Origin: Fimbriimonadaceae bacterium
GTDB lineage: Bacteria; Armatimonadota; UBA10988
Length of the DNA stretch: 64,000 nucleotides
NCBI GenBank assembly: GCA_020850355.1
Contig: JADZEX010000016.1
Span: 1-64,000, forward strand
Direction: 5' to 3'
The notes under the pieces were generated by a model, which had not been told where the DNA came from, did no database searches, and was given only the letters and a program-made list of their open reading frames with translations. Positions within the stretch are counted from its first letter, which is position 1, and each line of letters begins with the position of its first letter. Position numbers and translations under genes: made by a program. Positions 1 to 64,000 of the stretch are shown piece after piece.

Positions 1-577
1 ACTCCAGCGGCCCGCTGGCCAGCCGGTCCAAGATCCGGGCGGCCTGCTGCTGCAGGTTGAAGCGCTCCTCGCGCAGCCGCGGCGCTGGCGGCGGCACGCG
101 CTTCGAGAGTAGCACACTGTACGCCTGCAACAGCGCCGTCAAGCTGACCGCAGCCAGCGGTGGCGGCCCGCTGGGCAGCCCTTCAGCCGGCACCGCAAAC
201 TGCTGTCGGCGGACCAGCGCCAGGTCGTCAAGCAGCCCGGCGGCCTCCTTGTACTGCTGGTACTCCAGCAACAGCTCGACCAGCTCCCGGCGCGGATCCT
301 CGGCCTCGTCGTCGCCAACCGTCGGGGGCCGCGGCAGGACCATCCGCGACTTGATCTGCAGGAGCGTCGCGGCGACCACCAGAAACTCGCCGGTGACGTC
401 GATCTGGTGTTCGCGCAGCCCCGCCAGGGCGGCCAGGAACTGGTCGGTGATCGCCGCGATCGGAATGTCGAGGATGTCGACCTCCTCACGCCGAATCAGG
501 TGCAGCAGCAGGTCGAGCGGACCGGCGAAGGTCGCCAGGTCGACCACGAACCCCCCGAACTCGCGCTCGACCGCCAC
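1..577 (-). CDS. scpA: Segregation and condensation protein A, partial (C-terminus beyond left edge)
   Basis: ScpA is the kleisin subunit that links SMC heads in the bacterial condensin and so acts in chromosome compaction and segregation. The frame reads through 192 codons into the left edge. Its N-terminus has the family signature: a short beta segment (FGGFVVDLATFAGPLDLLLHL), then EEVDILDIPIAAITDQFLAAL and the helix GEFLVVAATLLQIKSRMVLP. The start is probably a GTG two bases after the trpS stop codon, which implies translational coupling; no ATG lies near. It is the last visible gene of an operon with trpS, a site-2 protease, a CCA-type enzyme and a response regulator. The recognition is strong; the exact start is less so. 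Confidence 0.9.
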   Translation of the reverse strand, partial: MAVEREFGGFVVDLATFAGPLDLLLHLIRREEVDILDIPIAAITDQFLAALAGLREHQIDVTGEFLVVAATLLQIKSRMVLPRPPTVGDDEAEDPRRELVELLLEYQQYKEAAGLLDDLALVRRQQFAVPAEGLPSGPPPLAAVSLTALLQAYSVLLSKRVPPPAPRLREERFNLQQQAARILDRLASGPLE

Positions 578-579
578 CG

Positions 580-1566
580 TCAGCGGCGCGGCGGGTCGGC
601 GAACCCGGCCGCCAGCCGGCAGGCGTCGAGCGTCGCCCGAGCCACCAGCCGCGCCCGCGCGGCGCCGTCGCGGAGCACATCCTCGACGTAGTCCAGATCC
701 TGCCGCAACTGCTCGTAGCGCTCGCGGATCGGTGCCAGACCCTCCAGGATCCGCGGCAGCAGACGCTTCTTGCTCTCGCCGTAGCCGATCCGGCCGTGGA
801 CGTAGTCGTCGCGCAGTTCGTCCAGCGCCGCGCCGCCAAACAGTTTGTGCAGCGCAAAGACGTGGCAGGTCTCGGGATCCAGCGGCGTGCCGAGCGGGGT
901 CGAATCGGTGACGATTCGCATCACCTTCTTCTTCAGCGCGCCGTCGGGCTCGAACAGGCCCAAGGTGTTGCCGTAGCTCTTCGACATCTTCCGGCCGTCG
1001 AGCCCGGGCACTCGCGCCACCGCCTGATTGACGCGATGCGCCGGCAGCTTCAGGACCTCGCTGCCACACTGCCGGTTGAACTTCTCGGCCATGTCGCGAG
1101 TCATCTCGATGTGCTGCACCTGGTCTTCGCCAACCGGCACCAGATCGGCCTGGTAGGCCAGGATGTCAGCGGCCATCAGAACCGGGTAGCAGAACAGGCC
1201 CATGCTCACCTCGGCGCCCTCGGCGGACGCCGCCTTGTAAGCATGGGCGCGCTCCAACAGCGCCATCGGTGTGGCGCAACTGAGCAGCCAGGTCAGCTCG
1301 CAGACTTCCGGCACGTCGCTCTGCCGCCACAGCACGGTGCGCTGTGGATCGAGCCCGCAGGCCAGGTACTCCAGCGCAATCTCGCGCGCGTACGACCGCA
1401 GCAGGCCCGCGTCGTGGACCGTCGTGAGGGCGTGAAAGTCGGCAATGAAGATGTAGTTGTCCTCGGTCTCCTGCAACTCGACGAACTGCCGCACCGCGCC
1501 GAACCAGTTGCCGAGGTGCATCATGTCCGCCGAGGGCTTGACGCCCGAGAGGATCCGCTTCGCCAC
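580..1566 (-). CDS. trpS: Tryptophan--tRNA ligase
   Basis: Class I aminoacyl-tRNA synthetase that charges tRNA-Trp in the cytoplasm. The 328-residue length is normal for bacterial TrpS. The HIGH-equivalent is in the N-terminal stretch MMHLGNWFGA, after the typical opening MAKRILSGVKPSADMMHLG. The KMSKS loop is intact at residues 193-197 (GRKMSKSYGN). The internal segments GLFCYPVLMAADILAYQ and PVGEDQVQHIEMTRDMAEKFN are hallmark TrpS sequences that build the tryptophan pocket. It lies 15 bases after the site-2 protease gene and two bases before scpA on the same strand, an arrangement (protease, trpS, scpA) also common in Gram-positive-like genomes. Confidence 0.97.
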   Translation of the reverse strand: MAKRILSGVKPSADMMHLGNWFGAVRQFVELQETEDNYIFIADFHALTTVHDAGLLRSYAREIALEYLACGLDPQRTVLWRQSDVPEVCELTWLLSCATPMALLERAHAYKAASAEGAEVSMGLFCYPVLMAADILAYQADLVPVGEDQVQHIEMTRDMAEKFNRQCGSEVLKLPAHRVNQAVARVPGLDGRKMSKSYGNTLGLFEPDGALKKKVMRIVTDSTPLGTPLDPETCHVFALHKLFGGAALDELRDDYVHGRIGYGESKKRLLPRILEGLAPIRERYEQLRQDLDYVEDVLRDGAARARLVARATLDACRLAAGFADPPRR

Positions 1567-1581
1567 CGCAGGAGTCTCCGT

Positions 1582-2292
1582 TCAGCCAAGTCCGAGGGCC
1601 AACGCCAGCTTCGCCACCGCCAGGTAGATCCAGGCCAGCGGTCCACTGATGAACACCGGCGCCAGCCAGCGGGCGGTCAGCAGCAGGATCAGGAACCCAT
1701 ACTGCTCCAACGAGGCCACGAACCGCGCCGCTCGATAGGGTAGCACACTGACCAGGATCCGGCCGCCATCGAGGGGTGGAATCGGGATCAGGTTGAACAG
1801 CGCCAAGACGACATTGATCCGGAAGTACTCCGCCAGGATGCACCCGAAGGTGCCCGCCAGGCCCAGATCGCCGCGTTCGAAGATGGTCGCTGCGCCGCCC
1901 AACAGGCAGTCCAACAGCGGGGCGCCGGCGAAGCCGCAGGCCAGTAGCAGAGGCAGCGCCAGGGCGGCCTGCAGCAGGTTGCTGACCGGCCCGGCCAGCG
2001 CGATCCGCCACATCGCGGTGAGCGGACGCGGGCAGTTGCCGAGCCGCACGGGCACCGGTTTGGCCCAGCCGAAGCCAACCCCTGAGAGCGCCGCGAGCAC
2101 GAACATCAGCACGCCCGCCGGGTCGAGGTGCACCAGCGGGTTGAGCGACAGGCGCCCTTCCTGCTCCGCGGTCGGGTCGCCCTCGCGCCTGGCCATCCAG
2201 GCGTGGGCGCACTCGTGCACCGTCAGCGCGAACAGGAACAGCGGCAGGATGAAGAGCAGCCGCAGGATGGTGTCGAACGGGTCAGCAGGCAT
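1582..2292 (-). CDS. Site-2 protease family zinc metallopeptidase (M50)
   Basis: An integral-membrane M50 peptidase of the small YwhC/Rv-like type, 236 residues, predicted to cut within or beside the membrane. The zinc-binding HExxH is at residues 26-30 (HECAH) inside the first hydrophobic helix, and the third ligand is Asp175 in PIPPLDGGRI, the NPxDG-equivalent. Several further hydrophobic helices follow. Its start overlaps the last 11 bases of the upstream nucleotidyltransferase gene, and trpS follows 15 bases later, so it is translated in one operon. Its physiological substrate cannot be told from sequence; members of this subgroup next to trpS and scpA are widespread and mostly uncharacterised. 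Confidence 0.92.
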   Translation of the reverse strand: MPADPFDTILRLLFILPLFLFALTVHECAHAWMARREGDPTAEQEGRLSLNPLVHLDPAGVLMFVLAALSGVGFGWAKPVPVRLGNCPRPLTAMWRIALAGPVSNLLQAALALPLLLACGFAGAPLLDCLLGGAATIFERGDLGLAGTFGCILAEYFRINVVLALFNLIPIPPLDGGRILVSVLPYRAARFVASLEQYGFLILLLTARWLAPVFISGPLAWIYLAVAKLALALGLG

Positions 2293-3502
2293 CGGCGTCG
2301 TCCCCGGCCGCCAGGCGGGCCAGCACCCAGGCCCGCTCCTCCTCGCGGCACCTCACTTTACGATCAATCCGCGCGTCGCGCAATCCGGCCAGCAGCCGTC
2401 CCAGCCGCGGACCGGACGGGACGCCCAGCGCCTGCAGCGCGTGCCCATCCAGCTCCGCCCGACTCGGCCAGCCGCCACGCCACCAGGCGGCCAGCGGTCG
2501 CCGCAGCGCCGGTTGCCAGACTGCCAGGGCGACCGCCAACTCGGCGGGCAGGCCCTCGATCCAGCGCAGCAGCGCGCTGCGCGGCGCGGTCGGCAGCGCT
2601 CGGCGGCGCCACGCGGCGGCCTGCTGCAGCGCCGCCGTCAGCGTCAGATCCGGCGTCAGGCGAGCCGCCAACGCCGCGCCGTCGCCGTCGGGCGGCAGGC
2701 CCAGCAGCAGCAGCACCCGCCACGGCGCGACGCCTGCCAGGGCGGCCAGCCGCAGCGCCGCGGCCACCTCGCGCGCAGTCGGCGCCCGGAGGCCGGGCTG
2801 CACCGCTGCCAGCAGCCCCCAGCGCCGCAGACACTGCAGTTGCGCGCCCGCGGCAGGCTCGCTGAGGCAGCGCTGCAGCTCGTGGCGCAGCCGGTCGGGC
2901 GTCAACAGATCGATCCGTCCGGCGGAGACGGCCGTCCGGATCAGCCGGGCGGTGCGGTCGGTCGGCCGCAGCCCAAGCCGCGTGGCGTAGCGCGCGGCGC
3001 GGTAGAGGCGGGTTGGATCGTCGTCGAAGGAGCCGTCGTGGAGCACCCGCAGGCGCCCAGCGCGGAGGTCGGCCAGGCCGCCCCGGGGATCGATTAGCTC
3101 GCCCCACTCGGCTGCGTGCAGCGCCAGCGCCAGGGCGTTGACCGTGAAGTCGCGCCGCGCCAGGTCGGCGGCCAGGTCGGCCGGCTCAACGCGCGGCAGG
3201 GCGGCCGGCGCGTCGTACCACTCGCGGCGGGCTTGCACCAGGTCGAGCTCCTGGCCGTCGGGCCAGGCGACCGTGGCGGTGCCGAAGCGGGTGGCCTTGA
3301 CCACCTGCACCCGCAGGCCGCTCGCCACGGCGCCGACGTCGCCCCGCACGACGACGTCGAGATCCCCCGGTGGGCGGCCCGCCAGCAAGTCGCGGACCGC
3401 GCCGCCGACCAACCAGGCCCCGCCGGCGCAGGCGGCGATCCGACGCAGGCGCTGCGGCCACGGTGGCGGCAGGCTGGCCAGCAGCGCCGCGCCGCAACTC
3501 AC
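2282..3502 (-). CDS. CCA tRNA nucleotidyltransferase / poly(A) polymerase family protein
   Basis: Class II nucleotidyltransferase expected to add or repair the 3' CCA of tRNA. The head domain shows GGAVRDLLAGRPPGDLDVVV, with the catalytic DLD at residues 47-49, followed by RRDFTVNALALAL and the RNA-binding neck motif FDDDPTRLYRAARYATRLG. It is 406 residues and has no recognisable HD phosphohydrolase domain. It starts with GTG in a GTGA overlap with the response-regulator stop codon and ends inside the site-2 protease gene. Sequence alone cannot tell a full CCA-adding enzyme from an A-adding or poly(A) enzyme. The Ala/Arg-rich C-terminal half is typical for the family in GC-rich genomes. Confidence 0.9.
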   Translation of the reverse strand: MSCGAALLASLPPPWPQRLRRIAACAGGAWLVGGAVRDLLAGRPPGDLDVVVRGDVGAVASGLRVQVVKATRFGTATVAWPDGQELDLVQARREWYDAPAALPRVEPADLAADLARRDFTVNALALALHAAEWGELIDPRGGLADLRAGRLRVLHDGSFDDDPTRLYRAARYATRLGLRPTDRTARLIRTAVSAGRIDLLTPDRLRHELQRCLSEPAAGAQLQCLRRWGLLAAVQPGLRAPTAREVAAALRLAALAGVAPWRVLLLLGLPPDGDGAALAARLTPDLTLTAALQQAAAWRRRALPTAPRSALLRWIEGLPAELAVALAVWQPALRRPLAAWWRGGWPSRAELDGHALQALGVPSGPRLGRLLAGLRDARIDRKVRCREEERAWVLARLAAGDDADAC

Positions 3503-3873
3503 GTCGCGCCGCCGAGCGCAGCGTCGACCAGATCGGCCAGTTGGCGAGGGCTGAAGGGTTTGGTGAGGTAGCGGTCGGCACCGACCTGCTTGCCCTGCTC
3601 GACGTCCCGCTCCTGCCCGCGGGCGGTCAGCAGAAAGATCGGCACGCCCGCCAGGGCCGGCTCGGAGCGGATCTGCTGGCAGGCCTCGAAGCCGCTGAGG
3701 TTCGGCATCATCACGTCCAGGAAGATCAACGCTGGCACCTCCGATTTGGCCAGCGCCACCGCGCGGTCGCCGGCTTCGGCGGTGATCACCTCATAGCCGC
3801 GGCGCGAGAGGACGTCTTTCAGCAGGCGGACGATGTGCGGCTCGTCGTCAGCCACCAGGATCTTCTTCGCCAT
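3499..3873 (-). CDS. Single-domain response regulator (CheY-like receiver)
   Basis: A 124-residue stand-alone receiver domain with no output domain. The acidic pocket is Asp9-Asp10, the phospho-acceptor is Asp53 in LIFLDVMMP, the switch Thr is Thr83 and the conserved Lys is Lys105 in LTKPF, so phosphorylation should be intact. I chose the ATG at 3873 because a strong ribosome site (GGGAGG) lies 8 bases before it; a start seven codons upstream is possible but has none. A good promoter lies directly upstream (3895-3924), so this gene heads the operon leading to trpS and scpA. No histidine kinase is nearby, so the partner is unknown. Confidence 0.93.
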   Translation of the reverse strand: MAKKILVADDEPHIVRLLKDVLSRRGYEVITAEAGDRAVALAKSEVPALIFLDVMMPNLSGFEACQQIRSEPALAGVPIFLLTARGQERDVEQGKQVGADRYLTKPFSPRQLADLVDAALGGAT

Positions 3874-3894
3874 GCGGTGCGCCTCCCAGGGCAC

Positions 3895-3924
3895 AGTCTA
3901 CGAGACGCTGCCGCCGGGCGTCAA
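3895..3924 (-). promoter_or_regulatory. Sigma-70-type promoter of the response regulator-scpA operon
   Basis: Reading the minus strand, the -35 box TTGACG lies at 3924-3919 and the -10 box TAGACT at 3900-3895, separated by 18 bases. Transcription would start near 3888, giving a leader of about 15 bases that contains the GGGAGG ribosome site of the response-regulator gene. The spacing and short leader resemble the ftsY promoter in this window. Confidence 0.7.
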
Positions 3925-3954
3925 CGGCTCAGAGTGGCTAGTTCGCGCCTGCGA

Positions 3955-6900
3955 TCAACCGCGTCGCGCCTCCAGGGTGAGGCCGTCGCCGAGGGTCACC
4001 GTCGCCGGCAGGCCGCCCCAGCCGGGGCCCAGGTCGAGCCGGTAGGGCCGCGGCGCGCCGCCCTGACAGCGGATCGTCAGGGTCGTGGCGGTGGCGGTAA
4101 TCGTCAGCACCGTGTCGCGGAAGTGGATCCGGTCCAGCGTCAGGCTCGGCCAATCGCGCGGCAGGCGCGGGTTCAGTGCCAGGCCGTCGGCGCGGGCCTC
4201 CAGGCCGAGGAAACCGTAGAGCACAAGCTGCGGCACCAGCGCGCTCTCGAAGAACTCCTGGTCCATGCCCAGACCGCCGGGCGGGCCACCGCCCTGCAAG
4301 GTGCCGCGACCGCCGACCGCGTAGTAGGCGCGGTACCCGCCGGCGGCGCGGATGTCGGCAAACCAGTCGAGCGTCCGGCGCAGCGCCTGCCAGGCGTTGT
4401 CAGGCCCGGCGGTGGCCAGGCGGGCCGACTGGTCGTGATAGGCAAAGCCCAGCACGGCCCCGCCGTCTTGGACCTGGCCTCCCCAGGGGATCGTCTCAGG
4501 GTTGGACCAGACGAAGGTGTACCAGTCGAGGTTGCGCCGCGTGCTGGCGCGCGGGCCGAACCGCCAGTGGTAGATGTCGGCGCCGGTGGCGGTGTCGCCA
4601 GCCACGGTCCGCTGGCCATCCAGCCAGGCGATGACCTCGCGCGCCTGCGCCGGGCTGGCCAGGCCGTAATGGATCGCCTCGGCATTGACGAAGGTGTAGC
4701 CGTAATCGTGAGCCGTCCCGGCCCGGTCGACGCAGGCCACGAAGCGGCCGGCGGTGGGATTCCAGAAGTGCTGCTGGAACCGCTCGCGGACGGTGGCCGC
4801 CAGCGCCGCCAGGGCGGCCGCGTCGCGCGTGGGGGCGGGCAACCCCCAGGCCGGCTGCCGCGCCACGGCCGCTTCCAGCTCGGCCATCCGGCGGAGGGCA
4901 TCGTAGGTGTAGATCGTCGCCAGGGAGTCGTCGCCGCTGAACGGCAGGAGATCCCAGTAGTTGGCGCCGATGCCGTAGCCGGGACGGACGGTCTTGCTGC
5001 CGTCGGCCGCCAGGTGCAGGCCGCTGCTGCCGTCATGGCCGACCCACGGCAGGCGCACGAAGCCGTGCTGCGGGACGCCGAACTCGGTCAGGGCAAACTC
5101 CAGGGCGGTCCGCATCCGGGCCAGGTTCTGTTGCAGGAACGGCAGGTCACCGGTCCAGCGGAAGTACTCGGTGCAACCGGCGAGGTAGGTCGGGTTGTTG
5201 ACCGGGTGCCGCGTGTCGCAGGCAGTGAGCAGGCCGAGCAGCCGGATCTGCCCGCCGACGGCGCCTGCGAAGCTGAGGCGCAGCCCGCCGATCCGGGTCG
5301 CCGGGTCGACCTGGCGGTAGAGCGGGACGTGCGTGTAGGGTCGGCCCGGCGTGTCGCTGACCAGCGGCAGTGGCAGGCTGCGGGGCGCTGTGAAGCCGGT
5401 CTCCTGCGGCGTCCGCCAGTGCAGCGTCGCGCGGCTCCCGGCAGGCAGCTCCGGGTTCCACTCCAACCGCACGAAGGGCGCCACCTGGCGGTCGATGTCG
5501 AAGGGTGGGGTGGTCAGATTGGCGGTCGGCGCGGTGACCCGCAGCACGAGGCCCTGGACCTTGTCGAGACTGACCACCTCCAGCCCGTCGAGTTGCCAGC
5601 CCTCCAGCTTGGCGGCGCCGACGCGGTAGGCGGTGTGTTCGCTGGCGAACTGCCACATCACACCGCCAGCTTGTGGCGCGGTGGGGAACGGCCAGCCCTC
5701 GCCGTGACCGAAGCCGTGGTGCTGGATGGTGCTGACGTAGCCCTCGCGGTCGATCGGCCGTTGCAGCAGGCTGTCGCGCCAGATCTCGCGGAAACCGCTC
5801 TGCCCCGGTGCAGCGCCCGTCGCGGGCCACAGCGAGCAGGTGCTCAGCCAAGTGTCCCACATCGTCGCCTTCGGGCCGCTGCCGCCGTAATGCAGCCAGT
5901 GCAGTTGGCTCAGCAGCTCGGTGTAACGCTCCTGCCCGGGCACCACGGCTCGCGGGAAGTCGGGCGGCACCAGCCAGGTCAGAAAGCCCTGCGTGTTCCA
6001 CGGGGGGCAGCCGACGGCGCCCTGCGCCGCGGCCGGGGCCCAGCCGGCCTCATCCCCCTGCGGCTGCTGCCAGCCCACGCTGGCCTGCGCGCTAACCCGC
6101 CAGGTCGGCCCGGTCGGCAACGCCTGCAGGGCCCGGCCACCGGCATCGAGCAGCATCAGCGCCGCCGCCAGGCCGGCCGGATTGGCCTGCTGCCCGGCGT
6201 TGACCGCCTCCACCGCCAGCACGTTGCGGCCTGGCTGCAGGTAGGGCGTGCCGTCCATTTCGTACCAGTCGCCAAAGCTCGGCGCGGTGCCGAGGTAGGT
6301 GCCGTTGAGGTACAGGTTGGCGCTGTTGTCGGCCGAGGCGATCACCACCGCCTGCCGCACCGCCGCCAGGTCGGGCACGTCGAAGGTCCGCCGGAACCAG
6401 CGCGTGCCGACCGGCGCCTGGCCGTTGACCAGGTCGGCGGACCAGATCCACTGCACCTGCCGGAAGTCGAACTCGGTGACCGGTCGCCCGGCTGGCCGGG
6501 CGCGGGAGCGGTTGACGCGCACCGCGTCGGCCGGGGCAACGGCGAGCGGTTCGAGTTCGACCTGGTCGATCAGGACCGAGACGCCATCGGCCGGGTCGAC
6601 CTGCCGCAGCTCCAGCCAGAGCTGGCCGTCGCCGGTCACGAAGGGCACCTCGAAGGTTCGCCAGGGCTGCTGGAACTGGCCGCCCGCGTCCACCGCCGGC
6701 ACGCGCTGCGGGCCGAGCAGCGGGGTGCCGTTGAGGCGCACCTCGAGTTGCCCGAAGTTGCCGGGACCGGCCAGATCGGAAGCCCGGCCGTTGGCCCGCA
6801 GCCGCAACCGGTAGCAGCCGTCGCGCTCGAACGGCCCGACCTCCTGGCGCAAGGTGGCGAGGTTCTGCAGGGCCACCACGAAGCGTCCGTCGGGCGTCGC

Positions 6901-7095
6901 GCCGTTGTCGTGGAAGGCGAAGCCCTGCGGATTGCGGGCGACCTCACCGAGGGCCTCCCAGGCGTCGATGCGGTTGCCCTGGCTGACGTACCCGACGCCC
7001 GCCAGCGGGAAGTTGCCAGCTTCAAACGAACCGTTCCGCAGCAGCGGCGGTGCGGCCAGGGCGGTCGCCAGCAGACAGCAGGTCAGCGCGGGCAT
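3955..7095 (-). CDS. Exported multidomain six-hairpin glycosidase
   Basis: A secreted enzyme of 1046 residues probably acting on a plant or microbial polysaccharide. A signal peptide (MPALTCCLLATALAAPP) is followed by a carbohydrate-binding-like beta-sandwich (about residues 20-175, opening LLRNGSFEAGNF). A rhamnosidase-type N-terminal sandwich follows (about 185-300, with ADNSANLYLNGTYLGTAP), then an (alpha/alpha)6 catalytic region around residues 600-950 (TEYFRWTGDLPFLQQNLARM, PGYGIGANYWDLLPFSGDDS) and a closing beta-sandwich. The exact glycoside hydrolase family is unresolved; GH78, GH63 and GH95-like folds all share this layout. The ATG at 7095 follows GGGAG at a good distance. The glycosyltransferase gene lies 60 bases upstream on the same strand. 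Confidence 0.8.
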   Translation of the reverse strand: MPALTCCLLATALAAPPLLRNGSFEAGNFPLAGVGYVSQGNRIDAWEALGEVARNPQGFAFHDNGATPDGRFVVALQNLATLRQEVGPFERDGCYRLRLRANGRASDLAGPGNFGQLEVRLNGTPLLGPQRVPAVDAGGQFQQPWRTFEVPFVTGDGQLWLELRQVDPADGVSVLIDQVELEPLAVAPADAVRVNRSRARPAGRPVTEFDFRQVQWIWSADLVNGQAPVGTRWFRRTFDVPDLAAVRQAVVIASADNSANLYLNGTYLGTAPSFGDWYEMDGTPYLQPGRNVLAVEAVNAGQQANPAGLAAALMLLDAGGRALQALPTGPTWRVSAQASVGWQQPQGDEAGWAPAAAQGAVGCPPWNTQGFLTWLVPPDFPRAVVPGQERYTELLSQLHWLHYGGSGPKATMWDTWLSTCSLWPATGAAPGQSGFREIWRDSLLQRPIDREGYVSTIQHHGFGHGEGWPFPTAPQAGGVMWQFASEHTAYRVGAAKLEGWQLDGLEVVSLDKVQGLVLRVTAPTANLTTPPFDIDRQVAPFVRLEWNPELPAGSRATLHWRTPQETGFTAPRSLPLPLVSDTPGRPYTHVPLYRQVDPATRIGGLRLSFAGAVGGQIRLLGLLTACDTRHPVNNPTYLAGCTEYFRWTGDLPFLQQNLARMRTALEFALTEFGVPQHGFVRLPWVGHDGSSGLHLAADGSKTVRPGYGIGANYWDLLPFSGDDSLATIYTYDALRRMAELEAAVARQPAWGLPAPTRDAAALAALAATVRERFQQHFWNPTAGRFVACVDRAGTAHDYGYTFVNAEAIHYGLASPAQAREVIAWLDGQRTVAGDTATGADIYHWRFGPRASTRRNLDWYTFVWSNPETIPWGGQVQDGGAVLGFAYHDQSARLATAGPDNAWQALRRTLDWFADIRAAGGYRAYYAVGGRGTLQGGGPPGGLGMDQEFFESALVPQLVLYGFLGLEARADGLALNPRLPRDWPSLTLDRIHFRDTVLTITATATTLTIRCQGGAPRPYRLDLGPGWGGLPATVTLGDGLTLEARRG

Positions 7096-7155
7096 GGGGC
7101 TCTCCCGAAGGGTCGGCACGATCTGCCAATACGCCGTGACGGCGTGGAGTCCTGC

Positions 7156-8016
7156 TCAGCGCGCCAGGCTGGCTCGCCACCACCGCCGCCAGCGCCAGCG
7201 GCGCCAGGGCTGCAGCAGCACGGCCCAGGCCGCCGCAGTGGCCGCCGCCGCGCGGTCGCCGGTCGCCGCGGCCCACTCGTGCTGCCGGTCGACATACCCA
7301 TCGAGCAGGTCGGCCAGCCCCAGCGGGCCGTGCCGCAGCAGCTCGCGCCGCAGAATCTGTGCCTGGCAGCGCCGCCCGTGCGGCACCAGGTGGGCCGGCA
7401 GCCCGCCCGCGCGCAGCGTGTAATGAGTCAACGGGGCCGGCTCCACCGCCGGGGCACCGTAGCGGCGGAGCAGCCGCAAGAAGAGGTCCCAGTCCTGGCT
7501 GCGGCGGAGCCGCTCGTCGAAACCCCCGAGGGCCTCGAAGGCGGCGCGGCGGTAAATCACGGTGCTGTGGACCACGGCGTCATCGGTCTGGGCCAGGGCC
7601 CGTGACAGGTTCGCCGGCGGCACGACTCGCTCGGCCGCGGCGCCGGGTCGCTGGCGCCAGAGTCCGGTGCAGCCCCAGGCCGCCGCGCCGAGGCCGGCCA
7701 ACTGCCGGGTCAGCTTGTCCGGCTCCCAGGTGTCGTCGGCGTCGAGGACCGCCAGCCAGGGCGCCCGGCCGAGCCGCACCGCGGTGTTGCGCGCCGCGCC
7801 GGCGCCGCGATTGGTGACGAGTCGGACCGCCGTCAGCCGCGGCTCCTGGCGGGCCAGGGCGGCCGCCACCCGCGGCGTGGCGTCGGTTGAGGCGTCGTCG
7901 ACCAGCCAGATCCGCCAGGCGGGGCAGCTCTGGGCCTGCACCGACGCCACCGCCCGCGGCAGCGTGGCGGCGGCCTGGTGGGCGGCGATGATCACATCGA
8001 CCAGCGGCGGGTCCAC
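7156..8016 (-). CDS. Family 2 glycosyltransferase
   Basis: A GT-A fold inverting glycosyltransferase of 286 residues, expected to move a sugar from a nucleotide sugar to a cell-surface glycan. Residues 7-20 carry the start of the fold (VDVIIAAHQAAATL), WLVDDASTDAT forms the nucleotide pocket, and the metal-binding DxD appears as VLDADDTWEPDKL. The acceptor-side segment GGFDERLRRSQDWDLFLRLL contains the typical ED/QDWD signature. It starts with GTG after an AGGAG site and is divergent from the M20 peptidase gene. The C-terminus is Trp/Arg-rich and has no clear membrane helix. Acceptor and donor cannot be inferred. Confidence 0.9.
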   Translation of the reverse strand: MDPPLVDVIIAAHQAAATLPRAVASVQAQSCPAWRIWLVDDASTDATPRVAAALARQEPRLTAVRLVTNRGAGAARNTAVRLGRAPWLAVLDADDTWEPDKLTRQLAGLGAAAWGCTGLWRQRPGAAAERVVPPANLSRALAQTDDAVVHSTVIYRRAAFEALGGFDERLRRSQDWDLFLRLLRRYGAPAVEPAPLTHYTLRAGGLPAHLVPHGRRCQAQILRRELLRHGPLGLADLLDGYVDRQHEWAAATGDRAAAATAAAWAVLLQPWRRWRWRRWWRASLAR

Positions 8017-8114
8017 AGCGGCTCCTGCCGGGCCTACTTCCCGCCGACCGGCCGCAGCCCTGCCGCAGGATCCCCCACCGCGCTGCCGAATCCGCGTCGT
8101 CGGAGCCGAGAACG

Positions 8115-9242
8115 ATGCCGCTTGACGCTGACCGGGTCCGTGAGACCCTGCTGCACCTGCTGCGGACGCCGTCCTTCAGCGGCCAGGAGGGCGCCATCGC
8201 CGCCTGGGTCACCGCCCGCCTGGAAGAGCTCGGTTGCACCGTCGAGCGGGACGCCGCCGGGGCGACCTTCGGAGGCGAGTGCGGCAACGTGATCGCCCGG
8301 CTGCCGGGCACCGTCGCCGCGGCGCCCATCTTCCTCAACGCCCACCTCGACACGGTGCAGCCGACCACCGGTCTCGAACCGCAGGTGGTTGACGGCCTCG
8401 TGGTCAGCGGCGGCGACACGATTCTGGGAGCCGATGACAAGGCCGGGGTGACCGCGATTCTGGAGGGCGTCGCCGCCGTGGTCGCCGCCGGCACGCCCCG
8501 GCCGCCACTGGAGATCGTCTTCACCGTCGGCGAAGAGACCGGCCTGCACGGCGCGCGGGCCCTCGACCTCAGTGCGCTGCAGGCGACCTGTGGCTTCGTT
8601 TTCGACAGCGGCACGCCCATCGGCGAGCTGACTATCTCGGCGCCGACGCAGGCCAGTCAGCGGATCGTCCTGACCGGTCGCGCGGCCCACGCCGGGGTCG
8701 AGCCGGAGCTTGGAATCAACGCTATCGCCTGCGCCGCCGCGGCCATCGCAGCGTGCCGCCAGGGCCGGCTCGATGCCGAGACGACCGCCAACATCGGCGT
8801 CATCGAAGGCGGCCAGGCGACCAATATCGTGCCCGAGGTCTGCCGCCTGCGCAGCGAGGTGCGCAGCCGCGACCAGGGCAAGCTGGAAGCGCAGGTGGCG
8901 CACTTCCAGGAGACCTTCCAGCGGGTCGCCGACGAGTTTGGCTGCGCGCTGGAGTTCAGCAGCCGCGAGGCCTATCGGGGCTTCCGGATCGACCTCGCCG
9001 AACCGGTGGCGCGACTGGCGGCCGCGGCGGTCAGGGCCGCTGGACTGCAGCCCTCGTGGGCCGAGGGCGGTGGCGGCAGCGACGCCAACGTCTTCAACGC
9101 CGGCGGCAAGCGGTGCATTCTGCTGGCCTGTGGCGAGCGCGACCCGCACACGCTGCGGGAGAGCTGTGCGCTGGCCGACGTGGTGGCCGCAGCCGAGGTG
9201 GTCGCGGCCTTGCTGGGTGTCGCGGCGGGAGAGCGGGTATGA
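8115..9242 (+). CDS. M20 family metallopeptidase, peptidase T-like
   Basis: A cytoplasmic zinc aminopeptidase-like enzyme of 375 residues. The metal-binding residues are visible in NAHLDTV, GADDKAGV, the catalytic EETG loop and the late GGGSDANVF segment, all in the PepT-like order. The lid or dimerisation domain is the middle section (QRIVLTGRAAHAGVEPELG). The start ATG follows GGAG at about eight bases. Its stop overlaps the start of the SAM hydrolase gene (ATGA), so the two are coupled. Members are usually annotated as peptidase T-like proteins (YqjE/PepT2); the actual substrate, a tripeptide or an acylated amino acid, is not known. Confidence 0.92.
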   Translation: MPLDADRVRETLLHLLRTPSFSGQEGAIAAWVTARLEELGCTVERDAAGATFGGECGNVIARLPGTVAAAPIFLNAHLDTVQPTTGLEPQVVDGLVVSGGDTILGADDKAGVTAILEGVAAVVAAGTPRPPLEIVFTVGEETGLHGARALDLSALQATCGFVFDSGTPIGELTISAPTQASQRIVLTGRAAHAGVEPELGINAIACAAAAIAACRQGRLDAETTANIGVIEGGQATNIVPEVCRLRSEVRSRDQGKLEAQVAHFQETFQRVADEFGCALEFSSREAYRGFRIDLAEPVARLAAAAVRAAGLQPSWAEGGGGSDANVFNAGGKRCILLACGERDPHTLRESCALADVVAAAEVVAALLGVAAGERV

Positions 9243-10147
9243 AACGCTGGATGGGCGGGCTGGTGGTCTTGGCGACCCTGGTCGGGTGGCCTCTGCGGCG
9301 GCTGCCGGCCGACGCCGGCCCGCCGGCCAACGGGTGCGCCGTGCTGCTTACCGACTACGGCAGCAACGACGCCTATCCGGGCATTCTGAAGGGCGTCATC
9401 GCCCGCCAGAACCCGGTGGTGCGGATCCACGACGCGACCCACGATGTGCCGAACTTCGACATCGCGGCGGCCGCTTACATGCTTGGCCGGATCGCGCCGG
9501 AGTGGCCGGACGGCACGGTCTTCTGCATCGTGGTCGACCCTGGCGTGGGCACCGTGCGGCGGCGGATCGCGGTCCGCACGCTGCCTGATGGCAAGGTCTA
9601 TGTCTGCCCCGACAACGGGGTGCTGACCGATGTCCTGGCGAAGGCCGCCAGCTTCGAGGCGCGGGAGCTGACCAACCCGAAGCTGAAGCGGCCCGGCAGC
9701 GACAGCGACACCTTCCACGGCCGGGACTGGTTCGGCCCGGTGACCGGCCATCTCAGTGGCGGGCTGGCCTTCAGCGAGGTCGGTCCGGTGATCAGCGGTC
9801 TGCACCGCCTGCCGCGGGTGGCGGCGCGGCGGGAGGGTGGCGAGGTCGTCGGGACGGTGGTCTATGTCGACCACTACGGCAACCTGCTGACGAACATCCC
9901 GCACGAGTTGCTCGTCGAAGTGGGGTGGCCGGCCGGGGCCAAGCTGGAGTTCCGGGTGGCCCAAGGGAACTGGATCGCCGCGCCATGGGTCCGAACGTAC
10001 GGCGACGTGCCCCGGGGGCAGTGGCTGGTGACCACCCACAACGCCGAGCGCGGGGTGGAGGTGGCCATCAACTACGGCCACGCGGGCGCCAAGCTGGGTG
10101 TTCGGAGCGGCCAGGCGTTGCGGCTGCGACGAGCCGGGAGTCGCTGA
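9239..10147 (+). CDS. SAM hydroxide adenosyltransferase (SAM hydrolase), apparently exported
   Basis: Family of the SAM-dependent fluorinase/chlorinase and the SAM hydroxide adenosyltransferase (DUF62), which split S-adenosylmethionine to adenosine and methionine. The N-domain signature is LLTDYGSNDAYPGILKGVI, followed by VDPGVGTVRRRIAV, the loop FHGRDWFGPVTGHL and the C-domain motif VVYVDHYGNLLTNI. The hydroxide type is more likely than a halogenase on gene context. At 302 residues it carries an N-terminal extension (MKRWMGGLVVLATLVGWPL then an ADAG site) that looks like a signal peptide. The start overlaps the M20 stop by ATGA, and the stop overlaps the cupin start by TGATG. Confidence 0.9.
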   Translation: MKRWMGGLVVLATLVGWPLRRLPADAGPPANGCAVLLTDYGSNDAYPGILKGVIARQNPVVRIHDATHDVPNFDIAAAAYMLGRIAPEWPDGTVFCIVVDPGVGTVRRRIAVRTLPDGKVYVCPDNGVLTDVLAKAASFEARELTNPKLKRPGSDSDTFHGRDWFGPVTGHLSGGLAFSEVGPVISGLHRLPRVAARREGGEVVGTVVYVDHYGNLLTNIPHELLVEVGWPAGAKLEFRVAQGNWIAAPWVRTYGDVPRGQWLVTTHNAERGVEVAINYGHAGAKLGVRSGQALRLRRAGSR

Positions 10148-10497
10148 TGCCGGGCTGGCTGATCCGTCACCGCGCCGAGGTGAGCGGGGTCGAGTGCCCC
10201 TGCGGCGTGGCGCAGCGGGTGCTGACCGCCGCGGACGGCGCTGGCTGCAGCGTGCATTTCGTGAGCATCCGCCACGACAGCGCGCGGCATTACCACCGCC
10301 GCAGCACCGAGGTCTATGTGGTGATCGCGGGCCATGGCGAGATTGAGTTGGATGGGCAGCGCCACCGGCTGGAGCCGGGGACGGTGGTGTTGATTCCGCC
10401 GTTGACGCGGCACCGCGCGGTGCCGGGGGATCAGGGGCTGGAGCTGCTGAACGTCGTCCAGCCGCCGTTCGACGCGAGGGATGAGTATCATGACTGA
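10147..10497 (+). CDS. Small single-domain cupin protein
   Basis: A 116-residue cupin barrel. The first cupin motif is seen in HYHRRSTEVYVVIAGHGEIE, with metal-binding-type His residues, and the second in PGTVVLIPPLTRHRAVPG. Such small cupins may bind metal and act as isomerases, dioxygenases or sugar-binding sensors; no specific reaction can be assigned. Its start codon shares bases with the SAM hydrolase stop, and its 3' end overlaps the start of the following TPR gene by eight bases, so four genes from 8115 to 12421 form one run of translationally coupled frames. Confidence 0.88.
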   Translation: MPGWLIRHRAEVSGVECPCGVAQRVLTAADGAGCSVHFVSIRHDSARHYHRRSTEVYVVIAGHGEIELDGQRHRLEPGTVVLIPPLTRHRAVPGDQGLELLNVVQPPFDARDEYHD

Positions 10498-12421
10498 GCG
10501 CCTGCCTCGTCTGCTGCTGCCGTTGCTCTGCGCGCTGGCCCTGCTGCGGCCGAGCGGCGCGCAGGTCGATGTGCCGTTCCACACCATCGCCGTGTTGCCG
10601 GCGGTCAACCAGTCCGAGAACAAGCGTCTCGGCTTCTGGGGACTCGGGCTGCAGTACCTGGTGCAGGAGCGGATCCGCGAGCTAAACGGTCTGGCCGTCG
10701 CCCGCCTGGCCGAGGCGCCGGACCTGTTGGATGCTTACCTCGCCGGCAAGTTGGACGTCTCGTCGATCGCCGCGCGCACCCAGATTGCCGAGGCGCTGGA
10801 GGCCGACATCCTGATCGCGCCAGTGATCCTCAAGGGTCCCGACGGGGCGGGGCAGGATCTGTGGGAACTGCGGGCCGATGTGCTGCAGCCGGCGACCGGC
10901 CCGCGGCCGATCGGCGAGGTCGCGCTGGCCAGCGGCTCGGTCCTGACGGCGGTCCAGGACCAGCTCGCCGAGGGCGCTTTGAAGGTGATCCTGAAGCTCG
11001 CCGACGTGCCCCTGCCGGCCTACCCGGCGACGCCCGTGATCAGCAGCAGCGAGCTGCAGACGCTCGGCTACAGCATCTATCTGTGGCCCTACAGTGGCGT
11101 CGACGCGGCGGCCAAGGGCAAGCTCGACCAGGCGGTCGACCTGCTCGGCAAGGCGGCGGCCCGGCCGGGGGCTTTCTGGCTGACCTACGCGCGGTACCTG
11201 GAAGTCTGTCAGGCCGCCAAGAAGCCGGCCGAGGCCGACGGGGTGATCCGCCGCTGGGCCGGCACGCTGTGGCAACGCGACGCGCGCGTGGCGCTGGTCT
11301 TCGGGCAGTGCCTGCTGGCGACCGGCAAGGACACCGACGCCAAAGACAAGCTGATCGCCGCGGCGAAGCTCTCGAAGGGCGCCATTCCGGCGGTCGACGC
11401 GCTGGTCCACTTCTACCGTCGCGCCGGCCAGCCCGAGAACGCTCTAGCGCAGTACCAGAGCGCCGCGGGGCTCTGCCCGAACGTGCGCCCGTTCCGCCTC
11501 AAGCTGGGCCAGACCGCGCTGGAGCTGCATCAGCCGGAGGTCGCCGTGACGGCCTTCCGGGCGGCGGTCAACCTGGCTCCGAAGAAGATCGACGGGCACC
11601 GCGGGCTGGTCGCCGCGAGCCTCGACGCGAAGCGCCCGGGGGAGGCCTGGACGGCGGCCCAGGCGCTGCTGCCGCTGGCCACCGAAGTCGGCGACAAGCT
11701 GCTGGTGGTGCGGGCCGGCGTGGCCGCGCAGCAGGCGGCGGCGGTCCGGGAGCTGGCGGCCGAGGTGGCCAAGGCGGCGCCGCAGGACCCGCTGGCGCAA
11801 GGGCTGCTGGGGCAGGTGGCGGTGGCCTGCGAGGACTGGCCAACCGCCCAGACCGCCTGCACGGCGGCCATCAAGTTGAACCCCAAGGAGCTGCAGAACT
11901 ACCGCAACCTGGCGACCGCGCAGCTCTACGCCGCGAAGCCTGACTACGCCGCGATCGTGGCGACCTACCAGGCTGCCATCAAGGCTGCGCCGGATGTCGA
12001 GCGGCCCAGCCTGCTGCTGGAAATGGCCGCCGCGCAGCTCTATGGCCAGCAGTACGAGGCCGGCGTCAAGACGGCCCGCGAGGCGGCGGCGCTGTTGCCG
12101 ATGGACCCCGCGCCGCTCTACCTGGAAGCGCGGCTGCAGCTCTACAAGGGCGACCCGAAGGCGACGGTCGAAGCGCTGATGAAAGCCTTCGAACTGGACC
12201 CCAAGGCCGCCGGCGCGGGGCCGCCGGAGCTGGCCTATTACGAGGGCGAGGACGCCGCCGGCCGCGGATTCGACAACCTCAAGCTGGTGCTGGCATACTT
12301 CTACCAGGTGGCCGGCAGGAATCGCGACGCGCGGCGGCAATACACCGACTACCTCAAGGCTCCCAACGCCGCGTTGGCGGAGTGGGCCAAAGAGCAACTC
12401 GCACAGCTCGCCGCGGACTGA
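10490..12421 (+). CDS. Exported TPR protein with a FlgO/CsgG-like N-terminal domain
   Basis: A secreted or periplasmic protein of 643 residues. The signal peptide is MTERLPRLLLPLLCALALL, ending at GAQ. Residues about 25-190 form an alpha/beta domain (FHTIAVLPAVNQSENKRLG, ALEADILIAPVIL) like the FlgO, TolB-N and CsgG group. From about residue 215 there are many 34-residue TPR-like helical repeats (LAQYQSAAGLCPNVRPFRLK, AVTAFRAAVNLAPKKIDGHR). I chose the ATG at 10490 over one at 10481 because GAGGG lies nine bases before it. The next gene is a clear paralogue with the same two-part plan. The function is unknown; scaffolding of an envelope complex is plausible. Confidence 0.85.
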   Translation: MTERLPRLLLPLLCALALLRPSGAQVDVPFHTIAVLPAVNQSENKRLGFWGLGLQYLVQERIRELNGLAVARLAEAPDLLDAYLAGKLDVSSIAARTQIAEALEADILIAPVILKGPDGAGQDLWELRADVLQPATGPRPIGEVALASGSVLTAVQDQLAEGALKVILKLADVPLPAYPATPVISSSELQTLGYSIYLWPYSGVDAAAKGKLDQAVDLLGKAAARPGAFWLTYARYLEVCQAAKKPAEADGVIRRWAGTLWQRDARVALVFGQCLLATGKDTDAKDKLIAAAKLSKGAIPAVDALVHFYRRAGQPENALAQYQSAAGLCPNVRPFRLKLGQTALELHQPEVAVTAFRAAVNLAPKKIDGHRGLVAASLDAKRPGEAWTAAQALLPLATEVGDKLLVVRAGVAAQQAAAVRELAAEVAKAAPQDPLAQGLLGQVAVACEDWPTAQTACTAAIKLNPKELQNYRNLATAQLYAAKPDYAAIVATYQAAIKAAPDVERPSLLLEMAAAQLYGQQYEAGVKTAREAAALLPMDPAPLYLEARLQLYKGDPKATVEALMKAFELDPKAAGAGPPELAYYEGEDAAGRGFDNLKLVLAYFYQVAGRNRDARRQYTDYLKAPNAALAEWAKEQLAQLAAD

Positions 12422-12443
12422 CCGCTGCGGCGGGGAGATGACC

Positions 12444-14702
12444 ATGGAGCGGACGCGCTGGACCCTGCTGCTGTTAGTCGCCTGGCTGGGCCTGGCCTGG
12501 GGTCAGGCGCCGCCGCCCCCAACGGGTTCGGGCGGTGGCGGTCCGGGCGGCCCGGCCGCGCCAGCCGGCGAGGGCGGAGAGGCCACCAGCGGCGACGCCC
12601 TGGGTGGGCAGCAGGCCGTCAAGAAGGTCCGCGACATCCTGATTCTGCCGTTTGTCAACGAGACTGGCGACGCCGCCAAGGACTTCTGGGCGCAGCCGCT
12701 GGCGGAGTTGCTGCAGGGCACGCCCGAAGCCCAGATGAACTCGCACACGGCCGAGCGGGCCCCGGACCTGCTCGAGGCCTTCATGGCGGGGCGCCGCTCG
12801 GCGCGCAACGAGGCCGACCGCCGGCTGGCGCTGGCAGCGCTCGGCGGCGACACGGTGCTGGTCGGCTATTACACCGCCGGCGCCGACAGCTTCAAGATTC
12901 GGGCGGAGGCCTTCGACGCCACCGATCTCAACGGCAAGGCCGTCGGCAGTGCCGATGTCAGCGGCAGCGGCGGGTACCAGGCCTTGCACAAGCTGGCGGC
13001 CGCCCTCAGCACCCAGATCGGCCTGGCCGCCGCCCAGAGCACCGCCGGGCCGGGTGGCGCGCCGGGCGCGCCCGGCGCGCCGGACGGCGATCTCAACCCG
13101 TCGGGCGGCGCCGGGATGCCGGGGATGCCGGCGATGCCGGGGATGCCGGGCGCGCCCCCGCCGCCGGCCGGGTCGGGCGCGCCGGGTGGTCCGGCGATGC
13201 CGCCGGGGGCGCCCGGGGCACCGGGCGCGCCGGGGATGCCGGGAATGCCGGGTGCCGCTCCCGATGGCCTGCCGGCTGGCGAGGGCGGTGGGCCGGCGCC
13301 CGCGCCGGAAGTGGTCGTCGCCGACCTCGATATCGAGCAGTGGGCGCGTGGGATTCATGCCTGGCCGTTCTCGTCGCCGCGGCAGGCGCACCGGGGCGAC
13401 CTCGAGGCCGCCCTGCGGTTCTTTGAGAAGCAGATCACCGTCGAGCCGCTCTTCAACCTCGGCTACAGCGCCCTGGCCCTGGCCTCGATTGCCGTCGGCG
13501 AGCCGGAGCGGGGGATCGCCGTGCAGCGGGCCTGGACCGAGGCGCAGGACGACCGGGCCGCTGACTGGCACAACCTCGGCGTGGTGCTGGCCGCGGCCGA
13601 GCGGACCGACGAGGCGGTCGCCGCGCTCCGCAAGTCGCTGGCGGCCAAGGACGGGCCGATCGCCATCGACCAGTTGCTGATTGCCGTGCTCTACGCCGGC
13701 GACGACCGTTGGGACGAAGCCGCGGTGGCCGCGCGGGAAGCCACCGAGAAGTACCCGTTCATCCGCGAAGGGCACCTCGTGCTGGGGGAGGCGCTGCTGC
13801 AGACGCGGAAGTACAAAGAGGCGGTGCCGCCGCTGCAGATGGCGGTCGCGATGAACCCGGTCGAGGTCGACGGCTACGAGCAGTTGACGAAGGTCTGGCT
13901 GCAACAGAAGCACGCCACGCGGGCCATCACGGTCGCCCGCACGGCGACCGAACGGGCCGCTGGCGACGCTGCCGCCTGGCTGTTGCTGGCCGACACCCAG
14001 TTGGCCCTCGGCCGCGCCAGCGCCGCCCAGGTCTCGGCGCAGAAGGCGGTGCAGCTCGACGGGCAGTCGCCGCAGGCGCATCAGAAGCTGGGTGAGGTGC
14101 AGTTGCAGCTCGGCGCGCTCGACGCGGCGGCGGGGTCGTTCCAGCAGGCCAGCAACTTGCAGCCCGGCTGGAACCGGCCGCGCCGCTTCCTGGCGCAGGC
14201 GCGGCTGCTCGGCGACCAGCTCGAGGTGGCCGGCAAGCTGCTCGAAGAGGCCCTGGCGCTGGCGACCCCGGAGGACCTCCCGGCGACCTGCCGCGACCTC
14301 GCCCGGACGGCCTTCTACGCTGGCGACAACCCGCGCGCCATCGAGCTGCTGCGAGTCGCCGAGGATGCCGAGCCGGGGCTCGCCGAGACAAAGCTGCTGC
14401 GAGCCCTCGTGCGGCTCTACCAGGCCGACGAGGCCGGCGCCTGGGAGGACTTCGTGGCCGCCCTTGAGGGGCTTGACGCGCGGACCCGCGACGAGGCGGT
14501 GCGGGTACTCCAAGGGGCCACCAAGACCACCGCGCAACCAACCGCCCTGGTGATGCTGGGCGTGCTCTACGAGCGGCTCAACCAGGTCGACAAGGCGCGC
14601 GACGTCTACCGCCGGTACCGCGCGGCGGCACCGCGTGGGGTGCTGATCGACTACGTCAAGGAGCGTCTCGACGCCACCGAGACGAAGCGCGCGACGCACT
14701 AA
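12444..14702 (+). CDS. Exported TPR paralogue with a collagen-like Gly-Pro-Met linker
   Basis: A 752-residue secreted protein built like its upstream neighbour. After the signal peptide MERTRWTLLLLVAWLGLAWG comes a Pro/Gly-rich stretch and a FlgO/CsgG-like alpha/beta domain (DILILPFVNETGDAAKDFWA, then APDLLEAFMAGRR, matching APDLLDAYLAGKL in the neighbour). A low-complexity collagen-like linker spans about residues 200-290 (GAPGAPGAPGMPGMPG). TPR-like repeats fill the rest (AVPPLQMAVAMNPVEVDGYE). The ATG at 12444 is preferred over 12438 because GGGGAG lies six bases upstream. No catalytic motif is seen. The gene pair is a tandem duplication that has diverged mainly by gaining the linker. Confidence 0.83.
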   Translation: MERTRWTLLLLVAWLGLAWGQAPPPPTGSGGGGPGGPAAPAGEGGEATSGDALGGQQAVKKVRDILILPFVNETGDAAKDFWAQPLAELLQGTPEAQMNSHTAERAPDLLEAFMAGRRSARNEADRRLALAALGGDTVLVGYYTAGADSFKIRAEAFDATDLNGKAVGSADVSGSGGYQALHKLAAALSTQIGLAAAQSTAGPGGAPGAPGAPDGDLNPSGGAGMPGMPAMPGMPGAPPPPAGSGAPGGPAMPPGAPGAPGAPGMPGMPGAAPDGLPAGEGGGPAPAPEVVVADLDIEQWARGIHAWPFSSPRQAHRGDLEAALRFFEKQITVEPLFNLGYSALALASIAVGEPERGIAVQRAWTEAQDDRAADWHNLGVVLAAAERTDEAVAALRKSLAAKDGPIAIDQLLIAVLYAGDDRWDEAAVAAREATEKYPFIREGHLVLGEALLQTRKYKEAVPPLQMAVAMNPVEVDGYEQLTKVWLQQKHATRAITVARTATERAAGDAAAWLLLADTQLALGRASAAQVSAQKAVQLDGQSPQAHQKLGEVQLQLGALDAAAGSFQQASNLQPGWNRPRRFLAQARLLGDQLEVAGKLLEEALALATPEDLPATCRDLARTAFYAGDNPRAIELLRVAEDAEPGLAETKLLRALVRLYQADEAGAWEDFVAALEGLDARTRDEAVRVLQGATKTTAQPTALVMLGVLYERLNQVDKARDVYRRYRAAAPRGVLIDYVKERLDATETKRATH

Positions 14703-14704
14703 GG

Positions 14705-15445
14705 ATGACCGCCGGTCCCTGGTACCAGCGCTACTTCGGGTCGGATTATCTGCGGATCTACCGGCTCGCCGACACCGCCGAGCAGATCGCTTTCTTGCGC
14801 GACCTGCTGCGGCACAGCGGCCCCCCGGGGCGGCTGCTTGACCTGCCCTGCGGCCACGGCCGCCACGCCGTCGAGATCGCCGGCTGGGGCTGGCAGGTGA
14901 CCGGCCTGGACCTCTCGCCGCCGTTCCTGCAGGTCGCCGCCCAGGCCGCCGGGGCGGCCGGCCGGCCCGTGCGGCTGGTTCGCGGCGACATGCGCTGCTT
15001 CCCGCTGGCCAGCGCGACCTTCGAGGTCAGCATCTGCATGTTCACGAGTCTCGGCTACTTCGACGAGGTGGCCGAGAACGCCCGGGTCTTGCGCGAGTTT
15101 TGGCGTGTCACGCGGCCCGGCGGGCGGTTTGTGCTGGACCTCGCCAACATCGACTTTGTGCGGCAGCAGGCGCCGCGCGCCGAGTGGTCGAAGGACGGCG
15201 TCACCGTCCGCAGCGAGTACCTTTGGAGTGAGGCCACCCGGCGTGCCGTGACCCGCCGCTGGGCCACCTTCGACGACGGCCGCGCCGAGCAGTACGAGAG
15301 CTCGGTGCGACTGTTTGAGGGCGCCGAGATCGAGGGTCTGCTGGCCGCCAGCGGGTTCGTGGTGGAGTCCCAGCAGGGAGCCTACCGCGGCGGGCCGGTC
15401 TCGCCGCAACTGCCGCGCCGGATTCTGCTGTGTCGGCGGCGCTGA
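14705..15445 (+). CDS. Class I SAM-dependent methyltransferase
   Basis: A 246-residue Rossmann-fold methyltransferase. The SAM-binding motif I is RLLDLPCGHGRHAVEIA, the acidic ribose-binding position follows in VTGLDLSPPFLQVA, and the post-I and motif II regions appear as VRGDMRCFPLASATFEVSIC and VTRPGGRFVLDLANI. The C-terminal region contains the YESSVRLFEGAEIEGLLAASG segment common to Methyltransf_25/11 small-molecule enzymes. It starts two bases after the TPR gene stop and ends just before the glycosidase start, so it is likely co-transcribed. The substrate is not predictable. Confidence 0.88.
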   Translation: MTAGPWYQRYFGSDYLRIYRLADTAEQIAFLRDLLRHSGPPGRLLDLPCGHGRHAVEIAGWGWQVTGLDLSPPFLQVAAQAAGAAGRPVRLVRGDMRCFPLASATFEVSICMFTSLGYFDEVAENARVLREFWRVTRPGGRFVLDLANIDFVRQQAPRAEWSKDGVTVRSEYLWSEATRRAVTRRWATFDDGRAEQYESSVRLFEGAEIEGLLAASGFVVESQQGAYRGGPVSPQLPRRILLCRRR

Positions 15446-15462
15446 AGCCGGGAGGGTTCGTG

Positions 15463-18400
15463 ATGAGCGTCTGGTTGAGCCTTTGGTTGACCGCCTGCGC
15501 CGTCAACGCTCCGCCGACGGGCTGGCTGCGGGTCGATCTGCCGGCCAGCTCGCCCGGCGGGCTGGTCACGCTGCCGGTCGACCTGACCGACGCCGGGCGC
15601 TGCTGGCAGCCGGCGGTGGTGCCCCAGCCGGACCAACTCGCGGCACGGGTCTTGCCGGACCAACTCGCGGCACGGGTCACGCCGGACCTGGCGGCAGCGG
15701 TGGTGCCGCTGCAGTTCGACCCCGCCCCCGACGCGCCAGCCGGCGTCGTCCGGGGCGAGCTGACGTTGCTGGCGCCGCCGGCCGTGCGCACGGTCTGGGT
15801 GGCCTTGAGCGGCGGCCCGGCCCCCGCCCGGGAGACCGCTATGGCGGTCGCACAAAAGGACGGCGTGCTGACGATCCGTGGCGCGACCTACGAGGTGACC
15901 CACGATCCGAGCAAGCTGGCCGGGCTGCCCAGCCGGATCGTGCTCCAACCGAGCGGCAAGGTGTTCGCCGGTTACAGCCTCAACGACCGCGTCTACCAGA
16001 AAGAGATCGGCGGCTACGCGCTGCGCTTCGACCGGCAGCCGCAGGTCAGCCTGGCCGCCCATGGGCCGCTGCGCACGGTGGTCGAGGTGCGCGCGCGGTA
16101 CCTCAACGAAGCCGGCGCCGCGCCCGCTTCGCGCCCCAGCGCGGTCTACCGCTTCGCCTACCGCCCCGGTTCGCCGTTGGTCGAGGTGACCGCGCAGATT
16201 CGCCAGGAGCGGCGGTTCGACTGGGCGGAGCTGCACCAGCTCGAGATCTTCTTCGCTGACGACAGCTTCCCCGGCTGGGTCGGCGGCGACCCGCTGACGG
16301 CGACGACCTTCGAGGCGAAGGAAGCCACGGCGGTCAAGAACTGGGCGGCGCTGCGGGATGGCGACAGCGTGATTGGCCTGGTGGGGCCCGGCGAGGCGCG
16401 GATCTACGATGGTCGCGGCCGCTACGGGACCTACCTGCACGGCACCTGGACCGCCTGGTCGAGCACCGCCGCGACGCTGCGCGACGTGCTCTACCTGAGC
16501 GGTGCCCCCGGTGCGGTCGACGAGGTCGCCAAGCTGTCGCAGAGCCCGGCCTGGACGCTGCCGGCCCGGCTGACGCCCGCGGCGACGCTGGACGTGATGG
16601 AGCGCCTGACGGCGGCGGCGCGGGCCCGACCGGCGGCCGTGGCGCCGCGGGTGGCCTGGTGGGTCAGCCGCATCGGGCAACGCCACGGCTCGCTGAGTGC
16701 CCGCCAGACGCAGCTCGCCGCGCTGTTGGCGGCGCTGCCGAAGCTGCCGCGCAGCAGCGCCGAGCTGGACCGCTGGTACGCCGCCCGCGAGAAGGTCACC
16801 GTGTTGGGCAGCGCCGACCTGGGCGTGGTGCTCGAGGCCGGGCAACTGACCAGCCTGTTCGACCTGGGTGCCGGCCGCGAGCTGCTCGGCGGCCGCTCAC
16901 CGTTGTGGGAGCTGGAGCTGCGTCAGGGCACCAAGACCTATGCCTACGGCCCCGGAACATGGTCCGAGCGGCAGGGCCCGCCGGCGGTACAGACCAAGGC
17001 CATTCCCGGCGGGCTGCAACTGCTGTTTGCGCCGCAGCCGGTGGAGTGGCAACGGCCGGACCTCGGCCCGGCGGTCGAGCTGCGGCTGCTGCTGAGCGGC
17101 AAGCGCCTCGGTGGCACGCTGCAGGTGCGCAACGACTCGGCCTTCGCGGTCAGCAGCCTCGAGACCGCGGTGGTGGCGGTCGGGGCGCTGGGCGATGACC
17201 ATGCCGACGACACCTTCTTCTTTTCACGCGGCGCGGGCGAGTTGCAGCGCGACCCGGTCGGCGCCGGCGTCGATTGGGAGACCCGCTACCCCAGCGGCTG
17301 GGGCTCGATGCAGTACGAGGCGGTCTACGACGCGGCCGGCGGGCTGTACCTCGCGGCCGAGGACCCGCAGGCCTGCACCAAGGCGCCCTACGCGCACGGC
17401 CCCGAGGGCACTGGGACGGTGCGCTACGGCGTGCGCTGGCCGGCGCCCGACCTGAACGTGCCGGGCAACGACGTCGGTCCGCTGCCCTGGTGCCTGGAGC
17501 TGTTCCGCGGGGACTGGTACGACGCGGCGCAGATCTACCGTCGGTGGGCGGCTCGCGCGGCGCCGTGGTGGGTCGCCCGCACGAAGACCCGGCCGCAGCG
17601 GCCGGCGACGCTCAGCGACACGGCGGTCTGGATCTGTTCTGGCGCGACGCCCTACGAGCCCGACCACACGGTGCGCCGCAGTGTCGAGTTCGCCAAGTTC
17701 ATGGGCGTGCCGACGGCGATCCACTGGTACAACTGGCACACCATTCCGTTCGACACCAACTACCCGCGCTACGACCCGCCGAAGCCGCGGGTGCCCGAGG
17801 GTGTCGCCGAGTTGCAGCGGGCCGGCGTGAAGGTGATGCCTTACATCAACGGCCGGCTGTGGGACCAGGGACTGCCGGATTTCGAGACCGTCGCCCGGCC
17901 CTGGTCGTGTGTCGATGAGCAGCAGGTGCCCTACACCGAGACCTATGGCAACGGCGTGAAGCAGGCCGCGATGTGCCCGGCGACGGCGTTTTGGCAGCAG
18001 AAGCAGAAGCAGATCGTGCTCTGGCTGCAGAACGAGATCGGCGTCGATGGGGTCTACATGGACCAGATCGCCGCCGCCTCGCCGCACCTCTGCATGAACC
18101 CGCAGCACGGCCACCCGGTCGGGGGCGGCGCCTGGTGGTGCCAGGGTTACTGGCAGATGCTGGCCGCCATCCGCCGGGAGATGCGGCCCGGCAAATACCT
18201 CACGAGCGAGTGCAACAGCGAGCCGTTCATGGGCTACATCGACGGCTACCTGACCTGGCACTGGCAGTTCGCGCGGCAGGTCCCGGCCTTCAGCGCGGTC
18301 TACGGCGACCAGGTGGTGCTGTTCAGCCGGGCCTACAAGCAGTCGCCGACGATGCAGTTGGCGAACCGCATGAAGGCCGCGCAGTCGCTGGTCTTCGGCG

Positions 18401-18849
18401 AGCAGATCGGCTGGCTGGACACCGGGGTGATCCAGCAGGAGAGCGGCCCCTTCCTGCGCGACTGCGCGCGGCTGCGGCACGGGCTGGGGGAGTGGTTCCC
18501 GACCGCCAAAATGCTGCGTGTGCCGCAGGTCCAGGGCGAGGTGCCGCAGCTCACCGCCGACTGGGCCTGGGTCGACGTCTGGCCGGTGACGCTGCCGGCG
18601 CTGCAGACCGGTGCCTGGCGCGCCGCCGATGGCCGCGTGGCAGTGATCCTGGCCAACTTCGGCGAGCAGCCGCTGAGTGTCAAGATTCAGCTCGACGCGG
18701 CCGACGCCGGCCTCGGCCAGCGGGCCACCGCCCGGCTGCGCACCGTCACCGGCGTGACCGCGGCTGGGGTCTGGAATCTGGCGCAGCCGCAGCCGGTCAG
18801 CGTGGCGGCCCAGACCGTGGTGGCGTACGAGCTGAGCAGCGCGCGTTGA
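15463..18849 (+). CDS. Exported DUF6259-type glycoside hydrolase
   Basis: A secreted protein of 1128 residues. After the signal peptide (MSVWLSLWLTACAVNA) come beta-rich domains. A TIM-barrel region then resembles DUF6259 and related glycosidases: VPTAIHWYNWHTIPFDTNYP, VKVMPYINGRLWDQGLPDF, IGVDGVYMDQIAAASPH (a likely catalytic Asp), YLTSECNSEPFMGYIDGYL. A terminal beta-sandwich closes it. The family is often seen in polysaccharide-degrading loci of Planctomycetota and Armatimonadota; the substrate is unknown. The ATG at 15463 has GGGAGG eight bases upstream. An in-frame 27-base duplication lies near the N-terminus (15631-15684). Confidence 0.82.
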   Translation: MSVWLSLWLTACAVNAPPTGWLRVDLPASSPGGLVTLPVDLTDAGRCWQPAVVPQPDQLAARVLPDQLAARVTPDLAAAVVPLQFDPAPDAPAGVVRGELTLLAPPAVRTVWVALSGGPAPARETAMAVAQKDGVLTIRGATYEVTHDPSKLAGLPSRIVLQPSGKVFAGYSLNDRVYQKEIGGYALRFDRQPQVSLAAHGPLRTVVEVRARYLNEAGAAPASRPSAVYRFAYRPGSPLVEVTAQIRQERRFDWAELHQLEIFFADDSFPGWVGGDPLTATTFEAKEATAVKNWAALRDGDSVIGLVGPGEARIYDGRGRYGTYLHGTWTAWSSTAATLRDVLYLSGAPGAVDEVAKLSQSPAWTLPARLTPAATLDVMERLTAAARARPAAVAPRVAWWVSRIGQRHGSLSARQTQLAALLAALPKLPRSSAELDRWYAAREKVTVLGSADLGVVLEAGQLTSLFDLGAGRELLGGRSPLWELELRQGTKTYAYGPGTWSERQGPPAVQTKAIPGGLQLLFAPQPVEWQRPDLGPAVELRLLLSGKRLGGTLQVRNDSAFAVSSLETAVVAVGALGDDHADDTFFFSRGAGELQRDPVGAGVDWETRYPSGWGSMQYEAVYDAAGGLYLAAEDPQACTKAPYAHGPEGTGTVRYGVRWPAPDLNVPGNDVGPLPWCLELFRGDWYDAAQIYRRWAARAAPWWVARTKTRPQRPATLSDTAVWICSGATPYEPDHTVRRSVEFAKFMGVPTAIHWYNWHTIPFDTNYPRYDPPKPRVPEGVAELQRAGVKVMPYINGRLWDQGLPDFETVARPWSCVDEQQVPYTETYGNGVKQAAMCPATAFWQQKQKQIVLWLQNEIGVDGVYMDQIAAASPHLCMNPQHGHPVGGGAWWCQGYWQMLAAIRREMRPGKYLTSECNSEPFMGYIDGYLTWHWQFARQVPAFSAVYGDQVVLFSRAYKQSPTMQLANRMKAAQSLVFGEQIGWLDTGVIQQESGPFLRDCARLRHGLGEWFPTAKMLRVPQVQGEVPQLTADWAWVDVWPVTLPALQTGAWRAADGRVAVILANFGEQPLSVKIQLDAADAGLGQRATARLRTVTGVTAAGVWNLAQPQPVSVAAQTVVAYELSSAR
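15631..15684 (+). repeat. 27-base in-frame tandem duplication
   Basis: Two adjacent 27-base copies (15631-15657 and 15658-15684) differ at only two bases and encode DQLAARVLP then DQLAARVTP. They lie in the N-terminal part of the DUF6259-type glycosidase and keep the frame, so they look like a recent slippage or recombination event. Confidence 0.9.
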
Positions 18850-18874
18850 CGGTCGGTCGACCCGTCGCTACACT
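18846..18874 (+). promoter_or_regulatory. Sigma-70-type promoter of ftsY
   Basis: The -35 box TTGACG (18846-18851) and -10 box TACACT (18869-18874) are separated by exactly 17 bases. The -35 box overlaps the stop codon of the glycosidase gene. Transcription should start near 18881, right at the GGAGGG ribosome site, giving a leader of only about 13 bases before the ftsY ATG. Confidence 0.8.
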
Positions 18875-18893
18875 GCCGCCGGAGGGCCGCTGG

Positions 18894-19778
18894 ATGTTCC
18901 GGAACTTCTTCCGCCGCGCCAAAGAGGTCGTGACGCAGGTCGAACTGCTCGACGACGACTTCTACGACGACCTCGAAGCGATGCTGATCCAGGCCGATGT
19001 CGGGGCCGAGACGGCGGTCGGCCTGGTCGCCAAAGTCCGCGAACAGGCCGCGACGGCGGCGACCGGCGATCCCGAGGTGGTCCGCGGCCTGCTGCGTGAC
19101 GCGGTGGTCGAGATTCTCGAACACCACACCGCCGACCTGGCGAAGGCGGCCGAGGGGCCGACCGTGGTGCTGGTGGTGGGGGTCAACGGCACCGGCAAGA
19201 CGACCTTCTGTGCCAAGCTGGCGCACCTCCTGGACCGCGACGGGCACGATGTGCTGTTGGCGGCCGGCGACACCTTCCGCGCCGCGGCGATCGAGCAGTT
19301 GGAGATCTGGGCCTGCCGGATCCAGTGCGAGATTGTCCGGCAGCAGCCCGGCGGTGACCCGGGCGCCGTGGTCTTCGACGCCATCAACGCGGCCGCGGCG
19401 CGGGGCAAGGACTATGTGATCGTCGACACCGCCGGCCGGCTGCACACCAAGGCCAACCTGATGGAAGAGCTGAAGAAGGTTGGCCGGGTGGTCGAGCGGG
19501 CGCATGGCGGGCCGGCCGAGGAGGTGCTGCTGGTGATCGACGGCACCACCGGCCAGAACGCGGTGCGGCAGGCCAAGCTGTTTGCGCAGGCGGTGCCGAT
19601 TACTGGACTGGTGGTCGCCAAGACCGACGGCACGGCCAAAGGCGGGGTGGTCATCACCGTCGCCGCCGAGCTGGGGGTGCCGGTGAAGTACCTCGGCACC
19701 GGCGAGCGACCGGTCGACCTGCAACCGTTCCGGCCGCGAGCCTTCGCGGCGCAGTTGTTCGAAGACGAGACCGCCTGA
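18894..19778 (+). CDS. ftsY: Signal recognition particle receptor FtsY
   Basis: The SRP receptor GTPase that docks ribosome-nascent chain-SRP complexes at the membrane for co-translational insertion. It is 294 residues, with a short N domain (LDDDFYDDLEAMLIQADVG) and the G domain: P-loop GVNGTGKTTFCAKLA, the DTFRAAAIEQL insertion-box element, DTAGRLHTKANLMEELKK (G3) and VAKTDGTAKGGVV (G4), ending in the conserved GTGERPVDLQPF. It lacks the long acidic A domain of E. coli. The ATG at 18894 follows GGAGGG at a good distance. It has its own promoter, overlapping the end of the glycosidase gene. Confidence 0.96.
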   Translation: MFRNFFRRAKEVVTQVELLDDDFYDDLEAMLIQADVGAETAVGLVAKVREQAATAATGDPEVVRGLLRDAVVEILEHHTADLAKAAEGPTVVLVVGVNGTGKTTFCAKLAHLLDRDGHDVLLAAGDTFRAAAIEQLEIWACRIQCEIVRQQPGGDPGAVVFDAINAAAARGKDYVIVDTAGRLHTKANLMEELKKVGRVVERAHGGPAEEVLLVIDGTTGQNAVRQAKLFAQAVPITGLVVAKTDGTAKGGVVITVAAELGVPVKYLGTGERPVDLQPFRPRAFAAQLFEDETA

Positions 19779-19809
19779 GCCAGAGCGCTCGCGGCGCAAG
19801 GAGATCGTG

Positions 19810-20667
19810 ATGCGGCGATGTTGGATGCTGGGAGTGGCCCTGCTGGTGAGCGCCTGCGCCCAGGCCCAGGAGCCGGCCGGCTTCAAGCCCTGTGCGGTGC
19901 CGGGCTGGCGGCTGGGGCTGCAGGCCTGGACGATGAACAAACTGACCGTCGTGGAAGTTATCGACCAATGCAAGCAGCTCGGGATCGAGTACCTGGAGTG
20001 CTTCCCAGGTCAGAAGGTGGCCCCCGACCTGGCGACGGGCTTCGCGCCGGGCTGCTCCGACGAGGCCAAGGCACGGGTCAAGGCGAAGCTGGCCGAGACC
20101 GGCGTCAAGCTGGTGCAGTTTGGCGTGGCGGGTATTCCGGGCGACGAGCCCGGCGCGCGGCGGTTCTTCGACTGGTGCAAGGAGATGGGGATCACGGGGA
20201 TCTCGACCGAGCCAGATCCGCGGAACATGCCCCTGCTGAGCAAGCTGTCCGACGAGTACCAGATCCGGATCGCCATCCACAACCACCCGAAGCCGAGCCG
20301 CTATTGGGACCCACAGACTGTCCTCGAGACCGTCAAGGACTGCGGCCCGCTGGTCGGCGCCTGCGCCGACACCGGCCACTGGCCGCGCAGCGAGGTCAAC
20401 TCGGTCGAGGCGCTGAAGAAGCTTGAAGGCCGGATCATGTCGCTGCACTTCAAGGACCTCAACAAGGCCGAGAAGGGTGGCCACGATGTTCCTTGGGGCA
20501 GCGGGGCCTGCGATGCCAAGGGGATGCTCAGCGAGCTCCAGCGACAGGGCTTCCAGGGCCTCTTCAGCATCGAGTACGAGGTCTGGAACGCCGAGCAGTT
20601 CGAGAATCTGAAGAAGTGCGTGGCGTGGTTCCAGGCGACCACCGACGAGCTGGCCAAGGCGAAGTAG
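19810..20667 (+). CDS. Sugar phosphate isomerase/epimerase-like TIM barrel, predicted lipoprotein
   Basis: A 285-residue AP-endonuclease-2/xylose-isomerase-like TIM barrel. The barrel strands include WRLGLQAWTMNKLTVVEVID, GIEYLECFPG and IRIAIHNHPKPSRYW, with metal-ligand type residues in GACADTGHWPRSEV and IMSLHFKDLN and the late Glu in LFSIEYEVW. The N-terminus MRRCWMLGVALLVSAC ends in a lipobox (VSAC), so the protein is probably anchored outside the cytoplasmic membrane. I start at the ATG at 19810, seven bases after AAGGAG; a GTG sits one codon earlier. Such exported isomerase-like proteins are common in Planctomycetota-like genomes; the substrate is probably a sugar or keto-sugar. Confidence 0.85.
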   Translation: MRRCWMLGVALLVSACAQAQEPAGFKPCAVPGWRLGLQAWTMNKLTVVEVIDQCKQLGIEYLECFPGQKVAPDLATGFAPGCSDEAKARVKAKLAETGVKLVQFGVAGIPGDEPGARRFFDWCKEMGITGISTEPDPRNMPLLSKLSDEYQIRIAIHNHPKPSRYWDPQTVLETVKDCGPLVGACADTGHWPRSEVNSVEALKKLEGRIMSLHFKDLNKAEKGGHDVPWGSGACDAKGMLSELQRQGFQGLFSIEYEVWNAEQFENLKKCVAWFQATTDELAKAK

Positions 20668-20688
20668 CGCCGCGGCGAGGAGTTCACG

Positions 20689-22206
20689 ATGCGACGAACC
20701 CGGCGAGGTTGGCTGTGGGGCGTGCTGCTGCTGACCGGCTGTAGCGGTGGCGGCGGCACCAACGCGCTGACCGGTAACCTCGCCGGGTACGTCTACGCTG
20801 CCGGCGGCGCGCTGGTGATCCGCAGCTCGGCCGGCCCGGCGGGCGGCGAGGTGCCGGTGCAGAGCGCCGTGGTCACCTGCCCTGGCGGCCTCGACCTGAC
20901 CGACACCACCGGCCGCTTCGACCTGGTCGGCCTGCAGCCGGGCGAGCAGACCGTGACGATTTCGAAGACCGGCTACAGCAGTGTCGTGCTGACCGGCACG
21001 GTGACCGCCGGCACGACCAACCTGTTGGGTCAGCCGGGCAGCAGCACGCGGCAGTGGACCGTGATGGTCTATCTCGATGCCGACAACCAGCGCGAGAGCG
21101 CGGCGCTGGCGGATCTGCTGGAACTGGAGCGGGTCGGCAGCACCAGTGCGGTGACGGTCGATGTGCTCTGCGACCGGGCCGTCGGCTACGACACCTCCAA
21201 CGGCGACTGGACGGGCGCGCGGCGCTTCACGGTGCAGCGCAGCAGCGATCCGACCCGCGTGCTGTCGTCGCGACTGGAATCGGAAGGCGGCAGTGCCACC
21301 GCCGAGGGCGAGCCCGACATGGGTGACCCGGCCGTGCTGCGGGCCTTCATCCAGAGCAGCCAGGCCCGCTGGCCGGCCAATCGGTACCTGCTGGTGGTCT
21401 GGGGCCGCGGCGGCGGCTGGCGTGCGCGAGCGGTCAGCAGCGACCTGACGGGCACGCCGCTGACCGTCGCCGAGCTGCCCAGCGCGTTGCAGACTTCGCC
21501 CGCCCTGGATGTCGTCGCCTTCGACAGCGATCTGGCGCAGATGCTGGAGACGGTCTACCAGATCCGCAACCGCTGCGGCTACGTGGTGGGCAGCCAGGAG
21601 CTGGTCCCCAGCGGCGGCCTGCCCTACGCGGCGCTGCTCACGGCGCTGACCGGCGACGCCACCCAAACGCCGGCGGAGCTGGCCGCGGCGCTCGTCACCG
21701 GCAGCGTCGACTTCTACGCTGGCAGCGCCACGGCGACCTGGGCCGCGGTCCGCACCGACCGGCTGGATACCGTCGCCGACCGCTTGGACGACCTCGCCAC
21801 CCGCTTGCGGCAGATCGGCGACGACACCAACCAGGCCGCGCAGCAGGCTGCCCGCGACGCCGCCCAGGGCTACGGCGGTGGCGACGAGCGGTTCCACGGT
21901 TACCGCGACCTGGTGGACCTGGCGACGCGGCTGGGCAGCGGCTTGAGCGACGTCACCCTGAGCAACGCCGCGGCAGCGCTGGAGACCGCGGTGACGGCCG
22001 CGCTGGTGGCGCGGGACAGCACCGGTGGCAGCGTCGCCGGGTCGCACGGCCTGAGCATCTACCTGCCCGACCGCGACGACTACCTCGGCCCCGGCGTCAG
22101 CGGCGAAACGCCGCGGCAGGACGCGTACGAAGCGCTCGAACTGAGCCGCGACACGAACTGGGACAACTACCTCGACGAGTTCTGTTCGCGGCAGCCGCGA
22201 CCTTAG
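20689..22206 (+). CDS. Clostripain-like (C11) lipoprotein, catalytic dyad lost
   Basis: A 505-residue predicted lipoprotein (MRRTRRGWLWGVLLLTGC). Residues about 30-120 form a carboxypeptidase-regulatory-like beta-sandwich (TDTTGRFDLVGLQPGEQTV). The C11 caspase-like domain begins with WTVMVYLDADNQ. In active clostripain relatives the dyad sits in a WNHGAGW and an FDACLM motif. Here the first reads WGRGGGW (Arg240 in place of His) and the second FDSDLAQM (Asp281 in place of Cys), so peptidase activity is not expected. A second paralogue at 53554-55155 keeps the His but has Ser for Cys. It may be a binding or adhesion protein. A sulfatase gene follows nine bases downstream. Confidence 0.87.
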   Translation: MRRTRRGWLWGVLLLTGCSGGGGTNALTGNLAGYVYAAGGALVIRSSAGPAGGEVPVQSAVVTCPGGLDLTDTTGRFDLVGLQPGEQTVTISKTGYSSVVLTGTVTAGTTNLLGQPGSSTRQWTVMVYLDADNQRESAALADLLELERVGSTSAVTVDVLCDRAVGYDTSNGDWTGARRFTVQRSSDPTRVLSSRLESEGGSATAEGEPDMGDPAVLRAFIQSSQARWPANRYLLVVWGRGGGWRARAVSSDLTGTPLTVAELPSALQTSPALDVVAFDSDLAQMLETVYQIRNRCGYVVGSQELVPSGGLPYAALLTALTGDATQTPAELAAALVTGSVDFYAGSATATWAAVRTDRLDTVADRLDDLATRLRQIGDDTNQAAQQAARDAAQGYGGGDERFHGYRDLVDLATRLGSGLSDVTLSNAAAALETAVTAALVARDSTGGSVAGSHGLSIYLPDRDDYLGPGVSGETPRQDAYEALELSRDTNWDNYLDEFCSRQPRP

Positions 22207-22215
22207 GAGCAGACC

Positions 22216-23592
22216 GTGGCGCACCTCAACCGCCGCCAGGCGCTGGCCGCGCTGGCCGGGGCGGCCGCCCTGGGGCAGGCGGCGCCGCGCCGCCGAAGTC
22301 AGCCAAACATCGTGCTGATCCTGGCCGACGACCTGGGCTGGGGCGACCTCGGCTGCTACGGTCAGCGACTCGTCGCCACGCCGCACCTCGACGCCCTCGC
22401 CGCGGCGGGCACCCGGTACACCGCCTGCTACGCCGGCAGCACGGTCTGCGCGCCGTCACGCTGTTGTCTGCTGACGGGTCTGCACACTGGCCATGCCCGC
22501 GTCCGCGGCAACGCCCTGGTGCCGCTGCGGCCCGACGAGGTAACCCTGCCGCGGCTGCTGCAACAGGCGGGCTACGCCACCGGGCTGTTCGGCAAGTGGG
22601 GCCTCGGCGAGCCGGGCAGCAGCGGGGTGCCCAGCCGGCAGGGCTGCGACGAGTTCTTCGGCTACCTCAACCAGGTCCACGCCCACAACGGCTGGCCGAC
22701 CCACCTCTGGCGTCACGAGCAGCGCGTGCCGCTGCCCAACGTCGTGCCCCGCGAACGGCCCGACGGCGGCGGCGTGGCCAGCCGCAGGGTGGCCTTTGCC
22801 AACGACCTGATCTGCGACGAGGCCCTCGGTTTCGTCGACCGCCAGCGCCACCGGCCCTTCTGGCTGTGCTTCACGCCGACCCTGCCACATGCCAACAACG
22901 AGGCGGGCCAGGATGGGATGGAGGTGCCTGACCAGGGCCGCTATGCCGACCTGCCGTGGCCGAAGGTGCAGCGCGACAAGGCGGCGGCCATCGGCCGGCT
23001 GGACTGGTACGTCGGCCGGCTGGTCGCCAGGCTGGCGGAGCACCGGCTGCTCGAGGATACGTTGATCGTCTTCAGCAGCGACAACGGCCCGCACCGCGAG
23101 GGTGGGGCGGACCCCGAGTTCCTGGACAGCAACGGCCCGCTGCGCGGGATCAAGCGCGACCTCTACGAGGGTGGCATCCGGGTCCCCGGCCTCGTCGCCT
23201 GGCGCGGTCAGGTGCCCGCCGGCCGCGTCTGTGGCGAGCCCTGGGCGCACTGGGACCTGCTCCCAACCTGTGCCGCGCTGGCCGGGACGATGGCGCCGGA
23301 CGGGCTCGATGGCATCGACCTCGGCAGCCTCTGGATCGGCGGCCCGCCACCGCAGCATCCGCCGTTCTACTGGGAGTTCCACGAGGGCGGGTTCAGCCAG
23401 GCCGTCCGCCACGGCGCCTGGAAGGCGGTCCGTCGCAAGAGCCGCCAGGCCTCCGTCGAGCTGTACGACCTGGTCAACGATCCAGCCGAGGCGCACGACC
23501 TGGCGGCGGCCCAGCCGGCCATCACCGCGGCCTTGACCCGACTGCTGGCGAGCGCCCGCCGCGACTCCGCGGAGTTCCCCGTGAAGGGATGA
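22216..23592 (+). CDS. Exported type I sulfatase
   Basis: A 458-residue arylsulfatase-superfamily enzyme that removes sulfate esters, likely from a polysaccharide. NRRQALAALAGAAALG looks like a twin-arginine signal. The metal site begins at PNIVLILADDLGWGDLG. The maturation motif C-x-P-S-R is intact at residues 78-82 (CAPSR), so formylglycine formation by an FGE-type enzyme is expected. FSSDNGPHREGG supplies later metal ligands, and LYDLVNDPAEAHDLAA is the usual C-terminal signature. Its stop overlaps the start of the large ATPase gene by ATGA. It lies directly after the C11-like lipoprotein gene and is probably co-transcribed with it. Confidence 0.93.
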   Translation: MAHLNRRQALAALAGAAALGQAAPRRRSQPNIVLILADDLGWGDLGCYGQRLVATPHLDALAAAGTRYTACYAGSTVCAPSRCCLLTGLHTGHARVRGNALVPLRPDEVTLPRLLQQAGYATGLFGKWGLGEPGSSGVPSRQGCDEFFGYLNQVHAHNGWPTHLWRHEQRVPLPNVVPRERPDGGGVASRRVAFANDLICDEALGFVDRQRHRPFWLCFTPTLPHANNEAGQDGMEVPDQGRYADLPWPKVQRDKAAAIGRLDWYVGRLVARLAEHRLLEDTLIVFSSDNGPHREGGADPEFLDSNGPLRGIKRDLYEGGIRVPGLVAWRGQVPAGRVCGEPWAHWDLLPTCAALAGTMAPDGLDGIDLGSLWIGGPPPQHPPFYWEFHEGGFSQAVRHGAWKAVRRKSRQASVELYDLVNDPAEAHDLAAAQPAITAALTRLLASARRDSAEFPVKG

Positions 23593-26500
23593 CCGCCAGC
23601 GGGGCGAAAGCCGTCGTTACCATGAGCGACGTCGCGCCGCGCACCTGGCATCTGGTCTTCCGCGCTACCAGCGGCACCGAGCCGTTCGCCGAGGGCGTTG
23701 GCCGGGCGGCCGCGCTGCAGGCCCTGGCCTCCTACGCGGCGACCGGCGAGGCAGTGATCCTGGCCTTCGCCCTGCTGCCGGCCGAACTCGACCTGCTGCT
23801 CTCGGGCGGCGACGGCGACGAGCTGGCCGACAACCTCCGCAACCGGCTCAGCCGTCAGGTCAACCGGGCGCTTGGCCGCAAAGGCAGCCTGCTCGGCCCG
23901 GCTCTGGTGCAGGCCACCGACGCCGACTGGGTCGCCCTGGCCGAGGCCATCGAGGAGCGCGTCGTGGCGGCCGGCCTGGCGCTGACGGCCGCTGCCTGCC
24001 CGGCCTGCAGTGCCGCTGTCGAACACGCCTCCTGGGTCCGCCAGGTGCCGACCAGCGGGCCGCGAGCCGCGTCGCTGGCGGCACCGCCGCTCCGGATCGG
24101 CGACGTGATCCGCGTGGCCGAGGTGCCCACGGTCGTGCAGTTGGCGGCGGCCGTGGAGCTGGCGGCGCAGCTCCGGCAGCCCGATCCCGCGGCCAGCAGC
24201 CGGGAGCTGCTGCGCGACTACGTGGCCCGCTGGTACCTCGACGACCGGCGCACGCTGCAAGTGGCGCGGACGGTGCTCGGCGGCCTGGCGCGCCCGACGC
24301 CGGGGGCCGGCTGGTTCGTCACCGGGCTGTACGGCGCCGGCAAGTCGCACCTCTTGGCGGCGACCGCCCTGACCGCTGGCAGCGCGCTGGCGCGGCAGGA
24401 ACTACTGGCGGCGCAGCCCGCCCTGGCCGACCTGCGCGCCGGGCTGCTGGCCGCCGGCGACCGCCTCGTGGTGGCGGTGGCGCTGGATCAGCAGTCGCCG
24501 GGCGGCAGCCTCGAGGACGCGGTCTTCGCGGCCGCCGGCCTGGCGCTGGCCGAGCTCGGTTGCGGCGCGCCGCTGGCCGAGCCCGACTGGGTGTGCGCCC
24601 AGACCGCGGAGCATCTGCTGCCGCGTTGGGAGCCCCAGCTCGACGCCGCGGCTGGCGGTTCGTGGCGCCAGTTGGCAGCCGCCCGGCCGGCGGCTGCGGC
24701 GCTGCTGGCGCAGGAACTGGTAGTCGCGCAGCGCCTGCCCATCACCTTCGCGCAGTCCCGTGTGGAGCGGCTGGGCCGCTTGCAGGAGCTGGCCGCCGAG
24801 GTCGGTCGCCACGGCGTGCTGCTGGTGCTCGACGAGCTGGCCGTCTTCCTGGCGGCCCGCGACCGCGCTGGGCTGCACGCCGACGCGTCGTTCCTGCAGT
24901 TTCTGGGGCAGCGCAGCCAGCACAGCCCGCTGTGGGTGCTGGCCGCGTTGCAGAAGCAGATCGAAGACGTTGGCGAGATTGAGCATTACACGCTGCGGCA
25001 GATCAAGGACCGCTTCGAAACTCGACTGGCCCTGCCACTGGCCGCGGCGCGCCAAGTGCTCGCCCGCAAGGCGCTGCCGCGGCACGACGGGGCGACGCTC
25101 CAAGCCGCGGTCGAGGCCTGCCAGCGGGCCTGGGGTGGCGGCGCGCGCCTGACCGACCTCAGCGTGGCGCTGCTGCGCGAGAGCTACCCGCTGCACCCGC
25201 TGACGCTGAGCATTCTGGAGAACTGTGCCGAACGCTTCCTGGCGCGCACGCGCAGCGTGATCGAGTTCGCCACGACGCGGGTCCGCGGCGATGAACTGGC
25301 GCCGGGCATCCTCGACCGGCCGGCGACTGCGCTGCTGACGCCGGACGAGCTGTGGGACCACTTCGCTCGCGACATGGTGCAACATCCTGACCTGCGGCGC
25401 TATCACGAGCAAGTCGTGCGCTGGTACGAAGAGCACCTGGCCAGCCTGGTCAGCGCCCCGGCCGACCGCGAGTTGGCGCTGCGGGCGGTGAAGACGCTGG
25501 TGCTGTTGCGACTGGCTGGCCTGCAGCGCAGTCTGCGCGACCTGGCGGCCGCCCTGGAGCCGCGGCCGGCGGGGCGCGAGGAGCGGCTGCGCGAGTTGCT
25601 CGAACAGCTGCGTACCGGGGGCAACTGGCTGACCGTCGAGCGGCGAGCTGGCGAGGCGCAGGACTGTTACCTGGTCGACCTGGAGTGGGACGCCAACGAG
25701 GTCCTGCGCCGCCGGCAGCGCAGTCTGGCCGCGACGTTGCGGCCGGGCGACGTGCGCCTGACGCAAGTGGCGGTCGGGGCTTGCGACCGGCCAGACTTCC
25801 CGCTGGCGGCCGCCCTCCACGCGCGCCGGGCGGAGGTCGTCTGGCGCCACAGCCGGCGGCAGCTCTTCCTGGTGCTGCGCGACCTCAGCCAGCTTTCGGG
25901 CCATGAGCTGGCCAACCACGCCGCGCTGCTGGCCGGCCCCGAGGTCTCCGAGTGCTGCTACCTGTTCATCGCCGAGCCGCAGGCCACTGCGGTGCAGGCG
26001 GCGGCGTTCGAGGCGGCGCTGGCCGAGGTGCCCGAGCAACGCTGGCGGCGCGCCCTGGCCGCCTGGATCCCGCGCGAGGCGAGCGCCGCGGAGCGCCGCC
26101 AGTGGGTCGATGATGCGGCTGCCGAACTGCTCCGGGCCGACCCCAGCGCGCGCGCCGGGCCCAGCGGTGAGGCGCTGCTGGCGCGGCTCGACGAGGACGC
26201 CCCGGAGCGGCTGGAACGCCTCCGCGAGCTGCTCGGGAGACTGCTGGCCGAGGGCCAGTTGCTGACTGCCGACGGCGCGCTGCCGCTGGCCGGCAACAGT
26301 TGGGCCGAGTTGTTGGAGCAGGCGGTCGGCCGTTGCCTGGACGGCGTCTTCCCGCGCTATGCCGAACTCGCGCCGCGCGGACGCCTGCCCGCCGCGGGGG
26401 TGGCCGCGGAGCTGGTCGAGGCGTTGGTGCTGCCGGGCGAGCTGACCGTCGCCCCGAGCTCGGTGCGGGCCCTGCAGCTCGAGGCGATCGCCCGACCGCT

Positions 26501-27983
26501 GGGCTTGCTCGACGGTGCCGACGGCGAGTACCGCCTGCGGCTGGCGGCCGACGGCCCGACGCTGGCCTTGCTCCGGGAGCTGCCGGTGCGGCGGCTGGGG
26601 CTGGCCGACCTCGAGCTGCTCTGGGGCCGCGGCCCGTGGGGCCTGCCGGCCGAGTTGACGCCGCTGGTGCTGGCGGCGTTGCTGCGGCGGGGCTTCCTGC
26701 AGGCGGTCGACGATGCCGGTCGCCCGGCACCGCTGCGCCTGCCGCTGCGGGCGCACCTGGCCGCCGTCGAGTCAGTGACGCTGGTCGAGGCTACCGCCTG
26801 GGAGACCTTGCGACCGTTGGTGACGACGCTGCTGGGTCGCGACCTGCCGGCCCTGACGCCGGCCGCGCAGCAGGGGCTGCTGGACCGCCTGGTCCACTGG
26901 CGCGCCGCGGTCGCCGCCGAGCAGCAGAACCTCGCGGCGGCGGTCGCCAAGGTCCGTGCGGCGTTGAACCAGGAGCCGCTGCAGTGGCGCGCCGCCGAGA
27001 CGGTGGCCGCGCAGTTGGCGGCCTTGAGCGGGCTGCTCGACCCGCAGATGCTGCCGGCGCAGCAGTTGCAGCGGCTGGCGCGGGCGCTGCACGGCGTCGA
27101 CGCGGCCAGTTTGCAGCAGCTCTTCGAGCGGCAGCAGGCGCTGCGTCGTTTCGCGCTGGATCCCGACCGACTGCTGCACGCTGTGGCCGAGCTGCGGGCG
27201 GTCGAGCTGCCGTCCGAGCATCCCCTGGCGGCCGCCCGTGAGGCGCTGCTGGCGCGGCTGCAGGCCGGTGACGCCGCCGCCTTCGACATCGATCCGTTGC
27301 TGACCGACCTGACCGCCTGGCGCGAGGCCTACGCCGCGGCCTACCGCGAGCATCACGCGGCGGTCCACGCCGATCAGCGCTACGCGGCCTACGATGCGTT
27401 GCGCAGCGGACCGTTGCTGCGGCTGCTGGGCAACCTCTCGCGCCTGGCGGTGGACGTGCCCGAGAGCGCCGTGAGCGTCGATGCCGCGTTGCGTGAGGCG
27501 CGCGGCCGGCAATGCCGGCGGGCCGACCTGACGCTGCTGCTGGCCGCGCAACCGGTCTGCCCGGAGTGCCGCCTGCCCCTCGGCGCCGAGCTCGCCCTGC
27601 CGCCGGCCGCGGAACTGGTCGCGATGGTCGAGCGCGGCATCGCCGACACGTTGGCGCGGCTGCGGGCGCCGGCCCCGGCCGCCGAACTGGAGCGCGGGCT
27701 GCGGACCCTGGACCGCCAAGACCCCCGCGTGGCGGCGGCGCGGCGACTGCTCGATCCCGCCAGCCCCGTGGCCGAGCTGGCCGCGGCGACCAGTTTCGCG
27801 GTGGTCGATCTGGTCAACCAACTGCTCACCGACCAGCCGGCCGCAACGCGGCGCCTGGCCGACCTCCGCGCGCAGCTCGACGGGCGGCGGCTGGCGTTGC
27901 GGCAGGTCCGGGCCGTGGTGGACCGCTGGCTCGACCCGGCCGGTGACCTGGCCGACGACGACCTGGTCGAGTTTCAGGAGTAG
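23589..27983 (+). CDS. RAYT/Y1-transposase-like domain fused to a large BrxC/PglY/DUF6079-like P-loop ATPase
   Basis: A 1464-residue protein. Residues about 18-150 align by eye with REP-associated tyrosine transposases: RTWHLVFR (for YHV..R), ILAFALLPAELDLLLSG (for the LMPNHxHLLL strand), NRLSRQVNRALGRKGSLL, and ADWVALAEAIEERVVAAGLA (for the D-Y..YI.NPV.AGL helix). The HUH residues are Glu66-Leu-Asp68 and the catalytic Tyr position is Trp114, so the domain is dead as a nuclease. A CPAC knuckle follows (137-140). Then comes a giant ATPase: Walker A GLYGAGKSH (Lys252), Walker B VLLVLDELAVF (Asp415-Glu416), a long helical body and a late CPEC (1324-1327). The ATG at 23589 overlaps the sulfatase stop; 23622 is an alternative. 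The ATPase is typical of phage-defence families, but the function is unproven. Confidence 0.8.
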   Translation: MTASGAKAVVTMSDVAPRTWHLVFRATSGTEPFAEGVGRAAALQALASYAATGEAVILAFALLPAELDLLLSGGDGDELADNLRNRLSRQVNRALGRKGSLLGPALVQATDADWVALAEAIEERVVAAGLALTAAACPACSAAVEHASWVRQVPTSGPRAASLAAPPLRIGDVIRVAEVPTVVQLAAAVELAAQLRQPDPAASSRELLRDYVARWYLDDRRTLQVARTVLGGLARPTPGAGWFVTGLYGAGKSHLLAATALTAGSALARQELLAAQPALADLRAGLLAAGDRLVVAVALDQQSPGGSLEDAVFAAAGLALAELGCGAPLAEPDWVCAQTAEHLLPRWEPQLDAAAGGSWRQLAAARPAAAALLAQELVVAQRLPITFAQSRVERLGRLQELAAEVGRHGVLLVLDELAVFLAARDRAGLHADASFLQFLGQRSQHSPLWVLAALQKQIEDVGEIEHYTLRQIKDRFETRLALPLAAARQVLARKALPRHDGATLQAAVEACQRAWGGGARLTDLSVALLRESYPLHPLTLSILENCAERFLARTRSVIEFATTRVRGDELAPGILDRPATALLTPDELWDHFARDMVQHPDLRRYHEQVVRWYEEHLASLVSAPADRELALRAVKTLVLLRLAGLQRSLRDLAAALEPRPAGREERLRELLEQLRTGGNWLTVERRAGEAQDCYLVDLEWDANEVLRRRQRSLAATLRPGDVRLTQVAVGACDRPDFPLAAALHARRAEVVWRHSRRQLFLVLRDLSQLSGHELANHAALLAGPEVSECCYLFIAEPQATAVQAAAFEAALAEVPEQRWRRALAAWIPREASAAERRQWVDDAAAELLRADPSARAGPSGEALLARLDEDAPERLERLRELLGRLLAEGQLLTADGALPLAGNSWAELLEQAVGRCLDGVFPRYAELAPRGRLPAAGVAAELVEALVLPGELTVAPSSVRALQLEAIARPLGLLDGADGEYRLRLAADGPTLALLRELPVRRLGLADLELLWGRGPWGLPAELTPLVLAALLRRGFLQAVDDAGRPAPLRLPLRAHLAAVESVTLVEATAWETLRPLVTTLLGRDLPALTPAAQQGLLDRLVHWRAAVAAEQQNLAAAVAKVRAALNQEPLQWRAAETVAAQLAALSGLLDPQMLPAQQLQRLARALHGVDAASLQQLFERQQALRRFALDPDRLLHAVAELRAVELPSEHPLAAAREALLARLQAGDAAAFDIDPLLTDLTAWREAYAAAYREHHAAVHADQRYAAYDALRSGPLLRLLGNLSRLAVDVPESAVSVDAALREARGRQCRRADLTLLLAAQPVCPECRLPLGAELALPPAAELVAMVERGIADTLARLRAPAPAAELERGLRTLDRQDPRVAAARRLLDPASPVAELAAATSFAVVDLVNQLLTDQPAATRRLADLRAQLDGRRLALRQVRAVVDRWLDPAGDLADDDLVEFQE

Positions 27984-29593
27984 TCGCTGGCCAGCAGCTC
28001 GGCGGCGGCCACCTGCAGCAGCAGCGCGGTGCGCAGCCGGTTGAGGGGCTCCAGCGGGCGGCGCCGGACCAGCCGCAGCCAGAGGTGCACCGTCACCGGA
28101 TCGAACCAGCCCCGCGCCCCCAACGCCGCTGGCGAGAGCGCCTGATCGAAGGGCGCTGGCAGCGGGTCGCTCAGCAACAGCTCCACCTCCGCCAGGCGCC
28201 GGTCCAGCTTGGGGCGGCTGACGACATCGTCGGGCAGGTCGGCTGCGGCCGCCTGCCGCAGGCGGGGCTTGCCGCCCAGCCGTGCTGGCCAGGGCCAGGC
28301 CGCCAGCCCCGCGCGGGGGCCTGGTTCCAGGTAGGGCGCTCGCAGACTCAGATCATGCTGCCAGGCCAGCCGGCTCAAGACCGGCAGGTGTCCCCCGGCG
28401 ATCCGGCCGGCCAGCTCCTGCGCCGCGGCGGCGCGGCCCGCGGGCAGCCCGGCCAGTTCCTGCGGCGGGCGGGGCGGGCGCGGCGGCAGCGTGCCCAACA
28501 ACGGCTGCGCCGCCAGCCGCTCAGCCGCCCAGAGCTCGGCACGCAAGTGCCAGCGCAGGTGCCAGCTCGCGAAGTGCCAGGGCCGCGCGCCGTACAACGC
28601 GGTGGCCGCAGCGGCCACCTGACCGCGTGCGCCGTGGCGCCAGGACGTCCACCGCAGCGCTCGCGACAGGCCGCGCCCGCCGGTCAGCTCATCGGCGCCC
28701 AGGCCGCTCAGCAGAATGGTTGCGCCCGCGGCGGCGGCGGCCGCGACGGCCGTGGCCAGGGCGATCGGGCCGAGGCTGTCGAGCGGCAGGCCGGTGCTGC
28801 GGACCAGGCTGGCCCAGGTCTGCGCCGCGGCGGCGGTCAGGCCGACGCGGCGATGCGGCAGGTGGAGTTGGCCCGCCAGCGGCGTGGCGTGGTCGGCCTG
28901 CGCCAGCCAGGGGGCCATCGTGGTATGCACGCTCGTCGCCGGCCGCGGCGCCAAGGCCGCCAGCCAGGCGCTGTCGAGCCCGCCCGAGAGCAGCACGGTG
29001 GGCCGCTCGGCGGAATCCAGCGCCGCGCGCAGCACCTCGCGCGGGGCGGCCACGGTGACCGGGCGGGGCGCCGGCAGTCGGACGATCCGTTGGCGGCCCG
29101 CGGCCCAGGTGACCAGCGTGCCGGGCTCGACCTGTCGGATCCCCCGCCACAGCGTGTCAGGGGCCGCCGGCTGCCCGGTCACCAGGGCGTCAGCCAGCGC
29201 GGCCAGATCGAACTCCGCGCCGCCCGCGCCCGCGGCGCGCAGCCGTGGTGGCAGGTCGGCCCAAACGCAGCCGAGCGGGGTTGCCGCGTAGCACAGCGGG
29301 ATCCACCCCAGGGCGTCCCGCGCCAGCAGCAGCCGGCGGCGGTCGCGGTCCCACAGCGCCAGGGCGGCCGGTTCAGCCAGCAGCGGCTGGAAGCCATCGG
29401 GATCGGCCAGGTAGGCGGCGCCGACGGCGGCCGGATCGAGGGTCCCGACGCACGCCACGAGGAGCCCGGCGGGCTGTGCGAGCCGGCCGTTGAGCGTCGC
29501 CAGCCAGGCGTCACCGAGGTGCTGGCCGCGGAACCGCTCGACGGGCGTTGCCGGCTCGCCGACCCAGCCCGCGAGCAGGCCGACGGCGATCAC
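27974..29593 (-). CDS. Asparagine-synthetase-like protein without the glutaminase cysteine
   Basis: A 539-residue AsnB-superfamily protein. The N-terminal Ntn-type domain is recognisable (AALALWDRDRRRLLLARDALG), but residue 2 is Ile where glutamine-dependent AsnB has the nucleophile Cys, so glutaminase activity should be absent. The synthetase domain keeps the ATP pyrophosphatase loop SGGLDS at 203-208 and LLSGLGADELTGG. Family members of this kind include true asparagine synthetases and amide-forming enzymes such as lasso-peptide cyclases. It starts with GTG in a GTGA overlap with the stop of the ABC exporter gene, so the two are co-translated. Its 3' end overlaps the convergent ATPase gene by ten bases. 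Confidence 0.85.
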   Translation of the reverse strand: MIAVGLLAGWVGEPATPVERFRGQHLGDAWLATLNGRLAQPAGLLVACVGTLDPAAVGAAYLADPDGFQPLLAEPAALALWDRDRRRLLLARDALGWIPLCYAATPLGCVWADLPPRLRAAGAGGAEFDLAALADALVTGQPAAPDTLWRGIRQVEPGTLVTWAAGRQRIVRLPAPRPVTVAAPREVLRAALDSAERPTVLLSGGLDSAWLAALAPRPATSVHTTMAPWLAQADHATPLAGQLHLPHRRVGLTAAAAQTWASLVRSTGLPLDSLGPIALATAVAAAAAAGATILLSGLGADELTGGRGLSRALRWTSWRHGARGQVAAAATALYGARPWHFASWHLRWHLRAELWAAERLAAQPLLGTLPPRPPRPPQELAGLPAGRAAAAQELAGRIAGGHLPVLSRLAWQHDLSLRAPYLEPGPRAGLAAWPWPARLGGKPRLRQAAAADLPDDVVSRPKLDRRLAEVELLLSDPLPAPFDQALSPAALGARGWFDPVTVHLWLRLVRRRPLEPLNRLRTALLLQVAAAELLASDYS

Positions 29594-31443
29594 TTCTTGG
29601 CAGTGCCGGCCCGGTCGCGGCCGGGCGTGACCACCTGCTGCGTCGTGGTGGTGGTCTCCTCGTCGTCGTCCTCGTCCTGCTGCTCCTGCTTGCGGAACTG
29701 CATGTTGTAGAGCTTGGCATACAGCCCGCCCCGCTCCAGCAGCTCCTCGTGCGTCCCGGCATCGACGATGATGCCGTTCTCGAGGACCACGATCCGGTCG
29801 GCCTTCATGATGGTCGACAGGCGGTGCGCAATCACGAACGAGGTGCGACCCTCCATCAGCCGGTCGAGGGCGGCCTGGATCAACGCCTCGGAGGTGCTGT
29901 CGAGCGCCGAGGTGGCTTCGTCGAGGATCAGGATCCGCGGATCGCGCAAGATGGCGCGCGCGATGGCGACGCGCTGACGTTGGCCGCCCGACAGCTTCAG
30001 CCCGCGCTCACCCAGCTCGGTGTCGTAGTCCTCGGGCAGCTCCATGATGAAGTCGTGCGCGTTGGCCGCCATCGCCGCGCGGACGATCAGGTCGTTGCTG
30101 GCGTGCCGGTTGCCGTACCGGATGTTGTCGCGAATCGAGCCGGTGAAGAGGTGGGTCTCCTGCAGCACCATCCCGATGTTGCGCCGCAGGCAGCGCAGCC
30201 GGATGTCCTTCAGGTTGTGGCCGTCGAGGAACAGGTCGCCGGTGGTCGGGTCGTAGAACCGGGCGATCAGGTTGGCGAGGGTGGTCTTGCCCGACCCCGA
30301 TGGCCCGACGAAGGCGATCATCTGGCCGGGGTTGACCTCCATGTTGATGCTCTGCAGCACCAGCTCGTCGGGGATATAGCCGAAGTTGACATTGCGAAAC
30401 TCGACGGCGCCGTCGATCGTCTCCAGATCGACCGCGTCGGGGCGGTCCTCGACCTCGGGCCGGGTGTCGAGCACGTCGAAGATCCGCTCCAGGGCGACCA
30501 TCGCGCGGATCACCACGTCGTTCGACTGGATCAGCCGCTCGACCGGTCCGTAGAGCATGCCGAGGTAGGTGTTGAACTGCACCAGCGTCCCGATGGTGAA
30601 GCCGTACATGCCATGGACGATGAAGTAGCCGCCGATCAGGTACATCGCGGCGGTGCCGGCGCCGGAGAGCACCGCGGCGCTGCGGCCGAGGTAGAGCGAC
30701 ATCTTCGCGGACTCGATGGTCAGGCCGTAGTTCTCCCGCAGTTGGTGCATGAACAGCCGCGTCTCGCTGCGCTCGCGGGTGAACGACTTGACGACCTTGG
30801 TGGCGGCGATCTTCTCATGGAGGTTGCCGGAGATCTCGCTGACCTTCTCGCGGACTTTGCGGTAGGCCCGCTGGATGCGCTTCCGCATCATCATGAAGTT
30901 GATGATGTAGAGCGGGATCAGGAGCACCGAGACGAGGCCCATGATCCAGTTCAGGATGAACATGTAGCAGACCAGGAAGACGATCAGGATGATGTCGCTG
31001 AGCAACTGCACCATCGTCCCGCTGGCGAGGTTGCCGATGGCGTCGACGTCGTACATCACGCGCGACATGATCCGCCCGGTTTGGCGCGACTCGAAGTAGG
31101 CCATCGAGAGCTTCTGCAGATGCTTGTGCAACGCGCGGCGGATGTCGAAGATGATCCGTTGGCCGACCTTGGTGACCTTCCAGGAGCGCAGGTAGCCGAT
31201 CCCGGCCATCAGGAAGGTGTTGGCGATCATCAGCCCGACGCCGATCAGCAGCTTCGCCTGGTCCGGCTGGATCGGGTTGCGGGTGCCCAGGGACTTGGCC
31301 CCCAGGGCGTCGTCCATGATGTAGCGGAAGATCACCGGACGCCACAGCGAGACCGCCGTGACCAGCATCAGGTAGCCCATGATCTGGGCGATTTGCCAGC
31401 GGTAGGGACGCACGAAACGCAGGAAGCGGACGAAGAGGTTCAT
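29590..31443 (-). CDS. ABC exporter, fused permease and ATPase
   Basis: A 617-residue half-transporter of the MsbA/lipid-drug exporter type that would work as a dimer in the inner membrane. The N-terminal half has six transmembrane helices (GYLMLVTAVSLW, LIGVGLMIANTFLMAGIGYL, ILIVFLVCYMFILNWIMGLV). The ATPase half has Walker A GPSGSGKTT, the Q-loop GMVLQETHLF, signature LSGGQRQR, Walker B ILILDEATS and the switch His in VIAHRLST. An acidic and Thr-rich tail (DEDDDEETTTTT) ends the protein. I start at the ATG at 31443, six bases after GGTGAG. It overlaps the downstream AsnB-like gene, and VanW is encoded 48 bases upstream. The substrate is unknown. Confidence 0.93.
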   Translation of the reverse strand: MNLFVRFLRFVRPYRWQIAQIMGYLMLVTAVSLWRPVIFRYIMDDALGAKSLGTRNPIQPDQAKLLIGVGLMIANTFLMAGIGYLRSWKVTKVGQRIIFDIRRALHKHLQKLSMAYFESRQTGRIMSRVMYDVDAIGNLASGTMVQLLSDIILIVFLVCYMFILNWIMGLVSVLLIPLYIINFMMMRKRIQRAYRKVREKVSEISGNLHEKIAATKVVKSFTRERSETRLFMHQLRENYGLTIESAKMSLYLGRSAAVLSGAGTAAMYLIGGYFIVHGMYGFTIGTLVQFNTYLGMLYGPVERLIQSNDVVIRAMVALERIFDVLDTRPEVEDRPDAVDLETIDGAVEFRNVNFGYIPDELVLQSINMEVNPGQMIAFVGPSGSGKTTLANLIARFYDPTTGDLFLDGHNLKDIRLRCLRRNIGMVLQETHLFTGSIRDNIRYGNRHASNDLIVRAAMAANAHDFIMELPEDYDTELGERGLKLSGGQRQRVAIARAILRDPRILILDEATSALDSTSEALIQAALDRLMEGRTSFVIAHRLSTIMKADRIVVLENGIIVDAGTHEELLERGGLYAKLYNMQFRKQEQQDEDDDEETTTTTQQVVTPGRDRAGTAKK

Positions 31444-31491
31444 CACCAACTCACCGATCTCGTCCTGGGCCGGGGCGAGCCTTGCCGGACG

Positions 31492-32778
31492 CTAATCCGG
31501 TGTCGTCGAGGTCTTTTCCTTCTCGTAGGGGTAGAAGCTGTCACAGATGTGCTCGCGCTCTTTGAGGACCTGCCCGTCGAGGGTCTTGACGGTCCGCCAC
31601 AGCGAGCCCCCCTTGCCAGCCCGGCCGTACCAGAAGTCACTGTCGAGGTCGACCTCGTAGTCGTCGCTGCGGTCGCCGATGATGCTGATCACCAGGTCGA
31701 GGTTGTCGCGCAGCTCACCCCACAATAGCACGGGATGCGTCAAGGAGTTGCGGAACTTCAGATCCTGCACGCCGTAGTAGACGGTCGCGTCGCGCGCCGG
31801 CTGCACGTAATGCACCGTCTTCGAGTGGTTGCCCCGCTGCGTGATCTGCAAGTTGGCCTTCAGCGCGGCGTTGAAGACGGTCGTGGCGAGCTGGCAGATC
31901 CCACCGGCGGTGCTCCAGCGCTCTTCGATGGTGCCATCGGGCTGGCGCAAGAAGATCACCGACTCCTTGAAGCCGTCCTCGGCGCGCCGTTCGCCCAGGT
32001 CGTTGTTGAAGCTCCACTCTTCACCCGGCAGCAGCAGACGCCCGTTGAAGCGCTCGACCAGCAGCCCCACGTTGTGCGCCCGGTTGGCGCGCATCACGCC
32101 GTAGTAGCCGTCGGACATGCTGGTGGTGAAGCTGGCCAGAACCGCGTTGAGCGACTCCTGCAACTGCGCCATGCGGACCTTCGGGGCCGCCGTCTGGACT
32201 ACCAGCGGCACGCTGGCTGGCGGCGGGAAGACCCCGGTCGCGGTGACCTTGGCGGCGGTCTGCACGACATTCACAGTGAGTCCGTCGGCTTCGGGCTCAA
32301 AGTAGAGCTGCGTGCCGATCACGTCGGTCACCCGGGCGTCGCGCGGCGGCCGGTCGACCGCCTGGGCGAGTTCGCCGATCAGGCCCTCCAGCCGGGCCTG
32401 GTCGGCGCTGCTGGGCACGGCCACCGCGAGGCCCTTTTCGGCACTTCGCAGCCGCGCCCGCGCCCGCGCCAGGGGGCCACCCTGCCGAGTCGCCTGGTAG
32501 GCCGCCTGGACCGCCTGGTCGAAATGGTAGACCCGGGCGAACTTGGTGTTGGCGATGCTCCAGCGGCGGATGTCGACGGTCAGCTCGACCCGTTCGGGAC
32601 AGCGCGGCGCCAGCTCGCTGCGGACCTTCTGGAGCGCGGCCTCTTGAGTCAGCCCGCCGACGTAGACGCGTTCGATCCAGACGCCCTCGGCGATCCGGGC
32701 GTCGTCGTGCAGCAGCCCGCCGGCGGCGCCGAGGGTGAAGGTGAGGGCACAGATGGCGGTGAAGACAAGATAGCGCAT
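31492..32778 (-). CDS. VanW family protein with a membrane anchor
   Basis: A 428-residue exported or membrane-anchored protein (MRYLVFTAICALTFTLGAAGG) of the VanW family, often linked to cell-envelope and peptidoglycan functions but of unknown reaction. A helical and beta N-terminal region is followed by the VanW core: LLVERFNGRLLLPGEEWSFN, then STAGGICQLATTVFNAALKA and the HPVLLWGEL strand near the end. It heads the minus-strand unit VanW, ABC exporter, AsnB-like. A candidate promoter lies at 32845-32873. The strong AGGAGG lies about 20 bases before the ATG, so a non-ATG start four codons upstream cannot be ruled out. Confidence 0.88.
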   Translation of the reverse strand: MRYLVFTAICALTFTLGAAGGLLHDDARIAEGVWIERVYVGGLTQEAALQKVRSELAPRCPERVELTVDIRRWSIANTKFARVYHFDQAVQAAYQATRQGGPLARARARLRSAEKGLAVAVPSSADQARLEGLIGELAQAVDRPPRDARVTDVIGTQLYFEPEADGLTVNVVQTAAKVTATGVFPPPASVPLVVQTAAPKVRMAQLQESLNAVLASFTTSMSDGYYGVMRANRAHNVGLLVERFNGRLLLPGEEWSFNNDLGERRAEDGFKESVIFLRQPDGTIEERWSTAGGICQLATTVFNAALKANLQITQRGNHSKTVHYVQPARDATVYYGVQDLKFRNSLTHPVLLWGELRDNLDLVISIIGDRSDDYEVDLDSDFWYGRAGKGGSLWRTVKTLDGQVLKEREHICDSFYPYEKEKTSTTPD

Positions 32779-32844
32779 CGGTCCAGCCAGGACGGTCCTC
32801 CTGCTTCCGACGCCAGAGCCAACCGGCAGTTTCGTCTCTTCCGT

Positions 32845-32873
32845 AGGTTAGTGCCGGACTCGGCGAGCGTCAA
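32845..32873 (-). promoter_or_regulatory. Candidate promoter of the VanW-ABC-AsnB unit
   Basis: On the minus strand TTGACG (32873-32868) is followed after 17 bases by TAACCT (32850-32845). The -10 match is only moderate. The predicted leader is about 60 bases and includes an AGGAGG box. It lies in the divergent gap with the methyltransferase gene. Confidence 0.45.
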
Positions 32874-32911
32874 CGCGGCGCGCGTAACGGGCCGCTGAAC
32901 AGGGCCAGGCG

Positions 32912-34219
32912 ATGAGCGCCAGCGGTGATCCACAACCAGGCTTGGAGCTGATCTGGCCCGGCAAGTACGACCCGGCCGGGCAGCGGCGGCAGCCCGCCGC
33001 CGCCGACCTGGCACGGCCGTTGCGGCCGCTCCTGACGTCGCCCGGACGGACCGCCGTGGAGGCCGAGTTGCTGCTGGGCGACAACCTCACCATCAGCGCG
33101 AGTCTGCTGGCCAGTTGCCGCGGGCAGGTCGACCTGATCTACGTCGATCCGCCGTTTGCGATTGGCAGTCACCTGGCGGCACAGGCCACCCTCGACGACG
33201 GCTCGGCGGTGCGGCTGCCGGGTTACGACGACCGCTGGCCGCAGGGACCGGGGCAGTACGTCGCGATGCTGGCCGAGCGGCTGGCCCTCTGGCGCGAGTT
33301 GCTGACTCCGAGCGGCAGCCTGGTGGTTCATGTCGACCGCCGCGCCCAGCATTGGGTGCGCCTGCTGCTCGACGAGTTGCTGGGCGCCGAGCGGTTCGTC
33401 AACGAGATCATCTGGACCTACAGCACCTCGGGTCGCTCGCAGCGCGCCTGGCCGCACAAACACGACAACCTCTACTGGTACTGCCTGGCCGACCCGCCGC
33501 GCTTCTTTGCCGAACAGGCGCGGGTGCCCTACAGTCAGGCCTACCTCGAGTCGCACTTCACCCACACCGACGCCGCCGGACGCCGTTGCCGGCAGCGCCT
33601 CGACTGCGGCAAGTGGCGAACCTACTACCCCGACCAGGGGATGTTGCCGAACTCGGTCTGGGACATCCCCTACGTCAACAGCCAGGCGGCCGAACGGACC
33701 GGCTACCCGACCCAGAAGCCGCTGCCGCTGCTGCGGCGGCTGGTGGACGCCCTGACGCAGCCCGGCGACCTGGTGCTGGACCCGTGCTGCGGCAGCGGCA
33801 CGACTCTGCTGGCGGCGGCCGCGGGCGGGCGGCACAGCCTCGGGATCGACGCCAGCCCGCTGGCGATCGCCATCGCCGAGCAGCGCCTGGCGCGAGCGGG
33901 GCAGGGCTACCGGCTGCGCGCCGTGACACCACCACCCGGCGCTGGCCGGGCGAGCTGCCGGGTCGGCGATCACCTCGGCGGCTGGCGGCTCGAGTTGACC
34001 GGCTACCGTGCCAGCGACGGCTCCGGCGACGGGCTGGAGTGGCTGGCGATGTGGCAACTGCTGCAGGCCGGCGACCCGCCCGCGGTGCTGCACGCCGTGG
34101 TCCGCCAGCGCCGGGCTGGTCTGGCCGCCACCCTGGACCTGCCCGCGCGACCGCCCGGCCCCCTGCAGCTCCGGCTGGTTGACCGCCGCGGAGCTGTGAC
34201 GCTGCAGCCGCTGGACTGA
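32912..34219 (+). CDS. Beta-class DNA methyltransferase (adenine N6 or cytosine N4), apparent orphan
   Basis: A 435-residue site-specific DNA methyltransferase. Motif IV comes first as YVDPPF (Asp79-Phe82), and the SAM motif I comes later as LDPCCGSGTTLLAAAA from residue 290, which is the beta order used by type III Mod and many type II enzymes. YPTQKPLPLLRRLVDAL is the usual motif-X-like helix before it. The segment FVNEIIWTYSTSGRSQRAWP is typical of Mod subunits. A beta-rich C-terminal extension of about 110 residues follows motif I. No restriction endonuclease or Res helicase gene adjoins it. It could be a regulatory or protective orphan enzyme. Confidence 0.9.
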   Translation: MSASGDPQPGLELIWPGKYDPAGQRRQPAAADLARPLRPLLTSPGRTAVEAELLLGDNLTISASLLASCRGQVDLIYVDPPFAIGSHLAAQATLDDGSAVRLPGYDDRWPQGPGQYVAMLAERLALWRELLTPSGSLVVHVDRRAQHWVRLLLDELLGAERFVNEIIWTYSTSGRSQRAWPHKHDNLYWYCLADPPRFFAEQARVPYSQAYLESHFTHTDAAGRRCRQRLDCGKWRTYYPDQGMLPNSVWDIPYVNSQAAERTGYPTQKPLPLLRRLVDALTQPGDLVLDPCCGSGTTLLAAAAGGRHSLGIDASPLAIAIAEQRLARAGQGYRLRAVTPPPGAGRASCRVGDHLGGWRLELTGYRASDGSGDGLEWLAMWQLLQAGDPPAVLHAVVRQRRAGLAATLDLPARPPGPLQLRLVDRRGAVTLQPLD

Positions 34220-34300
34220 CCGCAGCCGCGAGAAGGGTTCCGGCGTCACCTGGCCAACCGACCTCCCTACCGCGGGCCAGCAGGCCGGGAGCCAGCCACC

Positions 34301-35488
34301 ATGTCCAGCTCACTGCAACGTCGCGATTTCCTGGTTGCCGCCGGTCTCGGCGCAGCCACCGCCGCCGCCGGGCAGGCGCCGGCGATTGCGGGCTTCGAGA
34401 AGGTCAAGGAGGACCCCACCAAGGCCCGCGTCTGGGTGCCGTTCTCCGACCGCAAGCTGAAGGTCGGCATCGTCGGCTACGGGGTCTGCCGGTTCGGCGC
34501 GCAGTTCGGCTTTCAAGACCACCCCAGTGTCGAGGTCGTCGCCGTCAGCGACCTGCTCCCCGACCGTTGCGCCGAGTTGGCCAAGGTCTGTCGCTGTGCG
34601 CAGACCTACCCCTCGCTCGCCGAGCTGGTCACCGACGACCGGATCGAGGCCGTCTTCGTGGCCACCGACGCCCCCAGCCACGGCCAACATGTGCTGGAGG
34701 TGTTGCGCCACGGCAAGCATGTCGCCTGCGCCGTGCCGGCGGTCTTCGGCAGCCTCGAAGAGGCCGACGCGCTGTACCAGGCGGTCAAGACCTCCGGCCT
34801 GAAGTACATGCTGTTCGAAACCTCGGCCTTCCACGACGACCTGCACGCGATGCGGACGCTCTACGGCGCCGGCGCTCTCGGGGAGCTGGTCTACGCCGAG
34901 GGTGAGTATTACCACTACATGAGCACGCCGATTGACAGTTACCGCGGCTGGCGGGTGGGGCTGCCGCCGCAGTGGTATCCGACGCACTCCAACGCCTACC
35001 ACGTCTGCGTCGGTGGCGGCCACTTCAAGGCCGTCTCGTGCCTCGGCATGAAGTGCGGCATCGACCAGTTCCAGCCGGCCGCCAACCCCTACCGCAACCC
35101 CTTCGCCACCGAGATCGCGCTGTTCCAGACCTCCGGGGGTGGGGCGGCGCGGATGGCGGTGAGCTGGGCGACGCCTGGCCATGAGGGCGAAAAGGGGCGG
35201 ATCCGCTGCACCAAAGGCACCTACGAGGGGACCTGGTCGGCCAACCTGCCCGACGGCCTGGACCTCCGCAAGCCGGCGCTGCCGCCGGGGGTCGAAGCCG
35301 GTGGTCACGGCGGTTCGCACGGTCATCTCGGCAACGAGTTCGTGATGGCCTGTCTGCTCGACCGCCAGCCGCTGGTTGACATCGCCTGGGCGCTCAACAT
35401 GACCGTCGGCGGCATCGTGGCGCACCAGTCGGCGCTGCGCGATGGCGAGCTGCTGAAGATCCCCACCTACCGCTGGCCGGCGACCTGA
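34301..35488 (+). CDS. Gfo/Idh/MocA family oxidoreductase, Tat-exported, variant active site
   Basis: A 395-residue NAD(P)-dependent-type dehydrogenase of sugars or inositols. The N-terminus QRRDFLVAAGLGAATAAAG is a twin-arginine signal. The Rossmann glycine motif is LKVGIVGYGVCRFGAQFG, and VSDLLPDRCAELA and AVFVATDAPSHGQHVLEVL follow as in the family. The usual catalytic Lys in the CEKP motif is missing: GKHVACAVPAVFGSLEEA has AVP there. Members with this change are known in related groups and may be non-oxidising or use another base. The ATG has GGGAG upstream. The gene precedes the large heparinase-like lyase in the same direction. Confidence 0.9.
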   Translation: MSSSLQRRDFLVAAGLGAATAAAGQAPAIAGFEKVKEDPTKARVWVPFSDRKLKVGIVGYGVCRFGAQFGFQDHPSVEVVAVSDLLPDRCAELAKVCRCAQTYPSLAELVTDDRIEAVFVATDAPSHGQHVLEVLRHGKHVACAVPAVFGSLEEADALYQAVKTSGLKYMLFETSAFHDDLHAMRTLYGAGALGELVYAEGEYYHYMSTPIDSYRGWRVGLPPQWYPTHSNAYHVCVGGGHFKAVSCLGMKCGIDQFQPAANPYRNPFATEIALFQTSGGGAARMAVSWATPGHEGEKGRIRCTKGTYEGTWSANLPDGLDLRKPALPPGVEAGGHGGSHGHLGNEFVMACLLDRQPLVDIAWALNMTVGGIVAHQSALRDGELLKIPTYRWPAT

Positions 35489-35507
35489 CGGCGGGCCGGG
35501 CGGCCGA

Positions 35508-35536
35508 TTGACAAGCCTCCCGGTGGCGGGCAGACT
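35508..35536 (+). promoter_or_regulatory. Candidate promoter of the heparinase-like gene
   Basis: A perfect consensus -35 box TTGACA (35508-35513) is followed after 17 bases by CAGACT (35531-35536), a weak -10 box. Transcription would start about ten bases before the ATG at 35554, in line with the short leaders of the clearer promoters in this window. Confidence 0.5.
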
Positions 35537-35553
35537 CGCCGGCAGAGACGCGC

Positions 35554-38500
35554 ATGTTGGCTCTGACCTTGGCACTGCTGACCGCTGCCGAACCGTTGCC
35601 GGTGGCGCTGGCACTGGCCGACAGCGCGCACCGCGACCGGTGGGGCCTGGATGGCTACCACGCCGCCCAGGCCCTCGACGGCCGCAGCGCCGACCGCCGG
35701 CTCGATTGTTGGGTCTCCGACAACTGGGAGGTCACCCACAGCCTGGTCCTGCTGCTGCCGCAGCGGGCCGACCTGAGCGCCGTGCGGGTCACCTGGTGGG
35801 CCCACCAGACGCCGCGGCGGTGGCGCCTCGAGGCCCTCGCCGAGGGCGCCTGGCGCGTCCTGGTCGAGCGCCGCCAGGAGCGCGACGAAGCGGTCAGTGA
35901 GCTGCTGGTCGCGGCCCGTGGGGTGGAGGCCGTGCGGCTGTCGCAGCCACCCGACGGCGCGCACCCAGAGGCCGATCGGCGGCTGCAGGTGGCTGACGTG
36001 CAGCTCCTGGGAGAGCCGGCGCAGCCGGTCACCGCGGTGGCGCTGGCGGCGCTGCAGACCCGTTGCGAGCGGGAGCTGCGCGAGCTGCGGCAGCGCGAGG
36101 ATGAGGCCCGTGTCGCGCCGGTCCTGGCGGTCGCCGAGCAGCCGCGCAAGACGCGTGGGTTTCAGGGCATCATCGACCGCGACGACCTGGCCCGCGGGCG
36201 CCGCAACGCCGCGCAGCCGTGGGCCCAGAGCTATGTCAAGGCGATCCTGGCGGACGCCGACTGGTGGGTCGCGCAGCCGCCGCAGTGGGTCTGGGGACTG
36301 CTGCCGGCGGGCAACCCGCGGGCGATCTGTCCCAGCTTCGAGAAGGGCTGCCCGCTCCACGGCGGCGCGCGGCTGAGCTTCACCGCCACGCTCGAGGCGC
36401 CGTACCGCTGGAAGTGTCGCCAGGGCGGCGAGGTCTGGGGCGATGGCCTGGCGTTCACCAACCCCGGCAACGGCGCCCAGCTTACGATCCGCGACGACGG
36501 CAGCGGCTGGCTGGGCCCACCAGGCTTCGCCGAGGCCGGCCGGCGCTACTACTTCACCGCCGCCTATCGTTACTTCCTAGTCGCCAAGCTCTGCGGCAGC
36601 CCCTACGAGCCCGACGGCGGGTCGGTCTACCGCGGCGGACCGCCGCTGCAACAGCTTGCGCTGGCCTACGCCCTGACCGGCGACCGCCGCTACGCCCGGG
36701 TCGCCAACCTCTTGCTGGTCCGCCTGGCCGACCTCTACGGCACCTGGGACGGCTGCATCGAAGGCCCGACGCAGCGGCAGGATGGCTACCTCGGGCAGAC
36801 CTTCGAGCGGTTCCTGGTGCAGACCGTGATCCTCGCCGCGGACCTGGTCTGGGACGAACTCGACGACCCCGAGCTGCACCGCCTGCTGACCGCCCAGGGC
36901 CACCCCGCCCAGCAGCTTGGGCAGCACCTGCAGCGCAACCTGCTGGGCCGCATCTACGAGTACCTGCACCGGCTGCTGCCGTACTTCGACGGCGACTTCG
37001 TGATGTACGAGCAGACCGCCCTGGCGGCGCTCGCCAAGGTGCTCGACAACCCGACACTGGTCGCCGAGGCCCTCGACAGCGACGTCGGCACCGGCGTGAT
37101 GCTGCGCAACTCCTGGTTCCGCGACGGCAAGTTCATCTACGACAGCACCGGCTACAACGTCGGCAATGCCAAGACGCCGCTGCTGATCGCCGAGTGGCTG
37201 CACGGCTACACCCCGCCCGGTGGCCAGCCACTCGACCTGCACAGCGACCCGCGGTACCGGCTGGCGATGCTCTACGACTTCCTGCGCGACATCGACTGCG
37301 ATGGCCGACCGCCGCAGATCGGCGATGTCGCCGGGCCACGGCAGCCGACCTGGCGGCCGAACCCGCCCTACTCAACCGACGAGGAGCGGGCCCGGCTGCG
37401 CCTGCCGGCGTTGCGCAGCCTCTACGAGCAACGCCTCCTGGCCGCCAGCGGCGGTGACCTGAGCACCCTGCGGAGCGGGCACCACGACTGGTGGCTGCTG
37501 TTCCACGCCGAGCCGCTGCCGCCGCAGCCGGTGCCGCCCGCGCCGACCCCCAGTTCGCGGCTGTTCGAGGATGGCGGCCTGGCCATCCTGCGCGCCGGCC
37601 GCGACGCGGAGCGGCGGCAGCATCTGGCCTTCACCTTCAGCAAAGGCAACTACGCCCACGGCCACGGCGACAAGCTGGCCATCAACCTCTTCGAACGTGG
37701 CTGGGACCTGACCGCCGACCTGGGGTATCCAACCACCTGGACCGACCGCAAGTACCACGGCTGGGAGACTCACACCGCCAGCCACTGCACGGTGATGGTC
37801 GACGCGCAGCCGCAGCGCGGCAACGTGATCGGCCGGCTGCTGACCTACGCCGAGCTGCCCGCGGTCGGCTTCGTCGAGGCCAGCGCGCCGGCCTATCCGC
37901 AGTGTTCCGAGTACCGCCGCCTGCTGGCGCAGGTCCGTGACGAACAGGGCGACCCGCTCTACGTCGCCGACCTCTTCCGAGTCCGGGGCGGTCAGCGGCG
38001 CGAGTACCTCTTCCACTCGCTGGGCACCCCCGACGCGCTGACCGTGACCACGGCGCCGGCCAGCGCGCCACAGCCCGCCAGCGGCACCTTGGCCGGGCCC
38101 GACGTCGAGTGGATGAGTCAGGGGGGCGCCGCTTTCATCAAGCTGACGCAGCGCTGGCCGGGGGAGGGACTGCTGACCGCCCGCTGGCAGAGCGCCACCG
38201 GCGCCGCCCAGCCGGACCGCTGGCTGCTGACGCGGCAGCGCTACCGCGAGGTCGACCTCAGCTTCGAGCTGCAACGCACCGGGCAGGCCGGCGGGCCGCG
38301 CGAGCGCGCCGTGCTGGTGTTCGCGGCCGACGCTGCCAACCCGGCCCGGCGGCGCGTAGTGATGCTGCCGGCCGACAGCTTGCCGGTCGGCCAGTGGACC
38401 CCGGTCACGGTCCGCGTCCGGGGCGAACAGGCCGAGGTGAGCTGTGCCGGACAGCGCCTGACGCGGGTCGATGTGACGGGCCAGGCCGGTGACGAAGGCA

Positions 38501-39603
38501 GTGTCGGGCTGCTGCACTACTACGACTACGACTGGCTCTACCGCAAGCTGACGCTGACCGTGCCGGGTCAGGCACCGCAGGCGGTCGATTTCAGCCAGCC
38601 GCTCGATCCGGCGTTCTGGCAGCGCATCGACCCGACCTACCGCCTGGAGCGCGACGCGACCGGCGAAGCTGTGCTACGAGCCAGCAGCGCCGAGCAACTG
38701 CGGCTCACCCTGGCCGCCGTCGGGGCGCCCGCGCGCAGCGTGCTGCAGGGCGTCGCCGAGGGCTACGGCGTCCGCGGCCAGAGCCCCCTCGAGGGGCACC
38801 TGATCCTGCGCGACACGCCGGCTGATCCAAACGCGGAGAGCCTCTTCCAGGCCGTCCTGGCGACCACCGGCGAGCCGCAGATCAGGCCGCTGCCAGCCCC
38901 GCCGGGGGCCACCGCGCTGACCGTGCGGACCGCCGACCGCGAAGACCTGCTACTCACCGCCACCGACGAGACGACGCTCGTCGAGCTGACCTGGCAGGGC
39001 CAGGCCGTCCGCTTCCGCGGCCGCGGTGGTCTGCTGCGCTGGCGCCACGGGGCGCTCCGCGGGCTGAGCCTGGTCGGCAGCGAGTTGAGCTGCGGCGGCC
39101 AGGCGCTGCGGCTGCCGGGCACCTGGCGCGGGCAGGTCGACGCCGTCGACGAAGCCGGGCAGGCGCTCGAAGTCACTGCCGCCACCCCGCCGCCGGCCGA
39201 CGCTGCGGGGCGGCCGCTGTTGGTCTCGGACCCGCGCTACGTCTGCCCGGCGGTCTATACCGTCACCCAGGTCGCTGCCAGCGGACCAGGCCACTGGCGG
39301 CTGGCGCTCAACCTGCCCTTCCTCCTGGCGGCTGGCAGCATCGGCGAGGTGCAGCCAGCCACGCAGAGCTTCGCCAGCCGCACGCCGGTCAGCAAGCTGG
39401 CGGTCAACCCCGGCCTCTTCGACGGCAAGGTGGTGCAGACCGGCGGCCACCTCACGACCCGCCTGAAGGCCGCCACGCCGCTCGCCTTCCGGCCGTTGGA
39501 GCAGTTCGCGGCGTTCCAGCCAGGCGGTACCTGGCGGGTGCTCGACGTCGGCGTCGGCGACCAGGTGGAGCTGACCACGGTCGGCCACTGGACCGCGCCG
39601 TGA
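35554..39603 (+). CDS. Exported multidomain heparinase II/III-like polysaccharide lyase
   Basis: A very long secreted protein of 1349 residues. After a signal peptide (MLALTLALLTAAEPLP) comes a discoidin-like beta-sandwich (about 20-155). The alpha/alpha toroid follows (about 195-640, with YRGGPPLQQLALAYALTGDR and IYDSTGYNVGNAKTPLLIAEW). A heparinase II/III-type beta-sandwich then carries NYAHGHGDKLAINLF and a following ETHTASHCTVMVD segment, the usual catalytic or metal region. Further concanavalin-like domains fill the C-terminal 550 residues. The likely reaction is beta-elimination of a uronic-acid polysaccharide. A sulfatase pair and a second lyase elsewhere in the window support a sulfated polysaccharide substrate. 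Confidence 0.82.
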   Translation: MLALTLALLTAAEPLPVALALADSAHRDRWGLDGYHAAQALDGRSADRRLDCWVSDNWEVTHSLVLLLPQRADLSAVRVTWWAHQTPRRWRLEALAEGAWRVLVERRQERDEAVSELLVAARGVEAVRLSQPPDGAHPEADRRLQVADVQLLGEPAQPVTAVALAALQTRCERELRELRQREDEARVAPVLAVAEQPRKTRGFQGIIDRDDLARGRRNAAQPWAQSYVKAILADADWWVAQPPQWVWGLLPAGNPRAICPSFEKGCPLHGGARLSFTATLEAPYRWKCRQGGEVWGDGLAFTNPGNGAQLTIRDDGSGWLGPPGFAEAGRRYYFTAAYRYFLVAKLCGSPYEPDGGSVYRGGPPLQQLALAYALTGDRRYARVANLLLVRLADLYGTWDGCIEGPTQRQDGYLGQTFERFLVQTVILAADLVWDELDDPELHRLLTAQGHPAQQLGQHLQRNLLGRIYEYLHRLLPYFDGDFVMYEQTALAALAKVLDNPTLVAEALDSDVGTGVMLRNSWFRDGKFIYDSTGYNVGNAKTPLLIAEWLHGYTPPGGQPLDLHSDPRYRLAMLYDFLRDIDCDGRPPQIGDVAGPRQPTWRPNPPYSTDEERARLRLPALRSLYEQRLLAASGGDLSTLRSGHHDWWLLFHAEPLPPQPVPPAPTPSSRLFEDGGLAILRAGRDAERRQHLAFTFSKGNYAHGHGDKLAINLFERGWDLTADLGYPTTWTDRKYHGWETHTASHCTVMVDAQPQRGNVIGRLLTYAELPAVGFVEASAPAYPQCSEYRRLLAQVRDEQGDPLYVADLFRVRGGQRREYLFHSLGTPDALTVTTAPASAPQPASGTLAGPDVEWMSQGGAAFIKLTQRWPGEGLLTARWQSATGAAQPDRWLLTRQRYREVDLSFELQRTGQAGGPRERAVLVFAADAANPARRRVVMLPADSLPVGQWTPVTVRVRGEQAEVSCAGQRLTRVDVTGQAGDEGSVGLLHYYDYDWLYRKLTLTVPGQAPQAVDFSQPLDPAFWQRIDPTYRLERDATGEAVLRASSAEQLRLTLAAVGAPARSVLQGVAEGYGVRGQSPLEGHLILRDTPADPNAESLFQAVLATTGEPQIRPLPAPPGATALTVRTADREDLLLTATDETTLVELTWQGQAVRFRGRGGLLRWRHGALRGLSLVGSELSCGGQALRLPGTWRGQVDAVDEAGQALEVTAATPPPADAAGRPLLVSDPRYVCPAVYTVTQVAASGPGHWRLALNLPFLLAAGSIGEVQPATQSFASRTPVSKLAVNPGLFDGKVVQTGGHLTTRLKAATPLAFRPLEQFAAFQPGGTWRVLDVGVGDQVELTTVGHWTAP

Positions 39604-39675
39604 CCCGGCCTTTACGCGGCGCTCCGAACAGCGTGCGCGGTCCGGGCCATGCTGACTGTCAGAGGACACGAGACG

Positions 39676-40140
39676 ATGCCTGAGGTGGGTGACAAGGCCC
39701 CGGCCTTCGACGCGCTGGACACGCAGGGGCAGCCGCTGCGGCTGAGCGACTTCGCCGGTCGCCCGCTGGTGCTCTACTTCTACCCGAAGGACGACACCCC
39801 CGGCTGCACCACCGAGGCCTGCGAGTTCCGTGACACGCTGCCCGACTTCGGCGCCGTCAACGCCGCGGTGGTCGGCGTCAGTCGCGACTCAGTGGCCTCG
39901 CATCAGAAGTTCAGCGCCAAGTTCGAGCTGCCGTTTGCGCTGCTCAGCGATCCCGACGAGGCCGTCTGTCAGGCCTACGACGTGATCCGTGAGAAGACCA
40001 TGTACGGCCGCAAGTCGCTCGGGATCGAGCGCACCACCTACCTGATCGACGGCGCCGGCGTGATCCGCGCGAAGTGGGCCAAGGTGTCGGTCAAGGGCCA
40101 CGTCGCCGCGGTGCTGCAGGCGGTGCAGGGCCTGGGCTGA
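39676..40140 (+). CDS. bcp: Peroxiredoxin, Bcp/PrxQ type
   Basis: A 154-residue thioredoxin-fold peroxidase that reduces hydrogen peroxide and organic peroxides with a thiol donor. The active-site segment is YPKDDTPGCTTEACEFRD, with the peroxidatic Cys in TPGC and the resolving Cys five residues later, the PrxQ arrangement. LPFALLSDPDEAVCQAYDV and the GIERTTYLIDGAGVI strand are also standard. I start at the ATG at 39676, nine bases after AGAGGA, giving MPEVGDKAPAF, the usual Bcp opening; an upstream ATG at 39649 lacks a ribosome site. It precedes the DUF1257 gene. Confidence 0.95.
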   Translation: MPEVGDKAPAFDALDTQGQPLRLSDFAGRPLVLYFYPKDDTPGCTTEACEFRDTLPDFGAVNAAVVGVSRDSVASHQKFSAKFELPFALLSDPDEAVCQAYDVIREKTMYGRKSLGIERTTYLIDGAGVIRAKWAKVSVKGHVAAVLQAVQGLG

Positions 40141-40144
40141 GCTG

Positions 40145-40153
40145 TGGTACAAT
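40145..40153 (+). promoter_or_regulatory. Extended -10 promoter giving a near-leaderless DUF1257 transcript
   Basis: TGGTACAAT (40145-40153) is a TG-extended -10 box with a TACAAT hexamer; no good -35 box is seen 17 bases upstream, as expected for extended -10 promoters. The -10 box ends only ten bases before the DUF1257 ATG at 40164, so transcription should start four or fewer bases before the start codon. Confidence 0.6.
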
Positions 40154-40163
40154 CCCGGCGCTG

Positions 40164-40541
40164 ATGTCCCACTTCACCCGCGTCCGAACAAAGCTCCGCG
40201 ACCTGCAACTGCTCGACCGCGCGCTGCGCGATCTGGGCTACCAGCCGTCGCTCGGCCGGGTCCGCGTGCGGGGCTGGGACGGCGAGAGCCGCGCCGCCGA
40301 CCTCGTCGTGCAGTGCAGCAACCGCTACGACTTCGGCTTCCGACGCGACGGCGACGAACTGGTGATGATTCTCGACGAGTGGGGCTTCCGCGACGAGGTG
40401 CCCCGGCTGCTGGAGCGGATCACCCAGCGCTACGCCTACCACGTCTGCTTGCAGCAGGCCGCGGCGCAGGGCTTCCAGGTGGTCGCCACCGAAGAGCAGC
40501 TCGACGGCTCGCTGAAGCTGGTCGTGCAGCGCTACGCCTAG
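40164..40541 (+). CDS. DUF1257 (Ycf35-like) protein
   Basis: A 125-residue protein of the DUF1257/Ycf35 family, found in cyanobacteria, plastids and several environmental phyla; its function is not known. The family opening MSHFTRVRTKLRDLQLLDRA is clear, followed by LVVQCSNRYDFGFRRDGDEL and the C-terminal RITQRYAYHVCLQQAAAQGF. I start at the ATG at 40164 because this gives the conserved family start; no Shine-Dalgarno sequence precedes it, which fits the near-leaderless promoter. The DUF2997 gene, its usual genomic partner, follows after a 52-base gap holding a REP-like half element. Confidence 0.9.
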   Translation: MSHFTRVRTKLRDLQLLDRALRDLGYQPSLGRVRVRGWDGESRAADLVVQCSNRYDFGFRRDGDELVMILDEWGFRDEVPRLLERITQRYAYHVCLQQAAAQGFQVVATEEQLDGSLKLVVQRYA

Positions 40542-40552
40542 GCGCCGCCCCA

Positions 40553-40582
40553 CCAGAAAAAGGGTCCTGACCCCTTTAGGGG
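40553..40582. repeat. Solo REP-like half element
   Basis: The stretch contains GGTCCTGACCCCTTT (40563-40577), identical to the right arm of the palindromes at 46989-47260, and is preceded by AAAAAGGG so that a small hairpin AAAGGG/CCCTTT with a seven-base loop can form. It sits between the DUF1257 and DUF2997 genes. Confidence 0.7.
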
Positions 40583-40593
40583 CGGAGAGCGCT

Positions 40594-40797
40594 GTGAGCA
40601 AGCAGGAGATTGTGTTTGTGATCCGGTCCGATGGGACGGTCGAGGAGACCACCAGTGGGCTGCTGGGGGCGGATTGCGAGGCGGTCACGGCGCCGATTGA
40701 GCAGCACCTCGGCGAGGTGGTTGGGCGGCAGGCGACGGCGGAGCGGTACCAGCCGGCGGCGGCGGGCGACGGCGCGCAGCAGCAGGGCCAGCGCTGA
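40594..40797 (+). CDS. DUF2997 protein
   Basis: A 67-residue protein starting with GTG after GCGGAGAG. The core MSKQEIVFVIRSDGTVEETT, with LGADCEAVTAPIEQHLGEVV, matches the small DUF2997 family, which is regularly encoded beside DUF1257. The function is unknown. The C-terminus is Gln/Ala-rich. The pair may form a complex, judging only from conserved neighbourhood. Confidence 0.85.
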   Translation: MSKQEIVFVIRSDGTVEETTSGLLGADCEAVTAPIEQHLGEVVGRQATAERYQPAAAGDGAQQQGQR

Positions 40798-40849
40798 GCG
40801 GCAGGGGAGGCGGGCCGGCTGGCGAAGACTCGCCGCGGAGTGTGTGGCC

Positions 40850-42433
40850 GTGGCGCTCTGTCCCGACCTGATTCTGCTGGAGGCCCAGCCCCACGGGCTG
40901 GCCGTGCTGGACGGCCGCATCGTCGCGGTCGGCGACGACGCCACCCTGCGGGCCCTGGCCGGGCCGGCGACGCGCCGGCTCAGCGCGGGCGGCCGGCGCG
41001 TGGTGCCGGGCTTCCACGACGCCCACCTGCACTTTCAGATGCTGGGCCACAACCTCAGCGCCGTCGATCTGTTCGAGGTGCCGAGTCTGGCCGAGGCGCA
41101 GCACCGGCTCGCCACGCGGTCGGCCGAACTGCCCGCGGGCCGTTGGCTGACCGGCCGCGGCTGGTTGCAAGATCTCGGGCCGGGCGGCCAGTTCCCGACG
41201 GCCGCCGACCTGGATGCGGCGGTGCCGCAACGGCCGGCGATCTTGCGACACAAGAGCGGTCACGCCGCCTGGGTCAACAGCGCCGCGCTGCGACTGGCTG
41301 ACATCACCGCGGCCACGCCGGATCCCGAGGGTGGGGTGATCGGCCGCGACGCGGCGGGGCAGCCCGACGGGATGCTCTACGAGAACGCCTGCGAGCTGGT
41401 CGGTCGCCACGTCCCGGCGCCGACCGCCGCCGACAACCTGGCCGCCGCCCGTGCCGCCCAGACCCACGCCCACGCGCTCGGCGTCACCGCGGTGCAGTGC
41501 TTCGACGGCCGTCGCTCCCTGCTCGCCTTCGCGGCGCTCGAGGCGGCCGACCAGTTGCGGCTGCGGGCTACCGCGCACCTCTACCCTGACCAGCTCGACG
41601 GCCTGATCGCCGCGGGGCTGCGCTCTGGTTTCGGCAGTGCCTGGCTGCAGTTGGGGTACCTCAAGCTGTTCGCCGACGGAGCGTTGGGGTCGGTCACGGC
41701 TTGGATGCTGGAACCCTACGAAGGGACGCCCGACCAGGTCGGCGTGGCTACCATCGGCTGTGAGGAGCTGCGCGAGTGGACCACCCGCGCCAGCCGCCAC
41801 GGCTTCCCGTCGGCGGTCCACGCCATCGGTGACCGCGCCTGCCGCGAGGTGCTCGACGCCTTCGCGGCCCTGCGGCGGGACGAGGCGAGTTGGGGCCTCA
41901 CCCCGGCCGAGCGGCCGCATCGGATCGAACACGCCCAGGTGCTGCACTCGGACGACCTGCCGCGCCTGGCCGCCCTCGGCGTGGTGGCGTCGATGCAACC
42001 CATCCACGCCACGCAGGACATGCTGCTGGTCGACCGCTGGTGGGGCGCCCGCGGGGCCGGGGCGTACGCCTTCCGCAGTCTACTCGACGCCGGTACGGCG
42101 CTGGCCTGCGGGTCGGATGCGCCGGTCGAGGACCTCAACCCGCTGCTGGGCCTGCACGCCGCGGTCACCCGGCGCCGGGTCGGCGGCCAGCCCGGGCCGC
42201 AGGGCTGGTACCCGGAGCAGCGCCTGACGCTCGACGAGGCCCTCGCCGGCTTCACCCACGGGGCCGCGGCGGCCTGCGGGCGAGGCCACGAGCTGGGGCG
42301 TCTGGAGCCGGGCTACCTCGCTGACTGGGTCGTCCTCAGCGCCGATCCCTGGCAGCTCGACCCGCAGGAGCTGCCGACGGTCCGGGTCTGGCAGACCGTC
42401 GTCGGGGGCGAGGTCGTCTATCAAGCGGAGTGA
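40850..42433 (+). CDS. YtcJ-like amidohydrolase
   Basis: A 527-residue metal-dependent amidohydrolase. The first metal motif is GFHDAHLHF, later metal ligands are in AVHAIGDRA and HRIEHAQVLHS, and the final Asp is in LACGSDAPVEDLNPLLGL. The composite beta-sandwich is formed by the N-terminus (ALCPDLILLEAQPHGLAVLD) and the end (GYLADWVVLSADPWQL), as in YtcJ and NfdA-like enzymes. These hydrolyse amides, formamides or cyclic compounds, but the substrate here is unknown. I prefer the GTG at 40850, nine bases after GGAG, over a GTG at 40844 that would lie too close to it. Confidence 0.9.
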   Translation: MALCPDLILLEAQPHGLAVLDGRIVAVGDDATLRALAGPATRRLSAGGRRVVPGFHDAHLHFQMLGHNLSAVDLFEVPSLAEAQHRLATRSAELPAGRWLTGRGWLQDLGPGGQFPTAADLDAAVPQRPAILRHKSGHAAWVNSAALRLADITAATPDPEGGVIGRDAAGQPDGMLYENACELVGRHVPAPTAADNLAAARAAQTHAHALGVTAVQCFDGRRSLLAFAALEAADQLRLRATAHLYPDQLDGLIAAGLRSGFGSAWLQLGYLKLFADGALGSVTAWMLEPYEGTPDQVGVATIGCEELREWTTRASRHGFPSAVHAIGDRACREVLDAFAALRRDEASWGLTPAERPHRIEHAQVLHSDDLPRLAALGVVASMQPIHATQDMLLVDRWWGARGAGAYAFRSLLDAGTALACGSDAPVEDLNPLLGLHAAVTRRRVGGQPGPQGWYPEQRLTLDEALAGFTHGAAAACGRGHELGRLEPGYLADWVVLSADPWQLDPQELPTVRVWQTVVGGEVVYQAE

Positions 42434-42446
42434 CCGGGAGTTGCTG

Positions 42447-44933
42447 ATGCGCACGTTGATCTGCCTGCTGCTGACGTCGCTGCCGCTGGCAGCGCAGGAG
42501 ACCCGGCCCGGGGCCGAGCTGCGGGTCTACGACCTGGGCGTCGGGCTGGCGCGAGTCGCCGATCCGGCGCCGGGGCAGTTGCCCAGCGTCCACCGCGTGA
42601 TCCAGACCGTCGACCTGTCCGATCGTGGCGACGACTTCGGCGGGCTCAAAGAGAACTTCCTGACCGTGATCGTCGCCCGGCTGAGCGTGCCCCGCAGCGG
42701 CACCTACGGCCTGCGCCTGAACAGCGACGACGGCGGGTTGCTGTTCCTCAACGACCGCCTCGTGATCGATCACGACGGACTGCACGGCGCGACGCCCAAA
42801 GAGACCAGCCTGTACCTCTACGAAGGCTTCTACAACCTGCGGGTGCAGCAGTTCGAGGCCGGCGGTGATGCCGCCGTGAAGGTGAGTTGGCGGGCGCCCG
42901 AGGCGGCCGATTGGACGACGCTCGGGGGCAATGTGCTGAGTGTGCCGGCCGACCTGCGGCTGGAGGCCGTGCCGGGCCGCAAGCAGCTCGTGCCGCGGGT
43001 CGCCAGCAGTCCGGGCGATGCCGCGCCGGTGGCGGGGCTGCACCCCGGCTGGCAACGCCGCGACCGGCGGCCGGCCGAGTTGACCAGTGGGATCGTCAGT
43101 CTCGAGACGTTGCCCGATGGCGGTCTGCTGCTGGTCACCCGCGGCACGCCCGGCAGGGTCCTCAAGCTGGCCGTCGACGGCAGTCTGAGCACCGTCGCGC
43201 CGACCGCCGAAGCGTTGGGGGCGGCTGTCGACGGCAGTCTGAGCACCGTCGCGCCGACCGCCGAAGCGTTGGGGGCGGTGGCCTTGGATGGTCGAATCCT
43301 GCTGCTGACGCCGCGTGAGTTGCTCGATGTGACGACCACCCCCGCCGGGCAGGTGGCGGCCAAAGAAGCTCGCGAGCGGTGGCTCTGGGTGGCTGGCCCG
43401 GTCCGCCTCGGCGGTGCGGTGTTGGCGGTCAGCGCGCCAGCCGACACGGCCGGCGCGCCGCGCGGCGAGCTCTGGCAGGTCTGGCCCGAGGCCCGCCGCC
43501 TGGCGGCCGACCTGCCGCTGCCGACGGCCCTCGGGGTCGCCGGCGAGACGCTCCTATTGACCATCGACCCCGGCGTCGACGCGCCGGGCGGCGAGCTGCT
43601 GGCGGCCGACGCTGCCGGCCAATGGCAGCCGCGCCGCCTGGCCTGGCTGCCGGCGCCGGTCTGCCAGCAGCCGACCCAGGCGGTGGGCCTGGGCAGCGGC
43701 CCGCTGGCGACGCAACTGGTGGTCGGCGACATGGCCGGCGGAGGCCTCCGGCGGGTGATCCCGGACGGGCCGAATGCGGCGGTGCTGCAGTACAGCCAGG
43801 GCCTCGCCGCCGGGGCGGCCCGGCTGCTGGCGCAGCCCGACGGCGGTCTGCTGGTCGGCGGCGACGGTGGTTCGGCGGCCTGGGGTGAGCTCGGCAAGCC
43901 GGGCTACGGCCTGGAGCAACTCAGCCCGGCGGCCCGGCCGGTCTACGAACTGGTCGGCGTCCGTGGTCAGGCCAACGGCCTGACGCTGCGCTTCAGCGAA
44001 GCCCTGCCGCCGCGCGCCGGCTGGGACCCGGCCGAGTACACGGTGACCTGCTGGCGGCCGGATCCAACCCAGCGCGAGCCGCGGCGCAACGTCCGCCGGC
44101 TGCCGGTGGCCAGTGCCAGCGTCGCGGGCGACAGCGTCTTCCTGGAGGTCGCTGGCTGGCAGCCGGGCGAGCTGGTCCAGGTCCGCCTGCCGCGCAGTCT
44201 GCGCAGCGCCGCCGGGCGGCAGCTCTGGGCGACCGAGGCCTGGTACACCGTCAACGCCCTGCCGACCACCGCCGGCGTGGTGCTCGCGCCACCGGAGGGA
44301 GTCCAGCCGAACACCCTCACCAGCGCCGAGATCGCCGCCGGCTGGCGGCTGTTGTTCGATGGCGAGACAACCAAGGGCTGGCGCGGCTTCCAGCGGCAGG
44401 CCTTCCCGGCCAGCGGCTGGGCGGTCGATGGCGGCACGCTGCACTGCAGCGGCTCCGGGGGCGACCTGATCACGGCCGACGCGTTCAGCAACTACGAGTT
44501 CGCCCTGGAGTGGAAGATCGTCGCCGGTGGGAACAGCGGCGTGATGTACCGCGTCACCGAGGAGGTCAGCCCAAGCTTCATGAGCGGGCCGGAGATCCAG
44601 GTGTTCGACTCCCCGGACGACGACCAGGGCGTCCACGCCGCGGGCTCGTTGTACGATCTGCTGCCGGCGGTCGGCCGCAGCCTGCAGCCGGCCGGCGAGT
44701 GGAACAGCCTGCGCTTCGTCCTGCGCGGCAACCACGCCGAGCATTGGGTCAATGGTGTGAAGGTGATCGAGTACGAAATCGGCGGGCCGCTCTGGACGGA
44801 GAAGGTCGCCGCCAGCAAGTTCAAGGATGCGCCGCGCTTCGGCACCACGCCGCGCGGGCACCTGGTGCTGCAGGAGCACGGCAACGAGGTCTGGTACCGC
44901 AGTCTGAAGATTCGCGAGTTGCCGGCGGAGTGA
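42447..44933 (+). CDS. Exported PA14 / propeller / DUF1080 protein
   Basis: An 828-residue secreted protein. A signal peptide (MRTLICLLLTSLPLAAQ) precedes a PA14-type sandwich (about residues 25-170; RSGTYGLRLNSDDGGLLFLN). A middle region with repeated LDGxL-like strands suggests a beta-propeller, and the C-terminal 190 residues are a DUF1080 (3-keto-disaccharide hydrolase-like) domain: GWRLLFDGETTKGWRGF, YEFALEWKIVAGGNSGVMYR, GPEIQVFDSPDDDQGVHAAG. DUF1080 proteins are linked to breakdown of 3-keto-glycosides in related bacteria. The ATG at 42447 follows GGGAG by six bases. The propeller region contains a nearly perfect 54-base duplication. Confidence 0.87.
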   Translation: MRTLICLLLTSLPLAAQETRPGAELRVYDLGVGLARVADPAPGQLPSVHRVIQTVDLSDRGDDFGGLKENFLTVIVARLSVPRSGTYGLRLNSDDGGLLFLNDRLVIDHDGLHGATPKETSLYLYEGFYNLRVQQFEAGGDAAVKVSWRAPEAADWTTLGGNVLSVPADLRLEAVPGRKQLVPRVASSPGDAAPVAGLHPGWQRRDRRPAELTSGIVSLETLPDGGLLLVTRGTPGRVLKLAVDGSLSTVAPTAEALGAAVDGSLSTVAPTAEALGAVALDGRILLLTPRELLDVTTTPAGQVAAKEARERWLWVAGPVRLGGAVLAVSAPADTAGAPRGELWQVWPEARRLAADLPLPTALGVAGETLLLTIDPGVDAPGGELLAADAAGQWQPRRLAWLPAPVCQQPTQAVGLGSGPLATQLVVGDMAGGGLRRVIPDGPNAAVLQYSQGLAAGAARLLAQPDGGLLVGGDGGSAAWGELGKPGYGLEQLSPAARPVYELVGVRGQANGLTLRFSEALPPRAGWDPAEYTVTCWRPDPTQREPRRNVRRLPVASASVAGDSVFLEVAGWQPGELVQVRLPRSLRSAAGRQLWATEAWYTVNALPTTAGVVLAPPEGVQPNTLTSAEIAAGWRLLFDGETTKGWRGFQRQAFPASGWAVDGGTLHCSGSGGDLITADAFSNYEFALEWKIVAGGNSGVMYRVTEEVSPSFMSGPEIQVFDSPDDDQGVHAAGSLYDLLPAVGRSLQPAGEWNSLRFVLRGNHAEHWVNGVKVIEYEIGGPLWTEKVAASKFKDAPRFGTTPRGHLVLQEHGNEVWYRSLKIRELPAE
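43173..43280 (+). repeat. 54-base in-frame tandem duplication
   Basis: Two adjacent 54-base units (43173-43226 and 43227-43280) are identical except for the last two bases and encode VDGSLSTVAPTAEALGA twice. The unit falls in the propeller-like part of the DUF1080 protein and adds 18 residues without shifting the frame. Confidence 0.92.
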
Positions 44934-44949
44934 GCCCGAGGAGACGCTG

Positions 44950-46989
44950 ATGCGCTGGATGCTACTGGGACTGCTGGGGGTCAGCAGCCTGTCACTGGCG
45001 GCGCCGACCGCTCCCGTGAAGTTGCTGCTGGTCACCAAGACTGCCGGGTTCCGGCACGGCTCGTGCGATGTCGCGAAGATTGAGGTGCCGGCGCTCGGCC
45101 AGCGCAGCGGCCTGTTCGAGGCCAAGGTCACCGAAGACGTGGCGGACTTGGAGCCGGACTCGCTGAACCAGTACCAGGTGGTGCTCTTCTTCACCACCGG
45201 CGAGCTGCCAATGAGCGACGCCGCCAAAGCCAATCTGCTGGCCTGGGTGAAGCGCGGCGGTGGCTTCCTGGGGATGCACAGCTCGACCGACACCTTCTAC
45301 CGCTGGCCCGAGTACGGCGAGCTGGTCGGCGGCTACTTCGACGGGCACCCTTGGAATCAGGTCGTCAATGTCAAGATCGACGACCCGCAGCACCCGGCGG
45401 TCGAACACCTCGGCGCCGAGTTCCAGATCCTGGAAGAGGTCTACCAGTACCGCAACTGGTCGCGTGACAAGGTCCACGTGCTGATGACGCTTGACAACGC
45501 CAGCGTCGACGTCAACGCTGCGGGCGTCAAGCGGGCCGACAAGGACTTCGGGATCACCTGGTGCAAGGACGACGAGGGCGCCGGCCGGGTGTTCGTCAGC
45601 GGGCTGGGCCACCACGACGGCGCCTGGCGCGACCCGCGGGTCCACCAGATGCTGCTCGGCGCCGTGAAGTGGCTGACCAAGTCCGATTGGCGCAGCGACC
45701 CCGCCTTGCAGGCCCTGGTCAAGGCCGCCGATGTCGACGGCCTGGTCGCCGCGGTCGGCGCCAGCCGCGCGGCCTGGCAGGACGAGCCTGTGAAGGCCCT
45801 CGGCAGCCTGGGCACGCCGGCTGCCGCGGCCAAGTTGGCGCAGCTCGGCCAGGCCGGCCGGCCGCTCAACGTTCGCCTCGCCGCGATTGCGGCGCTCGCC
45901 AGGCCCGCCGGCGGTGATCCCGCGCCGCTGCTGGTGTTGGCTGGCGATCCCGACCCGTTGGTGCGTGCCGCGGTCTGCACCGCACTCGGCCAGCAGCGCG
46001 CCGCGGCCGCTGAACCGGCGCTGGTCAAGGCTACCCAAGACGCCGTCGCCGAGGTTCGCCTGGCGGCCGTCCAGGCCCTCGGCAAGCTGGCCACGCCAGG
46101 CGCCAAGACGGCCCTGCTCGCGGCCTTGCGGGCGCCCGACGAGAACCAGCGCCGCGCCGCCCTGAGCGCCCTCACGGCGACCGACCCGGCGACGCGCGGC
46201 GCCCTGCTGGAGTTGCTGCGCACCACGCCCCAGACACTCGGCGACAGCGGCGCGGCAATGGTCGACAAACTGGCCGCCCAGGCGGGCGAAACCGCCGTCT
46301 ACGAGGTGCTGGCCGGCTTGCTGGGCAGCGCCGCCAGCGGCGCCACCAAGCAGGCGGCGCTGCGCGCCGTGGCGCGGTCGGGCCGACCCGAGGCGGGCGA
46401 GTTGCTGACCAGGGCGCTGTTCGCCACCGACGACAACCTCCGGCGCGCCGCCATCGCCGCGCTGACCGGCGTCGAGTTGGGCACCCTGGGCGGCAAACTG
46501 ACGCCGCACGTCAGGGCCTGGAAGGTGATCGGTCCGTTCGCCAACCCGAACGGCCAGGACGCCCACGACACCGCCTACGGCCCGGAGACCAGCACCGACC
46601 CGACGGCGGAGTTCGATGGCGCCAAAGGCAAGGTGACCTGGAAAGACGCCGACGCCCCGAACGGTCGCCTCAACCTGCGCCAGGCCATCGCCAACGGCGA
46701 CAACTTCGCCGGCTACGCTGCCTGCACCATCGTGGCCCCCGCCGCGCTGACCTGCGAACTCCGGATTGGCAGCGACGACGGCGCCAAGGCCTGGCTGAAC
46801 GGCCAACTGATCTACAACCGCAAGGCCTTCCGCGGCCTGGTGGTCGACGACGAGCGGGTCACCATCAACCTCCAGCCCGGCCCCAACCGCCTGCTGGTCA
46901 AAGTCCTCCAAGGCGCCGGCGACTGGCTCCTCACCGCCCGCCTGGCCCGCGCCGAAGGCGGCTTGGAGGGCCTCAAGCTAGAGCGCTGA
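44950..46989 (+). CDS. Exported ThuA-like protein with HEAT repeats
   Basis: A 679-residue secreted protein. After the signal peptide (MRWMLLGLLGVSSLSLAAP) a ThuA-like glutamine-amidotransferase fold occupies about residues 22-245 (LLLVTKTAGFRHGSCDVAKI, GGGFLGMHSSTDTFYRWPEY, GAGRVFVSGLGHHDGAWRDP). HEAT-like helical repeats follow (about 260-520; LVRAAVCTALGQQRAAAAEP), then a beta-sandwich (WKVIGPFANPNGQDAHD, LRIGSDDGAKAWLNGQLIY). ThuA proteins take part in trehalose and other disaccharide use through 3-keto intermediates. The preceding DUF1080 gene supports the same pathway. The gene ends exactly where the REP-like palindrome cluster begins. Confidence 0.87.
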   Translation: MRWMLLGLLGVSSLSLAAPTAPVKLLLVTKTAGFRHGSCDVAKIEVPALGQRSGLFEAKVTEDVADLEPDSLNQYQVVLFFTTGELPMSDAAKANLLAWVKRGGGFLGMHSSTDTFYRWPEYGELVGGYFDGHPWNQVVNVKIDDPQHPAVEHLGAEFQILEEVYQYRNWSRDKVHVLMTLDNASVDVNAAGVKRADKDFGITWCKDDEGAGRVFVSGLGHHDGAWRDPRVHQMLLGAVKWLTKSDWRSDPALQALVKAADVDGLVAAVGASRAAWQDEPVKALGSLGTPAAAAKLAQLGQAGRPLNVRLAAIAALARPAGGDPAPLLVLAGDPDPLVRAAVCTALGQQRAAAAEPALVKATQDAVAEVRLAAVQALGKLATPGAKTALLAALRAPDENQRRAALSALTATDPATRGALLELLRTTPQTLGDSGAAMVDKLAAQAGETAVYEVLAGLLGSAASGATKQAALRAVARSGRPEAGELLTRALFATDDNLRRAAIAALTGVELGTLGGKLTPHVRAWKVIGPFANPNGQDAHDTAYGPETSTDPTAEFDGAKGKVTWKDADAPNGRLNLRQAIANGDNFAGYAACTIVAPAALTCELRIGSDDGAKAWLNGQLIYNRKAFRGLVVDDERVTINLQPGPNRLLVKVLQGAGDWLLTARLARAEGGLEGLKLER

Positions 46990-47054
46990 GGCACAGAAAG
47001 GGGTCAGGACCATTTATGGTACCCCATAAATGGTCCTGACCCCTTTCTGTGCCT
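46989..47054. repeat. REP-like perfect palindrome, copy 1
   Basis: A 31-bp perfect stem (46989-47019 paired with 47024-47054) with a four-base loop TACC. The arms read AGGCACAGAAAGGGGTCAGG then ACCATTTATGG and the reverse. It begins at the ThuA gene stop, lies between convergent genes and could also end transcription from both sides. Confidence 0.93.
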
Positions 47055-47088
47055 GCGGGTGGTTCAGCAGGACAGCACGCGCTCGCGA

Positions 47089-47144
47089 ATCAAAGGGGTC
47101 AGGACCATTTAAGGTACTCCATAAATGGTCCTGACCCCTTTGAT
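47089..47144. repeat. REP-like palindrome, copy 2
   Basis: A 26-bp stem with one mismatch (47089-47114 paired with 47119-47144) and a TACT loop. It shares the core AAAGGGGTCAGGACCATTT with copy 1, but the outer flanks differ, so the outer stem of copy 1 is flank-specific. This suggests separate insertion events of a common core. Confidence 0.9.
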
Positions 47145-47212
47145 GACGCTTCGCGCCAGCATCCATCCAGGCCAACGGCGCCCCCGCCAGCCGCGGGTGT
47201 TACTTCCACTCG

Positions 47213-47260
47213 GGTCAAGAGGGGTTATGGTACCCCATAAATGGTCCTGACCCCTTTGGC
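47213..47260. repeat. REP-like palindrome, copy 3, left arm deleted
   Basis: The right arm CCATAAATGGTCCTGACCCC with the terminal TTTGG is intact, but the left arm reads AGAGGGGTTATGG, lacking about ten bases (CAGGACCATT) of the core. It is a decayed copy just before the end of the sugar isomerase gene. Confidence 0.85.
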
Positions 47261-47269
47261 GGCTGCGGT

Positions 47270-48160
47270 TCAGGCGGGGAGGACGTGCTCGTGCATCCAG
47301 GTGATGTACTGCCGGGCGCAGCGGTCGACGTTGGCGAGGTTGCCGCCGCCGCGGAGTGGGGAGCAGGCTTCGTAGCTGGCGACGCCGTCGAATCCGCCGT
47401 CGGTGAGACCGGCGAAGAACTCGGCGTAGGGGATGTCGCCGCTGCCGAACGGCACGGCCCGCACCAACGGCGCGCCCGCCGGTTCGTAGTTGACCAGGTC
47501 CGGGCGGTAGCGCCAGCGGGGCAGCCGCACATAGTCGGCGTTGGTGGTGATCAGCGTGTGCGGCGCCGCCAGGTAAGCGGCGTGGTAGACGTCTTCGCCG
47601 CGCAGAAAAGGCGACCAGGCGTCGAACCCGAGCTTGGCGTTCGGACGGTCGATGTCGGCCAGCAGCTCCAGCAGCACTGCGGTCTGCACGCCCAGGTCGT
47701 GGTGGTTCTGAATCGCCAGGCTGAGGCCGTAGGCCGCGGCCCGGTCGGCGCACTCGCGCAGGCCGACCACGGTGCGGTCCCAGACTGCGGTCAGCCCGCC
47801 GGCGGCCGGCTCGTAGGCGGTGAAGACCCGCACTACTTTGGCGCCCACCTTCGCTCCGCACCGCGCCAGGGCCTCAACGTAGCCGATCTGGAGTTCCAGC
47901 CAGGGCACCTCGCCGGCGTTGCCGCCGACGAAGTCGGTGTAGGCTGCCACCACGGGACAGGTCACGCCGTGCTGCGCCAGCGCTGCCTGCATCGCCGGCA
48001 CCTCCGCCGCGGCGTCCAGCGGTGAGCCGTGCGGGCGCTTGCCCATCAGCATCACGGCGTCGTAGCCCAACTCGGCGGCCTTGGCGATGCACTCGGCGGT
48101 GCTCAGGCGCGCCTGCCCCCAGAAGCCGGCGTAGCTGACGGTGAACAGACTCAGTTGCAT
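47270..48160 (-). CDS. Sugar phosphate isomerase/epimerase family protein
   Basis: A 296-residue cytoplasmic TIM barrel of the AP-endonuclease-2/xylose-isomerase-like family. Typical strands are AAELGYDAVMLMGKRPHG, VVRVFTAYEPAAGGLTAV, GLSLAIQNHHDLGVQTAVLL and NAKLGFDAWSPFLRGEDVYH, with metal-ligand type residues in the QNHHD and GFDAW segments and the last Glu in DGVASYEACSPL. The likely role is isomerising or epimerising a sugar or keto-sugar. It follows the glycosidase gene at 48170-50215 on the same strand by ten bases and is preceded by GGAG at a good distance. Its 3' end faces the REP-like cluster. Confidence 0.9.
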   Translation of the reverse strand: MQLSLFTVSYAGFWGQARLSTAECIAKAAELGYDAVMLMGKRPHGSPLDAAAEVPAMQAALAQHGVTCPVVAAYTDFVGGNAGEVPWLELQIGYVEALARCGAKVGAKVVRVFTAYEPAAGGLTAVWDRTVVGLRECADRAAAYGLSLAIQNHHDLGVQTAVLLELLADIDRPNAKLGFDAWSPFLRGEDVYHAAYLAAPHTLITTNADYVRLPRWRYRPDLVNYEPAGAPLVRAVPFGSGDIPYAEFFAGLTDGGFDGVASYEACSPLRGGGNLANVDRCARQYITWMHEHVLPA

Positions 48161-48169
48161 CGGGCGCTC

Positions 48170-50215
48170 CTAAGGACTGACGTTCTGCGACTGGTCGACC
48201 GCCACGATGTGGTAGTCACCGCGGCTGGCAGGATCGACGAAGTGCGTCGCGATGGTCGAGCCGATCTGCTGCCCGCCAGCGAAGACGCGGTAGTAGACCA
48301 GATCGGGGGCCGGGCTGGCCTGCCAGGTGACCCGCGTTCCGCCGTCGCCGCGAGTGGCGACGAGACCCGTCACCGCCGGCGGCGGGGTGGCCTCGTAGGC
48401 CGTGGTGTAGACCACCAACTGGTTCGCGCCGATCCGGTCGCGGAGCACTCCCGCCGTCAGCGGCACGGTGCCACTGGGCGGCTGCAGATCGCCGAACGGG
48501 TGTTGCGGCACCGCCGCCGGGTCGTAGACGAAGCGCCGGAACGGCTGGGCGGTGGCGACGCCCGGCAGCTTGATGGCCACCGGCAGGGCCCGTGCGGCGC
48601 GGTTCAGCAGCACGATGGTCCAGGCGCCGTCAGGGCGGCGCAGCGCGCCGGCGCGCAGCCAGGGGTCGTCGGTCTCGACCCGCACGGCCGCCGCCGGCCC
48701 GGCGCAGTACTTGGCCAGCAGGCCGTAGCCATAGTAGGTGGCTCGGGTCGCGAAGCCGCCGTCGGCGGTGCGCTTGAACAGGCCCCACTTGTTGAGGTAG
48801 CTGCGCGAGTAGCCGTCCGGGAAATCCATGAAGGTCCAGTAGCCGGCAGCGTAGACCCCAGCGTTGAGGCAGGCGATCACCGTGTCCGCGAGTTGCAGGG
48901 CCACCAGCGGCTCGTCGGGCGTGTCCCACCAGACCGAGGTATCGAGCTTGACGCCGTTGACCGTGCGGCCGTCCTGCTTCGGACCGAACTCGCCCAGCAC
49001 GAAGCCCTTGCCCTTGGTCCGCGCCAGGTCGGCGGCCCACTGCAACCGTTCGGCGAACCAGCCGTAGAACTGCTCGTCGCGGGGATGCCAGTTGTTGAAG
49101 TACTCGTGCCCGCCATAGATGGCGGTGATGTCGTTCATTTGCTGCGTGGCCCACTCGACGCTGTCCCAGCGGCCGACCGGGGAGGCATCGCTTGCCAGCA
49201 GGCCGACCGGCAGTTGGCGCCGTTGCAGGGCGGCGAAGAGCTCCTGGTGGTAATCCTTGAACTTCGGCAGATCGTGATAAAGCGCGCCCCACTCGCCCAG
49301 CGACAGCTCGTTGGTGAGGCAGAACCACTTCAGGTTGCTGGCGCCGCGGCGACGGATCAGGTACTCCAGAGTGTCGACGACGGCTTCGGCGTACTCCCGC
49401 CGCGGTGCCCCGGCCGCCACCTCGCGCGGGCCCCAGGTCGCCAGGTAGAGCTCGGTGGCGGTGGCTCGGAAGGTGTCGAACCAAGGCGCCATCGCATCCA
49501 TCTGCTCCGGCGTCCAGTTCCAGGTGTGGTTGAGTCGCGCGAAGCTCGGTCGCAGCTCGCGCCAGCGCTTGAAGATCACGGTCTGCAGTTCGTCGTCGGT
49601 GGCCGGGAAGACGTGGTCGAATACGTGGAAGCCGACGCCGGCGAAGTTGGGCTGCGTGATCTGGTCGGGATGCACGGTGACCTGCCGCTCGGCGTCGCCA
49701 CGGTCGGCCCAGACGGCGCCGCTGGCGGTCTGAACCACCTGCACATCGTCGAACCAGGCGGTGCCGACCGAGTTGAGGATGAGGCTGCAGCGCAGCGCCA
49801 CCGCGCCGACCGGCGTGCGGGCGTGGATGCTCAGGCGGTCCCACTGCTGGGCGCCGAGGTTGAGGTGAATGGCGCTGTGCTCGATCCCAACGCGCTCGCC
49901 CTGGGCGCCGAGGAACTCCAGGCAGGCGTAGGCGCCGCTGCCCGCGGTGAGGCCTTGGGTGCGCACCCAGGCGACGGCCTGGAACTGGTCGCCCCGCTGC
50001 ACCGGGCGGTGCTCCCACTGCAGTTGCGGCCAGTTCAGCGCCCCGCCAGGCGCGATTCGCAGTCGGGCACCGCCGCCGCGGCGGCCGCCCGTGGGGTCGT
50101 GGCTGAACTCGGCGCCGCCCTGCGTGCGCCAGGTTCCCAGACCGGTGTCGAACTGCTCTTCCAGCAGCGTCACGGGCGGCGCGACCGTCAACAACGTGGC
50201 CAGCGACCAGACCAT
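48170..50215 (-). CDS. Exported clan-A glycoside hydrolase with binding module and Fn3 domain
   Basis: A 681-residue secreted enzyme. The N-terminus MVWSLATLLTVAPPVTLLEE is a weak signal peptide. Residues about 25-165 form a carbohydrate-binding sandwich (QFDTGLGTWRTQGGAEFSHD). The TIM barrel has the two clan-A glutamates: the acid/base candidate Glu303 in LTNELSLGEWG and the nucleophile candidate Glu409 in VLGEFGPKQ. A beta-sandwich and a fibronectin-III-like domain close the protein (PPPAVTGLVATRGDGGTRVT). GH5, GH39 and GH30-like families share this catalytic plan, so the family is not settled. The ATG at 50215 follows GGAGGA; upstream ATG codons lack such a site. Confidence 0.82.
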   Translation of the reverse strand: MVWSLATLLTVAPPVTLLEEQFDTGLGTWRTQGGAEFSHDPTGGRRGGGARLRIAPGGALNWPQLQWEHRPVQRGDQFQAVAWVRTQGLTAGSGAYACLEFLGAQGERVGIEHSAIHLNLGAQQWDRLSIHARTPVGAVALRCSLILNSVGTAWFDDVQVVQTASGAVWADRGDAERQVTVHPDQITQPNFAGVGFHVFDHVFPATDDELQTVIFKRWRELRPSFARLNHTWNWTPEQMDAMAPWFDTFRATATELYLATWGPREVAAGAPRREYAEAVVDTLEYLIRRRGASNLKWFCLTNELSLGEWGALYHDLPKFKDYHQELFAALQRRQLPVGLLASDASPVGRWDSVEWATQQMNDITAIYGGHEYFNNWHPRDEQFYGWFAERLQWAADLARTKGKGFVLGEFGPKQDGRTVNGVKLDTSVWWDTPDEPLVALQLADTVIACLNAGVYAAGYWTFMDFPDGYSRSYLNKWGLFKRTADGGFATRATYYGYGLLAKYCAGPAAAVRVETDDPWLRAGALRRPDGAWTIVLLNRAARALPVAIKLPGVATAQPFRRFVYDPAAVPQHPFGDLQPPSGTVPLTAGVLRDRIGANQLVVYTTAYEATPPPAVTGLVATRGDGGTRVTWQASPAPDLVYYRVFAGGQQIGSTIATHFVDPASRGDYHIVAVDQSQNVSP

Positions 50216-50317
50216 GGCGTCCTCCGCGGCGCCCATCCTGCCACACCCACCGTGCCGCGGCAAGCCCCGGGCGCCCTGACAGCCGCGCCGCGCCGCGCGC
50301 ACAATGAGCCGGTGGTG

Positions 50318-50346
50318 GTGACGCTGGCGGCTCGCCGGGCTATACT
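50318..50346 (+). promoter_or_regulatory. Sigma-70-type promoter of the nuoB pair
   Basis: GTGACG (50318-50323) and TATACT (50341-50346) are separated by 17 bases. The -10 box is strong and the -35 box matches at four positions. A start site near 50353 would give a leader of about 14 bases for the first nuoB gene. Confidence 0.65.
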
Positions 50347-50366
50347 ACCGCCGTGAGGCGCCGACT

Positions 50367-50972
50367 ATGCCGGACGACTACAACATCGATGACCAGGTGC
50401 TCACCACCCGGCTGAGCACGATGATCAAGTGGGCCGAACAGCAGCACGCCAAGCTGAAGCACTCGGTCGACGGGTTGATCACCGCCGACAACATCGTCGG
50501 GAACACCGTCACCGCCGTCGAGCGCTGGGCGCAGCGCAACTCGGTCTTCCCGGCCCTCTTCGGTCTGGCCTGCTGCGCCATCGAGATGATGGCCGCGGGC
50601 GGCTCGCACTTCGACATCTCGCGCTTCGGCAGCGAGGTCTTCCGCGCCTCGCCGCGGCAGGCCGACCTGATGATCGTGGCGGGCCGCGTGAGCTGGAAGA
50701 TGGCCCCGGTGCTGCGGCAGATCTACGACCAGATGGCCGAGCCGAAGTGGGTCATCGCGATGGGCGCCTGCGCCAGCAGCGGCGGCGTCTTCAACAACTA
50801 CGCGATCGTGCAGGGCGTCGACCGCATCGTGCCGGTCGATGTCTACGTCCCCGGTTGCCCCCCGCGGCCGGAGCTGCTGCTGAACGGCATCTTCTTGCTG
50901 CAAGAAAAGATCGGTCGGGGCGAGAGCGCGCGTGAGACGGCCCTGGCCGCCGCGGCCGGCGCCGCGGTTTGA
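50367..50972 (+). CDS. nuoB: NADH-quinone oxidoreductase subunit B (first copy)
   Basis: Subunit B of respiratory complex I, which carries the N2 [4Fe-4S] cluster in the peripheral arm close to the quinone site. At 201 residues it has all four cluster ligands: the tandem pair Cys69-Cys70 in GLACCAIEM, Cys135 in GACASSGG and Cys164 in VPGCPPRPE. The N-terminal about 50 residues are helical and variable. A second nuoB gene begins 11 bases after its stop; no other complex I subunit gene occurs in the window. The strong -10 box upstream suggests its own transcription unit. Confidence 0.95.
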
Positions 50973-50983
50973 CGGAGGGTTCA

Positions 50984-51592
50984 ATGGCCGACCACCAGAA
51001 CGGCGCCGGTGCCCCGCCGCAGTATCCCCCCAGCTTTGGCATGGCCGAGGCCTTCCCCGACGGCGGGGTGATGATGATGCACACCAATCACCTCGACGAC
51101 CTGATCAACACCGCCCGCGCCAACTCGTTGTGGTACATGACCTTCGGCCTGGCCTGCTGCGCCATCGAGATGATGGCCACCGCCGGCCCGCGCTACGATC
51201 TCGACCGCTTCGGCATGATTCCCCGCGCCACCCCGCGGCAGAGCGACCTGATGATTGTCGCCGGGACGGTCGTCAAGAAGATGGCCCCCCGGGTGAAGCG
51301 GCTCTACGACCAGATGGCCGAGCCGCGCTACGCCATCGCGATGGGGACCTGCGCCACGATGGGTGGTCCGTTCCAGGACAGCTACAGCGTGCTGATGGGC
51401 GCCGACCAGGTGATCCCGGTCGACGTCTACATCCCGTTCTGCCCGCCCCGCCCGGAGTCGCTGCTGCACGGCGTGCTGCAGTTGCAGCGCAAGATTCGCC
51501 ACGAGAAGTACCACCAGGCCCGCAGCATCTCGCCGCTCGGCCGGCTCTTGCGCGGCCTGCTTGACCGTGGCGAGGAGCGCGCGGCGGATTAG
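50984..51592 (+). CDS. NADH-quinone oxidoreductase subunit B paralogue (second copy)
   Basis: A 202-residue NuoB-family protein directly after the first copy. The four cluster ligands are kept (Cys58-Cys59, Cys123 in GTCATMGG, Cys153), but the fourth sits in IPFCPPRPE rather than the usual PGCPP, so Phe replaces the conserved Gly. The N-terminus is Met/Asp-rich and differs from copy one ([20 protein letters not shown]). The ATG at 50984 follows GGAGGG by six bases. It could be a subunit of a second complex I form or of a related hydrogenase-like complex; which of the two genes serves the main complex I is not clear. Confidence 0.92.
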
Positions 51593-51605
51593 CCGCGCGT
51601 TCGCG

Positions 51606-53447
<1,842 letters not shown>

Positions 53448-53553
53448 CGGTTGCTCCGGCCACACCATTCGGAGCCGGCTGGCGGCGCTCCTCCCCAAAC
53501 GCCGGCCCGCGCCCCGCGGGCGGGCTCGGGCCGGCCGGTCACGAGGCCGGGGA

Positions 53554-55155
53554 TTAGCCGCCGATGTTGTAGAAGTCGTCCAGCCACTCGTCCCAGCGGC
53601 CGTCGGTGGCGAAGGACTGCTGGCGGTAGCGCGTCCGCAGGTCCTGCCAGTCGGTCTGGCTGGGATTGAAGATCGCCACGCCGGTCGAATCGGCCTTGCT
53701 GCTGCCGCTATGGCGCTCGGCGACCAGTGCCGCGGTCAACGCGGCCCGGACCGCTTCGCGACCGGCGATCAACTGCGCGTCGTTGGTCCGCGAGGCGACC
53801 TCGTCGCAGAAGTCGAGCAGGTCGCGGTTGCCCTCGTAGAGCGAGCTGCCCGACCCATAGCGCTGGGCGGCCGCCCGGGCCGCGACGATCTGGGAGTGGA
53901 AGGTGCCGTCCTTGGCGCGCAGCAGATCGGCGTAGTTGCTGATGGCGGTCTGCAGCGCCCCGAGCTGCGCCGACCGCAGCGCCGACTGGGTCAGCTCGAA
54001 GCTGCCGCCCATCACGTCGACCGTCTCGTTGACGATGTGCGCGGCCAAGGTCTCCGCCGCGGTGTCGGGGTTGCTGATCAGCGGCGCCAGGATGTCGGTG
54101 TAGGGATAGCCCTCCCCAGGCGGCGATTCCTCGCTGCCGACCACAAAGGAGCAGAGGCCGCGAATCTGATAGGCCACTTCCATCATCTGCATCAGCGAGC
54201 TGTCGAAGCTCACGATGTCGAGGTTGGTCCCGACGTTCAGCGCGTCGGACAGCTCGGGCGTGGTGACGAAGGTGTTCTGGGTGTCATCGAACAGCACGCC
54301 GCGGGTGCCGCCCGCCGCGCGGTGCCGCCAGCCGGCGCCGTGGTTCCAGATGTTGACCAGATAGCGCTCGGCGGGGTACTCGGCCATGGCGTACTGGACG
54401 AACGCCTTCAAGACGTCCTTGTCGCCGGTGTCGACCTCGCCCAGCACCTCGGCCTGGCCGCCCTCGCCAGCCGAGAGGGCCGAGGTCATCACCGTCGGGT
54501 CACTGTCGTGCCGCACGCGGAAGCGGCGGGTGTCCGTCCAGTTGCCGTTCGAGGTGTCGAAGCCGCGGGTGCGGTCCAGCATCACGACGATGGCGACATC
54601 GTCGTGGTTGGCCAGCGCCTCCATCTCGTTGATGTCCTCGATGGCGTACTCTTCGAGGTCGTTGTCGGCGTTCATGAACATGATCAGAGTCCACTTGAAC
54701 TCCGCGTCGCCGCCGCCGCCACCGCCGCCACCGCCGACGACGTTCGAGAAGTTGGCGGTGGTGTCGCTATTGGCCACCGCCGTGGCGTCGGCGGACTGAC
54801 CCTGACAGCTCAGGCGGTACTGCCCCGGCTCGACATTGCCAAAAACGTAGTCGCCGCTGGTGTTGCTGACGGTGGTCGTGCTGCCGATCTGCCGGCTGCG
54901 GTTCTCGGTCAGCCGGTAGAGCGTCACGGTCACCCCGCTGACGCCCACCAGGCTGCTGTTGAGCAGCCGCCCAGCCAGCTTGCCGCGGCCCGCCGAGCGG
55001 GTATCGACGCCAGGCAGGACGCCGGCGGTGGTGAAGTTGTAGGTCGTGTCGACCACCAACCCGCCGCCTGTCGTGCTGCCGCCCCCACTGCAGCCGGCCA
55101 ACCCGAAGGTGGCCAGGCTCAGAACCGTTCCCCACCAGACTGCCTGCCGTCGCAT
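53554..55155 (-). CDS. Clostripain-like (C11) lipoprotein with Cys-to-Ser change
   Basis: A 533-residue predicted lipoprotein (lipobox FGLAGC). An N-terminal carboxypeptidase-regulatory-like sandwich (about 45-125; TSGDYVFGNVEPGQYRLSCQ) and a Gly-rich linker precede the C11 domain, which opens WTLIMFMNADNDLEEYAIED. The catalytic His is kept (His272 in IWNHGAGW) but the Cys position holds Ser320 in SFDSSLMQMMEVAYQI. This suggests loss of normal cysteine-peptidase activity or a switch to a serine nucleophile. The first paralogue (20689-22206) has lost both residues. The ATG at 55155 has AGGAG at seven bases; the ATG at 55170 is an alternative. Confidence 0.87.
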   Translation of the reverse strand: MRRQAVWWGTVLSLATFGLAGCSGGGSTTGGGLVVDTTYNFTTAGVLPGVDTRSAGRGKLAGRLLNSSLVGVSGVTVTLYRLTENRSRQIGSTTTVSNTSGDYVFGNVEPGQYRLSCQGQSADATAVANSDTTANFSNVVGGGGGGGGGDAEFKWTLIMFMNADNDLEEYAIEDINEMEALANHDDVAIVVMLDRTRGFDTSNGNWTDTRRFRVRHDSDPTVMTSALSAGEGGQAEVLGEVDTGDKDVLKAFVQYAMAEYPAERYLVNIWNHGAGWRHRAAGGTRGVLFDDTQNTFVTTPELSDALNVGTNLDIVSFDSSLMQMMEVAYQIRGLCSFVVGSEESPPGEGYPYTDILAPLISNPDTAAETLAAHIVNETVDVMGGSFELTQSALRSAQLGALQTAISNYADLLRAKDGTFHSQIVAARAAAQRYGSGSSLYEGNRDLLDFCDEVASRTNDAQLIAGREAVRAALTAALVAERHSGSSKADSTGVAIFNPSQTDWQDLRTRYRQQSFATDGRWDEWLDDFYNIGG

Positions 55156-55307
55156 CCGGCTTCTCCTCATGCTTCCCACCGCCCGCCGCGGGCGCTGACT
55201 CCAACGCCCGGCCAGGGCGCTCTCTTCAAGTGTACCGTCCGGGACGCCCTCCGCGGCGACGTCGTCAAGTCGGCGGTGCTACGAAAGCATGACGCGCCGC
55301 CCCCAGG

Positions 55308-58043
55308 CTAGCTGCCGGGGGCTGCCCAGGGCCAGCCGATCACCGCGAAGCCGGCCCAGAAGAAGGGGTGCAGCGTACTGCGCCGCACCTCGCGCTGGGC
55401 CGCGGCGAGCGCCGCGGCGGGGTCGCGGGTGGCGCGCCAGTGCTCGTAGAAGCTGGCCATCAGGTGGCCGGTGGCCGCGTCGGGGGCCCACCACAACGAG
55501 GCGATCACCTGGCGAGCGCCGGCGTGCAGAAAGGCGCGCGCCAGGCCGACCAGTTCGGCGGTCGCCGTGCCTTGCCGACCGGTCTCGCAGGCGGCCAGGG
55601 TCACCAGGCTGCCCGGCAGCCGACAGCGGTAGAGGTCGGCGGCGGTGATCAGCTCGCCGTTCTCGAGGCGCAGGGCGCTGAACAGCGGGCTCTCGGGCCG
55701 GAACACGGCGTGTCCGCAGAAGTGGACCAGGCCAACCTGCTGGCTGGCGGCCAGGACCGCCTCGCGGGTGGCCGCGGCGCCGCGTAGCAGCACGGTGTCG
55801 AGCACGCCGCTGACCGCCCGCAGTTCGGCCTCAACCGCGGCCAGGTGCTCGCGGGCGCCGCCCACCGCCAGGCCGCCGCCGACGCTGGCGGCGGGCCGGG
55901 TGGCCAGCCGCGCCAGCACCGCCGCCGACGGCACCAGACCGAGGGCATGGGTCTCGACGAGCAGGTCCAACCCGTCGTGCAGCGCCGCCCAGGGGATCCC
56001 CCAGAGCGGGCCGTGGGGGGCAATCACCAGCCGCTCGACGCTGTCGACGATGTCGGCCAGGGGGGCCAGCAGCAGGTCGTAGAGTTCCGCCAGGTCGGCT
56101 TCGGCGCCGGTCACCAGGCCCGGTCCAACCTGCGCCAGCCGTTCGGTGCCGGCCTGACAGAGCAGCACCAGGTTGCTTTCGTAACGCGCCAAAGCCTCGC
56201 GCACCTGCGGCAGCCGGCCCGGCAGATGGACCAGTTGCAGCACCTCTTGACCGAGCGCCAACAGCGTCAGGTCGTCGCCCTCGGTGAAGGTCTCCAGCAG
56301 CAGGGCGTCGCGCGGCAGCAAGCGGCGCAGCGCGGCGGCGTCCAGGGCAGTGGGCGCGAGACCGCGCAGCGCGGCCTCCTCGGGCGCCGCCACGGCCAGG
56401 CCGAGGTGCAGGTCGAGCAGCTCCTGGCGCGCCGCGGCCAGGTCGGCGACCCAGGTCTGGTAGGCCGCTGCGCCCGCGCGGGGGGCGTCGTCGGTGAGCA
56501 GTTCGTGCAGCCGCGCCGCCAGGTCGCGCTCGCGTTGCAGCCAGCTCGCGTCGGCGTCGGCGCTCGGCAGTTCGGCCAGGCTGACGGCGTCCACCAGACT
56601 CCGCGCCTTGGCGCGCTGCATCACGGCCAGGGCGGTCTCGGCATCGTGCAGCGTGTGGCAGAGCTGCAACAACGCGGCGTACAGCGCGCCATGGTCGGGG
56701 GCTTCGTCGAAGGCAGCCCGGAGCAGGTCGTGGCGCAGCCCGGCGCCGAGTTGCTCCAGGGCGTCGGCCGCCAGCAGGCCGTACTCGAGCGCCTGGCGCG
56801 CATCCCCGGCGGCGGCGGTGGCCCGCAGCAGACCCCACCAGGCGCGCCAGCGCAGGTCGCTGAGCGCCTCGGGGACCACGCCCAAGACGCTCCAACAGGT
56901 TTCGGCCGCCTCGTCCAGGCGGCCCTCGCGCCAGGCCAGCTCGGCCCGCAGCAGGTCGGCGGCGGCCGCCTCGTGGGGCAGGCCGCTGGTGGCCAAGGCC
57001 AGCCGCGCGCCCTGCAAGGTGGTGCGCGCGGCGGCGAAGTCGCCGCCGGCCATCTGCAGGCGCGCCCGCCAGAGCTCCGCCTCGGCGCCCTCCAGACGCA
57101 GGTCGAGCCGCCGGAAGATCTCGGCCGCTTCGTCGAGCGCGGCCAGCGCCGCCGCGGAGCGACCGCCACCGGCCAGCACCGCGGCGCGGTTCAGCAGCAG
57201 GGTGGCGCGGTGCGCCGGGGCCCCAGCCGCCAGCGGCGCGGCCGCTTCGTCGAGTGTCTGCAGCGCCAGTTGCGGATCGCCCAGCCGGCGGTAGACCTCC
57301 GCCAGATTCACCTTCACCTGCGCCGCTTCGGCCACCGCGCCCAGCTCTTCGAGCAGTTCGATGGCGGAGCGGTAACCGGCCAACGCTTCGCGGTAGAGCC
57401 GCAGCCCCTCGGCCGCGGCGGCCGCCGCCCAGCGGGCGCGGGCCACTTCCAGCGACTCGCCCAGCGCGCTGAAGGCCTGCTCCGCGGCCTGCGCGGCCTG
57501 CAGCGCCGCCTCGCAGCGGCCGACCTCGGTCAGCAGCGCGGCGCGGTTCAGGTCGAGCCGTGCCAGCTCGCGCTGGTCGCCGCTGCTGCGCAGCCGGCCG
57601 CGGACAGCGTCGAGCATTCCCAGAGCCGCGGTGTAACGCCCGCGGGCCCGCAGCACCAGGGCCTGGTTGGCGCGACAGGCGGTGACTTCGCGGTCAAGCC
57701 CGGCGGCTTCGTAGAGCGCGGCGGCCCGGTCGAGGGCGACCTCGGCCCCGGCGGCGTCGCCCGCCATCAGCCGCGTCACGGCCAGTTCGCGGGTTGCCTC
57801 GGCCAGGTCGGGTCCGGCGGGCATCAAGGTGACGGCGCGCTCGACCGCGGTCAGTGCGGCACCGACCTCGCCGGCGGCCCGGGCCAGCGCTGCGTCGGCC
57901 AGCTCCCGCCAGGCCCGTTCTTGGGCGGTGGCGGGCGGCGGCGCCGCGGACAGCAGCTCCTGCGCCGCGTGGCGGTCACCGGCGCGGGCGAGGTCGAGGA
58001 CTCGCCGGCCGCGGTCGGACCAGGTGTCGGCGGACTCCGGCAT
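55308..58043 (-). CDS. TPR-CHAT caspase-like protease
   Basis: A 911-residue protein with many TPR-like helical repeats over about residues 10-500 (ALDEAAEIFRRLDLRLEGAE), a linker, and a C-terminal CHAT domain (about 600-911). The caspase-type dyad is intact: His778 in LVHFCGHAVF and Cys819 in VTLAACETGRQG; the loop ARQVIASLWWAPDAATGHLM follows as in active CHAT proteases. TPR-CHAT proteins are activated by partner binding at the repeats and cut specific substrates. The gene overlaps the stop of the 178-residue protein and lies downstream of an ECF sigma gene in one operon, so both are candidate substrates or partners. Confidence 0.92.
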   Translation of the reverse strand: MPESADTWSDRGRRVLDLARAGDRHAAQELLSAAPPPATAQERAWRELADAALARAAGEVGAALTAVERAVTLMPAGPDLAEATRELAVTRLMAGDAAGAEVALDRAAALYEAAGLDREVTACRANQALVLRARGRYTAALGMLDAVRGRLRSSGDQRELARLDLNRAALLTEVGRCEAALQAAQAAEQAFSALGESLEVARARWAAAAAAEGLRLYREALAGYRSAIELLEELGAVAEAAQVKVNLAEVYRRLGDPQLALQTLDEAAAPLAAGAPAHRATLLLNRAAVLAGGGRSAAALAALDEAAEIFRRLDLRLEGAEAELWRARLQMAGGDFAAARTTLQGARLALATSGLPHEAAAADLLRAELAWREGRLDEAAETCWSVLGVVPEALSDLRWRAWWGLLRATAAAGDARQALEYGLLAADALEQLGAGLRHDLLRAAFDEAPDHGALYAALLQLCHTLHDAETALAVMQRAKARSLVDAVSLAELPSADADASWLQRERDLAARLHELLTDDAPRAGAAAYQTWVADLAAARQELLDLHLGLAVAAPEEAALRGLAPTALDAAALRRLLPRDALLLETFTEGDDLTLLALGQEVLQLVHLPGRLPQVREALARYESNLVLLCQAGTERLAQVGPGLVTGAEADLAELYDLLLAPLADIVDSVERLVIAPHGPLWGIPWAALHDGLDLLVETHALGLVPSAAVLARLATRPAASVGGGLAVGGAREHLAAVEAELRAVSGVLDTVLLRGAAATREAVLAASQQVGLVHFCGHAVFRPESPLFSALRLENGELITAADLYRCRLPGSLVTLAACETGRQGTATAELVGLARAFLHAGARQVIASLWWAPDAATGHLMASFYEHWRATRDPAAALAAAQREVRRSTLHPFFWAGFAVIGWPWAAPGS

Positions 58044-58579
58044 CAGGCCGGGATCTCGACCGGCTGCACCAGCCCGAGCGTCGGCACCAGCAGCTCATAC
58101 CGGCCTGGCGCGAGGCCCAGGAAGCGGAACCGTCCGAGCGGGTCGGTGTGGCTCTGTTCGAGCAACTCTCCGTCCACGAAGCGCAGTTCGACCTCCAGGT
58201 CGGCCGGGGACTCGAGGGCGGTCAGGAAGACCTGCCCCCGCACATTGAGGCCTTGCACGGCGTGTCCGAGCGCGGCATCGGCGTCGCCGCTGACGGCGCC
58301 CGGCAGCTCGACGGTGGCGGCGGAGCCGGCGCGCGAAGCCAGCGCGAAGGTGGCCAGCGAGGGCTGTTGCAGCGCCGCCAGGAAGTCCTCACGGACTTGT
58401 GCCAGGCGCGCCAGCCAGCTCTGGCGGGCGTCGGCCGACGGGCGGTGGTGCTCCCGCAGCAACCGCGTCGCCTGGTCCAGCACGGCCGCCGGCGGCGGCG
58501 GCAGAGGATCGGCCGCCAGATAGGCATCCAAGCGCTCTTCGAACAACATCGCCATCGGATTGCGCTCCGCCCGATTCAC
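58043..58579 (-). CDS. Small soluble protein between ECF sigma and CHAT protease, possible anti-sigma or protease substrate
   Basis: A 178-residue protein with no recognised family. The N-terminal about 95 residues look helical (MAMLFEERLDAYLAADPLPP, RQSWLARLAQVREDFLAALQ). The C-terminal about 80 residues form a carboxypeptidase-regulatory or transthyretin-like sandwich (HTDPLGRFRFLGLAPGRYEL). No transmembrane helix or zinc-binding HxxxCxxC anti-sigma motif is visible. It starts with GTG in a GTGA overlap with the sigma stop codon, seven bases after GAGGG; an ATG at 58555 is an alternative. Its stop shares bases with the start of the TPR-CHAT gene. Position between a sigma factor and a protease makes an anti-sigma role plausible but unproven. 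Confidence 0.75.
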   Translation of the reverse strand: MNRAERNPMAMLFEERLDAYLAADPLPPPPAAVLDQATRLLREHHRPSADARQSWLARLAQVREDFLAALQQPSLATFALASRAGSAATVELPGAVSGDADAALGHAVQGLNVRGQVFLTALESPADLEVELRFVDGELLEQSHTDPLGRFRFLGLAPGRYELLVPTLGLVQPVEIPA

Positions 58580-59220
58580 GGTCTGGCCCTCCCAACGCCC
58601 ACTCCCAGCTCGGCATTCCCAATGCTGCGAGGATCTTCGTGCAGCCACTCCAGGACCTGCCGCCGGACCTGTTCGCGCCCGCGGTGGATCCGCGTGGTGA
58701 CGGTGTTCTTCGGCATCTGCAGCCGCTCCGCGATGGTCTGGTGCCCCAGGCCGTCGCGGTAGTACAGCTCCAGCGGTTCGCGGAAGCGGTCGGGCAGTAG
58801 CCGCACGGCGCGCTGCACCAGGTCCAGCAGCTCCTTGTCCAGCAGCGCCTGCTCCACATCGACCTCGGCCGGCAGCAGCTCGCCGAGCTCGGGTTCGCCC
58901 TCTTCGGCGGCGCAATCGAACGACAGGTGGCCGTCGTGCCGCCTGCGGCGGCGCGCCTGGTCGATGATCACCGACTTCACCACGACTCGCAGGTAGGCGC
59001 GAAACCCGGTGCGGTACTCGTAGCTGACGATCTGCCGCTGGAGCTTCAGCCAGACCTCGCTGAAGATGTCGCCGGCGTCCTGGTCATCGACTCCGAACTG
59101 GCTGCAGACGGCGTAGACGAAGCGCGCGTAGCGCGTCAGCAGAGCTTCGCCCGCGGCCAGGTCGCCCGCCCGGAAGGCCAGCGCCAGGTCGTCGTCGATC
59201 CACCGCTCGTATCGTGGCAC
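58576..59220 (-). CDS. ECF-type sigma factor
   Basis: A 214-residue sigma-70-family factor with regions 2 and 4 only. Region 2 shows FVYAVCSQFGVDDQDAGDIF followed by SEVWLKLQRQI, with the -10-binding helix in FRAYLRVVVKSVIIDQARRR. Region 4 shows LPDRFREPLELYYRDGLGHQ then TIAERLQMPKNTVTTRIHRG, a typical helix-turn-helix for -35 recognition. It starts with GTG about eight bases after AAGGAG. It is the first gene of the sigma, small protein, TPR-CHAT operon; both overlaps are a few bases. The divergent gap 59221-59341 also holds the promoter of the possible LPP20-like gene, so it may contain targets of this factor. Confidence 0.92.
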   Translation of the reverse strand: MPRYERWIDDDLALAFRAGDLAAGEALLTRYARFVYAVCSQFGVDDQDAGDIFSEVWLKLQRQIVSYEYRTGFRAYLRVVVKSVIIDQARRRRRHDGHLSFDCAAEEGEPELGELLPAEVDVEQALLDKELLDLVQRAVRLLPDRFREPLELYYRDGLGHQTIAERLQMPKNTVTTRIHRGREQVRRQVLEWLHEDPRSIGNAELGVGVGRARP

Positions 59221-59239
59221 ACCGCGGCTCCTTCAACTT

Positions 59240-59268
59240 TTGACCGCCCCACGGCGTCATTCTACAAT
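59240..59268 (+). promoter_or_regulatory. Near-consensus sigma-70-type promoter of the gene pair 59342-61330
   Basis: TTGACC (59240-59245) and TACAAT (59263-59268) are separated by exactly 17 bases. The leader would be about 65 bases. The overlapping ATTCTACAAT also reads as TAGAAT on the other strand, but no -35 box accompanies it there. Confidence 0.75.
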
Positions 59269-59341
59269 ACGCCCGCCGGCGCGGCAGGTCCTGCCGCGGA
59301 ATGCCGGTCGGCCGGGCGACGTTCGGAGGGCAGGAGAGGCC

Positions 59342-60256
59342 ATGTCTGCAGCATCGCGGCTGGGGGGCGTCTGGATCCTGCTGCTCCTGGCAGCCACCGC
59401 GGTCGCCGCGGCGCCGCTGGCCGAAGAGCTGCGCGACGCCGACGGTCGGCTGCTGGCCCGCCTGGACTGGACGACGCGGCAGTTGACCGCCACCGGTAAG
59501 GCCCGGCTGGGCCGGCCGACCGCGCTGCTGGAGCGCGCTGCCCGCGGCGACGCCTATGCCAACCTGGCCCTGCTGGCGCGGCGGGTGCGGGTCGACGCGG
59601 CGCGGCGAGTCCAGCAAATCGCCGCCGAGCCCGCGGTCGCCACGCACCTCGAGGCTTACATCCGCTACGCCCAGTTCGGCACCCTGCGCCGCGAGGGTGG
59701 CTTCGCCTACCTCGACGCCAGCGTGCCGCTGTTCGGCATCAGCGCCGGCGGCGAGACCCGCTACCTGGGCAGCGAGCTGTACCAGCGCGACGACGTCTGG
59801 GCCCACGAGGTACTCGCCGCGCCGCCGTTGGCCGACGGTCCGACCGGCGTGGTGCTCGACGCGCGGGAGCTGGCGGCCGACGGGTCCCTGGCTCCCGTGG
59901 TGCGCGACACCACCGGCCGGGTCGTCTGGCACGTCGAGTGCGCCGACCGCGAGCTGGCGATCGCCGCCGGGGCGGTGCAGTACCTCAACGATCTGGACGA
60001 AGCCCGGCGCACCAGTCGGGCCGGCGAGCGGCCGCTGGTGCTGGCGGTGGCGGCCACCGTCGAGGGCGACCTGGTGGTCAGCGAGGCCGTCGGCCAGATG
60101 CTGGCGCCGCCGGCGGTCGTCCAGCCGGTGCTCTGGCTGGGGGGCTGGATCCGCACCATCACCCCCGTGTCACCGTTCCGCCGGATCTGTTGCGTCAGTA
60201 CCGCGCCCCGGCCGGCGCCGCCCGCCAAGCCGGCTGCCCCGGCGCCGACGGCCTGA
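59342..60256 (+). CDS. Exported protein, possibly LPP20-like
   Basis: A 304-residue secreted protein with the signal peptide MSAASRLGGVWILLLLAATA ending at an AAAP site. Residues about 60-110 (ARGDAYANLALLARRVRVDA then RRVQQI) have the helix-strand pattern also seen in the downstream protein and in LPP20/FlgT-N-type domains, but the match is weak. The middle has Val-rich strands (PTGVVLDARELAADGSLAPV) and the end is Pro/Ala-rich. The ATG at 59342 follows AGGAGAGG. It is transcribed from the promoter at 59240-59268 and lies 12 bases before a second related gene. No enzymatic motif is seen. Confidence 0.7.
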   Translation: MSAASRLGGVWILLLLAATAVAAAPLAEELRDADGRLLARLDWTTRQLTATGKARLGRPTALLERAARGDAYANLALLARRVRVDAARRVQQIAAEPAVATHLEAYIRYAQFGTLRREGGFAYLDASVPLFGISAGGETRYLGSELYQRDDVWAHEVLAAPPLADGPTGVVLDARELAADGSLAPVVRDTTGRVVWHVECADRELAIAAGAVQYLNDLDEARRTSRAGERPLVLAVAATVEGDLVVSEAVGQMLAPPAVVQPVLWLGGWIRTITPVSPFRRICCVSTAPRPAPPAKPAAPAPTA

Positions 60257-60268
60257 AGGAGTTCTGCG

Positions 60269-61330
60269 ATGTGCACGCACCCCGTGTTGGCTAGCTGGCT
60301 GCTCCTGCTGGGCAGCGCCCTGGGTCAGGCCCGGCTCGAACCGGTGCGGCTGCAGCAGGGCGCCACCGTGATCGACTGGTCGGCCGGCACGATTCAGGTC
60401 ACCGGCCGTGGGATTGTCAGCCCCGACCGGCCGTCGCTGGCGCTGGCGCGGCGGGTCGCCATCCTGGACGCTTACCGCAACCTGGCCGAGGCGGTGCGCG
60501 GGGTGCAGGTCAGTGGCCAGCAGACCGTCGGCGCCGCGGCGGCCGAGAACCGCACCGTCCAACTGCGCGTTGACGGCTTCATTTCCGGGATGCAGGTGGT
60601 CAACGAACGGACCGAACCGGGGCCGCCGCAGGAGTTGGTGGTGACGATGCTCGCACCGCTCTACGGCGACCGCGGCCTGACCGGCGTGCTGCCCCCGGCC
60701 GGCCCGCCGGCGCCCGACGGGGCCGCCGAGGTGACCAGCCTGGTGATCGATGCCCGCCCCCTGCCGCCCGACGAGGCGGTCAGCCCGTCGCTGCGGCCGC
60801 GGCTGGTCGACCGGCGGCGGCAGACCGTGCTGGAGCTGCTGCCCCCGGCCACCGCGACGCGTGAGCAGCCGCCGGCCTGGTGGTGGGATGTCGCCACCGC
60901 GACCACCAACACCGGCCAGGGACTCGCCGACCTGCAGCTCGGCAACCTGGCCGCCCGGCTCGGCGAGCGCCCGCTGGTGGTCCGCGCCTGGGCGCTGGCG
61001 CCGGGCGACAGCGCGCTGCTGCTGGACGATGGCGACGCCGCCCAGGTCCGGGCGCTGGCCGGCAGCGCGGTCCTGCGCGAGGGGCGGGTGCTGCTGCTCC
61101 GCCAGAACCTCGGCGGCGGCGGCCCGCTGCCCGAGCGCCGTGCGCGGCCCGAGTTGCTGGCAGCGACGCCGCCCGTCACGCCGACCGTGCTACCGCCCAA
61201 AGTCGAGCCGCCGAAGGTCGAGCCACCGAAAGTGGAGCCCCCGAAAGTGGAACCGCCGAAGCCGGACGGCCCGCGGCCGGTGCTGCCGCCGCCGGCCCAT
61301 CCAGATGACCCGCCCGCCGGGCTGGACTGA
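60269..61330 (+). CDS. Exported LPP20/FlgT-N-like protein with PKVEP repeats
   Basis: A 353-residue secreted protein. The signal peptide is MCTHPVLASWLLLLGSALGQ. The domain opening SLALARRVAILDAYRNLAEA followed by VRGVQVSGQQTV and VDGFISGMQVVNERTEPG is typical of LPP20 and FlgT N-terminal domains in outer-membrane or flagellum-associated proteins. A Val/Leu-rich second half (EVTSLVIDARPLPPDEAVSP) resembles the upstream protein (VVLDARELAADG). Near the C-terminus four 15-base repeats encode PKVEP, a likely extended spacer. The ATG follows AAGGAG by seven bases. Its stop is one base from the stop of the convergent lyase gene. Confidence 0.75.
   Translation: MCTHPVLASWLLLLGSALGQARLEPVRLQQGATVIDWSAGTIQVTGRGIVSPDRPSLALARRVAILDAYRNLAEAVRGVQVSGQQTVGAAAAENRTVQLRVDGFISGMQVVNERTEPGPPQELVVTMLAPLYGDRGLTGVLPPAGPPAPDGAAEVTSLVIDARPLPPDEAVSPSLRPRLVDRRRQTVLELLPPATATREQPPAWWWDVATATTNTGQGLADLQLGNLAARLGERPLVVRAWALAPGDSALLLDDGDAAQVRALAGSAVLREGRVLLLRQNLGGGGPLPERRARPELLAATPPVTPTVLPPKVEPPKVEPPKVEPPKVEPPKPDGPRPVLPPPAHPDDPPAGLD
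61196..61255 (+). repeat. Four tandem 15-base PKVEP repeats
   Basis: Four in-frame units of 15 bases (61196, 61211, 61226 and 61241 as unit starts) each encode PKVEP. Third-position differences between units show that they are not the newest type of slippage, so the proline-rich spacer is probably maintained. Confidence 0.88.
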
Positions 61331-61331
61331 C

Positions 61332-63227
61332 CTACGGGGCTGCTGGCAGCCGGCGCCAGGTGGCGCTGAAGACGGTCGCCGCGGTGGTCCGGCGGAGGCG
61401 CAGGGTGTCCCAGGCCTGGCCCGGCACGCCCGGCGCGCGGGCCACCGCCACCTGCGTCCCAGGCTCTGCCCGCATGGTCACCTCCAGCCGCGCGCCGGCG
61501 GGCTTGGCCAGTGTCCAGGTGGCGACGATCGGCTGGTCGCTGAGCGCGCCGCGCAGGTCGGCCAGCCGGGCGTAGGTCTTGTTGGCCGGCTGCTCCGAAA
61601 GCGGCTCCAGCGGCAGGTTGACGGTCAACTTGCCGGGGGCGCGGGCGAACCAGTCGAGGTCGACCACGGTCTGGCCGCTGACGGTGAAGTCGTCCTGCAG
61701 GCCGTCGGGCAGCAGTTGCACGGCGCGCTCCAGGTGGAAACCCGGATAGGCCGCGTCGCTGACGGCCACGGCGCGGCCGGCGGCCGGGTCGAAGTGGCGC
61801 AGCTTGCCAGTGGTGGCTTTCTGCGAGGCGTGGTTGACGACCACGGTGTTGTGCGCCGCGGTGGTCTTGAACCACTCGCTGTGTATCGGACTGCCGTAGC
61901 CGGCGGTGCCGGGGTCGGGCAGCAGCACCTGGCCGTGACCGTAGAGCAGCAGTTGCAGCTTGTCGGGATGGCCGTGCCCGCCGCCGTGTTCACCGTACTC
62001 CAGCATCGCGCAGAGCGCGGCCGCACCCTGGCCCTGACGCAGCACCGCCAGGCCGGTGCCGCTGAGGTTCTCGGAGCCCGGCGGCTGCCACGCGTCGCCG
62101 GCCGGCAGGTCCTCGCCGTACTGCCAGGTGACCTGCCCACCGCGCTTGACTCCGGAGGCATAGAGCAACCGCAGCGCCGCGGCCAGTTGCGGGTCGCCGG
62201 TCCAGGCCAGCGCACGCTCCAGCGGCGCGGCCGCCGGCAGGCCGTTGCTGTAGCCCATGTCGTTCAGGCTGGGCGCCACCAGGTTCGGGAAGGCCAGCCG
62301 CAAGGGGAGGGTGACCATCCGCAGCAGCCGCGGATCCTGGTGCAGCGGATCGCCGTGGCGGCGGGCGGCTTCGACGTGAGAGCTCAGCGCGCTGAGCGTG
62401 TAGTTGTGGTAGCCCAGTGACCGCTCGAACCACATCCCGTCGGGCAACACGCCCTGGGCCAGTTGCTGCTCCAACCCGATCTTGCCCGCGCGGCCCTTGG
62501 CGATCAGCGCGGGGTCGCCCAGGAAGTAGCCGACGCAGGAGCTCATCGCGTTGTGCCAACAGGTGATGTTGTGGATGCCGCCCTGGTAGTACTTCCAGCA
62601 CTGCGCCTCGCCGGGCCGCAGCAACTGCTGCTCCAGGCGCTGCTGCTGGGCTGGCGTGAAGCAGTCCCAGGCCAGGTCGGCCGCGTCCAGGATGCCGATC
62701 AACCAGCTCGCTTCGGTCAGCGATTGGCTCTGCACCCGGCCTTTGCCGACCGGGCCGCGACCTTCGGGGAACTCGGCGTAGTGCTGCGCGTACCAGTCGA
62801 CGATCCGCGCTGCGGCCAGGCCGTACCGCCGCTCGCCGCCGATCTGCCAGGTCAGCGCCAGGTTGCGCGCGGCGTCGAGGAAGTCGCCGTGGCGGTGGCT
62901 GACCCAGGTCGCGTCGAACGTCGGGCCCTCCCACTCCTGGCCGCAGGCCGGGCAGCGGTGGCGGTGGGGGGAATCGAGCCGGAAGGTCAGCCGCGCGCCG
63001 TCGGCCGGGCAGGCGTAGTCGTGGCTCCAGCCGCCCTGCTGCAGCGGCGGCTCGGCGGTCGTGTTGACCCACGCGTCGGCCGTCTGCTGGACGCTGGCGA
63101 AGGCCTCGCGGGCCCACTCGAAGCGGTCCAGCCTGGCCTTCATGCGGGCGATGTCGCCGGCATCGTAGAACAGGTTGGGGTGCGGCATCGGGGCCAGCAG
63201 CAGCAGGGCGGCGAGGGTGGCGGTCAT
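61332..63227 (-). CDS. Exported heparinase II/III-like lyase
   Basis: A 631-residue secreted alginate/heparinase-type lyase. The start is MTATLAALLLLAPMPHP with GGAG ten bases upstream; the N-terminus is a short signal peptide. The alpha/alpha toroid carries AARIVDWYAQHYAEFPEGRG and YYQGGIHNITCWHNAMSSCV, with the usual NxxxWH-like active-site residues. The beta-sandwich contains GGGHGHPDKLQLLLYGHGQV and TTAAHNTVVVNHASQKATTG, matching the HGHPDK and HNTV signatures of heparinase II/III and PL15/PL17-like lyases. It shares this plan with the larger protein at 35554-39603. The DgkA gene lies 46 bases upstream on the same strand. Confidence 0.9.
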   Translation of the reverse strand: MTATLAALLLLAPMPHPNLFYDAGDIARMKARLDRFEWAREAFASVQQTADAWVNTTAEPPLQQGGWSHDYACPADGARLTFRLDSPHRHRCPACGQEWEGPTFDATWVSHRHGDFLDAARNLALTWQIGGERRYGLAAARIVDWYAQHYAEFPEGRGPVGKGRVQSQSLTEASWLIGILDAADLAWDCFTPAQQQRLEQQLLRPGEAQCWKYYQGGIHNITCWHNAMSSCVGYFLGDPALIAKGRAGKIGLEQQLAQGVLPDGMWFERSLGYHNYTLSALSSHVEAARRHGDPLHQDPRLLRMVTLPLRLAFPNLVAPSLNDMGYSNGLPAAAPLERALAWTGDPQLAAALRLLYASGVKRGGQVTWQYGEDLPAGDAWQPPGSENLSGTGLAVLRQGQGAAALCAMLEYGEHGGGHGHPDKLQLLLYGHGQVLLPDPGTAGYGSPIHSEWFKTTAAHNTVVVNHASQKATTGKLRHFDPAAGRAVAVSDAAYPGFHLERAVQLLPDGLQDDFTVSGQTVVDLDWFARAPGKLTVNLPLEPLSEQPANKTYARLADLRGALSDQPIVATWTLAKPAGARLEVTMRAEPGTQVAVARAPGVPGQAWDTLRLRRTTAATVFSATWRRLPAAP

Positions 63228-63273
63228 GGCGCGCTCCGGCCCGAGCGTTCCGCATCGCCGGCCGGCGTCCTGC

Positions 63274-63657
63274 TCAGCGGCCGGTCCCCAGGCGGATCGC
63301 CTCGCCCGCCAGTACGACGCCCCAGACCAGTCCGGCCACTCCGGCGGCGGCCGCGGCGACGTCCTTGATTCGCCCGATCTGCTCGTGGTGCCGCGACTCG
63401 ACGTGGTCGCAGAGCTGCTCGAGGCTGGTGTTGAACATCTCGGCGACCAGCATCAGGCCGGTGACGGTCAGCAGCAGCATCACGTCGACCCACTCGTGAC
63501 AGACGATGGCGAAGGCGACGGTCAGCAGCGAGAGAGCGGTCTTGAAGGTCACGCTGCGATCCACCCGTGCCGCGTAGAGGAATCCACTGAGGCAGATCTG
63601 CGCTTTGCGAACCGGTCGCCAGCGGCGCCAGCCAGTCACCGTCGTCGGATCGGCCAC
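63274..63657 (-). CDS. dgkA: Diacylglycerol kinase, DgkA type
   Basis: A 127-residue integral-membrane kinase of the prokaryotic DAGK family, acting on diacylglycerol or undecaprenol. Three hydrophobic helices are evident (FKTALSLLTVAFAIVCHEWV, MLLLTVTGLMLVAEMFN, VAAAAAGVAGLVWGVVLAGE). The catalytic signature is AEMFNTSLEQLCDHV (ENT..E) followed by RIKDVAAAA. I start at the GTG at 63657, seven bases after GGGAG, which gives the normal DgkA length; the longer frame would add a 44-residue Arg/Pro-rich tail with no family likeness. It is divergent from the LamG-like gene. Confidence 0.92.
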   Translation of the reverse strand: MADPTTVTGWRRWRPVRKAQICLSGFLYAARVDRSVTFKTALSLLTVAFAIVCHEWVDVMLLLTVTGLMLVAEMFNTSLEQLCDHVESRHHEQIGRIKDVAAAAAGVAGLVWGVVLAGEAIRLGTGR

Positions 63658-63778
63658 GACGCGCTCTCCCGCCGGCGGGTACGCCAGCCCCTGACCGAGC
63701 CCTGCCGCCGCGCGGCTGAGGTTGGGCGGCAGGACTGTGGCCCGCCGCGCCGAAGGCCGTGGCAGTCGGAGAACGACG

Positions 63779-64000
63779 GTGTTGACCACGCTGACGCTGC
63801 TGCTGCTGACCGCTGGGGAGCCCGGCTTGCTGGGCTACTGGCCGCTGAACGGCGCCGCGGCAGACGCCAGCGGGCAGGGCCACGACGCCGCCGGCACGGC
63901 GGCCTGGGAGACCGGTCGGGTCGGCCAGGCGCTGCGCGATGGGGCGGTCCTGACGGTGCCGGATCACGCCGACCTCCGCCTGGCGCCGGGCCTGGTGCTG
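63779..64000 (+). CDS. LamG/concanavalin-like exported protein, partial (cut by right edge)
   Basis: Only the first 74 codons are present. A GTG start six bases after CGGAGA gives a signal peptide (MLTTLTLLLLTAG), then LLGYWPLNGAAADASGQGHD and GRVGQALRDGAVLTVPDHAD, the standard opening of LamG-type laminin-G-like domains (GYWPLNG... D.SG...). Such domains bind carbohydrate or sit at the N-terminus of glycosidases, sulfatase partners and other secreted proteins. The rest lies beyond the window, so the full product cannot be named. Confidence 0.85.
   Translation, partial: MLTTLTLLLLTAGEPGLLGYWPLNGAAADASGQGHDAAGTAAWETGRVGQALRDGAVLTVPDHADLRLAPGLVL

Follow-up and report, generated by a model that had tools for sequence, protein, structure and literature searches.

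Three overlapping genes in the window, the stretch of 64,000 nucleotides of a Fimbriimonadaceae genome that was analysed here, encode an ECF sigma factor, a 178-residue middle protein and a TPR-CHAT protease (Table 1). We propose that these genes form a cytoplasmic switch that operates independently of CRISPR, in which the CHAT protease would cut the middle protein, a putative soluble anti-sigma factor, and the sigma factor would thereby be freed. We assign this reading a probability of about 0.55. It is built on computed evidence: the gene set and its conserved synteny, the homology of the middle protein to the ZAS anti-sigma family, an intact catalytic dyad in the protease, and an invariant arginine in a predicted flexible linker of the middle protein.

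Organization and conservation of the operon

The open reading frames, their strand, overlaps and domains proved to be as described in the first-pass annotation. The sigma gene begins with a GTG codon preceded by a GGAG ribosome site, and its stop overlaps the start of the middle gene by 4 nt. The middle gene also starts with GTG, with GGGAGG before it, and its stop shares 1 nt with the start of the CHAT gene. The sigma factor matches TIGR02937 (9.6e-28) and the Pfam models r2 (1.7e-12) and r4_2 (5.6e-12); regions 2 and 4 are present and region 3 is absent, as in ECF sigma factors. Upstream of 35 sigma genes, a search for a common bipartite promoter did not rise above shuffled sequences; the one borderline case was GGAAC, in excess at 15 where the shuffles had a mean of 8.3 and a maximum of 14. 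PADLOC placed none of the three window proteins in a defence family, and on the relatives it returned generic TPR and BovA models.

Table 1. Features of the sigma/middle/CHAT operon and its neighbour in the window
Feature	Position	Strand	Basis
ECF sigma factor gene, 214 aa	58576..59220	(-)	TIGR02937, Pfam r2/r4; sigmas of relatives match
Middle gene, 178 aa; by profile comparison a soluble anti-sigma family member, diverged and without the zinc segment	58043..58579	(-)	hhalign, family model, AF2
TPR-CHAT protease gene, 911 aa	55308..58043	(-)	PF12770, invariant columns, AF2, Foldseek
Arg83 codon of the middle protein; candidate CHAT cleavage/recognition site	58331..58333	(-)	Alignment and pLDDT; cleavage putative
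Clostripain-family (C11) lipoprotein-like gene, directly 3′ of CHAT	53554..55179	(-)	PF03415 2e-49; alignment to 6n9j

A genome search for conserved three-gene synteny had been suggested as a check, and the synteny is indeed conserved: the same gene set was found in about 45 other loci, a recurrence that exceeds chance. A profile built from six middle proteins identified 23 members at E < 1e-10 in 291 genomes of Armatimonadota, the phylum of the window, with the window copy among them. In 21 of the 22 other members a CHAT gene is adjacent, the remaining one lying at a contig end, and 21 of the 22 have an ECF sigma gene at most 3 kb upstream. When a contig scan was run with only the window middle protein as query, zero relatives came up, because this copy is too diverged. 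Since the alignment of the middle proteins is likewise too variable for such a scan, the CHAT protein was used as the query instead, and among the named genomes the trio was located also in Chloroflexota, in Acidobacteriota and in one Burkholderiales MAG. The gene order is sigma-CHAT-middle in two Acidobacteriia loci (L074 and L079).

Of 50 middle-family ORFs, 44 have a CHAT gene as their immediate downstream neighbour on the same strand, and 46 have a sigma or sigma-like gene within 3 kb upstream. The latter count is slightly circular, as the sigma model for Anaerolineae was built from genes at that very position; of these nine divergent sigmas, only the six that TIGR02937 also matches count independently. 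Chance adjacency of a sigma gene is negligible, because the window's genome has only 27 sigma-70 region-2 genes in 6.67 Mb. The mirror-tree analysis gave co-divergence values of rho 0.53-0.62 against permuted maxima of at most 0.19, which partly reflects shared species history.

The sigma-like genes upstream of the middle gene in L076, L077, L084, L085, L110, L126, L128, L140 and L148 (Chloroflexota/Anaerolineae) are very divergent and match TIGR02937 barely or not at all. Locus L071 (G178, 3000-5519) contains a sigma gene, a CHAT gene split over two overlapping frames and then a middle-like protein, and is possibly a frameshifted copy. In Deltaproteobacteria, Nitrospirae and others (L103, L117, L121, L129, L139, L141, L142 and L151), CHAT domains also terminate open frames whose length is about 2,500 aa or more.

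The middle protein and the CHAT protease

The middle protein had been regarded as a new kind of partner, with neither a zinc anti-sigma motif nor a membrane helix. Both absences were borne out: the motif HxxxCxxC is missing from the window copy, and hydropathy gave no membrane-helix peak in 30 relatives from named genomes (maximum 19-residue mean 1.7). The novelty was not, for by profile comparison the protein is a diverged member of the soluble ZAS-type anti-sigma family that has lost its zinc segment. The ZAS motif is present at the N-terminus of 26 of 46 relatives, and zf-HC2 scores above the Pfam cut-off of 22.2 in L112 (31.0 bits), L110 (28.5 bits) and L148 (33.3 bits). Compared with all PDB sequences, the middle-family profile matches the anti-sigma factors RsiW (2.9e-4), RslA (0.004) and DdvA (0.0055), and weakly ChrR (0.27). 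The homology of the window copy to these known factors runs via its relatives. It aligns with the ZAS-bearing relatives over residues 17-169 (hhalign probability 94%, E 1.3e-7), and zinc-less and zinc-bearing members of the family align with 99.9% probability (8e-33). A family model built without the window copy picks the window middle protein alone among the 344 ORFs of the window (E 5e-4).

In the AF2 model, N-terminal helices (8-83) and a C-terminal beta-sandwich (102-176) are joined by a low-confidence stretch at about 74-100. The best Pfam match of the family is CarboxypepD_reg; in the window copy it covers residues 113-169 (E 1.7e-4) and stays below the Pfam cut-off, with 22.3 against 32.3. 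Foldseek found no anti-sigma fold for the model, only beta-sandwiches, none of them at E <= 0.001.

Whether the window copy binds the sigma factor is uncertain, because the zinc-binding segment itself is missing and not only its ligands. The protein might thus have ceased to inhibit sigma, serving only as an adaptor or substrate of CHAT while sigma is controlled otherwise; the N-terminus is moreover shortened in the window and Pyrinomonadaceae copies. We regard this as rather improbable. The RsiW alignment extends beyond the zinc finger into the ‘EAPADF’ segment, which the zinc-less members retain, the sigma-middle-CHAT order is kept in zinc-less lineages, and the N-terminal part is helical in the AF2 model.

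The protease carries TPR repeats and a CHAT domain (PF12770, 5.3e-58, 197 bits against a cut-off of 24). The His778/Cys819 dyad reported for it was found at these residues. Together with H774, both residues are unchanged throughout 28 CHATs of related operons and all 49 of a larger set. H778 and C819 form an intact caspase-type dyad, and proteolytic activity is predicted. The AF2 model (pTM 0.83) gave separase (2.7e-16) and Csx29 (3.7e-16) as its best Foldseek matches among solved structures. The position of D795 is acidic in 86% of the operon CHATs versus 16% of other CHATs; it was considered as an acidic pocket residue for arginine and dropped, as the window CHAT has Asn there.

Proposed route of sigma release

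Only two residues are invariant among 47 aligned members of the middle family: Gly115 in the sandwich and Arg83, which is present in 47 of 47. Arg83 falls within the low-confidence stretch that joins the helices to the sandwich; pLDDT there is below 50 at residues 74-93. Identity in the rest of the protein is about 20-25%, and the fixation of one residue within a linker that is probably disordered suggests a short linear motif. Cleavage after arginine is characteristic of several caspase-clan proteases, among them clostripain, metacaspases and separase. By analogy, Arg83 is likely to be the CHAT cleavage site; its invariance could instead reflect a role in binding.

From these results we infer the following route. 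In the resting state, the ECF sigma factor would be held by the N-terminal helices of the middle protein. A ligand or partner binding to the TPR superhelix would activate the CHAT domain through H778/C819, and CHAT would cut the middle protein in its flexible linker, most likely at or beside Arg83, parting the sigma-binding part from the beta-sandwich. The sigma factor would then be freed, perhaps after further degradation, and would transcribe a regulon to which the downstream gene for a mostly exported peptidase probably belongs.

Such a peptidase gene, S8-like, directly follows the CHAT gene (in Acidobacteriia, the middle gene) in 37 of 42 untruncated relatives. Pfam S8 was confirmed in all nine of the relatives' peptidases that were checked. 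Most of the S8-like peptidases have an N-terminal hydrophobic segment, which indicates that they are mostly exported. Their position bears on a different reading, in which the middle protein acts as a soluble anti-sigma factor and is released by its own sensing, through a ligand of the beta-sandwich or through zinc or redox state in the relatives, and CHAT cuts another target in a linked, separate step. Such a target might be an effector, the sigma factor or the precursor of the exported peptidase that the locus also encodes. ZAS anti-sigma factors of the ChrR and RshA type are freed by conformational change (PMC8999054), and the peptidase gene does follow CHAT in most loci. Yet the tight pairing of middle and CHAT genes and the invariant linker arginine in a fast-evolving protein both point to the middle protein as the CHAT partner, and export would separate most of the peptidases from a cytoplasmic CHAT. 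We therefore consider release by own sensing a less probable account, although the most serious of the alternatives, than release by CHAT cleavage.

The window locus has no subtilase neighbour; a C11 peptidase gene stands in its place, and its position and the relatives suggest that it belongs to the operon. The encoded lipoprotein also carries a CarboxypepD_reg/SdrD_B domain. Alignment to 6n9j places an apparent Ser at the position of the catalytic Cys (‘FDSSLMQ’ versus ‘FDACYMQ’), and the protein may for this reason be a pseudo-protease. A second C11 match lies at 21067-22179 (+) in the window. Two adjacent ORFs at 50340-51664 (-) share a repeat coding for a NuoB-like motif and are apparently tandem NADH dehydrogenase subunit genes.

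The same genome contains a sister set on a further contig (L049, contig C65, 5515-8443), where a macro-CHAT gene is followed by genes for an ECF sigma factor and a zf-HC2 protein. The latter scores 32.5 bits against the zf-HC2 cut-off of 22.2, and its arginine motif, ‘LPARGEA’, is similar to that of the middle family; direct BLAST between it and the window middle protein gave no significant match. The sensor half thus varies, with macro in place of TPR, while CHAT, anti-sigma and sigma stay. The macro domain suggests ADP-ribose or NAD-derived signals. It is tempting to generalize, tentatively and with less confidence than for the window operon, to a widespread, CRISPR-independent class of caspase-like CHAT proteases that turn on ECF sigma factors by cleaving soluble anti-sigma factors at a single arginine conserved in the linker; such a class would use interchangeable sensors (TPR, macro), and the signalling arm of Craspase would be one variant captured by CRISPR.

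Relation to known systems

The Craspase protease Csx29 cuts Csx30, the inhibitor of an ECF-like sigma factor, CASP-sigma (PMC10028731). Three components recur in this type III-E system (CASP/Craspase) and in the operon: a TPR-CHAT protein whose His/Cys dyad is H615/C658 in Csx29, an ECF-like sigma factor and its soluble inhibitor, which is putative in the operon. The first-pass annotation had likened the three genes to the effector arm of Craspase. The likeness gains from the synteny, the separase/Csx29 fold and the anti-sigma zinc fingers of the relatives; the part that made the middle protein a new partner does not stand. By this analogy, the operon most likely works as the Craspase arm does. 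It does not belong to type III-E, since it has no gRAMP partner, it scores 26 bits against a cut-off of 300 with the Csx29 model NF041237, and Csx30 homology is absent. All RAMP matches of the genome lie on contigs other than that of the window, and none of their frames exceeds 840 aa; at the sequence level no Csx30 chain is among the PDB matches of the middle-family profile at E <= 1. In contrast to Craspase, the window operon lacks Cas7-11 and a guide RNA, would respond to a different trigger, and recurs in several phyla. A decayed or displaced type III-E effector arm would explain the Csx29-like fold and the weak Csx29 match, but given the low score, the location and size of the RAMP genes, the missing Csx30 match and a distribution far wider than that of type III-E, this origin is largely refuted and extremely improbable. 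The operon suggests caspase-like control of sigma factors outside CRISPR, and it may represent the source of the signalling arm of Craspase.

The association of an ECF sigma gene with genes for a ‘carboxypeptidase’, a CHAT protein and a subtilase has already been published as ECF54, which section 3.3 of a review (PMC8999054, citing Casas-Pastor 2021 and Huang 2015) presents as a group without an anti-sigma factor. The window likewise has a CarboxypepD_reg-like protein and a CHAT protein beside an ECF sigma factor. Since CarboxypepD_reg is the best Pfam match of the middle family, the ‘carboxypeptidase’ of ECF54, as named in the review, is most likely this family. The window operon is, by gene context, most likely of the ECF54 type with an overlooked inhibitor. 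It differs from the published description in that the ‘carboxypeptidase’ family is ZAS anti-sigma-like and in having no subtilase at the window locus. The review's own proposal, drawn from gene context, is that the peptidases control sigma by direct degradation. We consider this quite unlikely, because the ‘carboxypeptidase’ gene matches a family whose members carry zf-HC2/ZAS, and the reading of ECF54 as lacking an anti-sigma factor should change. The published puzzle of proteases around a sigma factor without an anti-sigma factor becomes a pathway open to experiment, with the inhibitor named and mutation narrowed to one residue. The pathway would also bring a caspase-type cascade, in which a cytoplasmic CHAT comes before an exported peptidase, to bacterial phyla from which few models have been studied.

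No link between ZAS anti-sigma factors and CHAT outside CRISPR was found in the literature searched. The nearest parallels are partial. In the type III CRISPR system CalpL/CalpT/CalpS, a protease also cuts a soluble anti-sigma factor and frees an ECF sigma factor, as proposed for the window operon; that protease is a Lon-SAVED protein triggered by cA4 and not a CHAT (PMC11417357). RsiW, RslA and ChrR resemble the N-terminus of the middle family but have no CHAT partner, and they retain the zinc segment that the window copy lacks. Separase combines TPR-like repeats with a caspase-like domain, as the window CHAT does, but it is eukaryotic and its substrate is cohesin. DdvA (PDB 8rot, 8rw5, 8rlz) is a match of the window CHAT as well as of the middle-family profile. 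It unites a ZAS N-terminus and a CHAT-like C-terminus in one chain; DdvA is a transmembrane anti-sigma factor and a fusion, whereas the window proteins are separate and soluble.
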